A DNA stretch of 64,000 nt from Herbaspirillum rubrisubalbicans. Lineage in GTDB: Bacteria; Pseudomonadota; Gammaproteobacteria; Burkholderiales; Burkholderiaceae_D. Where the stretch lies: NCBI RefSeq assembly GCF_003719195.1, contig NZ_CP024996.1, positions 682,001 to 746,000 of the forward strand, in the 5' to 3' direction. The notes below the pieces were generated by a model that was not told the DNA's origin, searched no databases, and saw nothing but the letters and a program-made list of their open reading frames with translations. Positions 1 to 64,000 of this stretch are shown in pieces. Both the position numbers and the translations under genes were made by a program. Numbering within the stretch: position 1 is the stretch's first letter; each line of letters begins with the position of its first letter.

Positions 1-2
1 GG

Positions 3-863
3 ACCGACGTCATCGGTGACGTCAGCGGTACCGCCAGTGCCCTGGCCTCGGCTTCGGAACAGATTTCCTCCTCTTCCCAGGCGCTGTCGCACAATTCCTC
101 GCAGCAAGCCGCCAACGTCGAGGAAACCAGTGCCTCGGTGGAAGAAATCACCGCCACCATCGCGCAGAACGCCGACAACGCTCGCACCACCGATGGCATC
201 GCCAGCCTCTCGGCCAGTGCCGCCACCGAAGGTGGCGAAGCGGTACGCGAGACGGTGGCGGCGATGAAGCAGATTGCCAGCAAGATCGGCATCATCGATG
301 ACATCGCCTACCAGACCAACCTGCTGGCCTTGAACGCGGCCATCGAAGCAGCCCGCGCCGGTGAGCATGGCAAGGGCTTTGCCGTGGTTGCCGCCGAAGT
401 GCGCAAGCTGGCCGAGCGCGCCCAGACCGCCGCCCAGGAAATCATTGCGGTGGCCGAGAACAGTGTGGGCCTGGCCGAGAAAGCCGGTGGCCTGTTGAAC
501 CAGATGGTGCCGTCCATCCGCAAGACCGCCGACCTAGTGCAGGAAATCGCCGCCGCCTCGGCCGAGCAATCCACCGGCCTGGAACAGATCAACAATGCCG
601 TGCACCAGATGGCGCAGACTACGCAGATGACGGCGGCGGCCTCGGAAGAATTGTCGGCCACCTCCGAAGAGATGAGCGCCCAGGCCATCCATCTGCAAGA
701 CCTGATGCGATTTTTCCGCGTGGGCGAGATGCAGAAGCTGCCCGCTCGCGGACGCAGCAACAATGGGCGCGCTCCCAAGCAGGAGCCGCCACGCCGGCTT
801 TCGATGCTGGATGTGGAGGACGATGAGCCGGGCGTGGATGAATCCGCGTTCAAGCGTTTCTGA
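3..863 (+). CDS. Methyl-accepting chemotaxis protein, C-terminal part (5' end outside window)
   Basis: The reading frame is open from the window edge, so the ligand-binding, membrane and HAMP parts lie upstream. The visible 286 residues are the cytoplasmic signalling coiled coil. It contains the conserved hairpin tip that contacts CheA and CheW ([20 protein letters not shown], then [15 protein letters not shown]), flanked by Glu/Gln/Ala-rich helices typical of methylation sites. The C-terminus is a charged, disordered-looking tail ending ESAFKRF, with no NWETF-type pentapeptide for tethering CheR or CheB. The protein signals occupancy of an unseen ligand domain to a CheA kinase. It is followed by cheW, cheR and cheB on the same strand, so it probably belongs to the same chemosensory operon. 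The family is certain; the stimulus cannot be judged. Confidence 0.95.
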
Positions 864-968
864 TGCCTCGCCCATGCCGGTGACGAACTTACATAGACCA
901 TGGTGGCCAGCACGCCGCACACGCAACAACCCGCCCGGCACTGTCCGTGGCAGCAAGGAGAGCAGGTC

Positions 969-1544
969 ATGCCCAGCGTATCGTTGAATGGCGAATCGGC
1001 CAGAAAGCGGCAGCAGGAAGAAGTCATCGAGACGCGCCAGTTCCTGACCTTCCTGGTCGGTACCGAGAGCTTTGCCATGCCCATCGCCAGTATCCGCGAA
1101 ATCATCGAATTCGGTGGTCTTACCGAAGTGCCGCTGATGCCGCAATTCCTGCGCGGCGTCATCAACCTGCGCGGATCGGTGGTGCCGGTGATCGATCTGT
1201 CGGTGCGCTTTGGGCGTGCGCCTACGGTACCGAGCAAGCGCACCTGCGTCATCATCATGGAACTGATGCAGGAGGATCAATTGCTGCTGCTGGGGGTGAT
1301 GGTCGACGCGGTCAGCGCGGTACTGGGCATCGGGGTGGACCAGATCGAACCGCGTCCTTCCTTCGGTGCCGGCATCCGAGCCGATTTCATCGCTGGCATG
1401 ATCAACGTCAATGAGCGTTTCATCGTAGTGCTGGACGTGCCGCGCGTGTTATCGGTCGATGAACTGGCCAGCCTGCTGGGCATGAGTGCCGAGGATGCGC
1501 TAGGGGGCGTGCCGGTGCTGTCATCCGACGCCCAGCGGGAGTAG
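969..1544 (+). CDS. cheW: Chemotaxis coupling protein CheW
   Basis: CheW-type scaffold of 191 residues linking the chemoreceptor to the CheA kinase in the array. Visible family features are RQFLTFLVGTESFAMPI near the N-terminus, then IREIIEFGGLTEVPLMP and RGVINLRGSVVPVIDL, the classic CheW-like fold signatures. A longer in-frame start exists at 900. The ATG at 969 is preferred because AAGGAG lies eight bases before it and the extra N-terminal residues look non-conserved. It follows the receptor gene by about 105 bases and precedes cheR by five. No cheA is in the window, so the kinase must lie upstream or elsewhere. Confidence 0.93.
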   Translation: MPSVSLNGESARKRQQEEVIETRQFLTFLVGTESFAMPIASIREIIEFGGLTEVPLMPQFLRGVINLRGSVVPVIDLSVRFGRAPTVPSKRTCVIIMELMQEDQLLLLGVMVDAVSAVLGIGVDQIEPRPSFGAGIRADFIAGMINVNERFIVVLDVPRVLSVDELASLLGMSAEDALGGVPVLSSDAQRE

Positions 1545-1549
1545 CGATC

Positions 1550-2458
1550 ATGGCCAGCATCGGCAAGCTGGAGGGGCCTGGCAGCACCAACACTGACGGG
1601 GCTGGCGCCACTGCTGCGGCTGCTGCGGCTGCCGCGGTTGGGGCGCATGGTGGTGATGAGATCAGTGATCACGACATGCTGCTTTTCCAGCAATTGTTCA
1701 AGCGGCACATCGGACTGCATCTGCCGCTGTCCAAGAAAGCCTTGCTGCAAAGCCGCCTCAACCATCGCCTGCACGAACTTGGTTTGCGCGATCTGACCCA
1801 GTATTTCCGCCGGATCAGCGGCGAGCACGACGTCGAGGAGCGCCAGCGCGCCATCGACCTGATCACCACCAACGAAACCTATTTCTTCCGCGAGCAGGGC
1901 CATTTCGATTTCCTCAAGCAGGAGCTGCTACCGCAATGGGAGCAACACAAGAGCCTGCGCGTCTGGAGCGCGGCCTGCGCCACCGGTGAAGAAGCCTATA
2001 CCCTGGCCATGCTGCTGGATCAGCAGCGAGCCGCAGGTAGCTGGTCGGTATTGGGCTCCGATATCAGCCTGCGCGTCTTGCGCTTTGCTCGCCGCGCGCT
2101 CTATCCGATGGCGCGTGGCCAGAATATTCCACGGCCTTACCTGCGCCGCTATTGCCTGCTCGGTACGGGTGAGTACGAAGGTCATTTCCTGGTGCAGTCG
2201 GACTTGCGCGCCAAGGTCGATTTCGCCCAGCGTAACCTGACGGCCCTGCATGAGCATGACGATGGACTCTATGACCTGATCTTCTTGCGCAACGTCATCA
2301 TCTACTTTGATAGCGACACCAAGCTCAAGGTCTTGCGCGATGTCATCGCGCGCTTGCGTCCGGGCGGTTATCTGGTGGTGGGACATTCGGAATCGCTGCA
2401 CGGCATGGAACTGGAATTGCTGATGCACTCCCCCTCCATCTACCGCAAGCCGCAATGA
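1550..2458 (+). CDS. cheR: Chemotaxis protein methyltransferase CheR
   Basis: S-adenosylmethionine-dependent methyltransferase that methylates glutamates on chemoreceptors. The 302-residue protein has an all-helical N-terminal domain (FQQLFKRHIGLHLPLSKKALLQSR), the TTNETYFFRE motif, the SAM-binding stretch VWSAACATGEEAYTLAM and the FLRNVIIYF motif of the catalytic domain. The first about 35 residues are low complexity with a run of eight alanines, so the true start could be later. The stop overlaps the cheB start as ATGA, which indicates translational coupling. CheR and CheB encoded together set receptor adaptation. Confidence 0.95.
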   Translation: MASIGKLEGPGSTNTDGAGATAAAAAAAAVGAHGGDEISDHDMLLFQQLFKRHIGLHLPLSKKALLQSRLNHRLHELGLRDLTQYFRRISGEHDVEERQRAIDLITTNETYFFREQGHFDFLKQELLPQWEQHKSLRVWSAACATGEEAYTLAMLLDQQRAAGSWSVLGSDISLRVLRFARRALYPMARGQNIPRPYLRRYCLLGTGEYEGHFLVQSDLRAKVDFAQRNLTALHEHDDGLYDLIFLRNVIIYFDSDTKLKVLRDVIARLRPGGYLVVGHSESLHGMELELLMHSPSIYRKPQ

Positions 2459-3624
2459 CGACCCCGCCGACAATTCGCGTGATGGTGGTGGACGATTCCT
2501 CGGTGGTGCGCCAACTGGTGCAGCAACTGCTGGCGCAGACCACCGACATCCGCGTCATCGGTACCGCGCCCGATCCGGTCTTTGCCTTGCGCAAGATGCA
2601 GCAGGAATGGCCGGATGTGATCCTGTTGGATATCGAAATGCCGCGCATGGATGGCATCACCTTCCTGCGCCAGATCATGAGTACCCGGCCCACTCCGGTC
2701 ATCATGTGCAGTGCGCGTGCCATGGGCCAAGGCGGGTTGGCTGCCGAGGCTCTGGCGGCGGGTGCGGTCTCGGTGATTGCTCGCCCGCAACTGGGGGTGC
2801 GCGACTTCCTGCATGAGGCGGTGGCCGAACTGGCCGGTGCCATTCGCGCGGCCATGCTGGCAGGCCCGGGTGGACGTGGCACGACCATGGTCACCCGTAG
2901 CGTACCGTTGACGGACGACCTGCGCATGGTCAAAGCAGCGTCCCGAGAAATGTTGCATGATGACGGTTGGGCCTCAGGTTTGCAGCGCTATACCGCTGAC
3001 GCGGTTTTGACGCCACCGGGACCACAAGACGGATACTGTCCGCCGACTGCGCGCATCGTCGCCATCGGCGCCTCGACCGGGGGGCCGCAGGCGCTGGAGC
3101 GGGTACTGGGACGGCTGGATGGCCGCTGTCCCGGCATCGTGGTGGTGCAACACATGCCGCAGCGTTTCACGCGCAGCTTTGCCGAACGCCTGCATCGCGT
3201 CTCCGGTGCCGAGGTCAAGGAAGCCGAGCATCAAGACCTGGTGCTGCCAGGCAGGGTATTGATCGCGCCGGGGGGCAAGCATCTGGTCGTGCGGCGCGAT
3301 GGTCAGCAGTACTATGTGGAAACATTGGATGGCCCCTTGGTGAGTCGGCACAAGCCTTCAGTGGATGTGCTGTTCCGCTCGCTGGCCAAGGCCGCCGGCC
3401 GCAATGCAGTGGGCATCATCATGACCGGCATGGGCGATGATGGGGCAAGGGGGATGCGCGAGATGGCCGATTGCGGCGCCGCCACCTATGCCCAGGACGA
3501 AGCCAGCAGCGTGGTCTTCGGGATGCCGAAAGAAGCCATACACATGGGGGGCGTCGGTGACGTTCTGCCGCTCGAACATATCTCTGCCGTGATAGAACAA
3601 TATGCCTCTAGAGAACCTCAATGA
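2455..3624 (+). CDS. cheB: Chemotaxis protein-glutamate methylesterase/deamidase CheB
   Basis: Response regulator with methylesterase output (389 residues). The receiver domain spans roughly residues 7-125, with the acidic pocket VVDDS and phospho-acceptor Asp59 in LLDIEMP. The esterase domain is C-terminal, with nucleophile Ser207 in GASTGGP, a histidine in VVQHMP and the MTGMGDDGARGM segment carrying the catalytic aspartate. It removes methyl groups added by CheR when phosphorylated by CheA. It overlaps cheR by 4 bases and the next gene by 23. No cheD is present between them. Confidence 0.96.
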   Translation: MTTPPTIRVMVVDDSSVVRQLVQQLLAQTTDIRVIGTAPDPVFALRKMQQEWPDVILLDIEMPRMDGITFLRQIMSTRPTPVIMCSARAMGQGGLAAEALAAGAVSVIARPQLGVRDFLHEAVAELAGAIRAAMLAGPGGRGTTMVTRSVPLTDDLRMVKAASREMLHDDGWASGLQRYTADAVLTPPGPQDGYCPPTARIVAIGASTGGPQALERVLGRLDGRCPGIVVVQHMPQRFTRSFAERLHRVSGAEVKEAEHQDLVLPGRVLIAPGGKHLVVRRDGQQYYVETLDGPLVSRHKPSVDVLFRSLAKAAGRNAVGIIMTGMGDDGARGMREMADCGAATYAQDEASSVVFGMPKEAIHMGGVGDVLPLEHISAVIEQYASREPQ

Positions 3625-4864
3625 GCTCATCGAGTCCGCCCTGGTGGTGGACGACAGTGCCCTGCAGCGCCAGCATAGCGTCGCGCTGCTGCAGGAACTG
3701 GGCGTGGACCTGATCTACGAGGCCGGCAACGGCAACGAAGCGCTGGACCTGCTGGCCATGCTCAAGCTGCCACCCGGCTTAGTCGTGATTGACCTGGAGA
3801 TGCCGGGCATGGATGGCATCGAACTGATCCAGCAATTGCAGCAGAAGGGCATCGACATTCCACTCATCGTCGCCTCCAGCCGCGAGACCTCGCTGCTGTT
3901 GTCGGTGGAGACCATGATCCAGGCGCTGGGCATGAACCTGATCGGTGTGCTGCAAAAGCCGCTCAACCAGGGCCAGTTGCGCGCCGCCCTGCAAGCCTTC
4001 CGCCCGCACGGCGCAGCGGCCCGGGCGCACGATGATCCCTTGCCCTCGATGTGCGAAAGCGATCTTGGTGCAGCCATCGGCGGCGGCCAGCTATTGCCCT
4101 ATTTCCAGCCCAAGGTGGATGTGCAGACCGGCATCCTCAAGGGCGTGGAAGCGCTGGCGCGCTGGATCCATCCCGAGCGCGGGATGGTGCCGCCGGATCG
4201 TTTCGTTCCCCTGGCCGAACAATGCGGCCTGATCCACGATCTCACCATCAGCATGATGGACCAGTCCATGGCGCAGGCTGCGGTGTGGCACAGCCGCGGT
4301 CTGGCCATCAAGGTAGCGGTAAACCTCTCGCCGCTGTCGCTGGAACAACCCGACTTCATGCATCGCATCCTGGCGCTGGTGGACAAGCACGCGCTGCCGG
4401 CCGAGAACGTGGTGCTGGAAATCACCGAAAGCTCGGTGGTGGCGCACAAGGGTAATTCGCTAGGCATGTTGGCGCGCTTGCGCTTGAAGGGCTTTGGCCT
4501 GTCCATTGACGATTACGGCACCGGTTTTTCCTCGATGCAGCAACTGGCGCGTATCCCCTTCACGGAACTGAAGATCGACCGCTCCTTCGTGCATGGCGCG
4601 CATGATCGCAAGAACCTGCGGGTGATCCTGCAATCGGCGCTGGACATGGCGCAGCGGCTGGAACTGGTGACCGTCGCCGAAGGGGTGGAGACCATGGAAG
4701 ACTGGCGCTTGCTGCAAGATTTCGGTTGCAGCCTGGGACAGGGCTTCCTGATCGGCAAGCCCATGCCGGCCAATGAGTTGCCGTTGTGGCTGAAGGGCCA
4801 TCATCGCCGCTTGAATGAATTGCGACCGTTGGGGAAGGGTGCTGCCACAGGTGGGACTGCCTGA
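3602..4864 (+). CDS. Response regulator with EAL (c-di-GMP phosphodiesterase) domain
   Basis: The 420-residue protein has an N-terminal receiver (about residues 13-130; VVDDS, phospho-acceptor Asp64 in VVIDLEMPGMDG) and a C-terminal EAL domain (about 155-400). The EAL domain keeps the motifs expected of an active cyclic-di-GMP phosphodiesterase: EALARW, EITES, DDYGTGFSS, KIDRSFV, VAEGVET and GQGF. The architecture resembles the RocR/PvrR type of regulator. The gene starts inside the end of cheB, so it is very likely co-transcribed and translationally linked. Phosphorylation by the local CheA is a reasonable inference and would connect this array to c-di-GMP turnover, motility or biofilm. No clear ribosome binding site precedes the ATG, consistent with coupling. 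Confidence 0.92.
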   Translation: MPLENLNELIESALVVDDSALQRQHSVALLQELGVDLIYEAGNGNEALDLLAMLKLPPGLVVIDLEMPGMDGIELIQQLQQKGIDIPLIVASSRETSLLLSVETMIQALGMNLIGVLQKPLNQGQLRAALQAFRPHGAAARAHDDPLPSMCESDLGAAIGGGQLLPYFQPKVDVQTGILKGVEALARWIHPERGMVPPDRFVPLAEQCGLIHDLTISMMDQSMAQAAVWHSRGLAIKVAVNLSPLSLEQPDFMHRILALVDKHALPAENVVLEITESSVVAHKGNSLGMLARLRLKGFGLSIDDYGTGFSSMQQLARIPFTELKIDRSFVHGAHDRKNLRVILQSALDMAQRLELVTVAEGVETMEDWRLLQDFGCSLGQGFLIGKPMPANELPLWLKGHHRRLNELRPLGKGAATGGTA

Positions 4865-4881
4865 CGCTTTCCTTCATATTA

Positions 4882-4912
4882 TGCGGGGCGGTTCGACTGC
4901 CCCATCCCCGCA
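4882..4912. other. Inverted repeat between convergent genes
   Basis: TGCGGGG at 4882-4888 pairs with CCCCGCA at 4906-4912 in the 55-base gap between the stops of the receiver-EAL gene and folK. There is no T-tract on either side, so it is at most a weak bidirectional transcription end or an mRNA 3' stem. Confidence 0.35.
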
Positions 4913-4919
4913 GTCGCTC

Positions 4920-5405
4920 TCACAGCCGGCTGATCGGCTGCTCCGTTATTTCCTTCAGAAAGTGCCGCGCCGGCCCCAATCCAGCGATTTCCACCGTCTC
5001 ATCGATCTCCAGCATCGGCACCAGCACGAAGGCGCGCTGGGCCATGCGGGGATGGGGCAGGATCAGTTCTTCGCTCGTGAGGATATGGTCGCCATACATC
5101 AGCAGATCCAGATCGAGTGTGCGCGGCGCGTTGCGGTAGGGGCGCTCACGCCCGTGCTGCAGTTCGATGGCCTGCAAGGCGTGCAGCAGTTCAAGCGCCG
5201 GCAGGGTGGTGCTTATCAGTGCCACGGCATTGACGTAGTCGTCGCCGCTGGAGTCGATGGGCGCAGTGCGATAGAGCGAAGAACGCGCTAACAACCGGGA
5301 TTGCGGCAACGTGGCCAGCCGTGCGATGGCCTGTTCGACCGTGGCGCGGGCATCGCCCAGGTTGCCGCCTATGCCGATCCAGGCTTGCGTGGGAGACTGC
5401 TCCAT
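4920..5405 (-). CDS. folK: 2-amino-4-hydroxy-6-hydroxymethyldihydropteridine pyrophosphokinase
   Basis: HPPK of folate synthesis, which transfers pyrophosphate from ATP to hydroxymethyl-dihydropterin. In the 161-residue protein the family motifs are GIGGNLGD near the start, SSLYRTAPID, the catalytic APRTLDLDLLMYG and LILPHPRM. A longer in-frame start would overlap pcnB. The ATG at 5405 is chosen because it lies 7 bases after the pcnB stop, begins just before the conserved domain and has GAGGA upstream. It is the last gene of a minus-strand operon hda-HAD-pcnB-folK, an arrangement common in betaproteobacteria. Confidence 0.93.
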   Translation of the reverse strand: MEQSPTQAWIGIGGNLGDARATVEQAIARLATLPQSRLLARSSLYRTAPIDSSGDDYVNAVALISTTLPALELLHALQAIELQHGRERPYRNAPRTLDLDLLMYGDHILTSEELILPHPRMAQRAFVLVPMLEIDETVEIAGLGPARHFLKEITEQPISRL

Positions 5406-5412
5406 GGACGGC

Positions 5413-6978
5413 TTAATCCTCACTGCTCGGAGCAGCATCGCCGCTGCCCGCACTGTCACTCCCCGTGCTGCGCCGACGACGGCGCCGCTTGGGCGCGCCG
5501 CTGGGTGTGTCGCTGCTGGCCTCGGCCAGTGAGATGGTCAGCGGTGCAGGTGCCGATGCCGCGTCCTGTTCGCGCTCACTCTCGGCGTTGCTGCTGCCTT
5601 CGCCTGTGGACTTGCTACGGCTGCGGCCGCCACGGCGCTTACGCTTCTTGGGGCCGGCCGAGGCGCTGGCGGTATCGGTCGGTTTGCGGGCAATCAGTTC
5701 TTCACGCTCGGCGCCATTGCCGGCGATGAAGGCTTCCCACCATTCGCCCAGTTCGGCATCGAGTTCACCGGACTGGCAGCGCAGCAGCAGGAAGTCGAAG
5801 CCGGCGCGCAGGCGCAGGTGTTCCAGCAGCTTGTACGGGGCCTTGCCGACGCGGCGTTCGAAGCGCGGCTGCATGGCCCAGATATCGCGCATGTCGGAGG
5901 CGATCTTGCGTTGCAGGGCCAGCTTCTCGGTCTGAGCATCGAGCACGTCATCGGCGGCCAGATGCAGGGCAGGAATCGGATATTCGCCGGCAGCCTGATA
6001 AGCGCGCCACTTTTCCAGCACCTGATGCCACAGGAGCGAAGCGAACAGGAAGCCCGGCGAGACCCCCTTGCCTTCCTTCACGCGCGCATCCGTATTGGCC
6101 AGCGCCAGGCTGACGAACTTCTCGCCCAGAGGCTGTTCCAGCACCACGTCCAAGAGCGGCAGCAGGCCATGATGCAGGCCTTCCTTGCGTAACTGCTGCA
6201 AGCAGGCCAGGGCGTGGCCGCTCATGAGCAGCTTCAACATTTCATCGAACACGCGCGCTGCGGGCACGTTGTCGATCAGCGGCGCCATCACGCGGATGGG
6301 CGCGCTGCTGGCCGGGTCGATGGTGAACTTGAGCTTGGCGGCGAAGCGCACCACGCGCAACATGCGTACCGGGTCTTCGCGATAACGGGCTTCCGGTTCG
6401 CCGATGATGCGCAGCTTCTTGTCGCGGATGTCGGCGATGCCGCCGTGGTAATCCAGCACGGCCTGGCTGGCCGGATCGTAGTACATCGCGTTGATGGTGA
6501 AGTCGCGCCGGGTGGCGTCTTCATGCTGCTCGCCGAAGGTATTGTCGCGCAGCACGCGACCATGTTCATCCTTGGGCGCGGCTTCAGCCGAGGCGCCGCG
6601 GAAGGTGGTGACCTCGATGAGTTCCTGGCCGAACATCACGTGCACGATCTGGAAGCGACGGCCGATGATGAAGGCGCGGCGGAACAGTTGCTTGACCTGT
6701 TCCGGCGTGGCGTTGGTGGCGACATCGAAATCCTTGGGCTTGATGCCCAGCAGCAGGTCGCGCACCGCGCCGCCGACGATGAAGGCCTTGTAGCCAGCTT
6801 CCTGCAGGGTCTGTGTCACGCGTACCGCATTGGGCGAGACCAGGGCGGGATCGATGCCATGTTGCTTCGGATCCAGCACATCGGGTTCGATCTTGCCGTC
6901 CGGGCCGACCGCCTTGGTCTTGCTTTTGTCGGTCGTCTTGCCCTTGCCCAGGATGGAGCGAATCAGTTTCTTGATCAT
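5413..6978 (-). CDS. pcnB: Poly(A) polymerase PcnB
   Basis: Adds 3' poly(A) tails to RNA and so promotes RNA decay. The nucleotidyltransferase core is clear: IVGGAVRDLLLG, KDFDVATNA with the metal-binding aspartates, RRAFIIGRRFQIVHV and RRDFTINAMYYDP, followed by the RNA-binding region with REDPVRMLRVVRFAAKL. The 521-residue protein is longer than the core because of about 85 C-terminal disordered residues. These carry two basic patches (KKRKRRGG near residue 443, KRRRRRR near 496) and end in an acidic tail. The start codon overlaps the stop of the HAD gene as ATGA. The identification is secure. Confidence 0.95.
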   Translation of the reverse strand: MIKKLIRSILGKGKTTDKSKTKAVGPDGKIEPDVLDPKQHGIDPALVSPNAVRVTQTLQEAGYKAFIVGGAVRDLLLGIKPKDFDVATNATPEQVKQLFRRAFIIGRRFQIVHVMFGQELIEVTTFRGASAEAAPKDEHGRVLRDNTFGEQHEDATRRDFTINAMYYDPASQAVLDYHGGIADIRDKKLRIIGEPEARYREDPVRMLRVVRFAAKLKFTIDPASSAPIRVMAPLIDNVPAARVFDEMLKLLMSGHALACLQQLRKEGLHHGLLPLLDVVLEQPLGEKFVSLALANTDARVKEGKGVSPGFLFASLLWHQVLEKWRAYQAAGEYPIPALHLAADDVLDAQTEKLALQRKIASDMRDIWAMQPRFERRVGKAPYKLLEHLRLRAGFDFLLLRCQSGELDAELGEWWEAFIAGNGAEREELIARKPTDTASASAGPKKRKRRGGRSRSKSTGEGSSNAESEREQDAASAPAPLTISLAEASSDTPSGAPKRRRRRRSTGSDSAGSGDAAPSSED

Positions 6979-7658
6979 TGCGCGTGGCCGTCGGCGAAGA
7001 GGTTCAGTACCGGCCAGCCGCGGGCCTGGGCATGGGCCAGCAGCTTGTCGTTGGGGTTGGTGGCGATGGGATCGGTGACGCGCTCCATGAGCGGGATGTC
7101 GTTTTGCGAATCGCTGTAGAAGTAGCTGCGTTCGAACTGGTCGAGGGTGTGGCCCAGGCGCTCCAGCCAGGCTTCGGTGTGGACGATCTTGCCGGGGCCG
7201 AAGGTGGGTGTGCCGTTGAGCTTGCCGGTGAGGTTGCCCAGCGCATCCAGTTCCGGCAGGGCGGCCAGCAGGTGCTCCACCCCGAAGTGGGCGGCGATGG
7301 GTTTGGTCACGAAGTGATTGGTGGCGGTGACGATGGCCACCAGGTCGCCGGCATCCAGGTGTTTTTTGACCAGGGCTACGGCTTGCGGGAGGATGGCGGG
7401 CTTGACCACTTCGTCCATGAATTGCAGATGCATTTCATCGAGTTGCTCGCGCGAAAAGCGCGCCAGGTTGCCCAGCGCGAATTCCAGGTAGGCCACCGGG
7501 TCCAGGGTGCCGTTCTGGTAATGGGCAAACCATTGGTCATTGGCTTTGCGGAAGCTGTCGGCATCCACGGCGCCGATGCGGGCCATGAATTCGCCCCACT
7601 CGTGGTCGGAGTCCAGTGGCAGCAAGGTGTGGTCGAGATCGAAAAGGGCGAGGTTCAT
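6975..7658 (-). CDS. HAD superfamily IB phosphatase
   Basis: SerB-like hydrolase of 227 residues. All HAD motifs are visible: FDLDHTLLP (nucleophile Asp7 and acid Asp9), VTATN (motif II), the lysine in FGPGKIVH and SDSQND (motif IV). A helical cap of subfamily IB type lies between motifs I and II. The natural substrate is unknown; phosphoserine-like or other small phosphomonoesters are possible. It overlaps both neighbours by 4 bases (pcnB downstream, hda upstream), so the three genes are translationally coupled. The hda-HAD-pcnB order is typical of Burkholderiales. Confidence 0.9.
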   Translation of the reverse strand: MNLALFDLDHTLLPLDSDHEWGEFMARIGAVDADSFRKANDQWFAHYQNGTLDPVAYLEFALGNLARFSREQLDEMHLQFMDEVVKPAILPQAVALVKKHLDAGDLVAIVTATNHFVTKPIAAHFGVEHLLAALPELDALGNLTGKLNGTPTFGPGKIVHTEAWLERLGHTLDQFERSYFYSDSQNDIPLMERVTDPIATNPNDKLLAHAQARGWPVLNLFADGHAQ

Positions 7659-8371
7659 TGTTCTCCGGATTCCTGTTGTAACAGTTCGCGTAGCAAGGGC
7701 AGGGTGATGGCGCGCTTGGTGGCCAGCGAGTAGCGGTCCAGCGCGTCAAGCATACGCAACAGCGAGGGCATGTCGCGCCGATAGTGGGTGAGCATGTACA
7801 TCATCACGGCCGGAGGAATCTCCAGGCCGCGGTCCAGCGTGATCTGCAACAGCGCGGCGATCTTTTCGTCGTCCGACAGATCGTGCACCTGATAGATCAG
7901 GCCCCAGCCCAACCGGGTGCGCAGGTCTTCGCGCAGCTCCAGCCGGGTGGGCGGCAGGGTGCCGGTGCAGACCATGCAGCCGCCCTGTTCGCGGATCTGG
8001 TTGAATAGATTGAAGGCAGCGATCTGTTGTTCCTCGAACAGTTGATCGACGTCATCGAGCAGGTAGTGACTGGTCTGGGGGCTGTATTCGAAGGCGGCGT
8101 CGGGCGAGTCGGTGCCGATCAGGCGCACACCGGTGCCTTGCTGGGCGGCGCGGGTGGCCAGGGCGTGCAGCAGGTGGGTCTTGCCGGCACCGGCTTCGGC
8201 CCAGAGGTAGATGAAGCGGTCGGTGCTGGCACTGCCGGTCTGGATGGATTGGTCCACGCCGGCGCAGGCCAGCAGCTTCAAGCGCTCCAGCAGTTCTGCG
8301 TTGCGGCCGGTCACGAAGCTGTCGAAGCTTTGCGGCTGGTCCGCGCTCAAATCGAGCGGAATCTGTTTCAT
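7655..8371 (-). CDS. hda: DnaA regulatory inactivator Hda
   Basis: AAA+ protein related to DnaA domain III that, with the DNA-loaded sliding clamp, promotes hydrolysis of ATP bound to DnaA and prevents re-initiation. The N-terminal MKQIPLDLS contains a clamp-binding type motif. Walker A is WAEAGAGKTHLL, Walker B is LLDDVD, and the arginine-rich sensor region follows (RTRLGWGLIYQV). The length of 238 residues and the absence of a DNA-binding domain IV fit Hda rather than DnaA. It is the first gene of the coupled group hda-HAD-pcnB-folK; 123 bases separate it from the upstream perM-like gene. Confidence 0.93.
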   Translation of the reverse strand: MKQIPLDLSADQPQSFDSFVTGRNAELLERLKLLACAGVDQSIQTGSASTDRFIYLWAEAGAGKTHLLHALATRAAQQGTGVRLIGTDSPDAAFEYSPQTSHYLLDDVDQLFEEQQIAAFNLFNQIREQGGCMVCTGTLPPTRLELREDLRTRLGWGLIYQVHDLSDDEKIAALLQITLDRGLEIPPAVMMYMLTHYRRDMPSLLRMLDALDRYSLATKRAITLPLLRELLQQESGEQ

Positions 8372-8494
8372 CGGCGTGTATCAGCTACGAAGGCCGCAAG
8401 CTGCTTGCGGCCAGTTAATGCAGGACGGCGCCCAGCGCCCGAGCCTGCGCAGCGTCCTGCAAGGGCAGGGAAGCTGTGATCGATCATAAATTCT

Positions 8495-9577
8495 TCAACG
8501 GTTGTAAAAATTGCTGGCCAGATACTCGCGCCGCACATGCAGGGCGATCACCGAGACGATGGCCGAAGCCGGCAGCGCCAGCAGCACGCCGACAAAGCCA
8601 AACAACTGGCCAAAGGCCAGCAGGGCGAAAATCACTACCAGCGGATGCAAGCCGATACGCTCGCCTACCAGCTTGGGTGTGAGGATGAAGCTTTCCAGCA
8701 CTTGCCCCACACCATAAATCAGGGCCACCCACAACAGGCCCACGGCGCCATCGAATTGCAGGATCGCCGCCAGGACCGCCAGCACCAGCCCCAGGCCAAA
8801 GCCGACATAGGGGATGAACACCAGCAGGCCGGTCAAGACACCCACCGGCAGGGCGCTATCGAAGCCGGCCACGGTCAGTGCAACCGAATAATAGACCGCC
8901 AGCACCAGCATCACCAGCAATTGTCCGCGCAAATACTGCCCCAGCAGGCCATCGACCTCGGTGGCCATGGTATTGACGCGGGCGGCCCAGCGGCGCGGGA
9001 TCAGGATCTGCATCCGCTTGAGGAAGGGGTGCCAGTCCTGCAACAGGTAGAACAACACCATCGGCACGAACAGCAGGTTGGCCAGCCAGGCCAACAGCGC
9101 CGTGCCGCCCACCTTGGCCGAGGCCAGCAGCGAACTCCACAGTTCATCGCCACTGGTGCTGATCTGTTGCGTCAGCAAGGCCTTGATGCCGGCCAGGTCC
9201 AGTCGCACGTCGATGCCCAGCTGGTGCAGGCGCGGCGAGAGGAAGGCATTCAACTTGTCCAGCAGCGGTGGCACCTGGGCCTGCAGCAGCGGGATCTGGC
9301 GCAGCACCAGCGGCACCACGATCAACACCAGCGCCAGAGCGGCCAGGATCAGCAGCAGCACCATCACCGTTACGCCCACGAAGCGCGGGATGCGCACCGG
9401 GCCGATGCGGCGGTTGGCGATCCAGTCCACGCCGGGGTTGAGCGCATAACCGATGATGCCAGCCGCCACGAAGGGCGAGAGCATCGGACCCAGCGCCACC
9501 AGCAGGGACAATAGCAAAATGCCGACAATCAGCCACGCCAGGTTCTGTTTTTGCTCTTCGGATAAAGAAAAAGGCAT
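8495..9577 (-). CDS. AI-2E family (PerM-type) membrane protein
   Basis: Polytopic inner-membrane protein of 360 residues with about eight hydrophobic segments. The family signature [12 protein letters not shown] and the following [19 protein letters not shown] are clear. Members act as exporters or Na+/H+ antiporters or have been linked to autoinducer-2 export. The substrate here cannot be inferred. A GTG start at 9616 would add 13 residues. The ATG at 9577 (MPFSLSEEQ) is preferred because it gives a normal N-terminus and leaves a promoter region facing purM, but neither start has a strong ribosome binding site. It is divergent from purM, as in many proteobacteria. Confidence 0.88.
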
Positions 9578-9681
9578 GGATTCGGAGTTCGGCTGTGTCG
9601 GTTTTGTTAAAATCACGCTTTGGCAGGGCGACTTCCACCCTGAATCCCCTATTTTACCGTCTTCACTGGCAATTTTTCATC

Positions 9682-10725
9682 ATGACTTCACCTTCCAATG
9701 TCTCCCTCTCCTACCGTGACGCTGGCGTCGATATCGATGCCGGTGACGCCCTGGTCGAAGCGATCAAGCCGTTCGCCAAGCGCACCACCCGCGAAGGCGT
9801 GCTGGGCGGCATTGGCGGTTTCGGCGCCCTGTTCGAGATCAGCAAGAAGTTCAAGGAGCCGGTGCTGGTGTCCGGTACCGATGGCGTGGGCACCAAGTTG
9901 AAGCTGGCCTTCCACCTGAACCGTCACGATACGGTCGGTATCGACCTGGTGGCCATGAGCGTCAACGACATCCTGGTGCAGGGCGCCGAGCCGCTGTTCT
10001 TCCTGGATTACTTTGCCTGCGGCAAGCTGGACGTGCCTTCGGCCACCGATGTGATCAAAGGCATCGCCGCCGGTTGCGAACAGGCCGGCTGCGCCCTGAT
10101 CGGCGGTGAAACCGCGGAAATGCCCAGCATGTACCCCGATGGCGAATACGACCTGGCCGGCTTTGCCGTGGGCGCGGTGGAAAAGTCCAAGATCATCGAC
10201 GGTACCAAGATCGCCCCGGGCGACGTGGTGCTGGGCCTGGCTTCGTCGGGCGCGCACTCCAACGGCTATTCGCTGGTGCGCAAGATCCTGGAGGTGGCCA
10301 AGCCCGACCTGGAAGCCGATTTCCACGGCCGCAAGCTGGCCGATGTGCTGATGGCCCCGACTCGCATCTACGTCAAGCCGCTACTGGCGCTGATGGAAAA
10401 GCTGGAAGTCAAGGGCATGGTCCACATCACCGGTGGCGGCCTGGTCGAGAACATCCCGCGCGTGCTGCAGGATCACCTGACCGCCGAGCTGGACGCCAAG
10501 TCCTGGACCATGCCACCGCTGTTCACCTGGCTGCAGCAGCACGGTGGCGTGGCCGACGCCGAGATGCACCGCGTCTTCAACTGCGGCATCGGCATGACCG
10601 TGATTGTCTCCAAGGAAGATGCCGATGCTGCCGAAGCCCATCTGAAGGCTGCCGGCGAGACCGTCTACCGTATCGGTACCATCCGCGCCCGTGCCGAAGG
10701 TGAAGCCCAGACCATCGTGCGTTGA
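9682..10725 (+). CDS. purM: Phosphoribosylformylglycinamidine cyclo-ligase
   Basis: AIR synthetase of de novo purine synthesis, which closes the imidazole ring using ATP. The 347-residue protein shows [16 protein letters not shown] at the N-terminus, [22 protein letters not shown] and [12 protein letters not shown], all conserved PurM motifs. A longer ORF begins at 9595, but the conserved protein begins at 9682 ([13 protein letters not shown]). The gene stands alone; the other purine genes in this window (purC, purE, purK) are 42 kb away. A strong terminator follows the stop. Confidence 0.97.
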
Positions 10726-10758
10726 TCGATATAAATCGTTTTAAAGATTGATCAAGTA

Positions 10759-10793
10759 AAAAGGCTGCATTCATGGAATGCAGCCTTTTTTAT
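10759..10793 (+). terminator. Rho-independent terminator of purM
   Basis: Perfect 12-bp stem AAGGCTGCATTC (10761-10772) / GAATGCAGCCTT (10776-10787) with a three-base ATG loop, followed by a T-rich tract. It lies 35 bases after the purM stop. It faces the convergent Anbu gene and may also stop transcription from that side because an A-tract precedes the stem. Confidence 0.93.
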
Positions 10794-10831
10794 TTCCTCC
10801 GAGATATTTCCTGGCAGATTTCCCGTTTGAT

Positions 10832-10887
10832 GAAAACTTAGTTTTGGCAAAAAGAAAACTAAGTTTCCCCCAAGAAAAAACTAAGTC
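10832..10887. repeat. AT-rich palindromic repeat cluster, copy set 1 (three copies)
   Basis: GAAAACTTAGTTTT at 10832-10845, its inverted partner AAAACTAAGTTT at 10855-10866 and a third partial copy AAAACTAAGTC at 10877-10887 lie just past the 3' end of the Anbu gene. The first two can form an AT-rich hairpin of about 12 bp. The same 14-mer occurs again at 17349, beside the second ATP-grasp locus, and was not seen elsewhere in the window. It may be a transcription end signal, an operator or a small dispersed repeat. Confidence 0.7.
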
Positions 10888-10889
10888 TT

Positions 10890-11768
10890 TCAGCTCGCCT
10901 GTCCCACATCCCCATCCTGTTGCGCCAGGATCTGCCGCGGCACCGCTTGCAGACCGCGCGCCACGCCATTGGGCGGCGGCACGCGCACCGGCTCACTGAG
11001 ATCGGTGACCGAGGAGAGCACGTTGAGGGTATCTTCCGGCGGTGCATCCCAGACCGGATCGTCGATGGCCTCGAAGACGCGCTTCAACTGCGAACCCCAG
11101 CTACGCCGGATCATCTGGAAATACTGGTTCTGCTCATCGATGGTGACGAAGCGGGTCACGGCCAGGTCTTCGCTCTGGTAGACCAGCAGGTCCAGCGGCA
11201 GGCCCACCGAGATATTGGACTTCAGGGTCGAGTCCATCGAGATCAGCGCACACTTGGCGCCTTCATCGAGGGTGGTCTGCGGCGTGACCACGCGGTCGAT
11301 GATGGGCTTGCCGTACTTGGATTCGCCGATCTGGAAATAGGTATTCTCATCGTGCGATTCGATGAAGTTGCCAGCCGAATACATCTGGAACAGGCGGCAA
11401 CGTTCGCCACGGATCTGCCCGCCGAAGATGATGCTGACATTGAAATCGATACCAAACTTGCTCAGCTCGGCGGCCTCGCGGTCATGCACGGCGCGGATGG
11501 CGTCGCCCAGGATCTGCGCGGCCTCGTACATGGTGGTGGCGGTCCAGATGCTGCGGCCTTCGGCATTGGTGCGCTCGGTCAACATCTGACGGATGGATTG
11601 TGAAATCGACAGGTTGCCGGCGGTCATCATGACCATGACGCGGTCGCCCGGATTCTCGTAAACACTCATCTTGCGGAAGGTGCCGATGTGATCGACTCCC
11701 GCATTGGTGCGCGAATCGGACAGGAACACCAGGCCGCTGTTGAGGCGCATGGCTACGCAGTAGGTCAT
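10890..11768 (-). CDS. Proteasome-like peptidase Anbu
   Basis: Member of the Anbu (ancestral beta-subunit) branch of the Ntn-hydrolase proteasome family, 292 residues. The N-terminus MTYCVAMRLNSGLVFLSDSR places Thr2 ready to become the N-terminal nucleophile after Met removal, and FRKMSVY carries the lysine expected in the active site. Further family blocks are FGGQIRGE, YFQIGESKYGKPI and ALISMDSTLKSNISVGLP. Anbu proteins are cytoplasmic, self-assembling and of uncertain activity. In many proteobacteria they sit beside alpha-E, ATP-grasp and transglutaminase genes, exactly as here, where alpha-E and ATP-grasp precede it on the same strand with a 172-base gap. Regulation is not evident. Confidence 0.9.
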   Translation of the reverse strand: MTYCVAMRLNSGLVFLSDSRTNAGVDHIGTFRKMSVYENPGDRVMVMMTAGNLSISQSIRQMLTERTNAEGRSIWTATTMYEAAQILGDAIRAVHDREAAELSKFGIDFNVSIIFGGQIRGERCRLFQMYSAGNFIESHDENTYFQIGESKYGKPIIDRVVTPQTTLDEGAKCALISMDSTLKSNISVGLPLDLLVYQSEDLAVTRFVTIDEQNQYFQMIRRSWGSQLKRVFEAIDDPVWDAPPEDTLNVLSSVTDLSEPVRVPPPNGVARGLQAVPRQILAQQDGDVGQAS

Positions 11769-11816
11769 GATGGAATCTTGAAACGTGGAAACGGAAAGCC
11801 GGATTTTACCGTAAGG

Positions 11817-11842
11817 CCCGGCGCCAAAGCGCGTGCGCCGGG
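11817..11842. other. GC-rich hairpin upstream of the Anbu gene
   Basis: CCCGGCGC (11817-11824) and GCGCCGGG (11835-11842) form a perfect 8-bp stem with a 10-base loop, in the gap between the alpha-E stop and the Anbu start. No T-tract follows on the minus strand, so it is not a standard terminator. It could stabilise or separate the Anbu part of the transcript. Confidence 0.45.
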
Positions 11843-11940
11843 GGCATCTGTCGTGACGTACCTACAGTAACGGCCTGTTTCCGGAAAAGATGACAGTGGC
11901 TGTGCTTCTTTATTGCCATCCAAGCACAGCCAGACATCAT

Positions 11941-12933
11941 TTACGCTGCCAAAGGAACAAGAAAATCGCGGCTGATGCGATTGCCCAGCTCGAAGATGCG
12001 CTCCAGGAATTCGGTCAGCGTATCGTGCAGACCAGCCTCCAGGATTTCCTCGATGCGGGCGAACTTCAGGTCGGCGTGCAGCTTGCCGGCAAAGCGCTCG
12101 GTATCGGCCGAGACATCGTTGCGCACGTGGTGCAGGTTGGAAATCACATTGCCCATGCACGCCAGCAGTGAGCGCGGCATGTCCGCACGCAGGATCAGCA
12201 ACTCAGCCACGCGCTCGGGCGTGATGACATCGCGATAGACCTTGCGGTAGATCTCGAAGCCCGACACCGAACGCAGGATGGCAGCCCAGTAATAGAAGTC
12301 CAGTTGCCCGGCTTCATCGCGTGCCGCCTGGCTTTGCGATTGCACTTGGCCATGACCGTTGTGCTTTTGCGTTTCCTTGGCGCCGTGGAACTTGACGTCG
12401 ATGATGCGCGCCGTGTTGTCGGCCCGCTCCAGGAAGGTGCCCAGGCGGATGAAGTGGAACGCCTCATCTTCCAACATGGTGCCGATGGTCACGCCCCGCG
12501 ACAGATGCGAGCGATGCTTGACCCATTCGAAGAAATCGCTCGGGTTCTGCTCCAGCGCATTGGTCTGCAGGTAGGACTGCATCTTGATCCAGGTGGCGTT
12601 CTGGATTTCCCAGGCTTCGGTGGTCAGCGCACCCCGCACGGCACGTGCATTCTCGCGCGCCTGACGCAGGCAGGAAGCGATCGACGAGGGATTGTTGGGG
12701 TCACGCACCATGAAGTCGATGACATCCTTTTGCGTGAGCTTGTCGTATTTCTGGTTGTAGCCATAGAGCAGTTCCGAGATGCCCAGCACGGCGCGCCAGC
12801 CCTGTTCGGCGTCGTCGGTGGATTGCGGCAGCAATGCGGTCTGCACATGCACGTCCAGCATCCGTGCGGTGTTCTCGGCGCGCTCGGTGTAGCGGGCCAT
12901 CCAGAAGAGGTGATCGGCGGTACGGCTCAGCAT
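11941..12933 (-). CDS. Alpha-E domain protein
   Basis: All-helical alpha-E family protein of 330 residues (COG2307 type). The N-terminal signature MLSRTADHLFWMARYTERAE and a second internal version, LERADNTARIIDVK, are typical. The biochemical role is unknown. Genomic-context work by others (Iyer and colleagues on amidoligases) tied these proteins to peptide synthesis by ATP-grasp enzymes. A longer ORF extends upstream inside the ATP-grasp gene. The ATG at 12933 is chosen because GGAG lies nine bases before it and it follows the ATP-grasp stop by only two bases. Residues about 203-222 form a low-complexity Gln/His-rich insert. Confidence 0.9.
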   Translation of the reverse strand: MLSRTADHLFWMARYTERAENTARMLDVHVQTALLPQSTDDAEQGWRAVLGISELLYGYNQKYDKLTQKDVIDFMVRDPNNPSSIASCLRQARENARAVRGALTTEAWEIQNATWIKMQSYLQTNALEQNPSDFFEWVKHRSHLSRGVTIGTMLEDEAFHFIRLGTFLERADNTARIIDVKFHGAKETQKHNGHGQVQSQSQAARDEAGQLDFYYWAAILRSVSGFEIYRKVYRDVITPERVAELLILRADMPRSLLACMGNVISNLHHVRNDVSADTERFAGKLHADLKFARIEEILEAGLHDTLTEFLERIFELGNRISRDFLVPLAA

Positions 12934-12935
12934 CG

Positions 12936-14363
12936 TTATTTCTCCAGAATCCAGGTGTCCTTGGTGCCGCCGCCCTGCGACGAATTCACCACCAGCGAGC
13001 CTTCCTTCAAGGCCACGCGCGTCAAGCCGCCCTTGACCATGGTGATCTGCTTGCCCGACAAGACGAACGGGCGTAGATCCAGGTGGCGCGGCGCGATGCC
13101 GGACTCCACATAGGTCGGGCACACGGACAGGGCCAGCGTGGGCTGGGCGATGTAGCCATCGGGCTTGGCGATGATGCGTGCGCGGAAGTCCTCGATTTCC
13201 TGCTTGGTCGAGGCCGGGCCGACTAGCATCCCGTAGCCGCCGGCGCCGTGCACTTCCTTGACCACCAGCTGTTCCAGGTTGGCCAGGGTGTAGGACAGAT
13301 CCTCCTTCTTGCGGCACTGGTAGGTGGGCACGTTGTTGAGGATGGGTTCTTCGGACAGATAGAAGCGCACCATGTCCGGCACATACGGATAGATCGACTT
13401 GTCGTCGGCCACACCCGTGCCGATCGCATTGGTCAGCGTCACCTTGCCGGCGCGATAGGCCTGCAGCAGGCCCGGCACACCCAGCGCAGAATCGGGACGG
13501 AAAGCCAGCGGATCGAGGAAGTCGTCATCGATGCGGCGATAGATCACATCGACCCGCTTGGGGCCGCGCGTGGTGCGCATGTAGACCACGTTGTCCTTGA
13601 CGAACAGGTCCTGGCCCTCGACCAGCTCCACACCCATCTGCTGGGCCAGGAAAGCATGTTCGAAGTAGGCCGAGTTGTACATGCCCGGGGTCATCACCAC
13701 CACCGTCGGATCGGTCACGCCAGCCGGTGCCACTGAACGCAGATTGTCCAGCAGCAGGTCGGGATAGTGATCGACCGGCGCGATCTTGTGGCGCTTGAAG
13801 AGGTCGGGGAAGAGCCGCATCATCATCTTGCGGTTCTCCAGCATGTAGGACACCCCGGACGGTACGCGCAGGTTGTCTTCCAGGACGTAAAATTCACCTT
13901 CGCCTGCGCGCACGATATCGACACCCGCGATGTGGGCGTAGATGTCGTTGACTACGTTCACATCCTGCATCTCGCGCCGGTACTGCGCGTTCTGGAAGAT
14001 CTGCTCGGGCGGGATGATGCCGGCCTTGACGATCTTCTGCTCGTGATAGATGTCATGGATGAACATGTTGAGCGTTCTGACACGCTGGACCAGTCCCGCT
14101 TCCAGCTTGGCCCATTCGGCCTTGTGGATGATGCGCGGGATGATGTCGAAGGGGATCAGGCGCTCGGTGCCGGCATCGTTGCCATAGACGGCGAAGGTAA
14201 TGCCGACGCGACGGAAGATCAGGTCGGATTCGGCACGTTTGCGGGCGATCACTTCGGGCGATTGCGCCGAAAGCCAGCTGGCGAATTCTGCATAGTGCTG
14301 ACGCACTTGACCTGCTTCGCTGCTTGCGCCTGCTGAATACATCTCATCAAAAAAATGTGCCAT
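12936..14363 (-). CDS. Circularly permuted ATP-grasp ligase, stand-alone form
   Basis: Predicted carboxylate-amine ligase of the circularly permuted type 2 ATP-grasp family (COG2308 type), 475 residues. Recognisable blocks are FAVYGNDAGTERLIPFD, YVLEDNLRVPSGVSYM, MTPGMYNSAYFEHAFLA, YRRIDDDFLDP, NAIGTGVADDKSIYPYVP, VVKEVHGAGGYGML with ATP-binding residues, and the ending VVNSSQGGGTKDTWILEK. It is thought to form peptide bonds on a small molecule or protein; the substrate is unknown. It is the first gene of ATP-grasp, alpha-E, Anbu on the minus strand. A paralogue fused to alpha-E lies at 20985. The leader contains a TTCCCG/CGGGAA hairpin at 14378-14396. Confidence 0.92.
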   Translation of the reverse strand: MAHFFDEMYSAGASSEAGQVRQHYAEFASWLSAQSPEVIARKRAESDLIFRRVGITFAVYGNDAGTERLIPFDIIPRIIHKAEWAKLEAGLVQRVRTLNMFIHDIYHEQKIVKAGIIPPEQIFQNAQYRREMQDVNVVNDIYAHIAGVDIVRAGEGEFYVLEDNLRVPSGVSYMLENRKMMMRLFPDLFKRHKIAPVDHYPDLLLDNLRSVAPAGVTDPTVVVMTPGMYNSAYFEHAFLAQQMGVELVEGQDLFVKDNVVYMRTTRGPKRVDVIYRRIDDDFLDPLAFRPDSALGVPGLLQAYRAGKVTLTNAIGTGVADDKSIYPYVPDMVRFYLSEEPILNNVPTYQCRKKEDLSYTLANLEQLVVKEVHGAGGYGMLVGPASTKQEIEDFRARIIAKPDGYIAQPTLALSVCPTYVESGIAPRHLDLRPFVLSGKQITMVKGGLTRVALKEGSLVVNSSQGGGTKDTWILEK

Positions 14364-14621
14364 AGATTTGCTTCGTGTTCCCGTGGGGAGCGGGAATCTT
14401 TCTAAGTAGGTTGTAACGAAAACAGAGGCGGTGGGTACGGCAAAACTACAGCGTGGGTGCAGCGTGAAGCGATGGCTCTAAGGGACTGCGGCGGCACGCC
14501 AGAGCCTGCGTGCATGAAGAAAGACTAACAGAGGCATGAAATTTTTGACAGTGGAAAATTGCATGGTTTTGCTCCTCACATGCGCGGGCCTGCTGCCACG
14601 CAAAGCCGGCCCGCACCGGTT

Positions 14622-15065
14622 TCAGGTGGTCCACGGTGTGGCGGGCGGCACCGCGCAGGGGGCCGGCATCTCGATGGTCTTGAAGTCGGCCGGACTAACG
14701 ATTTCCAGGTATTCCATGTCGGGCGAATAGTCGAACAGGAAGTGCACGATGCCCGGTCGCTGGTGCACGCAATCGCCAGCCTTGACCAGCGTGACTTCGG
14801 TCTCGTACATGAAGCGCGCCCAACCTTTCAACATGATGACGATATGGAAGTTGGCCTCGTGCCGATGCCAGCCGGTGCCATTCTCCGGCGCCATGTTGGC
14901 CTTGACCAGTTGCGCCACCACCTGACCGCCGGTGGCAGCGGCGATGCCCAGGTCGCGGTACAGGAAGAAGTCGCGCAGCCCCCCGGTTTCATAGGGAGTG
15001 TCGCCCTCGCTGACATGCGAGAAGGTGTTTTGCGCCAGTACGCTTGCATCGGCTACGGTATTCAT
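14622..15065 (-). CDS. Cupin-fold protein
   Basis: Small single-domain cupin of 147 residues. The first motif is GTGWHRHEANFHIVIMLKGWARF, with the metal-type histidines and glutamate, and the second region is GDCVHQRPGIVHFLFDYSPDMEYLEI. It probably binds a metal ion and a small ligand or carries out an oxygenase or isomerase step, but no reaction can be assigned. An ATG three codons earlier exists. The start at 15065 is chosen because AAAGGA sits eight bases before it. It lies upstream of the ATP-grasp gene on the same strand, separated by 258 bases, so co-transcription is uncertain. Confidence 0.82.
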   Translation of the reverse strand: MNTVADASVLAQNTFSHVSEGDTPYETGGLRDFFLYRDLGIAAATGGQVVAQLVKANMAPENGTGWHRHEANFHIVIMLKGWARFMYETEVTLVKAGDCVHQRPGIVHFLFDYSPDMEYLEIVSPADFKTIEMPAPCAVPPATPWTT

Positions 15066-15153
15066 CACATCCATCCTTTCTGCGGTCTCCCGCCATGGGC
15101 CTGCGACAAAAACGGGCGCGATTTTTTCTTGCTGCTGTTAGCGTGGCTGCGCC

Positions 15154-15810
15154 CTAGAATTCCACGTCCAGTTCGTCGATATCCTCCGGTTCCTTCTTCG
15201 CCGCCATGATCCACTGCTGCATTTCCGGCATGGCCATGATGCGCTTGGCATAGGCGGTGCAGATGGGGTCCAGCTTGACGTCATAGGTCATGAAGCGCGT
15301 CACCACCGGGGCATACATGGCATCAGCCATGGTGCGCTGTTCGCCGAACAGGAAGGGCCCGCCATACTTGGCCAGGCATTCCTTCCAGATGGTGGTGATG
15401 CGCACGATGTCGGCTTCGGCGCGCGACCACACCTTGAAGTTGGGGAAGTGACCCTTGAGATTCATCGGCAGCGCCGCGCGCAGGGCCGAGAAGCCCGAAT
15501 GCATTTCGCCGCACACCGAGCGGCAATGCGCACGGGCGGCCAGGTCGGCCGGCAGCAGCTTGGCGCCGGGGCGGATTTCATTGAGATATTCGGCAATGGC
15601 CAGCGTATCCCACACCAGTACGTTGCCATGGTGCAGGCTCGGTACCAGGATGGAGGAAGACAGCAGCAGGATCTCTGCCCGTGCCGACGGGTCGTCCGGC
15701 GGCACGATGTCTTCTTCGAAGGAGAGTCCGGCGAACTTGGCCATGAGCCAGCCGCGCAGGGACCACGAGGAGTAGTTCTTGCTGGTGATGCGCAAAGTCG
15801 TCTTAGGCAT
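15154..15810 (-). CDS. Glutathione S-transferase family protein
   Basis: 218 residues with a thioredoxin-like N-terminal domain (TLRITSKNYSSWSLRGWLMAK; ILVPSLHHGNVLVWDTLAIAEYL, where the ESxAI glutathione-binding element reads DTLAI) and a helical C-terminal domain (GGPFLFGEQRTMADAMYAPVVTRF, the N-capping box region). Likely a cytosolic detoxification or conjugation enzyme; the substrate is unknown. It is on the same strand as the cupin, 88 bases upstream of it, and divergent from phaZ. Confidence 0.88.
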   Translation of the reverse strand: MPKTTLRITSKNYSSWSLRGWLMAKFAGLSFEEDIVPPDDPSARAEILLLSSSILVPSLHHGNVLVWDTLAIAEYLNEIRPGAKLLPADLAARAHCRSVCGEMHSGFSALRAALPMNLKGHFPNFKVWSRAEADIVRITTIWKECLAKYGGPFLFGEQRTMADAMYAPVVTRFMTYDVKLDPICTAYAKRIMAMPEMQQWIMAAKKEPEDIDELDVEF

Positions 15811-16013
15811 GTCAGTCCTTTATCTGTTTTGTGCAGGTTGACTTTGGGCACGCTACCGCGTGAGCGGCGGTGTCTTGTTCATCATTTCATCATCTTGCTT
15901 CACCCTGTCTGCGCATCAGGGCGGGCACAGCCGTTGAACCGGCATGTCAGCATTTTGCTTGCAAAGCTTGTGCCAGCTCGCGGGAACCACAGCGGGGCGC
16001 GACAACCCATCAG

Positions 16014-16029
16014 TGGCATGACAATTGCA
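16014..16029 (+). promoter_or_regulatory. Sigma-54 (RpoN) promoter upstream of the PHB depolymerase gene
   Basis: TGGCATGACAATTGCA matches the sigma-54 -24/-12 consensus TGGCACG-N4-TTGCW at all fixed positions except one (T for C at the sixth), with the required GG-N10-GC spacing. It lies 65 bases before the phaZ start, in the correct orientation, with a predicted start point near 16040. A GCTT-gca-AAGC inverted repeat lies upstream near 15958. An enhancer-binding activator would be required. Confidence 0.7.
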
Positions 16030-16094
16030 TCGATGACCAGGCGAGCGGCAGTCTAGGAACCCAATAAAGAGACACTCCCGAGGGCGGCCTTTTC

Positions 16095-17321
16095 ATGATC
16101 AATACCTATCAGCTCTATCAGAACTACGCCGACGCCACCGATCCGCTGCGGGCCTGTGCCCGCCTGATGGCGCCCCTGCTGGGAACCACCTGGCCCGGCG
16201 TGCCGGTCAATCCCTACCTGCGCAAGATGGCCTCGGCCTGCGAGGTGTTTGCCCGCACCCAACTGACCCATGTGCGGCCACCCTTCGGGCTAGGCGAGAT
16301 GGTCGATGGCGAGCGCACAATTACGGTGCATGAAGAGGAGATCAGCGGCACGCCCTTCTGTGGCCTGCTGCATTTCCGCAAGGAAAATGCCGTCAACCAA
16401 CCCAAGGTCTTGGTGGTGGCGCCCATGTCAGGCCACTTCGCCACGCTCTTGCGCGGCACCGTCAAGACGCTCCTGCGCGACCATGACGTCTACATCACCG
16501 ACTGGCGCAATGCGCGTGACATTGCCCTGGCGCATGGTCGCTTCGGCCTGGATGAATACGTTTCCCACGTCATCGATTTTCTCGATGTACTGGGGCCGGG
16601 TGCGCATCTGCTGGCGGTATGCCAGCCTACGGTGGCCGCCCTGACCGCCGCTGCCGTGATGGCCGAGGCCGATCATCCGGCGCAACCGCGCACCATGACG
16701 CTCATGGCCGGGCCGCTCGATACCCGGGTCAATCCGACCGCCGTCAATGCCCTGGCCAAGAGTAAGCCCATGGCCTGGTTCGAGAAGAACATGATCAGCA
16801 CCGTGCCGGCCCGTCATGCCGGGGGCGGGCGGCGCGTCTATCCGGGCTTCGTGCAGTTGAGCGCCTTCATGAACATGAACCTGAACCGCCACATCGAGGC
16901 CTTTCGCAAGCTCTACCATCACCTGGTCGAGGGCGAAGAGGCGCAGGCGGCGCAGATCAAGGATTTCTACGAAGAGTATTTCGCCATGTCCGACCTGCCG
17001 GCCGAGTTCTACCTGGAAACGGTGCGCCTGGTGTTCCAGGAACATGCGCTGCCGCTGGGCAAGTTGAGCTATGGCCAGCACCTGGTGAACCCGCGCGCCA
17101 TCCGCCGCACCGCGCTCTTTACCATCGAAGGCGAGAAGGACGACATCTGCGCCGTCGGCCAGACCGTGGCCGCACAGGAAATGTGCAGCAACATCCGGCC
17201 CTACATGCGGATGCACCATGTTCAGACGGCCGTGGGGCATTACGGCGTCTTCAACGGGCGGCGCTGGGAAAATGAAATCTATCCGCGCCTACGGGATTTC
17301 ATTAATATGCATCATCGGTGA
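16095..17321 (+). CDS. phaZ: Intracellular poly(3-hydroxybutyrate) depolymerase
   Basis: 408 residues of the intracellular PHB depolymerase family (PhaZ1 type), which mobilises native polymer granules. The alpha/beta-hydrolase nucleophile is a cysteine, Cys176 in AVCQPTVA, as described for intracellular depolymerases. The catalytic aspartate is probably in IEGEKDDICAVGQT and the histidine in AVGHYGVF. VYITDWRNARDI and MTLMAGPLDTRVNPTAVN are also family blocks. No signal peptide is present, consistent with cytoplasmic action on granules. It stands alone between the two ATP-grasp loci, preceded by the sigma-54 promoter at 16014. This suggests nitrogen- or carbon-status control. Confidence 0.92.
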   Translation: MINTYQLYQNYADATDPLRACARLMAPLLGTTWPGVPVNPYLRKMASACEVFARTQLTHVRPPFGLGEMVDGERTITVHEEEISGTPFCGLLHFRKENAVNQPKVLVVAPMSGHFATLLRGTVKTLLRDHDVYITDWRNARDIALAHGRFGLDEYVSHVIDFLDVLGPGAHLLAVCQPTVAALTAAAVMAEADHPAQPRTMTLMAGPLDTRVNPTAVNALAKSKPMAWFEKNMISTVPARHAGGGRRVYPGFVQLSAFMNMNLNRHIEAFRKLYHHLVEGEEAQAAQIKDFYEEYFAMSDLPAEFYLETVRLVFQEHALPLGKLSYGQHLVNPRAIRRTALFTIEGEKDDICAVGQTVAAQEMCSNIRPYMRMHHVQTAVGHYGVFNGRRWENEIYPRLRDFINMHHR

Positions 17322-17348
17322 GACCCTGGCAGGGGGATCATGAGGGAG

Positions 17349-17385
17349 GAAAACTTAGTTTTCCGGATCGCAAGATTAAGTTTTC
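17349..17385. repeat. AT-rich palindromic repeat, copy set 2
   Basis: GAAAACTTAGTTTT at 17349-17362 is identical to the copy at 10832. Here it lies within the near-perfect palindrome GGAAAACTTAGTTTTCC. TAAGTTTTC at 17377-17385 pairs perfectly with GAAAACTTA at 17349-17357, giving a 9-bp hairpin with a 19-base loop. The element starts 28 bases after the phaZ stop and about 115 bases before the transglutaminase-DUF2126 gene. It could terminate phaZ or act as an operator for the downstream operon. Confidence 0.7.
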
Positions 17386-17498
17386 ACCAGGAAGGTAATA
17401 AGGCGGTAAGAAAAACAAGGTATGCATGACATTGCTGTCTGCATGTCGCCAACAACCAAGCCCCGCGCTTGATCATTTGCTTGTCGTAAAGGAATTCC

Positions 17499-20882
<3,384 letters not shown>

Positions 20883-20984
20883 AACTGAGCCGGGCGCCGT
20901 CCCCGGCGCGACGCGCAGCCGCTTGCGTGTCGCGCCGCATGGGAAATCTCCCCTGCGCACACGCAGCCCGGTCGCCAAACACTT

Positions 20985-23486
20985 ATGTCCCAGCGTCTAC
21001 TGGAAAGCTATCCGGTAGCCAGCGATCGTTACGACGAAATGCTGGCGGCCGACGGCCGCCTGCGCCCGCACTGGCGAACGCTGATCGACCAGCTTGAAAA
21101 CCTCTCGCCGGAGATGCTGCGCCGGCGCGCCACCGAGGTGCGCGACGCCATCGCTTCGGATGGCGTGACCTACAACGTCTATGCCGACCCCAAGGGTGCC
21201 AACCGGCCGTGGGAACTGGATCTGTTGCCGCATCTGGTGTCCTCGGAGGAATGGGATTTCCTGGAGCGCGCCGTGGCCCAGCGGGCGCGCTTGATGAATG
21301 GCCTCCTGGCCGATATCTACGGGCCCCAGAGCCTGATCGCCGAAGGCCTGCTGCCGCCTGCGCTGGTGTTCGGCCAGCATGGTTACCTGATGCCCTGTCA
21401 TGGCTGGCAGCCACCGGGTGGGGTACACCTGCACGCCTATGCGATCGACCTGGCGCGTTCGGCCGATGGCACCTGGTGGGTGGTGTCGGACCGCACGCAA
21501 GGTCCGTCCGGCACCGGCTATGCGCTGCAGAACCGCCAGATCATGGCGCGCGCCATGCCCGAGGCCTTGCGCGACATGCACGTGGAGTCCCCGCACCGCT
21601 ACTTCCATACCCTGCGCGCGATGCTGACGCGCCTGGCGCCGGCCCAGGGCGAGGTGCCGCTGATCGTGCTGCTCACGCCCGGCCCCTATAACGAAACCTA
21701 TTCCGAACACGCCTTCCTGGCCCATACGCTGGGCTTCCCGCTGGTGGAAGGGGTGGACCTGACGGTGCGCAGCGACCAGGTATTCCTGAAGACCTTGAAT
21801 GGCCTGCGTCGGGTCCACGCTATTCTGCGCCGCATGGACGACGATTATTGCGATCCGCTGGAGTTGCGCGCCGATTCAGCGCTGGGCGTGCCGGGTCTGA
21901 CCCAGGCCGCGCGCCTGGGCAATGTGGTCATCGCCAATTCGCTGGGTAGCGGCGTGCTGGAATCGACGGCGCTGCATGGCTTCCTGCCGGCCATCAATGA
22001 ACGGCTGTATGGTCAATCACTGCTGTTGCCTTCGGTGGCCTCCTGGTGGTGTGGGGAAAAACCGGCGCTCGACTACACCCTGGCGCACATCGATGAACTG
22101 GTGATCGTGCCGGCGTTTTCTTCGATGCGGATGCAGCCGGTATTCGGTCATACGCTCACCGGCGCGGCGCGCCGACGCCTGATCGAAAGCCTGCAATTGC
22201 AACCGCACGCCTATGCTGCGCAGGAATGGGTGCGCCTGTCGCAGGCGCCGGTGATGTCGCGCAGTGGCGACTATCGCTTGATGAATCGCACCATCAGCCT
22301 GCGCGTGTTTGCGGTGGCCGATGGCGAAGGTGGTTATCAGGTCATGCCGGGCGGACTCACGCGCGTGGCGCCGCGTCAGCGGCGCGACGTGGTGTCGATG
22401 CAGCAGGGCGGCACCAGCAAGGATGTCTGGGTGCTGCGCGAAGAAGAGCGCCCCGACTGGGTTGGCGCTGAGGAGGGGCAAAATGAAAGAAACGTCACCC
22501 TCATCAAGGGCACCGTCGATGTCTCTTCCCACTCGGGCGAGAATCTGTTCTGGATGGGACGTTATTCGGAACGGGTGAAGAATCTTTCCCGCTTGCTGCG
22601 CACCACCTTGCAATACACCATGGATGGCCAGAGCGAGAGTCGCGGCATGTTGGGCAGCGTGTCGTGGATCTGTAGTCAGTTGGGGGTGCAGATGCCCAAG
22701 TCCGAACCGCGGCCCACCATCACCGGCTTGCAGCAGAGCTTGCAGGCGGCGGTGGTCGATCCCTCGGCGCCGGTGAGCGTGGCCACGCAATTGCGCCAAC
22801 TCGCCAATGCCGCCTACCAGGTGCGCGAACACCTGTCGCTGGACAACTGGCACGCCCTGACCAAGATGCCGGCCATGGTGCAGGAACGCATCAACACGCC
22901 GGCGGCCGCGCAACAGGTGCTGGGCAATGTGATCGATGCCTGCTCGGGCTTGGCCGGTCATGCGCTGGACGACATGACGCGCGATGCCGGCTGGCAGTTC
23001 CTGATGGTGGGACGTCATATCGAGCGCATGGCCAATATGGCCACGCTGTTGGACAACTTCTTGCGTCTGCCGCCGCAGCGCCAGACGGCTGCGCTGTCCT
23101 GGCTGCTGGAGGCGGCCAGCAGCATCGTCACCTATCGCGTGCGCTACCGGCGCACGCCGGAGTGGCTGCCAGTGTTGCACCTGCTGGTGTTCGATGTGAG
23201 CAATCCGCATGGCATGGCTTACCAGTTCCGCATGTTGCAGCAGTACATCAATGAGATCGCGCAGCAACTGGGTTTGCTCAGCATGAGCATTCCTACTCAC
23301 CTGTCGAGCCAGCTGGAGGCGATGAACCTCAACGAGTTCGCCCACGATCATCCCAACGTGGAACAGGCCAATGCCCGCCTGACGCAATTGATGCGCGATG
23401 CGGTCAGCGGTGGCTATATGCTTTCCGACGACCTGTCACGCCACTACTTCACGCCGCTGACCGCACCGGTCAGCCAAGGGGTGTGA
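20985..23486 (+). CDS. Circularly permuted ATP-grasp fused to alpha-E domain
   Basis: 833 residues. Residues about 1-490 are a type 2 circularly permuted ATP-grasp domain: YNVYADPKGANRPWELDLLP, TPGPYNETYSEHAFLAHTLG, LRRMDDDYCDPLELRADSALG, ANSLGSGVLES, and QQGGTSKDVWVL near the domain end. Residues from about 515 form an alpha-E domain (GENLFWMGRYSERVKNLSRLL; HIERMANMATLLDNFL). The stand-alone genes at 12936 and 11941 correspond to its two halves, so the window holds the split and fused versions. A predicted ligase of unknown substrate. It lies 102 bases after the transglutaminase-DUF2126 gene and one base before the next transglutaminase gene. Confidence 0.92.
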   Translation: MSQRLLESYPVASDRYDEMLAADGRLRPHWRTLIDQLENLSPEMLRRRATEVRDAIASDGVTYNVYADPKGANRPWELDLLPHLVSSEEWDFLERAVAQRARLMNGLLADIYGPQSLIAEGLLPPALVFGQHGYLMPCHGWQPPGGVHLHAYAIDLARSADGTWWVVSDRTQGPSGTGYALQNRQIMARAMPEALRDMHVESPHRYFHTLRAMLTRLAPAQGEVPLIVLLTPGPYNETYSEHAFLAHTLGFPLVEGVDLTVRSDQVFLKTLNGLRRVHAILRRMDDDYCDPLELRADSALGVPGLTQAARLGNVVIANSLGSGVLESTALHGFLPAINERLYGQSLLLPSVASWWCGEKPALDYTLAHIDELVIVPAFSSMRMQPVFGHTLTGAARRRLIESLQLQPHAYAAQEWVRLSQAPVMSRSGDYRLMNRTISLRVFAVADGEGGYQVMPGGLTRVAPRQRRDVVSMQQGGTSKDVWVLREEERPDWVGAEEGQNERNVTLIKGTVDVSSHSGENLFWMGRYSERVKNLSRLLRTTLQYTMDGQSESRGMLGSVSWICSQLGVQMPKSEPRPTITGLQQSLQAAVVDPSAPVSVATQLRQLANAAYQVREHLSLDNWHALTKMPAMVQERINTPAAAQQVLGNVIDACSGLAGHALDDMTRDAGWQFLMVGRHIERMANMATLLDNFLRLPPQRQTAALSWLLEAASSIVTYRVRYRRTPEWLPVLHLLVFDVSNPHGMAYQFRMLQQYINEIAQQLGLLSMSIPTHLSSQLEAMNLNEFAHDHPNVEQANARLTQLMRDAVSGGYMLSDDLSRHYFTPLTAPVSQGV

Positions 23487-23487
23487 G

Positions 23488-24441
23488 ATGAGCCCGATGC
23501 ACGAGATGAGCGAGCGCCACGTCTATCGCATCCACCACCAGACCACCTACCAGTATTCACTGCCGGTGCGGCTGTCGCACCAGGTATTGCACCTGACGCC
23601 GCGCGAGCTGCCCTGGCAGCATTGCCTGTCGCACACCGTGGATGTGCTGCCCGCGCCGCACCTGGTGCGCAGCTACGAAGACAATTTCGGCAACGTCATC
23701 AAGACCTTTTCGCTGGATACCGACCACACCAGCCTGGACGTGCAGGCCGACTCCTGGGTCGCGCTCACCCCGCGCGGTCAGCCGCAGGAAGTCATGCGCT
23801 GGGATGAGGCGGTCACGCTGATGGCTTATCGCGGCGGCCAACTGATGGCGCCGGGAATGCTGGAAGCATCCAATTTCCTGTTCGAATCTTCGCACGTGCG
23901 CATCAAGCGCGAATTCATCCGTTACGCGGCCGAATGCTTCGGACCCGGCATGTCGGTGGTGGAAGGGGTGCGTGCCTTGATGTTGCGCATCCATGAGGAA
24001 TTCACTTTCGATCCTGCGGCGACCACGGTTTCTACGCCGGTGACCGAGGTGTTCGTCAATCGCCGTGGCGTGTGCCAGGACTTTGCGCACCTGATGCTGT
24101 CTTGCCTGCGCTCCATTGGTCTGGCGGCGCGCTACGTCAGTGGCTATCTGCTGACTGAACCGCCACCGGGACAGGAACGTCTGATCGGGGCCGATGCCTC
24201 GCACGCCTGGGTGTCGGTGTATTGCCCCGGCATCGATGGCACGCAGGGGAGCTGGATCGATGCCGATCCCACCAATGGCATCTTCCCCGATACCAGCCAT
24301 ATCACGCTGGGCTGGGGGCGCGATTTCCTCGACATCTCGCCCTTGCGCGGGGTCTTGATCGGTGGCGGCCAGCAGAGTATGCAGGTGGCTGTGACGGTGT
24401 TGCCGGGCGAAGAGGCGCGGGGCTTGCAATTGTCGATCTGA
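23488..24441 (+). CDS. Transglutaminase family protein, stand-alone
   Basis: 317 residues: an N-terminal beta domain (YRIHHQTTYQYSLPVRLSHQ; DNFGNVIKTFSL) and a transglutaminase core with Cys196 in NRRGVCQDFAHL, His239 in ASHAWVSVY and Asp260 in DADPTNG. The triad is therefore intact. Such proteins act as amide or peptide hydrolases or transferases; the substrate is unknown. It begins one base after the stop of the ATP-grasp-alpha-E fusion, with AAGGGG seven bases before the ATG, so it is the third gene of a tight operon. In-frame ATGs at 23497 and 23506 are possible but have weaker support. Confidence 0.92.
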   Translation: MSPMHEMSERHVYRIHHQTTYQYSLPVRLSHQVLHLTPRELPWQHCLSHTVDVLPAPHLVRSYEDNFGNVIKTFSLDTDHTSLDVQADSWVALTPRGQPQEVMRWDEAVTLMAYRGGQLMAPGMLEASNFLFESSHVRIKREFIRYAAECFGPGMSVVEGVRALMLRIHEEFTFDPAATTVSTPVTEVFVNRRGVCQDFAHLMLSCLRSIGLAARYVSGYLLTEPPPGQERLIGADASHAWVSVYCPGIDGTQGSWIDADPTNGIFPDTSHITLGWGRDFLDISPLRGVLIGGGQQSMQVAVTVLPGEEARGLQLSI

Positions 24442-24460
24442 AGCTTGCGCCGCGCGCCTG

Positions 24461-26512
24461 TCAGGGGGTGCGGATGTGGTCGATCAGCGCGACGGTGGCC
24501 TCATCCGGTGGCGGCGTCAGCAGGCTGACGATGACCATCGCGGCCATGCCCACCGGCACGCCGAAGATGCCCGCCGAGATCGGCGCGATGTGGAACCACT
24601 GTCCTGCCGCGCTGCCGCCGAAGGCAGGGTTGGTGTGCAGCATGTAATACACGCACATCAGGAATCCGCAGACGATGCCGGCCACCGCACCGGGCTGGTT
24701 GGCGCGCTTCCAGAACACACCCAGCACCAGCGCCGGGAAGAGCGTGGAGGCCGCCAACGAAAAGGCCGCGCCGACCATCGAGAGAATGTCGCCTGGTTTG
24801 AGCGAGGCCGCATAGGCCGCCAGCAACGCCACCACCAGCAGCAGCAACTTGGAAATGGTCACGCGCTTTTGCGTCGAGGCGCTGGGGTCCACCACCTTGT
24901 AGTAGATGTCGTGCGAGAGTGCGTTGGAGATGGTCAGCAAGAGACCATCGGCGGTGGACAGGGCTGCGGCCAGTCCGCCTGCGGCCACCAGGCCCGAGAC
25001 GAAATAGGGCAGGCCGGCGATCTCCGGCATGGCCAGCACGATGATGTCGCCATCCATGGAAACCTCGCCCAGTTGCACCACACCATCGCGGTTCAAGTCA
25101 TTGATCGAGACCAGGGGATTGAGCTTGTCCATGTTGGCCCAGTAATACACCCAGTCCGGCAGGTGGCTGTAGCTGCTGCCCACCAGCGAGGTATAGATGT
25201 CGTATTTCACCAGTACCGCCAGGGCTGGCACGGTGAGGTAGATCAGCATGATGAAGAACAGCGTCCAGAACACCGAGCTGCGCGCACCGGCCACGGTGGG
25301 CGTGGTGTAGTAGCGCATCAGGATGTGCGGCAGCGCGGCCGTGCCCAGCATCAGGCAAAACACCAGGGCCAGGAAATTATTGCGCTTGATGTCCGAGCTG
25401 GACTTGTCGCGCCCGGGGAAGGGGTCGGTCTGCGATACCGGTGGCTGGGCCCGCGCCAGGTTGGCCGCGCGCGCTTCGCTCCATTTGCGCTGGGCCTCTT
25501 CGGGTGATTTGGGATAGGCCGCCAGGGCGCGGCTGGCCGCTTTGATCTCGGCCAGCGAGGCGTGGGTGTCGCGGCGGATCTGGTCGGCCTGGTTCTGCGC
25601 TTCCACCCGGCCGTCGGCCCAGGATTGCGGCAGGTTCTTCAAGCGTTGTGCATAGTCGTCGGCCCGGGTCTGGAAGATCCGGCGCACTTCCTTTTCCTTG
25701 GGGTCGTCTTCCAGCTTGTGTTCCAGTGCGGAGAGCTTGGGTAGCACCGCGCCATAGGCCACCGGTGGGAAGGGGACGCTGGCGTGCTTGGCCGAGAGCC
25801 AGATCACCGGGATCAGATAGGCCAGCAGGATGATGATGTATTGCGCCACCTGGGTCCAGGTGATGGCGCGCATCCCGCCCAGGAAGGAGCACACCAGGAT
25901 GCTGGCCAGGCCGAGGAAGATGCCGATGGAAAAATCGATGCCGGTGAAGCGCGAGGTGATCAGCCCCACGCCATAGATCTGCGCCACCACGTAGGTGAAG
26001 GAAATGAGGATGGTGGCGGCCACCGCCAGGATGCGGATCAGGTTGGCGCCGTAGCTGCCGGGCCGGCCCGGATAGCGCGCCGCCAGGAAATCGGCCACCG
26101 TGTATTGGCCGAACTTGCGCAGATAGGGCGCGATCAGCAGCGCCACCAGGCAATACCCCCCGGTCCAGCCGAGGATGTAGGCCAGGCCGTCGAAGCCCTG
26201 CAGGTAGAGACCCCCGGCCAGGCTGATGAAGGTGGCCGCCGAGATCCAGTCGGCCGCCGTGGCCATGCCGTTGAACAGCGGCGGCACGCGGCGTCCGGCG
26301 ACATAGTATTCGGGCACGTCGGAGGTGCGGCAGACCACGCCGATGCCGGCATACAGGCCGATGGTGACGAACAGGAACAGATAGCCGATCCACGAGCGCG
26401 GCATCCCCTCGCGTTCGAGCAGCGCCAGCACGCACAGGAAGGCGATGAAGCCGAGGGTGTAGAACCCGTAGTAGCGGCACAGGCGCCGGAAGAAATTCTG
26501 GTTACTCTCCAT
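24461..26512 (-). CDS. Sodium:solute symporter, large subunit
   Basis: 683-residue SSS-family transporter, long for the family, with about 13 membrane segments. Conserved blocks include DVPEYYVAGRRVPPLFNGMATAAD near the N-terminus, WTGGYCLVALLIAPYLRKFG and STADGLLLTISNALSHDIYYK. It resembles the two-component SSS transporters that work with a small DUF4212 subunit; acetate or another organic anion is a plausible substrate but not proven. Two oddities stand out. A charged, helical insert of about 130 residues (roughly 240-370) interrupts the membrane core. A canonical EF-hand loop, DLNRDGVVQLGE, is encoded at 25064-25099. It overlaps the small-subunit gene by 11 bases and shares its operon with a two-component system. 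Confidence 0.9.
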   Translation of the reverse strand: MESNQNFFRRLCRYYGFYTLGFIAFLCVLALLEREGMPRSWIGYLFLFVTIGLYAGIGVVCRTSDVPEYYVAGRRVPPLFNGMATAADWISAATFISLAGGLYLQGFDGLAYILGWTGGYCLVALLIAPYLRKFGQYTVADFLAARYPGRPGSYGANLIRILAVAATILISFTYVVAQIYGVGLITSRFTGIDFSIGIFLGLASILVCSFLGGMRAITWTQVAQYIIILLAYLIPVIWLSAKHASVPFPPVAYGAVLPKLSALEHKLEDDPKEKEVRRIFQTRADDYAQRLKNLPQSWADGRVEAQNQADQIRRDTHASLAEIKAASRALAAYPKSPEEAQRKWSEARAANLARAQPPVSQTDPFPGRDKSSSDIKRNNFLALVFCLMLGTAALPHILMRYYTTPTVAGARSSVFWTLFFIMLIYLTVPALAVLVKYDIYTSLVGSSYSHLPDWVYYWANMDKLNPLVSINDLNRDGVVQLGEVSMDGDIIVLAMPEIAGLPYFVSGLVAAGGLAAALSTADGLLLTISNALSHDIYYKVVDPSASTQKRVTISKLLLLVVALLAAYAASLKPGDILSMVGAAFSLAASTLFPALVLGVFWKRANQPGAVAGIVCGFLMCVYYMLHTNPAFGGSAAGQWFHIAPISAGIFGVPVGMAAMVIVSLLTPPPDEATVALIDHIRTP

Positions 26513-26786
26513 GTCCGCTCTCGCCTTGTTCGCGCCTGACCAGTTGTTCGATGCGGCGCATCCGGCGCACGTAGATGACTACGATGGCCAGGTAGATCAG
26601 CATCATGCCTTGCGCGGCCATGTAGAACGAGACCGGCCAGCCGAATAGGTGCACCCGGTCCAGTTCGCGGGCGAAGTAGATGAAGCAGAACGTGGCTGCG
26701 AACCACAGCGCCAGCAGCCAGGCCGTCATGCGGCGGGTGCGCTGCCATTGGTTGCCGGGGTCGATGGGCTGAGGCGCTTGGTCCAT
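26502..26786 (-). CDS. Sodium:solute symporter small subunit (DUF4212 type)
   Basis: 94-residue membrane protein with two hydrophobic helices (MTAWLLALWFAATFCFIYFA and FYMAAQGMMLIYLAIVVIYV) and a charged C-terminus. FGWPVSFYMAAQG and the following MMLIYLAIVVIYVRRM are characteristic of the small subunit that accompanies SSS transporters of this subfamily. It overlaps the large-subunit start by 11 bases and begins one base after the histidine kinase stop, so it is in the regulatory operon. It probably assists assembly or activity of the large subunit. Confidence 0.88.
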   Translation of the reverse strand: MDQAPQPIDPGNQWQRTRRMTAWLLALWFAATFCFIYFARELDRVHLFGWPVSFYMAAQGMMLIYLAIVVIYVRRMRRIEQLVRREQGESGHGE

Positions 26787-26787
26787 G

Positions 26788-28362
26788 TCAGGTGAGGTCG
26801 TCGAAGAAGGGCGTGCGCGGCATCATGCGAAAGCTCACGCGAAACACGCAGCCCGGATAGCGTGCATCGGTGCAGCGCGGATTGTGGGTGATCTCCAGCA
26901 CGGCGTCGTGCTGTTGCGCGATCTCGCGCACGATGGCTAAGCCCAGGCCGCTGCCGGTGCTGGGCGTGCCGAGGATGCGATAGAAACGTTCGAACACGTT
27001 GGCCCGCTCGGCTACCGGAATGCCGGGGCCATTGTCTTCCACTTCCAGGATGGCCAGCCCGCCGCCTTCATCGGTACGGGCGCGCACGGTGACGCGGCCA
27101 TTGCCATCGTGTGGTGTGTAATGAAGGGCATTATCCAGCAGGTTGGACAATAATTCGCGCAGCATCACCGGGTTGCCGGTGATGAGGATGGGATGGTCGG
27201 GCTGCTCGAATCCGAGATCGATGCGCTGGGTAAATGACATCGGCACCCAGTCCTGCACCACGCTGCGGGCCAGTTCGTTCAGTTCCACCGCGACCATGCC
27301 GCCGGACTGCGATTGCTGGTTCTCGGCGCGGGCCAGCGAGAGTAGCTGGTTGACCAGGCGCGTGGCGGTTTCCGAACTCTTGGCCAGTTGTTCCAGCGAG
27401 CGCCGCACATCGTCCTGGTCGCCCTGGCGCAGCGCCAGTTCGGATTGCATCCGCATTCCGGCCAGCGGGGTTTTCATCTGGTGCGCGGCGTCGGCGATGA
27501 AGCGTTTCTGGATCGCGATGGTCTGCGACAGGCGCGCCAGCATGTCGTTGAGTGAGCGCACCAGCGGCGAGATTTCTTCGGGCACCTGGCCGGAGTCGAT
27601 GGGGGAGAGATCGTCAGGGCGACGAGCACGGATGCGCTGCTGCAATTCCGACAGCGGCGAGAGCCCGCGCGAGAGTGCGAACCAGACCAGCGCTAGCGCC
27701 ACCGGCAGGATCACGAACTGCGGCAGGATCACGCCCTTGATGATTTCATTGGCCAGTTGGGCGCGTTTTTCCAGTGTCTCGCCCACCTGCACCGTGGCCA
27801 GGCGCGGCTCGTGCTGGGCCGCGCGCTGGGCGGCGCTGCGGCGCAGGTCGACTTGCAGGGTGGCGATGCGCACGTCGCTGCCGTGCAGGATGTCATTGCG
27901 GAACTGCACCGTGCCCAGGGTGGCGCGGTCATCGTCGGCGGGCGGCTGGGGCATGTCGACATCGCCTTCGACGTATTCGCCGTTGGGGCCGGTGACCCTG
28001 TAGTAGATATTGTCGATGTCGTCGGCCCGCAGCAGGTCGCGCGCCGAGACCGGCAAGCGCGCCACCACCTTGCCGTTGACTTCGGACACCTGTTGCGCCA
28101 GCACGGTGACGCTGTCTTCCAGGGCGCGGTCGAAGGGCTGGTTGGCGATCGATTGCGCGATCAGGTAGGTGATGGCGATGCTCATCGGCCACAGCAGCAG
28201 CAGCGGGGCCAGCATCCAGTCCAGGATTTCGCCGAAGAGTGAGCGCTGGATGCGCTCCACCGGTTGGGTGGCCAGGGCGGCGCGACGCTTCTTGCGCGGC
28301 GGCGCGGCCGGCGCTGGCGGGGCCGGGTCGGGAGAAGCCGGGGCGGGGTCGCGCGCGGTCAT
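26788..28362 (-). CDS. Sensor histidine kinase (TctE/QseC-like)
   Basis: 524-residue inner-membrane kinase. A Pro/Ala-rich N-terminus precedes TM1 (about 45-70), then a periplasmic sensor region, TM2 (about 215-235), a HAMP-like linker and the kinase core. His294 in FIADAAHQMKTPL is the phospho-acceptor; ELLSNLLDNALHYTP is the N box, VEDNGPGIP the G1 box and GSGLGLAIV the G2 box. The ligand is unknown but is plausibly the solute carried by the symporter encoded downstream. The response regulator gene lies 28 bases upstream; the small symporter subunit starts one base downstream. Confidence 0.92.
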   Translation of the reverse strand: MTARDPAPASPDPAPPAPAAPPRKKRRAALATQPVERIQRSLFGEILDWMLAPLLLLWPMSIAITYLIAQSIANQPFDRALEDSVTVLAQQVSEVNGKVVARLPVSARDLLRADDIDNIYYRVTGPNGEYVEGDVDMPQPPADDDRATLGTVQFRNDILHGSDVRIATLQVDLRRSAAQRAAQHEPRLATVQVGETLEKRAQLANEIIKGVILPQFVILPVALALVWFALSRGLSPLSELQQRIRARRPDDLSPIDSGQVPEEISPLVRSLNDMLARLSQTIAIQKRFIADAAHQMKTPLAGMRMQSELALRQGDQDDVRRSLEQLAKSSETATRLVNQLLSLARAENQQSQSGGMVAVELNELARSVVQDWVPMSFTQRIDLGFEQPDHPILITGNPVMLRELLSNLLDNALHYTPHDGNGRVTVRARTDEGGGLAILEVEDNGPGIPVAERANVFERFYRILGTPSTGSGLGLAIVREIAQQHDAVLEITHNPRCTDARYPGCVFRVSFRMMPRTPFFDDLT

Positions 28363-28390
28363 GGGCGATCAGCGCGAGCGCGCTACCGGT

Positions 28391-29101
<711 letters not shown>

Positions 29102-29328
29102 AGAAATAGATCAGCGAGACGGGCTCGGCTGATTTGTCTCGGATGATTGAATTATTGTGGTACTTTTCATTCATATTCCCCTAATTCAAAGACCAATGCA
29201 AATCAGGCATATCCTGATGTGCTGTTTTTTTGTCGTGGATCAGGGACCGGCCCGAAGTGTAACAATTCAGACTTGGTCATTGAAGTCTGAAGCTTAGGCC
29301 TTATAGTAGGGGCATCAGCAAGATTTAC

Positions 29329-29359
29329 TTGCTGTCGGCGCAATCTTTGTTGATATAAT
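29329..29359 (+). promoter_or_regulatory. Putative sigma-70 promoter
   Basis: Perfect -10 hexamer TATAAT at 29354-29359 and TTGCTG at 29329-29334 as the -35 element. The spacer is 19 bases, slightly longer than ideal. The predicted start point is about 20 bases before the ATG of the exported protein at 29387. It is AT-rich relative to its surroundings. Confidence 0.5.
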
Positions 29360-29386
29360 TTCTCGCATCCATTGCTGGAAAATCTG

Positions 29387-29812
29387 ATGAAACGTGTGTG
29401 GGTACTCCTGCTGATCTGTCTGTTACCGGTGCAAGTCTTTGCAGCGGTGCTGACTTACGCCAGCTCGATGGCCGCCACCGATTTCTCTGCCCCGGCTTCT
29501 GTGCACGCCACTGTGGCGGTGCAGCACCTGGCGGCCAAGCCCGCTTCCCTGTCCGATCATCATGTCCATGTCGTGAGCGGCGACCAGTCGCACGCCGTGG
29601 CCTCTGATGCTGGCAGCAGCGATGACGACAGTGCCGGCTATGCCGACAATGGTGAAGATTTCTCCTCGCACGCCGGTATCGGCGACGAACCCGTGCTGAT
29701 CCATTCGCTGGCCTTCGCGCCGCAAACCTCCCGCCTGGCGCCCGCTCTGCGTAGCGATGCCGCCCTGCAACCCCCGTTCCTGCCGCGCGCAGGACGTCCT
29801 CCCCGGGCCTGA
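29387..29812 (+). CDS. Small exported protein of unknown function
   Basis: 141 residues beginning with a clear Sec signal peptide (MKRVWVLLLICLLPVQVFAA, with cleavage probably after AA). The mature part is low in conserved motifs. It has a short histidine cluster (DHHVHVVSGDQSH), an acidic Ser/Asp stretch (SDAGSSDDDSAGYADNGED) and a Pro/Arg-rich end. This composition recalls small periplasmic metal-linked proteins, but no family was recognised. A TTG start five codons earlier is possible. The ATG at 29387 is preferred because it begins the signal peptide and has GGA seven bases before it. It has its own promoter and no obvious partner; the Tim44-like gene follows after 225 bases. Confidence 0.6.
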   Translation: MKRVWVLLLICLLPVQVFAAVLTYASSMAATDFSAPASVHATVAVQHLAAKPASLSDHHVHVVSGDQSHAVASDAGSSDDDSAGYADNGEDFSSHAGIGDEPVLIHSLAFAPQTSRLAPALRSDAALQPPFLPRAGRPPRA

Positions 29813-30037
29813 GTCCGTCGCCCCGCGCGACAGGTCTTGCTGCGCCCGCTGAACTGCCCCTGATTTCCTGAGGCTTCGCGCCGTGCGACAGCAGGCTCCT
29901 GCTCGTGCGCGGCCAGCCCTGGCCTGCCTGCGCCAAGGCTGATGCGGATTTCGCCAGGGCAACGAGCAACTCGAACCCTTTTCGAAAATCACGGCCGATG
30001 TGACCGCATCACATCATCAGAATCTCTAGGAGAAAGT

Positions 30038-31000
30038 ATGAAAAAAGCATTTGTCGCGCTGATAGTGGCGGTCATGACGCTGTCTGTTGGCATGTCGGCC
30101 GTCGAAGCCAAGCGTCTTGGCGGTGGCGGTTCGATCGGCAAACAGTCTTCCAGCGCCAGCCGTCAGGCGCAGAGCCCGGCCCCGATGCAACAGAACCAGG
30201 CTGCCGCAGCCAAGCCGGCTGCCCCTGCCGCCGCACCTGCGGCTGCTGCGGCCAAGCCGAGCATGTGGAAGGGCTTGCTGGGTGGCGCGCTGCTGGGTCT
30301 GGGCCTGGGCGCACTGTTGTCGCATTTCGGCCTGGGTGGCGCCCTGGCCAGCATGATCAGCACCATCCTGACCGTGGCCCTGATCGCGCTGGTGATCATG
30401 TTCGTGATCCGTTTGGTCCGTCGCAAGTCGGAAGGCGCACAAGCCTCGCAACCGGCGCCGGCCTGGGCTTCGGCCGCACCGCAAGCTGCGGATAACGCCT
30501 CGGGCACGCCCCAGATCGGCTCCCTGCTGAAGACCGACCAGTCCGCTGCCGCGACCACCCAAGGCGGTTTCGGTGGTGGTTTCGGCAATGCCGAGGCAGC
30601 ACCTGCTTATGGCATTCCGGCTGGTTTCGACACCGTGGGCTTCGTGCGCAATGCCAAGACCTATTTCATCCGCCTGCAAGCGGCATGGGACAAGGCCGAC
30701 ATCAACGATATCCGCGAATTCACCACCCCCGAGATGTTTGCCGAGCTGCGCCTGCAGATCCAGGAACGTGGCACGGCCTCCAACCAGACCGACGTGGTCT
30801 CGCTGGATGCGGAAGTGCTGGGCGTGGAAACCGTGGGCAATGATTACCTTGCCAGCGTGAAGTTCTTCGGCTTCATCAAGGAAGACCCGAGCGCCTCGCC
30901 GGCCCAGTTCGCCGAGATCTGGAACCTGTCCAAGCCGGCGACCGGCCAGGGTGGCTGGGTGCTGGCAGGTATCCAGCAACTCGATCCGGTGCAGGCATAA
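30038..31000 (+). CDS. Tim44-like domain membrane protein
   Basis: 320 residues. The N-terminus is a signal-type segment (MKKAFVALIVAVMTLSVGMS) followed by AKRLGGGGSIGKQ, typical of bacterial Tim44-like proteins. Next come an Ala/Pro/Gln-rich linker, two hydrophobic segments (GLLGGALLGLGLGALLSHFG; ISTILTVALIALVIMFVIRL) and a C-terminal Tim44-like domain (about 200-320: VRNAKTYFIRLQAAWDKADINDIREFTTPEMFAEL). The bacterial function is unknown. The start at 30038 is preferred over a longer frame because AGGAG lies five bases before it and it gives the signal segment. Confidence 0.88.
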   Translation: MKKAFVALIVAVMTLSVGMSAVEAKRLGGGGSIGKQSSSASRQAQSPAPMQQNQAAAAKPAAPAAAPAAAAAKPSMWKGLLGGALLGLGLGALLSHFGLGGALASMISTILTVALIALVIMFVIRLVRRKSEGAQASQPAPAWASAAPQAADNASGTPQIGSLLKTDQSAAATTQGGFGGGFGNAEAAPAYGIPAGFDTVGFVRNAKTYFIRLQAAWDKADINDIREFTTPEMFAELRLQIQERGTASNQTDVVSLDAEVLGVETVGNDYLASVKFFGFIKEDPSASPAQFAEIWNLSKPATGQGGWVLAGIQQLDPVQA

Positions 31001-31092
31001 GCCTGCACGAGTTCGGTAAGAAAGTTCATGTAGTACGTATCAGTTTGGCGCGGAAGGCGGCGGTTAGTGGATGAGCGTCGCCAATCCGTTTT

Positions 31093-31121
31093 ACCGCCGG
31101 CTTTTGCCGGCGGTTTTTTTT
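31093..31121 (+). terminator. Rho-independent terminator of the Tim44-like gene
   Basis: Stem ACCGCCGGC (31093-31101) / GCCGGCGGT (31106-31114) with a TTTT loop, followed by seven more T residues. It lies 93 bases after the stop codon and is a canonical terminator. Confidence 0.93.
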
Positions 31122-31245
31122 ATGCGCGTTCCTCGACTGTCTTTTCCCTTCATACGGGCCTCTAGCCACCCTCTGGCCTGCCACCGCGGCGCCGTCTTTT
31201 CGATGTCTTGACTCTCCCGCTGCGAGGCGAAAAAAAAGCACCGCA

Positions 31246-31398
31246 TCAGCGGCGCTTGTTTGCATGGTCCGGTCTGTCCTCTCGCTCCTGATCGCGCTGC
31301 TCGCGCGACGATCTGCGCCCCTCCGTCAATGGGAAGAGTATCGCCACCACCACCAAGATGAGCAGCAAGAGCAGCGTGACCTGATCTAGTTCATCCAT
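31246..31398 (-). CDS. Possible small single-span membrane protein
   Basis: 50-residue ORF: acidic start (MDELDQ), one strongly hydrophobic helix (TLLLLLILVVVAILFPL) and a very charged tail rich in Arg, Glu and Asp. GGAAGG lies nine bases before the ATG. It follows the SsuC-like permease on the same strand after about 90 bases and could be its last operon member. No family was recognised. It is supported by the hydrophobic-then-charged architecture and the ribosome binding site, but a chance ORF cannot be excluded. Confidence 0.4.
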   Translation of the reverse strand: MDELDQVTLLLLLILVVVAILFPLTEGRRSSREQRDQEREDRPDHANKRR

Positions 31399-31489
31399 TA
31401 TCGGCGCCTTCCGACCCAGGTGCGGGATGAGGTGCGGCCGCCGATGAAGTCTGAGCAATGCCTGGACATGGCAGATGCTCTCCAAGGAA

Positions 31490-32365
31490 TCAGGAAATCT
31501 TCTGGCTGGATTGCCACCGTGCTTCACGCCAACCCAGGCTCTTTTGCTCGACGGCGCGCAGCAGGCTATCGCTGCACTTGCCCAGCACGGCCAGGATCAG
31601 GATGGCCGCCAGCACCAGGTCGGGCCGGCTGCTTTCACGGCCGTCCGAGAGCAGGTAGCCAACGCCGCGGGTGGCGGCAATCAGTTCAGCGGCCACCAGG
31701 AACATCCAGGCCAGGCTGAGTCCGCCGCGCAAACCGGCAAAGAGATAAGGCAGCGAGGCCGGCAGCAGGATGTGACGGATCAGTTCGGTCGTGTCCAGCC
31801 CCGAACTGCTGCCCACTTCGATGAGCCTGTGGTCGATGTCGCGGATGCCGGCCACCAGGTTCAGGTAGACCGGAAAGAAAGCGCCGATGGCGATGAGCAC
31901 CACCTTGGGTGTCTCATCAATGCCCAGCCAGAGCAGCAGCAAGGGAATCCAGGCCAGGCTGGGGATGGCACGCAGGGCCTGGAAGCTCGGCTCCAGTAGC
32001 GCTTCGGCGCGACGGCTGATGCCCACCAGCAGGCCCAGTGCCACTGCCAGCACGCTGCCGATGGCAAAGCCGGCTGCCACGCGCGTGACACTGGCGACGA
32101 TGTGCGGCAGCAACTCGCCACGGGCCGCCAGCGACCACAGGGTGTGCGCCAGTTCGCTGGGTGGTGGCAACAGGCGCGAGGGAATCAGCTCCAGCCGGGC
32201 ACCGGCTTCCACCAGCAACAGGAAGGCCAGCGGTAGGATCCAGCCGGTGAAACGGCCGGGCCGATAGCCATCGTCATGCGGCCAACCGCGGCGACGGCGG
32301 GGGAGGGGGCGTGACCGGATTGCCTCATCCGTGCTCGCGCCGTTCAGGGTGACTGGTGCGCGCAT
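31490..32365 (-). CDS. ABC transporter permease, SsuC/TauC-like
   Basis: 291-residue permease with about six membrane helices and an Arg-rich cytoplasmic N-terminus. The EAA-type loop that contacts the ATPase is clear: EVGSSSGLDTTELIRHILLPASLPYLFAGLRGG. Similarity to SsuC-type permeases suggests uptake of sulfonates or related compounds. It starts 4 bases after the binding-protein gene, so the two are co-transcribed. No ATPase gene is adjacent on either side. It must borrow one or have one elsewhere. Confidence 0.88.
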   Translation of the reverse strand: MRAPVTLNGASTDEAIRSRPLPRRRRGWPHDDGYRPGRFTGWILPLAFLLLVEAGARLELIPSRLLPPPSELAHTLWSLAARGELLPHIVASVTRVAAGFAIGSVLAVALGLLVGISRRAEALLEPSFQALRAIPSLAWIPLLLLWLGIDETPKVVLIAIGAFFPVYLNLVAGIRDIDHRLIEVGSSSGLDTTELIRHILLPASLPYLFAGLRGGLSLAWMFLVAAELIAATRGVGYLLSDGRESSRPDLVLAAILILAVLGKCSDSLLRAVEQKSLGWREARWQSSQKIS

Positions 32366-32369
32366 GAGC

Positions 32370-33356
32370 TCAGGCCTTCACCACGTCCTGCGCATAGGAA
32401 GGATCGATCAGCGCATTGATGGTGCGCGGCAGATCGGTGCTGCTCTTGACCAGGTCTTCTTCCAGCAGGATGGGGGCGGCGGCACGCAGGGCTTCGATGT
32501 GTTCGCGGCCGATCTGCGGGTGCGAGAAATCGTTGCGCTTGAGTTGCAGTCGGGCCACCGGCGCCGACAGCTTGGACTCTTCCGAGAGCAGTGCCACGGT
32601 CTCATCGGGATGGGCGATGATCCAGTGGCGTGCCCGTTCGTAGGCGGCCAGGACGCGCTTGACCTGGTCCGGGTAGCGCGCGGCGAAGCTGTCGCTGACG
32701 TTGAGAAAACCGTAGGTATTGAAATTGACGTTGCGGTAGATCAGGCGCGAACCGGCCTCCAGTTCGCTGGCCGCCAGGTGCGGATCGAGCCCGGCCCAGG
32801 CGGCCACGCGCCCTTGTTCCAAGGCGGCGCGGCCATCGGCGTGCTGCAGGTGGACGATCTCGACGTCGCTCTTCTTGAGGCCGTTTTCATGCAAGGCGCG
32901 CAGCAGGAACAGGTAGGGATCGGTGCCCTTGGTAGCGGCGATCTTCTTGCCCTTCAACTCGCTGATGGAGCGCACTGGCGAATCCTTGCCCACCGCCAGC
33001 GCCGTCCATTCCGGGCGTGAATAGATATATACCGCCTTGACCGGATTGCCATTGGCGCGCGCCAGCAAGGCCGCCAGTCCAGCAGTGCTGCCGAAGTCGA
33101 TACTGTCGCTGTTGAGATATTCGAGGGCGCGATTGCTGCCCTGGCTCAGTACCCACTTGACTTCGGTACCTTGCGCCTTGAGATCTTCCTCCAGCCAGCC
33201 GAACTTGCGCAGTACCAGGCTGGGCGGCGAGTAATACGCGTAGTCCAGGCGCAAGGTCTTGGGTGGTTGGGCGGCGCCTGCGATCAGTGGCGTGCTGCCC
33301 AGCAGGGTGGCGCCGAGCGCGGCCGGCGCCAGGCGGAGGAAGTGTCTGCGTTGCAT
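32370..33356 (-). CDS. Aliphatic-sulfonate-type periplasmic binding protein (SsuA-like)
   Basis: 328 residues. The N-terminus MQRRHFLRLAPAALGATLLG resembles a Tat-type signal peptide (RRHFLR followed by a hydrophobic stretch). The mature protein has the NMT1/SsuA fold signatures LRLDYAYYSPPSLVLRKFGWLE, SIDFGSTAGLAALLARANG and GKKIAATKGTDPYLFLLRAL. It captures the ligand for the SsuC-like permease encoded 4 bases downstream. The ligand could be a sulfonate, taurine or a related organosulfur compound; this is not provable from sequence. Confidence 0.87.
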   Translation of the reverse strand: MQRRHFLRLAPAALGATLLGSTPLIAGAAQPPKTLRLDYAYYSPPSLVLRKFGWLEEDLKAQGTEVKWVLSQGSNRALEYLNSDSIDFGSTAGLAALLARANGNPVKAVYIYSRPEWTALAVGKDSPVRSISELKGKKIAATKGTDPYLFLLRALHENGLKKSDVEIVHLQHADGRAALEQGRVAAWAGLDPHLAASELEAGSRLIYRNVNFNTYGFLNVSDSFAARYPDQVKRVLAAYERARHWIIAHPDETVALLSEESKLSAPVARLQLKRNDFSHPQIGREHIEALRAAAPILLEEDLVKSSTDLPRTINALIDPSYAQDVVKA

Positions 33357-33662
33357 GGAGGCGTTCCCTGTGTGATGGAGAGGCCGGCGCCAAGTGCCGC
33401 AGCACGGGCGGCACAGGCCGGACAGACCATTACTCTAAGGACGAAGGGCAGGCGGCAGAACGACTATTTTCACGCTTGGTTATGCGCTTTGCGCATGTGA
33501 GGGGATGCTGGCGGGGAAGAGGAGGGGCGTCGGGCTCGCCGTGCGGATGCTCATGTGCTCATCTAGATGAGTGCTCGTGCGCTGGAGTATTCCTGGCGAC
33601 CTGTAGTCTTGCACAGGAAGCGTACCGCAGCGCAGGCTGCGGCCCTCTCGCATCGGCTCAGA
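33357..33662. other. Intergenic region upstream of the SsuA-like gene, with two palindromes
   Basis: No coding sequence is convincing here. It holds two palindromes: CTCATCTAGATGAG, perfect, at 33558-33571, and ATGCGC-TTT-GCGCAT at 33482-33496. They lie between the end of the kinase/receiver-TPR operon and the SsuA-like start and could be operators for the importer. No clear -10/-35 pair was found. Confidence 0.45.
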
Positions 33663-34268
33663 TCAAGGCAGGCACAGCTCGAACAGCGCACCACCCTCGG
33701 GATGGTTGGACAGGCGTGCTTCGCCATGCTGCGTTTCCTTGTTGTGGGCGGTGGCAATCGCATTGCACAGGTCCATGCCCAGACCGGTGGAGGGCTTCTT
33801 TTCCTGGGTGCCGATGCCGGGGCCATCGTCGCGCACGGTGAAGATCACGCCCCCTTCGGGATGCTTGCGGCAACCCACGGCGATCTGCGTGCGGGCGAAA
33901 CGGCTGGCGTTCTGCAATGCGGCTTCCAGCGCCAGCGCCACCAGGTGTTCGTCGAAGAAGCCGATCACCGGCATCTCGGTTTCGTCCACCGTGAGTGCAA
34001 TGTCGCTGCTGCGGCTCACCGACTGCTCGCGCACCAGTGCGTCCAGGAAGTCCAGCGGCGAGACCGCCTCGACCTGGGCGCGCAGGCCCTGGGAGTCCGC
34101 TTTGTACAGGGTCAGGAAGGCGATCAGCTTTTCCTGCAGGGCCAGGCAGGTGACGTGGGCTTGCTGGGCGCGCGGCACGTCGTCGGACAGGCGGCGCAAT
34201 TCCCCCTCCAGCACGCCCAGGGAGTTTTTGATGTCGTGAATGATGATCGCGGCAAGCTTGGGATCCAT
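33663..34268 (-). CDS. Compact histidine kinase without sensor domain
   Basis: 201-residue kinase core. His11 in IIIHDIKNSLG is the likely phospho-acceptor. ALQNASRFA is the N box, RDDGPGIGTQ the G1 box and STGLGMDLCN the G2 box. It lacks any membrane segment or recognisable sensor domain, so input must come from another protein or from dimer partners. It begins two bases after the stop of the receiver-TPR gene, which is therefore its probable phosphorylation partner. The role is unknown. Confidence 0.88.
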   Translation of the reverse strand: MDPKLAAIIIHDIKNSLGVLEGELRRLSDDVPRAQQAHVTCLALQEKLIAFLTLYKADSQGLRAQVEAVSPLDFLDALVREQSVSRSSDIALTVDETEMPVIGFFDEHLVALALEAALQNASRFARTQIAVGCRKHPEGGVIFTVRDDGPGIGTQEKKPSTGLGMDLCNAIATAHNKETQHGEARLSNHPEGGALFELCLP

Positions 34269-34270
34269 GG

Positions 34271-35899
34271 TCAGCTCTTCGGGGCTACTTTGCTCAGGGT
34301 GTCACGCAGGAATTTATGCATCTTGGCGACTCTATCGTTGCCGGGAATCAGGCGGTCCAGGGTGGCCAGGTAGCGGCGCACGCGCTTGACGTATTCTTCG
34401 TTCCAGCCGCGCTGGCTCATCCACAGCAGATGCAGCTGGGCCGAGGCCAGCAGCACGCCGGTGTTCTCGGGCATACTGGCCAGCGCTTCTTCCAGCTTGG
34501 CCAGCGATTCGTCGGGCTTGGCGCTGCGCATCAAGGCATTGGCTTCGGCGATGATGCTCATGCATTGCTTGACGGCACCGTCGATCAATTCCTCGGCCAG
34601 GTTGGCCCGGCCAGTATCGGCAAGCACCTTGCGTGCCAGCATCTGCAGGGTCTTATTTTCGTGATCGGACTTGATGGCTTCGGCGATCAGTTGCGCGCCT
34701 TCCTCATCCTTGCCCATCGAGAAGGCAGCCTTGGCCAGGGCCAGCGAAGTGGTGTCGGAGCTTTCCTTGGCAGCGGCCTGGCGCGCGGTCTCGAAGGCTT
34801 GCTGGGCCGAGATGGTGTCACCCAGTTGCACATAGGCCTGGGCTTGCACGGCGGCTTGCGCCGAGACGAAGATGTTGGATTCCTCGTAGCGGCGCGGTGC
34901 ACTTTCCAGCAGGCGCAGCGCGGCATCGGGGTCGCCGCTGTCGATGTGGACCTGGGCCAGCGAGAGCAGGTCGGTGGGTTGTGCGGTGAGCGAGCCCTTG
35001 GTGTGCTTCAAGACCTTGTCGTAGGCTTCGCGCGCCTGGTCCAGGTGGCCGCTGCGGTAGGCCACGTCGCCCACCAGGCGGCTGCGGCGAGCCGAGGGAA
35101 TGATTTCGGACGACTTGGTCAGCGCCTCCAGCGCACCTTCCTGGTTGCCCTGGGCTTCATCAATCTGCGCCAGCAGGTCGTAGGCGGCGATGAACTGCTT
35201 GTTCTGCGCCAGCACGTCCTGCACGATGGTGCGCGCATCATCCATCTGACCGGCCACGATGTTGCAGCGGGCCAGGCCGATCTTGGCCCAGACCAGGTCG
35301 TCGCGCATGGCCAGGGCCTGCTTGTAGACCTCGCGCGCTTCATCGATGCGACGCTGCTCGATCAACAGCGTGCCCTTGGTCTTCATGATTTCGACGATCC
35401 ACTTGGGTGCGGCCTTGAGGACGTTGTCGCATTCGATGATGGCGCCGGCCATGTCTTTGCGCTTCATCTTCTCGGTCACCGGCAGCATGGCGTGCTGCTT
35501 TTCCAGCAGGCGGTCCACGCGCTCGGCGATACGGCTGGCCGTCAGCGGCTTCAACATGTAGGCATCGGGCTGGAACTCGGCAGCGCTGGCCACCAGGTTG
35601 TAGCCGCTCTCGGCGGTGACCATGATGAACATGCAGGTCGGCGAGAGCATGTTCTGGGTGCGGAAGAACTCCAGCAACTGCTGGCCGTTGCTTTCCTTGT
35701 TGAGGTTGTAGTCGCAGATGATCAGGTCATACGTGCTGGATTGCACGAAGCGGATAGCTTCATCGGGCGTGGCCGCCTGGTCGACCTTGGTGACGCCGAG
35801 CTGGCCAAGGTGCATACGGATGTTCTGCCGCATCGTCGGCATGTCGTCGATGACCAGGCAGCGGAGGGCGCTGATGTGGCTAAAGGGCACTAAACTCAT
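34271..35899 (-). CDS. Response regulator with TPR-repeat output
   Basis: 542 residues: receiver at about 10-130 (VIDDMPTMRQNIRMHLGQLG; phospho-acceptor Asp63 in IICDYNLN; MVTAESGY; MLKPLT), then a long helical TPR array from about 145 onward with repeats such as AREVYKQALAMRDDLVWAKIGLARC and AREAYDKVLKHTKGS. The output is likely protein-protein interaction rather than DNA binding. It is translationally adjacent to the compact kinase (two-base gap), so the pair forms a two-component system. Similar CheY-TPR proteins occur in gamma- and betaproteobacteria with poorly defined roles. It is divergent from recA, with 405 bases between. Confidence 0.9.
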   Translation of the reverse strand: MSLVPFSHISALRCLVIDDMPTMRQNIRMHLGQLGVTKVDQAATPDEAIRFVQSSTYDLIICDYNLNKESNGQQLLEFFRTQNMLSPTCMFIMVTAESGYNLVASAAEFQPDAYMLKPLTASRIAERVDRLLEKQHAMLPVTEKMKRKDMAGAIIECDNVLKAAPKWIVEIMKTKGTLLIEQRRIDEAREVYKQALAMRDDLVWAKIGLARCNIVAGQMDDARTIVQDVLAQNKQFIAAYDLLAQIDEAQGNQEGALEALTKSSEIIPSARRSRLVGDVAYRSGHLDQAREAYDKVLKHTKGSLTAQPTDLLSLAQVHIDSGDPDAALRLLESAPRRYEESNIFVSAQAAVQAQAYVQLGDTISAQQAFETARQAAAKESSDTTSLALAKAAFSMGKDEEGAQLIAEAIKSDHENKTLQMLARKVLADTGRANLAEELIDGAVKQCMSIIAEANALMRSAKPDESLAKLEEALASMPENTGVLLASAQLHLLWMSQRGWNEEYVKRVRRYLATLDRLIPGNDRVAKMHKFLRDTLSKVAPKS

Positions 35900-36304
35900 G
35901 AGAACGGTCTATCAAACGATCTATCTGTCTGTTCGGGGTTGCTGAAGGCGTGGAGCATGGAAAATTGCCGCAATGCAATATGTCGTGAGATGACGTACAT
36001 TGGGCGCTCATTGACGCAGAGCTGACGAATTATTCCTACCAACTCGCGAGTGTGCCGCTTTTTTTCCTTCCATGCATCATTACTCTACGATTTATGAAGT
36101 TTTTGGGTGCCCCCGCTCTCGTATAATTGTGGTTTTCGCCCACGAATGAACCGGGGCCGACAAAAACGCTTGCATGGAGCACTGTTTTTTTATACAGTAT
36201 CGCTCTATCGGGGGCGGTCATCCACTGCCCCCGGGCAATATCTGCAATATCCGCAATACCTCCCCTGACACCCCTTCTTCACGACATTTTGCCGAGAGAG
36301 ATTT
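35900..36304. other. Divergent regulatory region between the receiver-TPR gene and recA
   Basis: 405 bases without a convincing gene. The right half carries the recA promoter and LexA box. A candidate recA promoter is CTTGCA at 36169-36174 with TATACA at 36191-36196, overlapping the LexA box. A second -10-like TATAAT is visible at 36122-36127. The left half presumably holds the promoter of the two-component genes but shows no clear elements. Confidence 0.5.
36182..36197 (+). promoter_or_regulatory. LexA (SOS) box of recA
   Basis: CTGTTTTTTTATACAG fits the LexA consensus CTGT-N8-ACAG exactly, with an AT-rich centre. It lies 108 bases before the recA start and overlaps the likely -10 region, as expected for repression. 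This supports SOS-controlled recA expression. Confidence 0.9.
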
Positions 36305-37357
<1,053 letters not shown>

Positions 37358-37507
37358 TCCTCATCCAGGCGCTACCGTGACACCAGGGTTTGCCTGAGCC
37401 CTTGATGTCAGGGTGGGACCTGTCCCTCCCACCTGTGCCGCGCCGCTCCGGTGGCATGAGCGGGAGGGCAAACATGCAGTACCGCTGTATAGCAACACGG
37501 CATTATT

Positions 37508-37539
37508 GCTTCATCGCTTCATCGCTTTATCGCTTTATT
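37508..37539 (+). repeat. Octanucleotide tandem repeat between recA and recX
   Basis: Four consecutive 8-base units, GCTTCATC, GCTTCATC, GCTTTATC and GCTTTATT, in the 259-base recA-recX gap. The first two units are identical and later ones differ by one or two bases. It is AT-rich compared with flanking DNA and is not part of a convincing reading frame. It may be a slippage-prone spacer. Confidence 0.75.
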
Positions 37540-37616
37540 GTTTCACTACCATGGTGTCACCTGCTTCTTTCGTTGCACCCGTTTCTTCCGTTCCATCGTC
37601 CGTGTAGTCGAACGTC

Positions 37617-38081
37617 ATGCCAAGACCGCCGATCAGCCTGAAAGCACGGGCGCTCAAATATCTCTCTTCACGTGAGCATAGTCGCCTGGAACTTGCGCGT
37701 AAGCTTGCCCCTTACGCGCAAGAGGGTGACGACATCGAGGCGCTGCTGCAGTGGCTCGAACAATCCCGTTTTCTTTCCGAAGAACGCTTTTCCGAGTCGT
37801 TGGTACATCGCCGTTCGGCGCGCTACGGTAACCAGCGCATCTTCTCGGAACTTCACGGTCATGGCATCGAAGGTGAAGCCATTGCCGACCTCAAGGCCGA
37901 CCTGGCCGCAGGCGAAGGCGAGCGTGCCGCCCAGGTGCTGCGCCGCAAGTTCAGCGCCCCCCCGGCTGACGCCGAGACGCGGGCCAAGCAGATGCGCTTC
38001 CTGCAGCAACGCGGTTTTTCCCATCGCAGCATCCGCGAAGCCTTCCAGATGGCCTGGGCAGAAGACGAAGACGCTTCCTGA
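37617..38081 (+). CDS. recX: Regulatory protein RecX
   Basis: 154-residue helical modulator of RecA filaments. Family features are [23 protein letters not shown] near the N-terminus, [30 protein letters not shown] and the C-terminal [19 protein letters not shown], three related three-helix units. It is located downstream of recA on the same strand, as expected. The 259-base gap suggests partial read-through rather than tight coupling. No strong ribosome binding site is seen before the ATG. Confidence 0.92.
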
Positions 38082-38193
38082 CATCAGTCTGTTGAATCAG
38101 CCCCAGGCTCGCCGCCTCATCTATTCATTTCCCAGTGGATGGGTGTGTCACTTCTTTCAGTCCCATCATGCGGTAATCTCGGCTCTTTGCATT

Positions 38194-38240
38194 GCCTGTT
38201 AGCGCTACCGGCGAACAGGCGAGCCTGCCTGTGCTAGAAT
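38194..38240 (+). promoter_or_regulatory. Putative sucC promoter with overlapping inverted repeats
   Basis: TAGAAT at 38235-38240 is a good -10. Upstream, GCCTGTT (38194-38200) is inverted as AACAGGC (38214-38220), and ACAGGC (38215-38220) is inverted again as GCCTGT (38227-38232). The three arms cover the -35 region. They could bind a dimeric regulator, or form alternative DNA or RNA stems. No consensus -35 is visible, which is consistent with an activated promoter. Confidence 0.45.
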
Positions 38241-38596
38241 TCGGAAGTTTTTGCTGCGGCGCGCAAGCCTGAGGAGATACCGCGTGTTGCCGGTTCGTTA
38301 AAACGGCGCAACGGTGCAAGGCCCACGTCAGGAGCAGGAATGGATAATGCGGACGCTTCGGTGCAAGCCGGCGCGTTTCGAATATCAGACCAACTAAAGC
38401 AGACGGCATGAACATGCCCAATTCTACGAATTCACTCGCAACCCGCGCAGCTCACGCCTGCGTTCGCTTCCATCCGGCAACGGATGCGATACCCGCCTGC
38501 GGGTTGCAGTCTGCTTTCTCGACGGCCGGCATGACGCCGGCTACCGAATTTCAATCCGGCAAGTCTTATTCATTCAGTGTCTAAAGGGAAGCTCCC
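38241..38596 (+). promoter_or_regulatory. Long structured leader of sucC
   Basis: If transcription starts near 38247, the sucC 5' leader is about 350 bases. It contains an imperfect hairpin near 38286-38312 (GTTGC with GCAAC arms), then three clear hairpins: CATCCG-GCAA-CGGATG (38471-38486, a GNRA tetraloop), ACCCG-CCTG-CGGGT (38491-38504) and GCCGGC-ATGAC-GCCGGC (38525-38541). No convincing leader peptide was found. It could be a cis-regulatory RNA. I could not match it to a named riboswitch class. The 515-base recX-sucC gap (38082-38596) holds no other gene I can support. Confidence 0.5.
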
Positions 38597-39757
38597 ATGA
38601 AAATCCATGAGTATCAGGGTAAAGAAATCCTGCGCCAGTTCGGCGTAACCGTGCCGCGCGGCATTCCTTGCATGTCGGTCGACGAAGTCGAAGCGGCTGC
38701 CCAGAAACTCGGCGGCCCGGTGTGGGTCGTCAAGGCTCAGATCCATGCTGGTGGTCGTGGCAAGGGCGGTGGCGTGAAGGTGGCCAAGTCCATCGAACAG
38801 GTCAAGGAGTACGCCAACCAGATCATGGGTATGCAACTGGTGACCCACCAGACCGGTCCTGAAGGCCAGAAGGTGCGCCGCCTGCTGATCGAAGAAGGCG
38901 CCGACATCAAGAAGGAACTGTACGTTTCCCTGGTGACCGACCGCGTCTCGCAAAAGGTCGTGCTGATGGCCTCCAGCGAAGGCGGCATGGATATCGAAGA
39001 AGTGGCCCACAGCCACCCCGAAAAGATCCACAACGTCATCATCGATCCGATCGATGGCCTGACCGACGCCCAAGCCGATGACGTGGCCGCCAAGATCGGC
39101 GTGCCCGCAGAGTCCATCCCGGCTGCCCGCCAGAACCTGCAAGGCCTGTACAAGGCGTATTGGGAAACCGACGCTTCCCTGGCTGAAATCAACCCCCTGA
39201 TCCTGACCGGCGACGGCAAGGTCATCGCCCTGGACGCCAAGTTCAACTTCGACTCCAACGCCCTGTTCCGTCACCCGGAAATCGTCGCCTACCGCGACCT
39301 GGACGAAGAAGATCCGGCTGAAGTCGAAGCGTCCAAGTTCGACCTGGCCTACATCTCCCTGGACGGCAACATCGGCTGCCTGGTCAACGGCGCCGGCTTG
39401 GCCATGGCCACCATGGACACCATCAAGCTGTTCGGCGGCGAGCCGGCCAACTTCCTGGACGTGGGCGGCGGTGCCACCACCGAGAAGGTCACCGAAGCCT
39501 TCAAGATCATGCTGAAGAACCCCGAACTGAAGGCCATCCTGGTCAACATCTTCGGCGGCATCATGCGCTGTGACGTGATCGCCGAAGGCGTGATCGCTGC
39601 TTCCAAGGCGGTTTCCCTGAAGGTGCCCCTGGTGGTCCGTATGAAGGGCACCAACGAAGACCTGGGCAAGAAGCTGTTGGCCGATTCCGGTCTGCCGATC
39701 ATCTCGGCCGATTCCATGGAAGAAGCCGCCCAGAAGGTCGTGGCAGCCGCCAAGTAA
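38597..39757 (+). CDS. sucC: Succinyl-CoA synthetase (ADP-forming), beta subunit
   Basis: 386 residues, the usual length. ATP-grasp subunit of the TCA-cycle enzyme that converts succinyl-CoA to succinate with nucleotide synthesis. Family blocks are [60 protein letters not shown] and [10 protein letters not shown]. It is followed by sucD after 102 bases. Unlike enterobacteria, sucAB is not adjacent. The operon starts after a long leader. Confidence 0.97.
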
Positions 39758-39780
39758 GTCAACCCAATACGCAAGCCTGC

Positions 39781-39835
39781 GCGGCATGAGCCGCCGGCTG
39801 CAAGCGATTGCAGTCCCAGGCGCCGCCCGCGGCGC
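39781..39835 (+). other. Three consecutive hairpins between sucC and sucD
   Basis: GCGGC-ATGA-GCCGC (39781-39794), CTGCAA-GCGA-TTGCAG (39798-39813, a GNRA tetraloop) and GCGCCG-CCCG-CGGCGC (39820-39835) follow each other with only a few bases between. No T-tract follows, so they are not terminators. They may stabilise or process the sucCD mRNA or set the subunit ratio. Confidence 0.65.
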
Positions 39836-39859
39836 AGGCATCACAGTCAAGGAAGAGAA

Positions 39860-40741
39860 ATGTCGATCCTCATCAACAAAGACACCAAGGTCATCACCCA
39901 AGGTATCACCGGCAAGACCGGTCAGTTCCACACCCGCATGTGCCGCGACTACGCGAACGGCAAAAATGCCTTCGTCGCCGGCGTGAACCCGAAGAAGGCC
40001 GGTGAAGACTTCGAAGGCATCCCCATCTATGCCAACGTCACCGAAGCCAAGAACGCCACCGGCGCCACCGTTTCCGTGATCTACGTGCCGCCCGCCGGCG
40101 CTGCTGCTGCCATCTGGGAAGCCGTTGAAGCCGAGCTGGACCTGGCCATCTGCATCACCGAAGGCATCCCCGTGCGTGACATGCTGGCCCTGAAGGACCG
40201 CATGGCCAAGGCCGGTTCCAAGACCCTGCTGCTGGGCCCGAACTGCCCCGGCCTGATCACCCCGGACGAAATCAAGATCGGCATCATGCCCGGCCACATC
40301 CACAAGAAGGGCCGCATCGGCGTGGTCTCCCGCTCGGGCACCCTGACCTATGAAGCCGTGGGCCAACTGACCGCCCTGGGCCTGGGCCAGTCCTCCGCCG
40401 TCGGTATCGGTGGCGACCCGATCAACGGTCTGAAGCACATCGACGTCATGAAGGCCTTTAACGACGATCCGGACACCGATGCCGTCATCATGATCGGTGA
40501 AATCGGTGGTCCTGACGAAGCCAACGCCGCCCGTTGGATCAAGGACAACATGAAGAAGCCGGTGGTTGGTTTCATCGCCGGCGTGACCGCGCCCCCGGGC
40601 AAGCGCATGGGCCACGCAGGTGCCCTGATCTCCGGCGGTGCCGACACTGCCGAAGCCAAGCTGGCCATCATGGAAGAGTGCGGCATCAAGGTCACCCGCA
40701 ACCCGTCCGAAATGGGTCGCCTGCTGAAGTCGGTACTGTAA
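39860..40741 (+). CDS. sucD: Succinyl-CoA synthetase (ADP-forming), alpha subunit
   Basis: 293 residues. Binds CoA (TGKTGQFHTRMCRDYANG) and carries the phosphohistidine, His252 in MGHAGALISGG. GPNCPGLITPDE and VSRSGTLTYEA are family motifs. It forms the enzyme with SucC encoded just upstream. GGAAGAGAA precedes the ATG. A strong terminator lies after the gene at 40813. Confidence 0.98.
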   Translation: MSILINKDTKVITQGITGKTGQFHTRMCRDYANGKNAFVAGVNPKKAGEDFEGIPIYANVTEAKNATGATVSVIYVPPAGAAAAIWEAVEAELDLAICITEGIPVRDMLALKDRMAKAGSKTLLLGPNCPGLITPDEIKIGIMPGHIHKKGRIGVVSRSGTLTYEAVGQLTALGLGQSSAVGIGGDPINGLKHIDVMKAFNDDPDTDAVIMIGEIGGPDEANAARWIKDNMKKPVVGFIAGVTAPPGKRMGHAGALISGGADTAEAKLAIMEECGIKVTRNPSEMGRLLKSVL

Positions 40742-40812
40742 GAGCGCCGATGGCTTGCCCGCAAGGCAAGCCCAGCCGGACCTGCCGTACACGCAATACC
40801 AGGTAGCACCAG

Positions 40813-40842
40813 CATGGGGAGCTTCGGCTCCCCATGTCTTTT
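40813..40842 (+). terminator. Terminator of the sucCD operon
   Basis: Ten-bp stem CATGGGGAGC (40813-40822) / GCTCCCCATG (40827-40836) with a stable TTCG loop, followed by TCTTTT. It lies about 70 bases after the sucD stop and before the terC leader. Confidence 0.85.
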
Positions 40843-40939
40843 AGGGTGGCCTGCCTTGATGGGCAAGGCACTAATCGCGCACGACGCGGTCATCCAGCCA
40901 TGCGCCCGACCAGAGGCGCTGTTTTCCTGGAGGACATGA

Positions 40940-41677
40940 ATGGAATTGCTGACCAACCTGAACTGGGTGGCGGTGGCGCAGATCATCCTGATCGACATCC
41001 TGCTCGGCGGCGACAATGCCATCGTCATCGCGCTGGCCTGTCGCAACCTGCCCGACAAGCTGCGCATGAAGGGCATCGTCTGGGGCACCGTGGGGGCCAT
41101 TGCCATCCGCATTGCCTTGATCGCCTTTGCCGTGACCATGCTGCAATTGCCCTACCTGAAGCTGGTGGGCGGCATCCTGCTGCTGTGGATCGGCATCAAG
41201 CTGCTCAATGAAGAGGATGAACACACCGACATCAATGGCAGCGACCGTCTGTGGGGCGCCGTCAAGACCGTGATCGTGGCCGACCTGGTGATGAGCCTGG
41301 ACAACGTGATTGCCATCGCCAGCGCGGCCGAGCAAGCCGCGGGTGAGCATCAGCTGCTGCTGGTGGTGTTCGGCATCGTGGTCAGCATCCCCATCATCGT
41401 CTGGGGCAGCACGCTGGTATTGAAGTTGATGGAGAAATTCCCGGTCATCGTCACCTTGGGTGCGGCCTTGCTGGGCTACATCGCCGGTGGCATGATCTTC
41501 AGCGATGCGGCCATGCAGGCCTGGTTGCGGGATGTCATCGCCGAGACCGAATTCATCCTGCCCGGCGCCGCCGTCCACCTGAGCCTGCCCGGCCTGGTCG
41601 GTGCGCTGGGGGTGGTGTTGACTGGCCTCACGCTCAAGCGCAGGAAAGCCGAGCAGCAGCACACGCCGCTGTCCTAG
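40940..41677 (+). CDS. TerC family integral membrane protein (YjbE-like)
   Basis: 245 residues with about seven membrane helices. Diagnostic TerC motifs are LLGGDNAIVIALACRNLP and the repeated VMSLDNVIAIASAAEQ, with acidic residues inside the membrane likely to bind metal. Relatives are implicated in manganese or other metal efflux and metalation of exported proteins. No manganese riboswitch was recognised in the short upstream region. TTCCTGGAGGACATGA gives a good ribosome binding site. It stands between sucD and a pilin gene, on the same strand as both, but is separated from sucD by a terminator. Confidence 0.9.
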   Translation: MELLTNLNWVAVAQIILIDILLGGDNAIVIALACRNLPDKLRMKGIVWGTVGAIAIRIALIAFAVTMLQLPYLKLVGGILLLWIGIKLLNEEDEHTDINGSDRLWGAVKTVIVADLVMSLDNVIAIASAAEQAAGEHQLLLVVFGIVVSIPIIVWGSTLVLKLMEKFPVIVTLGAALLGYIAGGMIFSDAAMQAWLRDVIAETEFILPGAAVHLSLPGLVGALGVVLTGLTLKRRKAEQQHTPLS

Positions 41678-41801
41678 CCGGTGGTTGAGGCATATCAGCG
41701 CCACGGCCCAACAAACCTGCTAGCTTTGCAATTTATTCGCTGGTACGCATTGCCGGCGCTGCCGATACTGGCAACGCCCTTTTATTTTTTACGAGGATTC
41801 C

Positions 41802-42308
41802 ATGAAAGCAGTCGTCTCCCGCCGCGCCCAACAAGGCTTCACCCTGCTCGAACTGATGGTCACGCTGGCCGTCATCGGCATCCTGGCCATGCTGGGCGCT
41901 TCGCAGTACCAGGACTACATCGTCCGGGCGCGCGTCTCGGAAGGCTTCAACCTGGCCGAGCCCTACAAGCTGGCCGTGACCGAGCAGATCAGCTCCAACA
42001 ATGGCGTCTTCACCGTGGCGCAACTCGGCCTGCCGGCTTTCACGCCGACCGACAACGTCAGCAAGATCGAAGTCTCGCCGATGGAAAAGCGTGGCGTCGG
42101 TGGCGTCATCACCATCACTTACGGCCCGCGCGTGGGTGACGGCGGCAGCTTGACGCTGACCCCTACCATCGCCTCCGGCACCATCCAGTGGCAATGCGCG
42201 GCCAAGGATGTGAAGCAGGCTGCCACGCCCGAAGGCGCTACGCCCAACACCGGCTTCGTCGCCGGCACGCTGCCGGCCAAGTTTGCGCCGGCCAATTGCC
42301 GTGGCTGA
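41802..42308 (+). CDS. Type IV pilin PilA-like
   Basis: 168-residue prepilin: short basic leader MKAVVSRRAQQG, prepilin peptidase cleavage after Gly12, mature N-terminus FTLLELMVTLAVIGILAML with Glu5, then a globular head ending with a disulfide-type cysteine pair (WQCAAK and ANCRG). This fits a major or minor type IVa pilin. Secretion pseudopilins are less likely given the C-terminal cysteines. It is a single gene with its own terminator, and no other pil genes are nearby. ACGAGGA lies upstream of the ATG. Confidence 0.88.
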   Translation: MKAVVSRRAQQGFTLLELMVTLAVIGILAMLGASQYQDYIVRARVSEGFNLAEPYKLAVTEQISSNNGVFTVAQLGLPAFTPTDNVSKIEVSPMEKRGVGGVITITYGPRVGDGGSLTLTPTIASGTIQWQCAAKDVKQAATPEGATPNTGFVAGTLPAKFAPANCRG

Positions 42309-42340
42309 ATCGCTGGCATAGCGTAGATGAAGAAAAACGA

Positions 42341-42363
42341 AACGCGCCCGCGGGCGCGTTTTT
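42341..42363 (+). terminator. Terminator of the pilin gene
   Basis: Stem AACGCGCCC / GGGCGCGTT (42341-42349 and 42352-42360) with a tiny loop, followed by T residues, 32 bases after the pilin stop. It also lies close to the convergent moaC stop at 42391 and could serve both genes. Confidence 0.8.
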
Positions 42364-42390
42364 CATGACCCCTGGTCGGACGCATCTGAC

Positions 42391-42897
42391 CTAAGGCCGC
42401 GCCATGCTGATATCGCTCTTGCCGCCGCGCTTTTCGGTCACGCAGATATCCGTCATGACCATGCGCTTGTCGACCGCCTTGCACATGTCATAGACCGTCA
42501 GCAAGCCCACCTGCACAGCGGTCAGCGCTTCCATCTCCACCCCGGTCTTGCCGTAGGTTTCCACCCGTGCGGTACAGCGCACGCAAGCACTGGCGGCATC
42601 GGTCTCGAACTCCACCGAAACGTGCGTCAAGGCCAACGGATGGCACAAGGGGATCAGCTCGCCCGTGCGCTTGGCCGCCATGATGGCGGCGATGCGGGCG
42701 ATGCCCAGGACGTCGCCCTTCTTGGCGGTGCCGGATTCGATGATGGCCAGCGTAGCCGGCTGCATTCGGATCACGCCTGTAGCCAGGGCCACGCGTTGGG
42801 TTTCGTTCTTGCCGCCGACGTCGACCATGTGTGCCTGTCCGCCCTGGTCGAAATGGGTGAGGCCGCCGTTGGGCGCGTGGTCGCCGGATGTCGTCAT
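42391..42897 (-). CDS. moaC: Cyclic pyranopterin monophosphate synthase accessory protein MoaC
   Basis: 168 residues. Catalyses the second half-step in forming cyclic pyranopterin monophosphate for molybdenum cofactor. Motifs are [16 protein letters not shown] near the N-terminus, [30 protein letters not shown] and [27 protein letters not shown], with KRGGKS at the end. A longer frame extends upstream, but the ATG at 42897 ([12 protein letters not shown]) gives the normal family length. No other moa gene is nearby. It is divergent from the BepA-like gene. Confidence 0.95.
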
Positions 42898-43001
42898 GGT
42901 CTGCGCTGCTCGTGAAATGAAGGGAAAGGAGCGGGTATCATAGCAGGCAGCCCGCAGCCTTCGCTGCTTCACTGTCTTGCCTGCCATTACCGAACCGGTC
43001 C

Positions 43002-44570
43002 ATGCCACGAATCGTTTCTGCTGTCTTTTTTGCTGTCTCTCGTCGTGTCTTCCTGCCGCTACGCCAGCTGCTGGCGCGCACTCTGGGAGCCGCCTTGCTG
43101 CTCTTGCCGGCCGCACCGCTGACGCTGCTGCCGCATCCCGGCGTAGCGCAGGGCTTGCCGACGCTGGGCGATACCGAGCGCGAGGGTCTCTCGCCGCTGA
43201 TGGAGCGCAAGCTGGGCGAGGAAATCATGCGCGACATCCGCTCTGACCGCGACTATGTCGATGATGGTCCAGTCTCGGAATACCTCAACAATTTTGGCCA
43301 GCACCTGGTCTCGCTGCATCCCGAAGTGCGCGGCGAGGCTGGCTTCGATTTTCAGTTCTTCATGGTGCGCGACCCCATGCTCAACGCCTTTGCCTTGCCG
43401 GGCGGCTTCATCGGCGTCAATAGCGGGCTGGTGCTGGCGGCGCAGTCGGAGTCCGAACTGGCCGGGGTGATGTCGCACGAAATCGGGCACGTGGCCCAGC
43501 GTCACATCGCGCGCATGTTGGGCCAGCAAAAGCAGAATTCGATGATCCAGCTGGCGGCCATCGTGCTGGGCGCGCTGGCCGGGATTTCCAAGGCCGGTGG
43601 CGACGCCGCCATGGCCACCATGATGGGCGGTACCGGCCTGGCCGTGCAGCGCCAGCTCAACTTCAGCCGCGATGCCGAGCGCGAGGCCGACCGCATCGGT
43701 TTCCAGATCATGAGCGATGGCGGTTTCGACCCGTCCGGCATGGTGACCTTCTTTGGTCGCCTGCAAGCGGCCTCGCGCAACTACAGCGATGCCGTGCCGC
43801 CTTACCTGATGACGCACCCGCTGACCACCGAGCGCATCGCCGACATCCAGGCGCGCATCCGCGACCAGCGCTACAAGCAGCGGGTGGACAATCCCGAATT
43901 CCAGCTGGTGCGCGCGCGCACCCAGGTCTTGCAGAACGACAGCGTGCAAGGATTGCGCGACAGTGCCGCCAAGTTCATCGACCAGGCACGCCAGAATACC
44001 AAGCTCATGACGGCCGCCGCCAAGTATGGGCTGGCTTACACCTACTATCGCCAGAACAAGTTCGAGCAGGCCGAAACGGCCCTGAAGGAAGCCCAGGAAG
44101 CGGCTATCCCGATGAAGACCGGGATCCTGTTCGGCAGTCTTGACATCGACATCCGTATCGCCCGCAAGCAGTCCCAGCAGGCGCTGCAACTGGCCACGAC
44201 GCTGCGCCAGCAATTCCCCATCTCGCGCACCATCGCGCGTCAGTATGCCGATGCCTTGATGGCCGCCAACCGGCTCGATGAAGCGGTGGCCTACCTGCGC
44301 GACCAGGCCCAGCTCTACCGCGCCGACGCCCAGGTGCAGCAATTGCTGGCCAAGGCTTATGCGGCCCAGGGCAAGCAGGCGTTGCAGCACATGGCGCTGG
44401 CCGAATCCTATGCCTTGAACGGCAGCCTGTTGGCCGCCATCGATCAGTTGGGGATTGCCCGCAAGGCGCCCGACGCCACCTTCTACGACCAGTCGCAGAT
44501 CGATGCGCGCGAGCGCGAGTGGAAGGCGCGCTGGAAGGATGAGCAGAAGGACGGCAAGGACCGCAGCTGA
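43002..44570 (+). CDS. Periplasmic M48 metalloprotease with TPR repeats (BepA-like)
   Basis: 522 residues. The N-terminus is a long signal sequence (basic, then [14 protein letters not shown]). The M48 zinc site is HEIGH (His159, Glu160, His163) with a third ligand in AEREADRIG. The C-terminal half consists of TPR repeats ([40 protein letters not shown]). The BepA/YfgC family controls outer-membrane protein assembly and degrades stalled LptD or BamA substrates. It is monocistronic and ends 24 bases from the convergent gene at 44595. Confidence 0.92.
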
Positions 44571-44594
44571 TCCGCGGCCCCCGATGCCTATCCT

Positions 44595-45197
44595 TCACGG
44601 CTCGCGTGGATTGGCGACGAAAGTGAAGATTTTTTCCAGCTCTGCCGCAGCGATGCGCTTGAGCGGCAATGCCCGGCCGGCATAGGTGAAGTTTGGTGCA
44701 ACATTGCCGGCCCCTTCCAGCCAGCGCAGCAGTGCTTCTTCATCGGCCGCCCCAGCGGTCTGCAGGCAGGGCAGCAGATGCGCCAGGTCGCGGTCATCCA
44801 CGCCAGCGGTGACCCCGCCGGCGCGCAAGTAGAGCCGGCCTGCCTCATCCATCCAGGCCGCTTCGACGGTCTCCAGCGTGGCACCGGTATGCAGCACCAG
44901 CGCCAGCCCGCCTTGCCCATCCGGTTGGGTGCGCAGGATGTGCGGCATCCATTCCAGGTCCACATACACCCGTTGCGGCCCGTTCTGGAAATACCAGCGA
45001 CCGGCTTCATCACAGCCGTAGTTGCGGTCGATGAAGGCCCGCAGGGCGGGGTGGCGGATCGGATCGCCCGGGAGTTCAAGTTGCTGGGCGCGTTCATCGC
45101 GCATCCGCCACAGGCCACGCGCATCCAGGCGCAGCCAGCCGAAGCAGTGCGGCACGTTGGGCCATCGGGTCATGGCCTGGCGCACGATCTCATCCAT
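44595..45197 (-). CDS. Conserved protein of unknown function
   Basis: 200 residues. It belongs to a family common in betaproteobacteria next to YheT-type hydrolases, containing GLWRMRDERAQQLELPGDP, the aromatic YFQNGPQRVYVDLEWMPH and a C-terminal ALPLKRIAAAELEKIFTFV. No catalytic motif or membrane segment is evident. The soluble, beta-rich appearance gives no function. It overlaps the hydrolase gene by 8 bases and is probably co-translated with it. Confidence 0.75.
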   Translation of the reverse strand: MDEIVRQAMTRWPNVPHCFGWLRLDARGLWRMRDERAQQLELPGDPIRHPALRAFIDRNYGCDEAGRWYFQNGPQRVYVDLEWMPHILRTQPDGQGGLALVLHTGATLETVEAAWMDEAGRLYLRAGGVTAGVDDRDLAHLLPCLQTAGAADEEALLRWLEGAGNVAPNFTYAGRALPLKRIAAAELEKIFTFVANPREP

Positions 45198-46182
45198 GGG
45201 CCAACTCCGTTTGCGTCACGAAGCTACTTTCGGTGCGCCCTTCCAGGAAGTGCAGCAGGCGGCGCGGCAGCCACTCCAGGCTGCCCGGTGGGCCGCCGGC
45301 GGCAAAGCCCACGTGACCGCCTTGTGCGGGATACTCCAGCACCACCTCGGGGGCCGCCGAGCGCGGCAGGTGGCGTGCCGGCAGGAAGGGGTCGTTCTGG
45401 GCATTCAAGACCAGCGTGGGCACGCTGATGTCGTGCAGGATGTGCTTGGCGCTGGCGCGGTCCCAGTAGTCGTCGGTATTGCGATAGCCGTGCAGGGGCG
45501 CGGTGACCACGTTATCGAAGGCGTACAGGTCGCGCGCCGCCAGCAGCGCGTCGCGGTCGAACAGGCCCGGAAACTGCTCCAGCTTGGCCAGGCACTTGGG
45601 GCGCAGGGTGCGCAAGAACACCCAGGTATAGAGCCGGTTGAAACCCGACGCCAGCGCTGTGCCGCCGCCGGCCAGGTCCAGCGGCGCCGAGACCGCGCAG
45701 GCGGCGTCCACGATCTCGGCCTCATGCTGCGATTCGCCCAGCCAGCGCAGCAGTGCATTGGCGCCCAGCGAGACGCCGCAGGCATACAGGTGGGTGGCTG
45801 CCAGGTCTTGCTGGCGCAGTTTGAGGCGACGGATGATCCAGTCCAGCTCGGCGCTGTCGCCCGAATGATAGAAGCGCGGGGCCAGGTTGATCTCGCCCGA
45901 GCAGCCCCGGAAATGTGGTATCGCCCCATGCCAGCCCCGCCGCTGCACCTCGGCCATGAGCGCACGGCTGTAGTGGCTGTCGGAAGAACCTTCCAGGCCG
46001 TGGAACAGCACCAGCAGCGGCCGTCCCGGCTGGCCATCGACGAAGTCGATATCGATGAAGTCGCCATCGGGCGCCTCCCAGCGTTCGCGGCGATAGGCGA
46101 GCTCCGGCTTGGGCAGGCAGGTGGATGGGTAGATGGTCTGGAGATGGCCCCCGGGAAGCCAGCGGGGCGGGATGTAAAGCAT
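45190..46182 (-). CDS. Alpha/beta hydrolase of the YheT family
   Basis: 330 residues. The nucleophile Ser138 sits in CGVSLGANAL, HFRGCSGE is the oxyanion region, and the acid and histidine are probably in NAQNDPF and QGGHVGF. N-terminal PPRWLPGGHLQTIYP and LFHGLEGSSDSHYS are YheT signatures. It is a predicted cytosolic esterase of unknown substrate. It is translationally coupled to the gene at 44595 and sits 38 bases downstream of the SnoaL-type gene. Confidence 0.92.
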   Translation of the reverse strand: MLYIPPRWLPGGHLQTIYPSTCLPKPELAYRRERWEAPDGDFIDIDFVDGQPGRPLLVLFHGLEGSSDSHYSRALMAEVQRRGWHGAIPHFRGCSGEINLAPRFYHSGDSAELDWIIRRLKLRQQDLAATHLYACGVSLGANALLRWLGESQHEAEIVDAACAVSAPLDLAGGGTALASGFNRLYTWVFLRTLRPKCLAKLEQFPGLFDRDALLAARDLYAFDNVVTAPLHGYRNTDDYWDRASAKHILHDISVPTLVLNAQNDPFLPARHLPRSAAPEVVLEYPAQGGHVGFAAGGPPGSLEWLPRRLLHFLEGRTESSFVTQTELAHG

Positions 46183-46220
46183 GGTGCAGCCTAGCCTGTG
46201 GATAAATCAAAAGCCTGCCA

Positions 46221-46655
46221 TCAATGCAGCATGGCCCCGCTGATCACCGCCTCTGCCGGCGCCGCACCGGGCGCCACCGAGGCATGGTGCATCACCATGC
46301 GCCAGCCCAGGGTGGTCTTGAGATAGACGTTGGTGGCGATGACGTGCACCTCCGGTTGGTCCTGGCTGCCGTGTTCGATTTCTTCGACCACGCTATGCAC
46401 GGCGGTCATCATGTTCTGCGTCACATGCAACTGGCGCGGGCGGATGTGTAGGCCGCCGTTGGAGAGGATGTCTTCCCACACGGCGCGGATCTCGGCATGG
46501 CCGACCAGGCGTTGGGCGCCGGGATGGATGCAGACCACTTCTTCATCATCGGCCCACAGGTCCATCAAGGCTTCCAGGTCGGCGCGGGCCAGGGCGTCGT
46601 AGTAGGCGGCTTCGATTTCATCAGGCGAGCCATGGATCAGTTTGTTGCGAGGCAT
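46221..46655 (-). CDS. SnoaL/NTF2-like domain protein
   Basis: 144 residues with the cone-shaped NTF2-like fold: EIEAAYYDALARADLEALMDLWADDEEVVCIHPG, EIRAVWEDILSNGG and WRMVMHHASVAPG. Proteins of this type are often called DUF4440 or SnoaL-like and can be ketosteroid-isomerase-like enzymes or binding proteins. The role here is unknown. CGGAGA lies six bases before the ATG. It is in the same direction as the hydrolase and the zinc-finger gene. Confidence 0.85.
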   Translation of the reverse strand: MPRNKLIHGSPDEIEAAYYDALARADLEALMDLWADDEEVVCIHPGAQRLVGHAEIRAVWEDILSNGGLHIRPRQLHVTQNMMTAVHSVVEEIEHGSQDQPEVHVIATNVYLKTTLGWRMVMHHASVAPGAAPAEAVISGAMLH

Positions 46656-46722
46656 GACAATCTCCGGATCAGATGAAAAGAGGGCCTTGTGGGCCCTCTC
46701 GTGTCTGGTGCGAAACCTGGAT

Positions 46723-46923
46723 TCAGTGGCCCTTGACCACGGTACCGGGTTTCAACTGGTACTGGGTGCCGCAGTAAGGACATTTGGCTGCGCCATGGGC
46801 ATCCAGTTCCAGAAACACGCGCGGGTGCGAGTTCCAGGCGGTCATGCTGGGGTTGGGGCAGTGGGCCGGCAAATCCTTGCCTTCGAGCAGGATCACACCC
46901 TGCGATGCTTGAGCTTGGCTCAT
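46723..46923 (-). CDS. Small zinc-finger CHCC-type protein
   Basis: 66 residues. HCPN, then NSHPRVFLEL, then KCPYCGTQYQL give the Cys-His-Cys-Cys pattern of the zf-CHCC family (related to mitochondrial NDUFS6). It probably binds one zinc ion; the role in bacteria is not well defined. A longer frame starts at 46971. The start at 46923 is chosen because GGAG lies eight bases before it and the added residues are low complexity. It follows ilvE by 71 bases on the same strand, a common betaproteobacterial neighbourhood. Confidence 0.88.
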   Translation of the reverse strand: MSQAQASQGVILLEGKDLPAHCPNPSMTAWNSHPRVFLELDAHGAAKCPYCGTQYQLKPGTVVKGH

Positions 46924-46994
46924 CTTGTTCTCCGTTGCTTGCAATTGACTAACGACTAAAGACTGACTCATTGAATGACTGAAGGGGCTAGGCC

Positions 46995-47915
46995 TTACAC
47001 CAGCGTGAGCCAGTGCCGGTACTGCGGCGCCCGGCCCGAGACCACGTCGAAGAACAGGCTCTGCAGCTTCTCGGTGATGGGGCCGCGAGCGCCATTGCCG
47101 ATGACGCGGCGATCCAGTTCGCGGATCGGGGTGACCTCGGCCGCGGTGCCGGTGAAGAAAGCTTCATCGGCGCAATACATTTCATCGCGGGTGATACGCT
47201 TTTCGATGACCTCGATGCCCAGGTCGCGCGCCATGGTCAGCACGGCGTCGCGGGTGATGCCATCCAGGCAGGAGGCCAGGTCGGGAGTATAGATCTTGCC
47301 GTTCTTGACGATGAAGACATTTTCCCCCGAACCTTCCGAGACATAGCCTTCGGTGTCCAGCAGCAGGGCTTCATCGTAGCCATCGGCCAGCGCTTCCTGG
47401 TTGGCCAGGATGGAATTGATGTAGTAGCCGCAGGCCTTGGCACGCACCAGCGACACATTGACGTGGTGCCGGGTGAAGGAAGAAGTCTTCACTCGGATGC
47501 CCTTGTTGATGCCATCCTCGCCCAGGTAGGCGCCCCACGGCCAGGCGGCGATGGCCACGTGGATCTGGTTGCCCTTGGCGGACACGCCCAGCTTTTCCGA
47601 GCCGATCCAGATCAGCGGGCGGATGTAGCAGGATTCCAGGTTGTTTTCGCGCACCACCTGGCGCTGCGCCTCGGCCAGGGTGGCCTGGTCGAACGGCACT
47701 ACCATCTGGAAGATCTTGGCCGAGTTGAACAGGCGCTGGGTATGTTCCTTCAGGCGGAAGATGGCCGTGCCTTCCGGCGTCTTATAGGCGCGCACGCCCT
47801 CGAAGACGCCCATGCCGTAGTGCAGGGTGTGGGTCAGTACGTGGACGGTGGCGTCGCGCCAGTCGATCAACGCGCCGTCCTTCCAGATCTTGCCGTCGCG
47901 GTCAGCCATGGACAT
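46995..47915 (-). CDS. ilvE: Branched-chain-amino-acid aminotransferase
   Basis: 306 residues, fold-type IV PLP enzyme for the last step of leucine, isoleucine and valine synthesis. Signature blocks are DATVHVLTHTLHYGMGVFEGVRAYKTP, the PLP lysine in VRAKACGYYINSILA and GYVSEGSGENVFIVKNG. The long ORF begins at 48029. The start at 47915 (MSMADRDGK) is chosen for GGGAGA seven bases upstream and the normal family N-terminus. It is divergent from pgk. A large inverted repeat lies 51 bases before the start. Confidence 0.96.
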   Translation of the reverse strand: MSMADRDGKIWKDGALIDWRDATVHVLTHTLHYGMGVFEGVRAYKTPEGTAIFRLKEHTQRLFNSAKIFQMVVPFDQATLAEAQRQVVRENNLESCYIRPLIWIGSEKLGVSAKGNQIHVAIAAWPWGAYLGEDGINKGIRVKTSSFTRHHVNVSLVRAKACGYYINSILANQEALADGYDEALLLDTEGYVSEGSGENVFIVKNGKIYTPDLASCLDGITRDAVLTMARDLGIEVIEKRITRDEMYCADEAFFTGTAAEVTPIRELDRRVIGNGARGPITEKLQSLFFDVVSGRAPQYRHWLTLV

Positions 47916-48239
47916 GGTGGTCTCCCTGTGCAGTGATTGCAGAATGTGGAATGCCCGGTGGGGCAGCCCAGTTGTCGCTAAGATAACGATGAGCGAACTG
48001 GGCAAAGAGCTCCATTTTAGCGGATTCACGAGAGCAAGAACTTTCCTGCCACTGCAACTTGTGGGGAACTAATGTGGCAAGAATGTCACTCTTTACAGCG
48101 TGGCACGCTGTGTTGTGAACCTTATTGCAGAGCTGCCGGCCGCGCCTGGATGTTGTTGAAGCAGCCAAAAAGGCGTCAGGAGCAGGTCAGGCTGGAGTAA
48201 AATACGGCGTTTTTCGCCCCCTTCTTCGAATTCCTAGCT
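47916..48239. promoter_or_regulatory. Divergent ilvE-pgk regulatory region with a 12-bp inverted repeat
   Basis: 324 bases without a gene. GCCCAGTT plus CGCT (47966-47979) pairs with AGCG plus AACTGGGC (47992-48003), giving 12 bp with a two-base bulge and a 12-base loop. It could be an operator or the leader hairpin of ilvE. Nearer pgk, TAAAAT at 48197-48202 may be a -10. No confident -35 was found. A TGGCACG sequence near 48101 resembles a sigma-54 half-site but lacks the correct -12. Confidence 0.5.
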
Positions 48240-49430
48240 ATGAAATTCAACCGACTGAGCGATCTGATTTCTGCCAAGCAATTGCAAGGCAAACGCGTCT
48301 TCATCCGTGCCGATCTGAACGTGCCGCAGGATGATGCCGGCAATATCACCGAAGATACCCGCATCCGCGCCTCGGTGCCGGCCATTCGCGATGCCCAGCA
48401 GGCAGGCGCTGCAGTGATGGTGACTTCCCACCTGGGCCGCCCCACCGAAGGCGAGTTCAAGCCCGAGGATTCGCTGGCGCCGGTGGCCAAGCGCCTGTCC
48501 GAGCTGCTGGGCAGCGAAGTCAAGCTGGTGGCCAACTGGGTGGACGGTGTGGAGGTGCAACCCGGCCAGGTCGTGCTGCTGGAAAATTGCCGTCTGAACA
48601 AGGGTGAAAAGAAGAACAGCGATGAGCTGGCGCAAAAGATCGCCAAGCTCTGCGATATCTACGTCAACGACGCCTTCGGTACCGCGCACCGCGCCGAAGC
48701 CACCACCTATGGCGTGGCCAAGTTTGCCCCCATCGCCTGTGCCGGCCCGCTGCTGGCGGCCGAGCTGGATGCCCTGGGTAAAGCCCTGAACCAGCCGGCC
48801 CGTCCGCTGGTGGCCATCGTGGCCGGTTCCAAGGTGTCCACCAAGCTGACCATCTTGAAGACCCTGGCCGAGAAGGTCGACAACCTCATCGTCGGTGGCG
48901 GCATCGCCAATACCTTCATGCTGGCCGCCGGCCTGAAGATCGGCAAGTCGCTGGCCGAGCCGGACCTGGTGGAGGATGCCAAGGCCATCATCGAGCTGAT
49001 GGCCAAGCGCGGCGCTTCGGTACCCATTCCGACCGACGTGGTGGTGGGCAAGGAATTCTCGCCGACCGCTGCAGCAACCGTGAAGGCGGCTGCTGATGTG
49101 GCCGACGACGACATGATCTTTGACATCGGTCCCCAGACCGCTGCCGTCCTGGCTGAGCAGTTGGGCCGCGCCGGCACCATCGTCTGGAATGGTCCAGTGG
49201 GCGTGTTCGAGTTCGACCAGTTCGGTGCTGGCACCGAGACCCTGGCGCGCGCCATCGCCGCCTCGCCGGGCTTCTCCATTGCCGGTGGTGGCGACACCCT
49301 GGCCGCCATTGCCAAGTACGACATCGCCGACAAGGTCGGCTACATCTCCACCGGTGGTGGCGCTTTCCTGGAATTCCTGGAAGGCAAGACCCTGCCGGCT
49401 GTCGAGATTCTGCTGCAACGCGCGCAGTAA
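48240..49430 (+). CDS. pgk: Phosphoglycerate kinase
   Basis: 396 residues, glycolytic and gluconeogenic enzyme. Substrate-binding motifs are [10 protein letters not shown] at the N-terminus, [19 protein letters not shown] and [17 protein letters not shown]; nucleotide-binding [13 protein letters not shown] and GGGDTLAAI in the C-lobe. Starts a plus-strand run pgk-pyk-fba. No gapA is adjacent in this window; it would be expected near pgk in some relatives. Confidence 0.98.
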
Positions 49431-49619
49431 GCGCGACTGGCGCTGCGCCCCTGTTGCCGGGCGCGGCGTCTGGCTGTTCCATCCGAATTCTGAGTCTGTC
49501 TTACCACCAATGATGAACGCGTCCGAGACGCGCGTTCGGGGCGGAAGCGATCCGCCGATCGGCCCTGCATCGGGCCGGGCAGCGGGCTTCCATGACCAAG
49601 TCGCAACCAGAAGGTATTC

Positions 49620-51053
49620 ATGTCCAGAGCAACAAAAATCGTCGCCACCATCGGTCCCGCTTCCAGCGACCGTGAAACCCTGACCCGCATGATCCGCGCT
49701 GGCGTTGACGTCGTGCGCCTGAACTTCTCGCACGGCAAGCCGCAGGACCACATCGACCGCGCCACCCTGGTGCGTGAAGTGGCCGACGAATGCGGCAAGA
49801 AGGTCGCCATCATGGCCGACCTGCAAGGCCCCAAGATCCGCGTGGGCAAGTTCGAGAATGGCAAGATCATGCTGGCCAATGGCGACAAGTTCATCCTCGA
49901 CGCTGATTGCCAGATGGGCAATCAGGAACGGGTGGGCCTGGACTACAAGGCGCTGCCGCGTGACCTCAAGGGCAACGACATCCTGCTGTTGAACGATGGC
50001 CTGATCGTGCTCAAGGTCGAGCGCGTGATGGGCAATGAAATTCACACCGTGGTCAAGATCGGTGGCGAACTGTCCAACAACAAGGGCATCAACCGCCAGG
50101 GCGGCGGCCTGTCGGCACCGGCGCTGACGGCCAAGGACATGGACGACATCAAGACCGCCATGAGCTTCCAGGCCGACTATGTGGCCGTGTCCTTCCCCAA
50201 GAACGCCACCGACATGGAAATGGCGCGCCAGCTCTCCAACGTGGCCGGCGAACCCTTCGGCCACAAGCCGATGATGATCGCCAAGATCGAGCGCGCCGAA
50301 GCGATTCCCCTGTTGCAGGAAATCCTGGACGCCTCCGACGGCATCATGGTGGCCCGTGGCGACCTGGCTGTTGAAGTAGGCAACGCCGCCGTGCCGGGTT
50401 TGCAAAAGCGCATGATCAAGATGGCGCGTGCTTCCAACAAGCTGACCATCACTGCAACCCAGATGATGGAGTCCATGATCGTCAATGCCGTGCCGACCCG
50501 CGCCGAAGTCTCCGATGTCGCCAACGCCGTGCTGGATGGCACCGATGCGGTCATGACTTCGGCCGAGACCGCCTCCGGCAAGTATCCAGTGGAAACCGTG
50601 GAAGCCATGTCGGCCATCTGCCTGGAAGCCGAGCGTTCCGACAATGTGCAACTGGACGCCGACTTCCTGAACCTGCGCTTTACCCGCGTGGACCAGTCCA
50701 TCGCCTATGGCGCACTGTTTACCGCGCACCACCTGCGTGTGAAGGCCATTGCCGCGCTCACCGAATCCGGTTCGACGGCGCTGTGGATGAGCCGTCACAA
50801 CATCGATATCCCGATCTTTGCGATCACCCCCAATGTCGCCACGCGCCGCAAGGCTTCGCTGTTCCGCAACGTGCATACGCTGGAACTGGCCCAGGCGCCC
50901 GACACCGAAGCCATGCTGAAGGGTGCCCAGGATCTGCTGCTGGCGCAAGGCGTGGTGCAGAAGGGTGACCTGATCGTCGTGACCTGGGGCGAGCCCATCG
51001 GCCAGGTCGGCGGCACCAATGCGCTGAAGATCCTGCGCGTTGGCGAGTACTGA
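49620..51053 (+). CDS. pyk: Pyruvate kinase
   Basis: 477 residues. Motifs are [48 protein letters not shown] with active-site acidic residues, and [10 protein letters not shown] near the ADP site. The C-terminal regulatory domain is present ([21 protein letters not shown]). It is 189 bases after pgk, with AGAAGGT before the ATG, and 26 bases before fba, so pyk and fba are co-transcribed. Confidence 0.98.
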
Positions 51054-51079
51054 TTTTTTCATCGTTCTGGAGTTTCATC

Positions 51080-52144
51080 ATGCCTCTCGTATCCATGCGT
51101 CAATTGCTGGACCACGCCGCCGAAAACGGTTATGGCTTGCCGGCTTTCAACGTCAACAACCTGGAGCAGGTCACCGCCATCATGGAAGCTGCCAACGAAG
51201 TCGGCGCGCCCGTGATCATGCAAGCCTCCGCCGGTGCCCGCAAATATGCCGGTGAAGCCTTCCTGCGCCACCTGATCTCGGCGGCTGTGGAAGCCTATCC
51301 GCACATCCCGGTGGTGATGCACCAGGATCACGGCCAATCGCCGGCCGTGTGCATGGCCGCCATCAAGTCCGGCTTCTCCTCCGTGATGATGGATGGCTCG
51401 CTGGAAGCCGACGGCAAGACCGTGGCCAGCTACGAGTACAACGTCGAAGTCTCGCGCAAGGTGGTGGAGTTCTCGCACGCCATCGGCGTGACCGTCGAAG
51501 CCGAACTGGGCGTGCTGGGTTCCCTGGAAACCATGAAGGGTGACAAGGAAGACGGCCACGGCGCCGACGGCACCATGACCCGTGAACAACTGCTCACCGA
51601 TGTGAACCAGGCCGCCGACTTCGTCAAGGCCACCCAGTGCGACGCGCTGGCCATCGCCATCGGTACCTCGCACGGCGCCTACAAGTTCTCCCGCAAGCCC
51701 ACCGGCGACATCCTGGCCATCGACCGCATCAAGGAAATCCACGCCCGTATCCCCAATACCCACCTGGTGATGCACGGTTCTTCCTCGGTGCCGCAGGAAC
51801 TGCTGGCCGAGATCCGCGAGTTCGGCGGCGATATGAAGGAAACTTACGGCGTGCCGGTCGAAGAGATCCAGGAAGGCATCAAGCACGGCGTGCGCAAGAT
51901 CAACATCGATACCGACATCCGCCTGGCCATGACCGGTGCGATCCGTCGCTACCTGTTCGAGAACCCGTCCAAGTTCGACCCGCGCGACTACCTCAAGCCC
52001 GCCCGCGAAGCCGCCAAGCTGGTCTGCAAGGCACGTTTCCTGTCCTTCGGTTGCGAAGGCCAGGCTGGCAAGATCAAGCCGATCTCGCTGGAAAAGATCG
52101 CCGAGAAGTACAAGAGCGGCGAACTGGCACAGATCGTCCAGTAA
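51080..52144 (+). CDS. fba: Class II fructose-bisphosphate aldolase
   Basis: 354 residues. Zinc-dependent aldolase: [36 protein letters not shown] with the catalytic Asp and zinc His, [16 protein letters not shown] with the metal-binding glutamate, and [13 protein letters not shown] and [11 protein letters not shown] with the other histidines. The sequence looks like the class IIB type used in the Calvin cycle and glycolysis of beta- and alphaproteobacteria. TGGAG precedes the ATG. A perfect terminator hairpin follows at 52191. Confidence 0.97.
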
Positions 52145-52190
52145 GCGCTCAAGCGTTCCACGGCCTACGCCGCACGCAAGGCCCCACCGA

Positions 52191-52225
52191 CCGGAATCGC
52201 CCTGAAAATGGCGATTCCGGTTTTT
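52191..52225 (+). terminator. Terminator of the glycolytic gene run
   Basis: Perfect 11-bp stem CCGGAATCGCC (52191-52201) / GGCGATTCCGG (52210-52220), loop CTGAAAAT, then TTTTTG. It lies 47 bases after the fba stop and 20 bases before purC, separating glycolytic and purine genes. Confidence 0.95.
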
Positions 52226-52245
52226 GACTTTACGAGAAGACCACC

Positions 52246-53142
52246 ATGAGCAGTCTCTACAAATCCTCGATCACTTCCCTGCCCCTGCTGGGCACCGGCA
52301 AGGTCCGCGAAAACTATGCCGTCGGTGACGACAAGCTGTTGATCGTGACCACCGACCGCCTGTCGGCCTTCGACGTCATCATGAATGAACCGATTCCCGG
52401 CAAGGGCAAGGTCTTGAACCAGATGAGCGATTTCTGGTTCGACAAACTCGGCCACATCGTGCCCAACCACCTGACCGGTATCGATCCCGAGTCCGTGGTA
52501 AGCCCGGCCGAAGTGGAGCAGGTGCGCGGACGCGCCGTGGTGGCCAAGCGCTTGAAGCCGATCCTGGTGGAAGCCGTGGTGCGCGGCTACATCATCGGTT
52601 CCGGCTGGAAGGATTACCAGGCCACTGGCGCGATCTGCGGCATCCAGCTGCCGGCCGGTCTGCAGCAGGCTTCCAAGCTGGAACAGCCGATCTTCACCCC
52701 GGCTGCCAAGGCCGACCTGGGCGAACACGACGAAAACATCAGCTTCGAAGAAACCGAAAAGCGCATCGGCACCGAATTGGCCCACAAGATCCGTGATGTG
52801 GCCATCCAGCTCTACAAGGAAGCTGCGGATTACGCTGCCACCCGTGGCATCATCATCGCCGACACCAAGTTCGAATTCGGCCTGGATGACAATGGCGTGC
52901 TGCACCTGATGGATGAAGTGCTGACCGCCGACTCCTCGCGCTTCTGGCCGGCTGACAGCTATCAAGTGGGCATCTCGCCGCCGTCCTTCGACAAGCAGTT
53001 CGTGCGCGACTACCTGGAAACCGTCGAGGGCTGGCAGAAGACCCCGCCGGCACCGGCGCTTCCGGCCGATGTGATCGAAAAGACCGGCGCCAAGTACCGG
53101 GAGGCGCTGGAACGCCTGACCGGCAACAAGCTCAAGGACTGA
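52246..53142 (+). CDS. purC: Phosphoribosylaminoimidazole-succinocarboxamide synthase
   Basis: 298 residues. SAICAR synthetase joins aspartate to CAIR with ATP. Motifs are [63 protein letters not shown] and [10 protein letters not shown]. It is the first of purC-purE-purK and lies just after a terminator, so it has its own promoter or relies on read-through. GAGAAGACC lies before the ATG. Confidence 0.98.
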
Positions 53143-53154
53143 AGAGGACTGGAT

Positions 53155-53652
53155 ATGAACGATACCGTCAAGCCCGTGGTGGGCGTGGTCATGGGGTCGT
53201 CCTCGGACTGGGAGGTGATGCAGAACGCGGTCGCCATCTTGAAGGACTTCGGCGTGCCCTTCGAAGCGCAGGTGATTTCCGCGCACCGGATGCCGGACCA
53301 GATGTTCGCCTACGCCGAGAGCGCCCGCGCGCGCGGCTTGCGCGCCATCATCGCTGGTGCCGGTGGTGCGGCCCACCTGCCGGGCATGATCGCGGCCAAG
53401 ACCATCGTGCCGGTGCTGGGCGTGCCGGTGCCTTCCAAGTACCTGCGCGGCGAGGATTCGTTGCTGTCCATCGTGCAGATGCCCAAGGGCATTCCAGTGG
53501 CCACCTATGCCATCGGTGAAGCCGGCGCCGCCAATGCGGCGCTCTCGGCCATCGCCATGCTGGCCACCACCGACGCGGCTTTGGCTGAAAAGCTGGAAGC
53601 CTTCCGCAAGACCCAGACGCAAGTCGCTCTCGATATGAAGTTGCCTGTATGA
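53155..53652 (+). CDS. purE: N5-carboxyaminoimidazole ribonucleotide mutase
   Basis: 165 residues, class I Pur[25 protein letters not shown] with the catalytic histidine, and [17 protein letters not shown] are diagnostic. Works with PurK, encoded immediately downstream with a 4-base overlap (ATGA), to make CAIR. Its start is 12 bases after purC. Confidence 0.98.
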
Positions 53653-54854
53653 CCCAGCAGTCCGCCTCCACCCTTCGTCCCGCCGTTCCCTCGACCACGC
53701 CAGCCACCTGGCTGGGTGTGATGGGGGGCGGCCAGCTCGGTCGCATGTTCGCCCATGCGGCGCAGAGCATGGGCTTCAAGGTCGCCGTGCTGGAAGCCGA
53801 CGCCGATTGCCCGGCCGGGCAGGTGGCGGATCGCCTGATCAATGCCGCCTATGACGATGGCGCGGCGCTGGCCGAACTGGGTGCGCTGTGCGCAGCGGTC
53901 ACCACCGAGTTCGAGAACGTCTCGGCCAAGAGCCTGGCTACGTTGGCACTGCAGACCTTTGTTGCACCGGCTGCCTCGGGGGTGTCGATTGCCCAGGACC
54001 GCACGGCCGAGAAGGCCTTCTTCACAGAATGCGGATCGCAGTCCGGCGTGCTGCCGGCGCCGCATCTGGTGATCAACAGCGAGGCCGACATCGACGGACT
54101 CGATGCCAATCTGCTGCCGGGCATCCTCAAGACCGCCCGCATGGGTTACGACGGCAAGGGCCAGGTGCGCGTGCGCTCGGTGGAAGAGGTGCGCAACGCT
54201 TTTGCCGCCATGAAGGGCGTGACCTGCGTGCTGGAAAAGATGCTGCCGCTGGCCTATGAAGTCTCGGTGCTGGTGGCGCGTGGTCATGATGGCCAGGCGG
54301 TGGTCTATCCGATTGCCGAGAACGTGCATCGCGATGGCATCCTCTTCACCACCACCGTGCCTGGTCCCAACATCAAGGCCGATGCTGCCGAGCGCGCCCA
54401 GCAGGCGGCCTTGCAGATCATCGGCGCGATGCAGTACGTGGGTGTGCTGTGCATCGAATTCTTCGTGCTGGAAGATGGCGCGCTGGTGGTCAACGAGATG
54501 GCCCCGCGTCCGCACAACAGCGGCCACTACACTATCGATGCCTGCGTCACCAGCCAGTTCGAACAACAGGTCCGCGCCATGGCGCGCCTGCCGCTGGGCG
54601 ATACGCGCCAGCATTCGCCCACGGTGATGTTGAATATCCTGGGTGATGTCTGGTACGAGGATGACACGGATGCCCAGCGCGAACCGGCCTGGGACCAGGT
54701 GCTGGCGCTGCCCGGTGCGCACCTGCACTTGTACGGCAAGGCTGAAGCCCGCCGTGGTCGCAAGATGGGCCACGTCACCTTCACCGGCGCCACACTGGCC
54801 GATGCCCAGCGCCAGTTGGCAGCGGCCTGCGCCATCCTCGGCATCGCGCTGTAA
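53649..54854 (+). CDS. purK: N5-carboxyaminoimidazole ribonucleotide synthase
   Basis: 401-residue ATP-grasp enzyme. [21 protein letters not shown] at the N-terminus, [26 protein letters not shown] and [17 protein letters not shown] are PurK signatures. Converts AIR, bicarbonate and ATP to N5-CAIR for PurE. Overlaps purE by 4 bases. The first about 18 residues are low complexity. Confidence 0.98.
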
Positions 54855-54865
54855 GAGGACCGGCC

Positions 54866-55921
54866 ATGAACGACAAGAGCAGCCCCGCCACACCGCCGAT
54901 CGATGCGGCCGCCATCATGCACGCGGCACGCAAGCTGGAGCAGGGCGGGCTGGTGGCCTTTCCGACCGAGACTGTCTACGGCCTCGGTGGCGACGCCGAG
55001 AACCCGGCTGCCATTGCTGCCATCTATGCGGCCAAGGGGCGGCCGGCCAATCATCCGGTGATCGTGCACGTCTCGCCGGAAGCTGATATCGGCTACTGGG
55101 CGGCGTCGGTGCCGGTGGAAGCGCGTCGCCTGATCGCCTCGTTCTGGCCGGGCCCGCTGACGCTGATCTTGAAGCGCGCTGCGCACATTCCCGATGCCGT
55201 GGCCGGTGGCCAAGATTCGGTGGGTCTGCGTTGTCCTTCACATCCGGTAGCGCAGGCACTACTGCGTGAATTCCGTGGCGGCAAGGGCGGCATTGCCGCG
55301 CCTTCGGCCAACAAGTTCGGCCATGTCAGCCCGACCACGGCCGCGCACGTGCGCGAGGAATTCGGCAGCGATGAGAACAGCCCGCTGGATGACGTGCTCG
55401 ATGGCGGCCAAAGCGAAGTGGGTATCGAATCGACCATCGTTGATCTCTCCCGTATCGATAGCCACGGTCCGGTATTGCTGCGTCCCGGCCAGATCAGCGC
55501 GGACCGCATCGCCGCTGTGCTGGGTGTGCCGCTGGCCACGCCCGATGCCACTGCGCCGCGGGCCTCGGGCACCCTCGATGCGCACTATGCGCCGCATACC
55601 CCGGTGGTGCAGGTCTGCCTCGAAGAATTGCCTACCGTGTTGCCCAAGCTGGCCGAGATCGGCCAGAAGGTGGCCCTGATCCGCCGCCAATTCCAGGGCA
55701 GCGTGCCGGCCTGTGTCGAGGTCACCCGTGCCATGCCGGTCAGCGCCGACGCCTATGCCCACGACCTCTATGCCGCCCTGCGCGAGATGGACCACGCCGC
55801 TGCCGATCTGATCGTGGTCGAGTCCCTGCCCGCCAGTGCCGATTGGCAGGGCGTCAATGACCGTCTGCGCCGTGCCGCCTTCGATTCGCAAGGCTTGCTG
55901 GCGCGCTTGTTCGGGGGCTGA
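54866..55921 (+). CDS. L-threonylcarbamoyladenylate synthase (Sua5 type)
   Basis: 351 residues: YrdC-like catalytic domain (about 15-215; GGLVAFPTETVYGLGGDAENP, KGRPANHPVIVHV, RCPSHPVAQ, APSANKFGHVSPT, ESTIVDLS) plus a C-terminal Sua5 domain (about 230-345), which distinguishes Sua5 from the shorter TsaC. It makes the threonylcarbamoyl-AMP used for t6A37 in tRNA. It follows purK by 11 bases on the same strand, so it is probably the last gene of the pur operon. Confidence 0.95.
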   Translation: MNDKSSPATPPIDAAAIMHAARKLEQGGLVAFPTETVYGLGGDAENPAAIAAIYAAKGRPANHPVIVHVSPEADIGYWAASVPVEARRLIASFWPGPLTLILKRAAHIPDAVAGGQDSVGLRCPSHPVAQALLREFRGGKGGIAAPSANKFGHVSPTTAAHVREEFGSDENSPLDDVLDGGQSEVGIESTIVDLSRIDSHGPVLLRPGQISADRIAAVLGVPLATPDATAPRASGTLDAHYAPHTPVVQVCLEELPTVLPKLAEIGQKVALIRRQFQGSVPACVEVTRAMPVSADAYAHDLYAALREMDHAAADLIVVESLPASADWQGVNDRLRRAAFDSQGLLARLFGG

Positions 55922-56253
55922 TGCGGCGTTGGCCGCGGTAAGCCGGTGCGTGTCTATTGGGCGCTCGCCCGCCTGCGTACTGACTCAGCGGTCAGTACGC
56001 GGTTGTCAAAAGTAGACAAGCACGCCCGCGCTCTTCACATCTTCTATACAAAAAGTGACAAAGCTGGCATAGTATCTCCAAGGAATAGCACGCGCGTTCT
56101 TTTTGTTTCGCCAGCGTAAATATCGAGTGACCACCAGTTACGCGCTTTACGCTGAATAAAGAAAAACGGTGACCAGCCGTAATCAACATCCCGTCAGAGG
56201 CCAGCCGTCGGGAATAAAAATCCGGGCCACGCCCGTAACTCTTGGAGACAGCA
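55922..56253. promoter_or_regulatory. Region upstream of ompW with inverted repeats
   Basis: 332 bases without a gene. GCGTACTGAC / GTCAGTACGC (55975-55984 and 55991-56000) is a perfect 10-bp hairpin, 53 bases after the sua5 stop; it is not followed by T residues. TGTCTA (55951) and TAGACA (56013) form an outer inverted pair. CAGCGTAAA (56112-56120) and TTTACGCTG (56146-56154) form a second repeat with a 25-base spacer, nearer ompW, and could be an operator. No confident promoter hexamers. Confidence 0.45.
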
Positions 56254-56985
56254 ATGCAAAAACAATTTTCCTTCTTGCCCAAACTCGCCGCCTTGTCCGT
56301 GATGGCAGCCTTTGCTGCTCCCGCCATGGCGCAAAGCGCAGGCAGTAACGTAGTCAACGTCGGCTGGTTCCACCTGGCGCCGCAGGATTCCAGCGATCCG
56401 CTGACCACCCCGGCCGGCCCGCTGCCGGGTTCGGGGGCTTCGGTGAGCACCGCTGACACCGTGGGTCTGGCTTTCACCCACTTCTTCACCGACAACTTTG
56501 CGCTGACCACCGACCTGGGCATCCCGCCGACCTTCCATCTGAATGGCACCGGTTCGCTGTCGGGCGTGGGTGAGATCGGCAAGGCCAAGCAATGGAGCCC
56601 GGCCGTGGTGGCCAAGTGGTTCTTCGGCGACGCCAACAGCCAGTTCCGTCCCTTCGTCGGCGCCGGTGTGAGCTATGTCTGGTATGACAGCATCCAACTG
56701 AGCAACACCTTCCAGCAAGCCATTTCGATGCGTTACACCGGCAACCGCTCGGCTGCTTCGCCCTCGACGGCGGCCCTGAGCTCCTCGTGGGCACCGGTGG
56801 TGAGCCTGGGCGCCAACTACAACTTCGACAAGAACTGGTCGCTGGGCTTCTCGGTGTCGTACATCCCGTTGAAGACCGATGCCGACATCACCACCACCTT
56901 GCCCACCGGTACCCAGGTGCATTCGACCACCAGCCTGAAGATCAACCCGATCGTGACCTTCCTGTCGGTGGGCTACAAGTTCTAA
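56254..56985 (+). CDS. OmpW family outer membrane protein
   Basis: 243 residues. Sec signal peptide (MQKQFSFLPKLAALSVMAAF, cleavage after AMA) and an eight-strand beta-barrel pattern. OmpW features are VNVGWFHLAPQDSS, ADTVGLAFTHFFTDNFALTTDLG, RPFVGAGVSYVWYD and the C-terminal aromatic ending FLSVGYKF needed for barrel assembly. Probably a small hydrophobic-molecule channel. A TTG four codons earlier is in frame. The ATG at 56254 is preferred because GGAG lies eight bases before it. A strong terminator follows. Confidence 0.95.
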   Translation: MQKQFSFLPKLAALSVMAAFAAPAMAQSAGSNVVNVGWFHLAPQDSSDPLTTPAGPLPGSGASVSTADTVGLAFTHFFTDNFALTTDLGIPPTFHLNGTGSLSGVGEIGKAKQWSPAVVAKWFFGDANSQFRPFVGAGVSYVWYDSIQLSNTFQQAISMRYTGNRSAASPSTAALSSSWAPVVSLGANYNFDKNWSLGFSVSYIPLKTDADITTTLPTGTQVHSTTSLKINPIVTFLSVGYKF

Positions 56986-57006
56986 GACAGTAAGGCTGCC
57001 TCAAGC

Positions 57007-57042
57007 AAAAAGCGCCGGTATCGCTACCGGCGCTTTTTGTTT
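57007..57042. terminator. Bidirectional terminator between ompW and the flavin reductase gene
   Basis: Perfect 14-bp stem AAAAAGCGCCGGTA (57007-57020) / TACCGGCGCTTTTT (57025-57038) with a TCGC loop. The A/T-rich ends give U-tracts in both directions, fitting two converging genes. Confidence 0.93.
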
Positions 57043-57066
57043 TCTTGCGCTTGCAGGTGGGAAGTT

Positions 57067-57576
57067 TCAGAAGGTCCCGGTCTGGACGAAGCGTCCGTTG
57101 TGAAACACCAGCGCGGCTTGCGGATCGACTTCGCAATGTTCGACCTCGCCTACGAAGATGACGTGATCGCCCTCTGGATACTGGCTGCGGTTATGGCATT
57201 CGAACCAGGCCGAGACCCCATCGAGCACCGGCTGGCCAGTGCGCGAGAGGGAATAGGAAACGCCCTCGAAGCGGTTCTCCATCTTGCTGGCGAACTGTTG
57301 CGCCAGGTGCGCCTGTTCGGCGCTGAGGATGTTGATGACGTAATGCGAGTTACCGGAAAACACCGGCAGGCTGTTGGCCCGCGTACCCAGACTCCACAGC
57401 ACCAGCGGCGGGTCCAGCGAGACCGAATTGAAGGAGCTGGCCGTCAAGCCCAGCAGTGTGCCATCGGCCAGCCGGGTGGTAATGACGGTGACGCCCGTGG
57501 CGAATTGCGACAGGGCCTGGCGAAAATGTGCCGCGTCGAACTGACGCGCTTCGGCGCGAGGGAAACGTGTGTGCAT
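57067..57576 (-). CDS. Flavin reductase-like domain protein
   Basis: 169 residues, FMN-binding split-barrel flavin reductase family: FRQALSQFATGVTVITTRL, LGLTASSFNSVSLDPPLVLWSLG, FVINILS-like YVINILSAEQ and the C-terminal GDHVIFVGEVEHCEVDPQAALVFHNGRF. Could supply reduced flavin to an oxygenase, but no oxygenase is nearby. A longer ORF extends to 57705. The ATG at 57576 (MHTRFPRAEA) gives the typical length. No strong ribosome binding site. Divergent from msrA. Confidence 0.9.
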   Translation of the reverse strand: MHTRFPRAEARQFDAAHFRQALSQFATGVTVITTRLADGTLLGLTASSFNSVSLDPPLVLWSLGTRANSLPVFSGNSHYVINILSAEQAHLAQQFASKMENRFEGVSYSLSRTGQPVLDGVSAWFECHNRSQYPEGDHVIFVGEVEHCEVDPQAALVFHNGRFVQTGTF

Positions 57577-57690
57577 CGGGGGCTTGGAGTGGAGTAGACG
57601 CGTCCGGGCGGTGGCGTCATGGCCGGCCCGGCGTAGCGCAGGTCTGCACATGATAGCGGATACTGCCCGGTCTTGCCGCAGCCGCCTCAC

Positions 57691-57719
57691 TTGACAAACC
57701 TTCATATCGGCCCTACTTC
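57691..57719 (+). promoter_or_regulatory. Putative msrA promoter
   Basis: Perfect -35 TTGACA at 57691-57696, 17-base spacer and a poorer -10 TACTTC at 57714-57719. It lies about 54 bases before the msrA start. TATCAT near 57744 is an alternative -10-like element. Confidence 0.4.
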
Positions 57720-57772
57720 TGATGCTGATTTGGAGTAAAGTTTTATCATAAGCAACTCAACGGGAGAACATC

Positions 57773-58306
<534 letters not shown>

Positions 58307-58332
58307 ATCTCTGCGCGGCTGCTTGCCAAGCA

Positions 58333-58360
58333 CAACGGGCGCACCTTGGTGCGCCCGTTG
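58333..58360. other. GC-rich hairpin between msrA and cfa
   Basis: CAACGGGCGCACC (58333-58345) and GGTGCGCCCGTTG (58348-58360) form a perfect long stem between converging genes. There is no T-tract on either side, so it is probably a factor-dependent or processed 3' end rather than a classic terminator. Confidence 0.6.
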
Positions 58361-58397
58361 CATTCATTGGATAGGGAGTAGGGGGTAGACGAGGGCG

Positions 58398-59606
58398 TTA
58401 TTGTTGTTGGTAGATGTACTTGCGCGACCACGGCAGCGTCTGTGCGCTGCGGCCAGCCTTGGTGCAGATGACCTGGTACAGCGAGATCCAGTCCCGTTCG
58501 AAGCCATAGGCGCTGCCGGCCAGGTAGACGCGCCAGATGCGGTAATGCTTTTCATCGGTGACCTGGTGGATGGCCTCGGTATTGGCTTCGAAATTGTCAG
58601 CCCAGATGCCGCAGGTGCGGGCATAGTGGCGCCGCAGGTTTTCCACGTCGAAGGCTTCCAGGCCACCTTCCTGCATGGTCTGCAGCACGGTGCTGATGTG
58701 CGGCAGTTCACCGGCCGGGAACACGTACTTGTCGATGAATTCGCCGGCGCCGTAGGGCGACTCGCCGTTCTGGATGTCGGTACTGGTGATGCCGTGGTTC
58801 ATGGCCATGCCGCCATCGGCCAGCAGTTTCCTGATCTGGGCAAAATAGGCCGGCAGGTTCTTGATGCCCACGTGCTCGAACATGCCCACCGAGGTGATGC
58901 GGTCGAAGCTGCCGGTGAGGTCGCGATAGTCCTGCAGGCGGATCTCGATGCGATCGGCCAGCCCGGCTGCTTCTACCCGCTCGCGTGCCAGCGCGTACTG
59001 GTTCTTGGACAACGTGATGCCCACGCAGCGCGCGCCGTACTTCTGCGCCGCCCGCAGCACCAGCGCCCCCCAGCCGCAGCCGATGTCGAGCAGGGTCTGG
59101 CCGGGCTGCAAGCGGATCTTCTCCAGGATGTGGTCGATCTTCTTCAACTGGGCCGTGGCCAGATCCTCATCACCATTTTCGAAGTAGGCGCAGGAATAGA
59201 CCATGTTCTCATCCAGGAACAGCTTGTAGAAGTCGTTGGAGACGTCGTAGTGGTACTGGATGGCCTCGGCATCGCGCTTCTTGGTGTGGGTCACGCTGCG
59301 CACCATGCGGCCCAGCCGGCCTTCAGCCTTGAGGGTGTTGGACGCCAGGCCGTTGGCGACCTGGATGATGCTCTTGACCTTGCCTTCGACTTCGATCTTG
59401 CCTTCGACGTAGGCTTCGCCCAGGTTGGCCAGCGAGGGGGTGAGCAGTGAGGTGATGGCTGATGCGTGCGGAACCTTCAGCGTGACTTCCGGCGTGCCGC
59501 TACTGAAGTCGTACTGCTGTCCATTCCACAGCACCAGCCGCAGGGGCAGGGCCGATACGTTGCGAATATTGTCTACCCAGGCGTCAAGCTTCTTTTCCCA
59601 AAACAC
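58398..59606 (-). CDS. cfa: Cyclopropane-fatty-acyl-phospholipid synthase
   Basis: 402 residues. Adds a methylene bridge to unsaturated acyl chains of membrane phospholipids using SAM. N-terminal lipid-binding domain (MFWEKKLDAWVDNI to about 100), then the methyltransferase core with HYDVSNDFYKLFLDENMVYSCAYF, LLDIGCGWGALVLRAA (SAM binding), VGMFEHVG and GIKNLPAYF. A GTG start is used; GGAGG lies five bases before it. It lies 56 bases after pdxH on the same strand, so the two may be co-transcribed. Confidence 0.95.
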   Translation of the reverse strand: MFWEKKLDAWVDNIRNVSALPLRLVLWNGQQYDFSSGTPEVTLKVPHASAITSLLTPSLANLGEAYVEGKIEVEGKVKSIIQVANGLASNTLKAEGRLGRMVRSVTHTKKRDAEAIQYHYDVSNDFYKLFLDENMVYSCAYFENGDEDLATAQLKKIDHILEKIRLQPGQTLLDIGCGWGALVLRAAQKYGARCVGITLSKNQYALARERVEAAGLADRIEIRLQDYRDLTGSFDRITSVGMFEHVGIKNLPAYFAQIRKLLADGGMAMNHGITSTDIQNGESPYGAGEFIDKYVFPAGELPHISTVLQTMQEGGLEAFDVENLRRHYARTCGIWADNFEANTEAIHQVTDEKHYRIWRVYLAGSAYGFERDWISLYQVICTKAGRSAQTLPWSRKYIYQQQ

Positions 59607-59662
59607 GATGTCCTCCGCGTCAGTGATAAATGCTTTGCGCCCTGCCTGGCATCAAGATGTCT

Positions 59663-60298
59663 TCAGGGCTGCAGGCGCTGCCGTTGCCACTGGCCATCGG
59701 GCGAACGCGTGTAGAGTACGCGGTCGTGCATACGGGAGGGGCGGCCTTGCCAGAATTCGATGCGATCGGGAATGACACGATAGCCGCCCCAGTGTTCCGG
59801 GCGGGTAGGATGTTCCCCGAATTGCTGCTTGGTTGTTTCGTATTGCTGTTCCAGCGTCTCGCGGCTGGCTACGGTACGGCTCTGCTGTGAAGCGATTGCA
59901 CCCAGCTGGCTGGCCAGCGGGCGACTGTAGAAGTAGGCGTCGCTTTCTTCCTTGCTCACACGCTCGATCTTTCCTTCGACGCGGACCTGGCGTTCTAGTT
60001 CGACCCAGTGGAACAGGAGCGCCACATAGGGATTGTGGATCACATCGAGGCCCTTGCGGCTGTCGTAATTGGTAAACCAGGTAAAGCCCTGCTGGTCGAA
60101 CTGCTTGATGAGGATGATGCGCGAGGAGGGCCGACCATCGGCCCCGACCGTGGCCACGCTCATGGCGTTGGGCTCGGGAATCTGGGCGCGGCTGGCCTCA
60201 TCGAACCAGATGGCAAACTGGTCGATGGGATCGGCGGCCGTGTCGAGTTCGGACAGGCTGGCGCGGCTGTAGTCTTTGCGTAGGTCAGCTAACGACAT
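59663..60298 (-). CDS. pdxH: Pyridoxine/pyridoxamine 5'-phosphate oxidase
   Basis: 211 residues, FMN-dependent last step of pyridoxal phosphate synthesis. [53 protein letters not shown]-region counterpart [36 protein letters not shown] and the end [24 protein letters not shown] are diagnostic. AAGGAG lies nine bases before the ATG. Upstream, before the insertion sequence, a GTTTTGC / GCAAAAC hairpin lies at 60346-60365. Confidence 0.97.
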
Positions 60299-60430
60299 GC
60301 TTCTTGCTCCTTGAGGGAGGCGCTTAGATTAGCGCGTTTTAAAATGTTTTGCAGAGCAGCAAAACGGCGAATGCGAGCCATTGTGCGGTTTGGCGGCCGA
60401 TCACTCCATGATCGCAAACAAGGCGCGCCA

Positions 60431-60461
60431 ATAAAAAAGCCGATGCATTATCGCATCGGCT
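60431..60461 (-). terminator. Rho-independent terminator retained at the IS left flank
   Basis: Read on the minus strand, the stem AGCCGATGC / GCATCGGCT (60438-60461, six-base loop) is followed by a T6 tract and TTATT. This is the distal copy of the duplicated hairpin. It would originally have ended transcription of the yceI/cytochrome b561 genes and now also lies downstream of the transposase gene. Confidence 0.85.
60438..60461. repeat. 24-bp duplication flanking the IS, left copy
   Basis: This 24-base palindromic hairpin is repeated exactly at 62028-62051, on the other side of the insertion sequence. It abuts the IS left end with no intervening base. It is best read as the target duplicated on insertion. 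Confidence 0.9.
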
Positions 60462-60474
60462 CAGGTTGATGACG

Positions 60475-60500
60475 AACCCCGTGTTTTCGAACACGGGGTT
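60475..60500 (+). terminator. Internal hairpin at the IS left end
   Basis: AACCCCGTGTT (60475-60485) and AACACGGGGTT (60490-60500) with a TTCG loop, followed on the plus strand by TTTTG and TTTTT. This is a good terminator for transcription entering from the pdxH side. It lies 13 bases inside the IS end. Confidence 0.8.
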
Positions 60501-60507
60501 TTGTTTT

Positions 60508-61974
60508 TCAGGCGCAGGTAATTTGCAGATGGTCGATGGCGCAGAAGCCAAGCAAGGCGCGCATTTTTCGCTGTAGCCACTTTTGTACGCTGGCAGAGGC
60601 GCTCAAACCGTGTAAAAGCGCGCGCAAGCGCGCCACCAACAGGGCAATCTTCTTCATGTTCTGGGCCGCCGCCGCCAACAAGCACTGCTCGGCGACCTTG
60701 CGCAATCCCCGCATACGGGCATAACGATGTCCGTGCAATTGCTTGGCGTCGGCGAAGCTGCGTTCTACCGTTTCCTTGCGTCGGGCATAGATGCGCTTGC
60801 CCCATTCGGTACGACGCCGATCATCCACCTTCTCCTTGGAACGCTCCCACACATGGCGCGTCACCACCTTGACCGCATTGGCGCTATTGGTGCATTGCTC
60901 GCGTACCTTGCAGCCTCGGCATTGCTCAGGGTTGGATTTGTATTCCCGATACCCGAGTCGATTGGTCGTGCTGTAGCGCAAGGGTTGACCCTGCGGGCAG
61001 ATGTATTCGTCACGGTAGGCATCGTACTCATACGCCCGTTTAAAGAATGTCCCCGGCTTGTGGTTGGGTGTGCGGTAGCCCATCACGCCGCTGATCTCGC
61101 GATTCTCCAGTCCCTGGCAGACGGCCGGTGTGAAGTAGCCCGCATCCAGGCCAACGGCCTGTACATCAAATCCGAACGTCTGGCGCTGACGATCCAGGCG
61201 TGCCAGATAAGGCTGACTGTCATGGACTGAGGCGGGCGTGACATGGGTATCGGTAATGATGGAATGCTTGGCATCGACGGTGCGGTGATCCAGGTAGAAG
61301 AAGCCCTTGGGCTTGTCGTCGCGCACCATGTAGCCGCTCTCGGGATCGGTGCGACTGACCTTGATCTCTTTGGTGGGCGGCTCATCATCGTCGTCACGCT
61401 TGAGCGGTTTCTTGCCATGCTCGGCACGGTCGATATCCACAGCGGCATCCAGTTCGGCCAGATAGGCCGAGGGGGTCTGGGTAACTTGAACGTAGTCGAA
61501 CTTGTTCTTGTTGGCGTTGGCCTTGAGGTGGGTGCTGTCGCTGTAGAGCACACGGCCATCGACCATGCCGCGTCCAATGGCCTGGCGCACGATCTCGTCG
61601 AAGATCTCTTGATAGACGGTGGTATCAATGAAGCGGCGGCGCCGGTTCTGGGAGAAGGTGGATGAGTCCGGTACCTTGTCGGTCAGACGGAATCCGGCAA
61701 ACCAGCGATAGGCCACATTGACCTGGACCTCGCGGATGAGCTGGCGCTCGCTGCGGATACCGAAGAGGTAACCGATGAACAAGAGCTTGAAGAGTACCAC
61801 CGGGTCCAGTGCCGGGCGGCCATTGTCGGCGCAATACAGATGCGCCACCTTCTCTCGGATGAACTCGAAATCCACCGCCGCGTCGATCTTGCGCAGCAGG
61901 TGGTCCTTGGGCACGAGCATCTCGATGGTCACCATCTCTAACTCGTGCTGGGCGGCTGTCGGTTTTTTGAGCAT
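60508..61974 (-). CDS. IS1182-family transposase
   Basis: 488 residues and apparently intact. Helical N-terminal domain (LLRKIDAAVDFEFIREKVAHLY, then NGRPALDPVVLFKLLFIGYLFGIRSERQL), DDE-type catalytic core with LYSDSTHLKANANK and GLDAGYF, a four-cysteine zinc-ribbon-like segment (ICPQG, CRGCKVREQC) and the C-terminal ERSFADAKQLHGHRYARMRG, all typical of IS1182/IS5-related transposases. It has no obvious ribosome binding site; only 53 bases separate it from the IS end, and most of these form a hairpin. Expression is therefore probably low. Confidence 0.95.
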   Translation of the reverse strand: MLKKPTAAQHELEMVTIEMLVPKDHLLRKIDAAVDFEFIREKVAHLYCADNGRPALDPVVLFKLLFIGYLFGIRSERQLIREVQVNVAYRWFAGFRLTDKVPDSSTFSQNRRRRFIDTTVYQEIFDEIVRQAIGRGMVDGRVLYSDSTHLKANANKNKFDYVQVTQTPSAYLAELDAAVDIDRAEHGKKPLKRDDDDEPPTKEIKVSRTDPESGYMVRDDKPKGFFYLDHRTVDAKHSIITDTHVTPASVHDSQPYLARLDRQRQTFGFDVQAVGLDAGYFTPAVCQGLENREISGVMGYRTPNHKPGTFFKRAYEYDAYRDEYICPQGQPLRYSTTNRLGYREYKSNPEQCRGCKVREQCTNSANAVKVVTRHVWERSKEKVDDRRRTEWGKRIYARRKETVERSFADAKQLHGHRYARMRGLRKVAEQCLLAAAAQNMKKIALLVARLRALLHGLSASASVQKWLQRKMRALLGFCAIDHLQITCA

Positions 61975-61988
61975 GACCGATTAAACAA

Positions 61989-62016
61989 CAAAGCCTTGGC
62001 TTTCGCCAAGGCTTTG
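61989..62016. other. Internal hairpin at the IS right end, in the transposase leader
   Basis: CAAAGCCTTGGC (61989-62000) and GCCAAGGCTTTG (62005-62016) form a perfect 12-bp stem with a TTTC loop between the right IS end and the transposase start. It would lie in the 5' part of any transposase mRNA initiated outside the element and could block its translation. Confidence 0.75.
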
Positions 62017-62027
62017 TCATCAATCTG

Positions 62028-62051
62028 AGCCGATGCATTATCGCATCGGCT
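62028..62051. repeat. 24-bp duplication flanking the IS, right copy
   Basis: Exact copy of 60438-60461, directly adjoining the right IS end. On the minus strand this is the copy nearest to yceI, but the T-tract that should follow the stem has been displaced to the far side of the IS. It is therefore probably a weakened terminator. Confidence 0.9.
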
Positions 62052-62131
62052 CTTATCGGCTTTCGCATCCGTCCTTTGCGACCCTGCCATCTGGCAGTGC
62101 CGCAACGGCCAGTCAGCGTAGCTGATCAGTC

Positions 62132-62704
62132 TCAGTTGGTCTTGACGGCTTCGACCTGGATGGCCAGCTTGGTTTCCATCGAGAAGCCGTACTTGACGCC
62201 GTAGTCGATACCGAAGTCGGCACGGTTGAAGGTGGCCGAAGCATCGCCGCCGCAGACTTCACGCTTGAGCATCGGATTCATGATGCAGTTGAACTTGTTC
62301 AGGGTCAGGGTGACCGGCTTGGTCACGCCGTGCAGGGTCAGGTTGCCTTCGACCGAGGCCGGCTTGTCGCCGTTGAACTTGATCGTGCCCTTGTATTCGG
62401 CGGTGGGGTACTTGGCAACGTCGAACATGTCGGCGCTCTTGGCGTGGTCGTTCATCTTGGCCATGCCGAAGTCGATCGAGGCGGTATCGACCACGATATC
62501 GACGGTGCCGGTCTTGGCTGCGCGATCCAGGGTCACGGTGCCGCTGGTCTTGTCGAACTTGCCGCGCCAGATGGACACGCCCATGTGGTCAGCTTCGAAG
62601 CTGGGATAGGTGTGGCTGGGATCGATGCTGTAGGTATCGGCAGCGTTGGCGGAGACAGCGGCGCCGGCGGCAACCAGGGCGAGCAGGAGGTGGTTCAGTT
62701 TCAT
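62132..62704 (-). CDS. YceI family periplasmic protein (1)
   Basis: 190 residues. Signal peptide ([21 protein letters not shown]) and YceI lipocalin-like fold: [54 protein letters not shown] and [16 protein letters not shown]. Such proteins bind isoprenoid-like lipids and are often periplasmic. Two cysteines (FNCIMN, EVCGG) could form a disulfide. It is the promoter-distal gene of b561-yceI-yceI and ends next to the insertion sequence. AAGGAA lies before the ATG. Confidence 0.93.
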
Positions 62705-62807
62705 GTGTTTTATTTCCTTGATGTGAGAAAAAACCGCAGGGGGAAGCCCGCCGTGAGGCGGTGCGTCATGGCGCGGAACGACTTCTTGTTGGTGTTGTTG
62801 GTACGAA

Positions 62808-63371
62808 TTACTGGGCCACGATGTGGAACTTGATGGTCACTTCATCGGCCACCATGCTGGTGTCTTTCCATTCACCTTCGCCGATGTTGTAGGTCAGGCG
62901 CTTGATGGGTAGCACGCCGTCGAAGATCTGGGCGGCGCCCTCCTTCTTGAGTGTCAGCGGGAAGGACACGTCACTGCTCTTGCCCTTGATGGTCAGCTTG
63001 CCGGCCACGGTGAACTTGCCGGCGCCAGCGGCCTTGATACTGCTGGTCACGAAGCTGGCCTTGGGGAATTGGGCGGCGTTGAACCACTCCTTCTTCTGCA
63101 CTTCCTTGTTGTATTCGGCGTCCCCCAGGTCGAAGCTGGCCACGTCGATGTCGACCGTCGCCTTGCCTTGTTCCGGCTTGGCGGCGTCGAAGTCGATGGC
63201 GGCGCTGATCTTGTTGAACTTGGCATCGACCGGCACGTTCAGTTGCTTGAAGGTGGCGACCACGGTGCTCTTGGCGGCATCCACCTTGAGCGGTGCGGCT
63301 TGGGCGGACAGCGCAAAGGAAGCAGCGGCCAGGGCCAGGAGGGAGGGTTGGAAGAAGCGGGAGAAAGTCAT
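62808..63371 (-). CDS. YceI family periplasmic protein (2)
   Basis: 187 residues. Signal peptide ([20 protein letters not shown], cleavage near AQA) and a YceI fold: [71 protein letters not shown] and an ending [20 protein letters not shown]. It is clearly diverged from the other YceI protein encoded 103 bases downstream, so this is a paralogous pair rather than a recent duplication. Next to cytochrome b561, as in many bacteria. Confidence 0.93.
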
Positions 63372-63434
63372 GTCGGATTCCGTAAAAAAACGAGCAATAT
63401 GAATAATCTTGCGTAGTACCTGCTTTGCAGGGGC

Positions 63435-63959
63435 TCAGGGCAGCATACGCTTGAAGATGTTGTCACGATCGATGAACTGGTGCTTGAGCGCGGCCAGTAC
63501 ATGCAGGGCGAAGGCGGCCAGCAGGGTCATGTTGAGCCAGTAGTGGATCTCTTTGAGCAGCGGCTTGAGCGCGGGATCGGGGGCCATCAGCACCGGCAGC
63601 GGCAGCACGCCGAGATAGACCACCGGCACGCCGGCAGACAGACTATAGAAATAGCCCGACACCGGAATGGCGAACATCAGGGCGTACAGGCCCAGGTGCA
63701 GGCCATGCGCGGCCGCTTGTTGCCAGCCTGGCATGTTGGCCGGATAGGCCGGCGCCTTGTGCGTGAGACGCCACAGCAGGCGCACGCAGGCCAGGGCCAG
63801 CACGGTCACGCCCAGCCACTTGTGCCAGGAAAAATACTTCAGCTTGGTCGGGGTCAGGCCGGGAATATCGACCATGGTCAGGCCCAGTCCGAAGGCGGAG
63901 ATGATCAACAGGGCAATCAGCCAGTGCAGCAGCACGGCGGGTTTGGTATAGCGTTCCAT
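63435..63959 (-). CDS. Cytochrome b561
   Basis: 174 residues, four membrane helices. Candidate haem-ligand histidines are in AVLLHWLIALL, FSWHKWLGVTVLAL, AAHGLHLGLYALMFAIPVSGY and the last helix ALHVLAALKHQF. Inner-membrane electron carrier, possibly oxidising quinol or acting on superoxide as reported for E. coli CybB. First gene of the group with the two yceI genes, a widely conserved association that suggests a lipid or quinone carrier role. The gene is complete; its promoter would be in the last 40 bases or beyond. Confidence 0.93.
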   Translation of the reverse strand: MERYTKPAVLLHWLIALLIISAFGLGLTMVDIPGLTPTKLKYFSWHKWLGVTVLALACVRLLWRLTHKAPAYPANMPGWQQAAAHGLHLGLYALMFAIPVSGYFYSLSAGVPVVYLGVLPLPVLMAPDPALKPLLKEIHYWLNMTLLAAFALHVLAALKHQFIDRDNIFKRMLP

Positions 63960-64000
63960 AGGATGTTGGGGCGAGCGTAGGTGGCGTTTGGAGCGGCTGG

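Follow-up and report, generated by a model that had tools for sequence, protein, structure and literature searches.

Divergent ATP-grasp/Alpha-E/transglutaminase gene sets of Herbaspirillum look like two arms of a single nitrogen-shortage switch, one with an apparent pseudo-ATP-grasp

The association of the proteasome-like protein Anbu with ATP-grasp and transglutaminase-like proteins has been discussed on computational grounds since 2008-2009; in E. coli, Gss is a glutathionylspermidine synthetase, and YgiC and YjfC are peptide-spermidine ligases by annotation. The Anbu operon, as set out in the relevant parts of two studies (PMC6376114, PMC5666114), is composed of genes for an ATP-grasp protein, an Alpha-E protein, a transglutaminase and Anbu. 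The first-pass annotation of the DNA considered here noted that contexts of this kind had been described computationally, in agreement with those parts of both studies.

The window is the whole stretch of DNA that was analysed, 64,000 nucleotides of Herbaspirillum rubrisubalbicans (contig NZ_CP024996.1, positions 682,001 to 746,000). Within 13.5 kb of it (10890..24441) a split and a fused set, six genes in all, had been recognized, and Pfam bears out every gene and domain call. The features of the block are the following.

10890..11768, minus strand: Anbu, a proteasome-like Ntn-hydrolase (Pfam and solved-structure matches, catalytic residues)
11941..12933, minus strand: Alpha-E protein of 330 aa, two Glu-Arg motifs retained (Pfam, alignment)
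12936..14363, minus strand: split circularly permuted (CP) ATP-grasp, ATP/Mg signature intact (Pfam, motif alignment)
14622..15074, minus strand: cupin-like ORF, with the ATP-grasp on one side and the GST on the other
15154..15810, minus strand: glutathione S-transferase (GST)-like protein, first gene of the left arm (Pfam)
15960..15975, minus strand: sigma54 (-24/-12)-like site directed toward the split (left) arm, TGGCACAAGCTTTGCA
16014..16029, plus strand: sigma54 (-24/-12)-like site directed toward the fused (right) arm, TGGCATGACAATTGCA
16095..17321, plus strand: PHB depolymerase (PhaZ), first gene of the right arm
16315..16329, plus strand: tentative NtrC-like palindrome within phaZ, GCACAATTACGGTGC
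17499..20882, plus strand: transglutaminase-like domain (Cys180/His229/Asp245) fused to DUF2126, a putative amidoligase (TG-DUF2126)
20985..23486, plus strand: pseudo-ATP-grasp (E162, N164, K369 and GGYG loop lost) fused to Alpha-E
23488..24441, plus strand: stand-alone transglutaminase-like protein (Cys196/His239/Asp260)

The Pfam match of the split CP-ATP-grasp is very strong (E 6.4e-171), as is that of Alpha-E (E 3.3e-98), which lies in an ORF spanning 11941-13317 on the minus strand; since the domain starts at residue 129 of this ORF, a Met, the start is likely the ATG at 12933. No NCBIfam model matches any of the six proteins at E 0.001, and the best match of Alpha-E among solved structures has an E-value of just 0.77; the alignment set of the fused Alpha-E domain (47 sequences) also contains some split Alpha-E proteins. 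The cupin, the GST-like protein and the PHB depolymerase, absent from the first-pass annotation, also belong to the block, and the cupin-like ORF is present in 17 of 20 Herbaspirillum stretches. In each of the 20 other Herbaspirillum genomes a single stretch of 11.9-14.8 kb holds the two ATP-grasps together with the two transglutaminase domains, so that the block is not a chance association. Anbu is found on that stretch in 18 of them; in one of the other two a contig end cuts it off, and in the other it is located elsewhere in the genome.

The putative ATP sites of the two ATP-grasps were assigned from motifs, from homology to the solved structure 3n6x and from what we take to be the metal ligands of Gss, by which E162 and N164 become putative metal ligands; a very weak profile match (probability 0.4%, E 0.14) is what places D149/E162/N164 onto Gss D318/E330/N332. 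In the window, the split protein carries D149, E162-D-N164, K369 and the GGYG loop, that is, the D/E-x-N metal ligands, the lysine and the glycine-rich loop of an active CP-ATP-grasp, whereas the fused protein keeps D149, has lost E162, N164 and the GGYG loop, and has Val in place of K369. The same division is seen among close homologues, a class which, like that of the distant ones, was set by the query independently of the motif: E162, N164, K369 and GGYG are present in 121/121 split proteins, while E162, N164 and GGYG occur in 0/121 fused ones, of which two at most still have an individual glycine of the loop. Among 38 fused proteins (those of distant loci and that of the window), N164 and GGYG are found in none and E162 in one; in the fused proteins of 80 named loci, where pseudo and intact forms are classed by motif and the counts depend on that definition, E162, N164 and GGYG are found in 0/80; and in Herbaspirillum the fused copies have them in 0/20 and the split copies in 20/20. 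The single pseudo form that still has E162 is that of L067. At 112 positions with a constancy of 97% or more among intact forms (119 pseudo against 143 intact rows, some genomes being counted twice and the added rows classed by motif), the pseudo form has kept 59 (at least 85%) and lost 32 (at most 10%), with 21 between; the lost positions include E162, N164, D320-D321-K322, G375-G378 and N460-Q463. The split/fused division has a support of 0.985 in a midpoint-rooted FastTree tree, whose use is limited to this division.

One of the two ligases thus appears, from these motifs, to have lost parts needed to use ATP, and the fused protein would be devoid of ATP chemistry. A loss of ATP-binding residues from both domains, which the first-pass annotation had named as fatal to its proposal, is largely seen in the fused domain and not in the split one, whose residues are kept; the prediction of an amide-forming ATP-grasp holds up as likely for the split protein, in line with the relevant portions of PMC6376114 and PMC5666114. 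Decay of the fused gene into a pseudogene was considered and rejected: the 20 Herbaspirillum copies are free of stops and dN/dS is about 0.11 (median 0.113, range 0.017-0.207, 20 comparisons), values which indicate that the fused ATP-grasp domain is under purifying selection.

Such selection is also what would be expected if the two sets were independent, parallel amide-forming systems, neighbours by chance, the fused ATP-grasp using ATP through rebuilt residues. The retention of K369 in 75/121 close, 12/38 distant and 74/80 named fused proteins (0/20 in Herbaspirillum), because of which some nucleotide contact may survive in the fused proteins of other lineages, points in that direction, and so does the location of the two arms, by coordinates, far apart on one contig in genomes G065, G101, G215 and G310; yet the metal ligands and GGYG have disappeared from nearly every lineage, no single motif takes their place across lineages, and the pseudo form is accompanied by an intact copy in 59/59 genomes checked for both by motif (39 including the window, and 20 Herbaspirillum). 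A linked intact copy is found in 11 of the 80 named loci, counted on locus stretches, not whole genomes. Given this residue loss, together with the divergent sigma54-like sites shared across the genus (see below), we rejected independent duplicates as quite improbable. The right arm itself is not indivisible, because pseudo-ATP-grasp and DUF2126 each occur without the other: the former lacks DUF2126 in G154 and G223 (the two genomes in which the second copy was inspected, among 11 with two ATP-grasp copies and no DUF2126), and the fused ATP-grasp is absent from 8 of 45 DUF2126 loci, one of which ends at DUF2126.

In the window and in 20/20 Herbaspirillum genomes the two sets read outward from a single intergenic region carrying two outward-directed sigma54-like sites, which are also present in L052; this region lies between the GST and PHB-depolymerase genes in the window and 18 Herbaspirillum genomes, and directly between the sets in two. 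The sites have GG...GC at -24/-12, are conserved and are correctly oriented, and it is their conservation that makes the case for them, not the broad two-mismatch scan of the window (21 found against 17.8 expected, not significant); a tighter pattern, written after the sites were seen, gives 2 against 0.11 expected. Upstream sigma54 scores of at least 18 occur in 42/65 cases for TG-DUF2126, 5/11 for the split ATP-grasp and 4/80 for the fused-ATP-grasp control, and perfect NtrC-like palindromes in 8/58 (1.7 expected), 10/108 (3.2) and 5/117 (3.2) cases for split ATP-grasp, TG-DUF2126 and control, respectively; in the window such palindromes number 3 against 3.4 expected, the one within phaZ being no more than chance. 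Directly upstream of the split ATP-grasp or TG-DUF2126 genes of the window no good sigma54 site was found, the sites lying between GST and phaZ, and the gaps between phaZ and TG-DUF2126 (177 bp) and between cupin and split ATP-grasp (258 bp) could hold other promoters; the paired sites would be active promoters here, with transcription running through each arm. Dependence on NtrC/sigma54 is reported for homologues in other species, in the sections of those reports that concern them: in B. cenocepacia for ATP-grasp, Alpha-E and transglutaminase genes and for a PHB depolymerase and GST pair, and in P. putida for the homologues PP_2686-2688; a Bradyrhizobium CP_ATPgrasp_1 gene has a predicted RpoN site, and in P. 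phymatum nitrogen starvation raises PHB depolymerases, the ATP-grasp sets going unmentioned in the part of that account which covers them. Published passages concerning Azoarcus, Caulobacter, Sinorhizobium and vesicle-forming Shewanella proved irrelevant to the locus.

The transglutaminase domains are likewise shared out unevenly. Each of 21/21 Herbaspirillum genomes has exactly two Bact_transglu_N domains, which in the window and the 20 other stretches belong to the right arm, and the Anbu operon's own transglutaminase is absent from all 21; if the chemistry of the left arm needs a transglutaminase, those of the right arm must therefore serve both. Their Cys-His-Asp triads, assigned by motif, show 95% or higher conservation across 44 (Cys180/His229/Asp245) and 38 (Cys196/His239/Asp260) sequences. 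The identity of DUF2126 as an amidoligase comes from its Pfam name; it has many invariant Glu, Arg and His residues, and its hhalign match to GCS2 is weak (E 0.2). The first-pass view, in which the sets are alternative versions of a single system and have comparable ATP-grasps, so that their roles might be separated, fits poorly with a fused ATP-grasp devoid of N164 and GGYG in all of the 121, 38, 80 and 20 proteins compared, with a shared and conserved divergent sigma54-like pair and with a split set that has no transglutaminase of its own in the genus; the two sets look like two arms of a single nitrogen-shortage switch.

The reading that we prefer, with a probability slightly above one half (about 0.52), is that of one ligase/hydrolase system induced by nitrogen starvation, whose two modules diverge from a shared sigma54 promoter pair and whose fused ATP-grasp is non-catalytic. 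It builds on gene content, synteny, metal-ligand and loop motif loss, purifying selection, conserved sigma54-like sites and the lack of a third transglutaminase bearing the Bact_transglu_N domain, all of them established at the level of sequence. The left arm would comprise GST, cupin, an active CP-ATP-grasp amide ligase, Alpha-E and Anbu, and the right arm PHB depolymerase, the transglutaminase-DUF2126 putative amidoligase, the pseudo-ATP-grasp~Alpha-E protein and the second transglutaminase. Under nitrogen shortage, NtrC and sigma54 would turn on both arms; amide bonds would be made by the active ATP-grasp and probably also by DUF2126; the fused ATP-grasp, lacking ATP chemistry, would act as a binding or scaffolding partner in which the fold and some of the pocket survive; and the products would be hydrolysed or exchanged by the Cys-His-Asp transglutaminases and Anbu. 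As E. coli CP-ATP-grasp ligases (Gss and, by annotation, YgiC and YjfC) join peptides to spermidine, our guess for the product is a peptide-amine conjugate. We infer the formation of a complex and the direction of the chemistry; in Yersinia, the portion of the work describing pull-downs of Anbu-operon proteins records no stable complex. A more specific version, which we regard as doubtful, is that active and dead CP-ATP-grasps form an ancient obligate pair, the dead ATP-grasp~Alpha-E protein being a dedicated non-catalytic partner, a carrier or a platform that presents the substrate; the active ATP-grasp and DUF2126 would build a nitrogen-starvation product on it, for release by the transglutaminases and Anbu.

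Anbu bears on a different explanation. Its Pfam Proteasome match is weak (E 4.9e-5), but it aligns with solved structures ('Designed Anbu Protein', E 2.9e-87; 5nyw, E 4.2e-78) and is 31-76% identical to its matches in other genera. The protein begins Met-Thr, Thr2/Asp18/Lys33 corresponding to Thr1/Asp17/Lys32 of mature Anbu, so that the N-terminal Thr nucleophile, Asp17, Lys32/33 and Ntn-hydrolase homology are all found; in a set of 14 Anbu sequences, among them that of the window, these catalytic residues are conserved at 95% or more. They would suit a role in protein tagging and degradation, with the ligases tagging proteins or building the tag and Anbu degrading tagged proteins or removing the tag in nitrogen starvation. 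Hypotheses of this kind were put forward by Valas and Bourne and by Iyer et al., according to part of PMC6376114; degradation is the role preferred in the corresponding section of PMC5666114, where epoxomicin is described as reacting with Thr1 of the P. aeruginosa protein, and induction by nitrogen starvation is reported in the passages on these genes. Peptidase activity, however, was not detected according to the relevant parts of either study (PMC6376114, PMC5666114), and Anbu is optional, since no Anbu match was obtained in 58 of the 171 genomes that encode a CP-ATP-grasp (hand-collated counts), which makes tagging unlikely. Anbu may also be regulated apart from its neighbours, because hairpins precede it, because the P. 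putida Anbu gene (PP_2685) is described as rising 1.1 to 4.8-fold against 11 to 37-fold for PP_2686-2688, and because the P. putida Anbu promoter is described as nitrogen-agnostic when tested.

Nitrogen might alternatively be scavenged through small molecules, the ligases attaching an amine or a peptide to give an intermediate that is activated or protected and from which the transglutaminases or Anbu free the nitrogen, by analogy with the peptide-spermidine and gamma-glutamyl-amine pathways. This possibility, which we hold only tentatively, would accord with the annotation of E. coli CP-ATP-grasp ligases as peptide-spermidine ligases and with the co-regulation with urea, nitrate and polyamine uptake genes described in part of the B. 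cenocepacia work; neither a transporter nor an oxidase was found within the block, and the CP-ATP-grasp/Gss profile match (E 0.14) lends it little.

If, as in the two-arm reading, one ATP-grasp has no catalytic role and nitrogen starvation acts on both arms, it is easier to see why work on single proteins has failed. The retention of a pseudo-ATP-grasp next to an active one in many Proteobacteria would also make a clear case of a bacterial pseudoenzyme.

Compared with known systems, the block shares with the Anbu operon an identical order of ATP-grasp, Alpha-E and Anbu; the transglutaminase gene between Alpha-E and Anbu, with which the operon has four linked genes, is missing in the window, in the other Herbaspirillum genomes compared and in L053, whereas it is present in L052 and L111 of the same family, and the set is here preceded by GST and cupin and paired with a second, divergent operon. 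The solved CP-ATP-grasp 3n6x ('putative glutathionylspermidine synthase', presumably from Methylobacillus) aligns with residues 19-474 of the split protein (E 7.6e-229) and has the signature residues in common with it, while the fused ATP-grasp aligns (E 1.3e-81) except at the metal and loop motifs. Gss, YgiC and YjfC of E. coli have a D...E-x-N pattern of similar spacing, but profile comparison reveals no significant relation (E 0.14), a single-template comparison with Gss gave nothing useful, and transglutaminase-DUF2126, Alpha-E and Anbu are absent alongside them in the stretches inspected. The NtrC/sigma54 regulons of B. cenocepacia and P. putida, in the parts described, resemble the block in including ATP-grasp, Alpha-E and transglutaminase genes, and that of B. 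cenocepacia also in its PHB depolymerase and GST pair, whose locus tags are far from that of the ATP-grasp, whereas in Herbaspirillum the pair lies between the two arms.

The region 10890-24441 carries the two gene sets that the first-pass annotation had claimed. The minus-strand set consists of Anbu, Alpha-E and a circularly permuted ATP-grasp; the plus-strand set has a gene for transglutaminase-DUF2126, one for an ATP-grasp~Alpha-E fusion and one for a separate transglutaminase. In the window, genes for a cupin, a GST-like protein and a PHB depolymerase are situated between them.

10890..11768, minus: Anbu
12933 (likely start), minus: Alpha-E
12936..14363, minus: split ATP-grasp
20985..23486, plus: ATP-grasp~Alpha-E fusion

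The genome carrying the window is a single contig of 5.6 Mb; the split ATP-grasp of the window shows 99% identity to a cluster that bears the name Herbaspirillum huttiense, and for the fused ATP-grasp the best matches among those listed are from Herbaspirillum. The Thr/Asp/Lys residues of Anbu, both transglutaminase triads and the Glu-Arg motifs of Alpha-E are conserved; none of the six system genes of the window matched an NCBIfam model at E 0.001.

The two ATP-grasp domains share 34% identity and differ at the putative ATP/Mg site. The split protein aligns along its whole length with the solved circularly permuted ATP-grasp structure 3n6x (E 7.6e-229), and both have the signature residues; the fused domain aligns with that chain at E 1.3e-81, but its metal and loop motifs are made up of different residues. 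Judging from sequence, E162, N164, K369 and GGYG (split numbering) would form the ATP/Mg site; the profile match of D149, E162 and N164 to D318, E330 and N332, the metal ligands of E. coli glutathionylspermidine synthetase, is very weak (probability 0.4%, E 0.14). In alignments of the window copy with the 120 best-listed homologues of each domain (121 sequences each), every split protein has E162, N164, K369 and the intact GGYG loop; none of the fused proteins has E162, N164 or GGYG, single loop glycines occur in at most two, and the position of N164 is occupied by R in 118/121. A distant set, obtained from 60 fetched stretches and the window, comprises 38 fused sequences, all lacking N164 and GGYG and all but one (locus L067) lacking E162, and 39 split sequences; of the latter, one is truncated ahead of the metal motif, in another a loop Gly is replaced by Asp, and the remainder keep all residues. 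In 78/78 cases the best ATP-grasp locus has the intact form, one of them with the Gly-to-Asp change. This substitution (GAGDYG) was seen at loci L111 and L040 (genome G270), and the G270 genome has an Anbu match and no DUF2126 match. One genome-contig scan confirmed 588 stretches, and the best 80 of them (titles mostly Proteobacteria, Labilithrix and Singulisphaera bins also among them) all have a fused copy devoid of E162, N164 and GGYG; the linked split copies are intact in 11/11. In 20 further Herbaspirillum genomes the fused copy is likewise without these three and K369 is missing as well, and the split copy retains everything. Elsewhere the fused proteins keep K369 more often (75/121 close, 12/38 distant and 74/80 contig-scan sequences, against 0/20 in Herbaspirillum). 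In a partly redundant set of aligned rows, the intact ones are constant to at least 97% at 112 positions; of these the pseudo form has kept 59 and lost 32, with 21 intermediate.

The possibility that the fused gene is simply decaying was rejected, because its ATP-grasp has a median dN/dS of 0.113 in 20 comparisons (split ATP-grasp, 0.067; purM, 0.053). Phylogeny of the two domains, proposed earlier as a check, reproduces their division: in a tree of the 38 fused and 39 split sequences, the latter form one group against the former (support 0.985).

Among 299 genomes drawn evenly from the phylum, a circularly permuted ATP-grasp above the cut-off was present in 171, DUF2126 in 92 and an Anbu match in 115; DUF2126 and two or more ATP-grasps go together (both in 87, only the ATP-grasps in 11, only DUF2126 in 5, neither in 196). 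The pseudo form, apparently dead, is accompanied by an intact copy in 59/59 genomes checked for both by motif (39 including that of the window, plus 20 Herbaspirillum; those behind the 80 contig-scan loci lie outside this count), and all 24 re-searched single-copy genomes have the intact form. Two genomes (G154, G223) contain the pseudo form with no DUF2126 match, and the fused ATP-grasp is absent at 8/45 DUF2126 loci, one of them cut at a contig end. Since an intact copy is present in every case and DUF2126 is sometimes absent, what always accompanies the dead ATP-grasp, among the genomes checked, is the live one. In G181 and G315 both sets run together on the same strand; at L098 and L162 the pseudo-ATP-grasp~Alpha-E lies with a transglutaminase and no DUF2126 nearby; at L079, L080 and L085 the transglutaminase-DUF2126 gene adjoins Anbu, the fused ATP-grasp is absent from the locus, and split-set genes are present in two of the three.

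In 18/20 fetched Herbaspirillum genomes and the window, the left side reads Anbu, Alpha-E, ATP-grasp, cupin and GST, followed divergently by PHB depolymerase, transglutaminase-DUF2126, fused ATP-grasp and transglutaminase; among these 18, L148 has no cupin match and Anbu of L159 is cut by the contig end. The remaining two, G016 and G017, lack the GST, cupin and PHB depolymerase, and their sets face apart across 444 and 344 bp, Anbu of G017 being located elsewhere; an additional Anbu copy of 54% identity, more distantly related, occurs in one Herbaspirillum genome (G017:C98:8346-9074). According to PMC6376114, a transglutaminase gene usually lies between those for Alpha-E and Anbu in the Anbu operon. 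A transglutaminase precedes Anbu at the same-family loci L111 and L052, the latter a sister-genus locus otherwise in the Herbaspirillum order; at L053 it is absent. No left-arm transglutaminase was found in 21 Herbaspirillum genomes, the missing type being detectable (62.5 bits vs a cut-off of 27); all 21 have exactly two Bact_transglu_N domains, both in the right arm (window and 20 fetched stretches). Since there are only these two, the left arm would either need no transglutaminase or borrow one from the right arm.

The divergent GST/PHB-depolymerase intergenic region (15811-16094) contains two outward sigma54-like sites, as do the other 20 Herbaspirillum regions, each site in these 21 scoring 19.7 to 20.7 of 20.7 (a level that no more than 1% of shuffles reached); in an alignment of 20 GST/phaZ regions these are the blocks with most invariant columns. 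The L052 sites score 20.7 and 18.2 (2%), and among four more distant regions L063 has both, L057 one, L055 and L058 none. With the region upstream of the fused ATP-grasp as internal control, sites at p<=0.05 precede 12/38 split ATP-grasp, 14/45 transglutaminase-DUF2126, 1/38 control and 1/14 Anbu genes at distant loci; scores of at least 18 are found for 5/11 split, 42/65 transglutaminase-DUF2126 and 4/80 control regions, many of the 42 being Pseudomonas with one common site, which makes the counts non-independent. Perfect NtrC-like palindromes are over-represented before the split ATP-grasp (8/58, 1.7 expected) and transglutaminase-DUF2126 (10/108, 3.2 expected) and hardly in the control (5/117, 3.2 expected); with one mismatch allowed, transglutaminase-DUF2126 alone stands out (79 vs 50.2 expected; split, 30 vs 25.1; control, 53 vs 58.9), and within the 64-kb window such palindromes are not above chance. 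This sigma54/NtrC-like pattern appears to agree with published regulation. According to PMC5491218, the NtrC-/sigma54-dependent genes of B. cenocepacia include DUF404/407, DUF403, two transglutaminase genes and, at another place, a PHB depolymerase together with a GST. P. putida has PP_2685 (Anbu) and PP_2688 up on nitrate vs ammonium (PMC8050072), and nitrogen limitation raises PP_2686-2688 11 to 37-fold but PP_2685 only 1.1 to 4.8-fold (PMC7801951). A literature search that did not reach Iyer et al. 2009 found no paper placing both sets under one divergent promoter region. Beside the right arm, at 26788-29101, a sensor kinase and response regulator adjoin a VC_2705-type sodium symporter. GC-rich hairpins between Alpha-E and Anbu (11769-11940), shared by many Herbaspirillum genomes, suggest that Anbu may be transcribed apart from its operon.

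Nitrogen starvation, we propose, would turn on both arms; the active ATP-grasp, perhaps also DUF2126, would make an amide, the dead ATP-grasp~Alpha-E would present or hold a partner, and the transglutaminases and Anbu would cleave or exchange. Evidence against this proposal comes from PMC6376114 and PMC5666114, with pull-downs that failed and no Anbu peptidase activity found, from the hairpins possibly separating Anbu from its operon, and from the lysine (K369) retained in many relatives. That the product is a peptide-amine conjugate is no more than a reasonable guess, made because E. coli has enzymes annotated as peptide-spermidine ligases.
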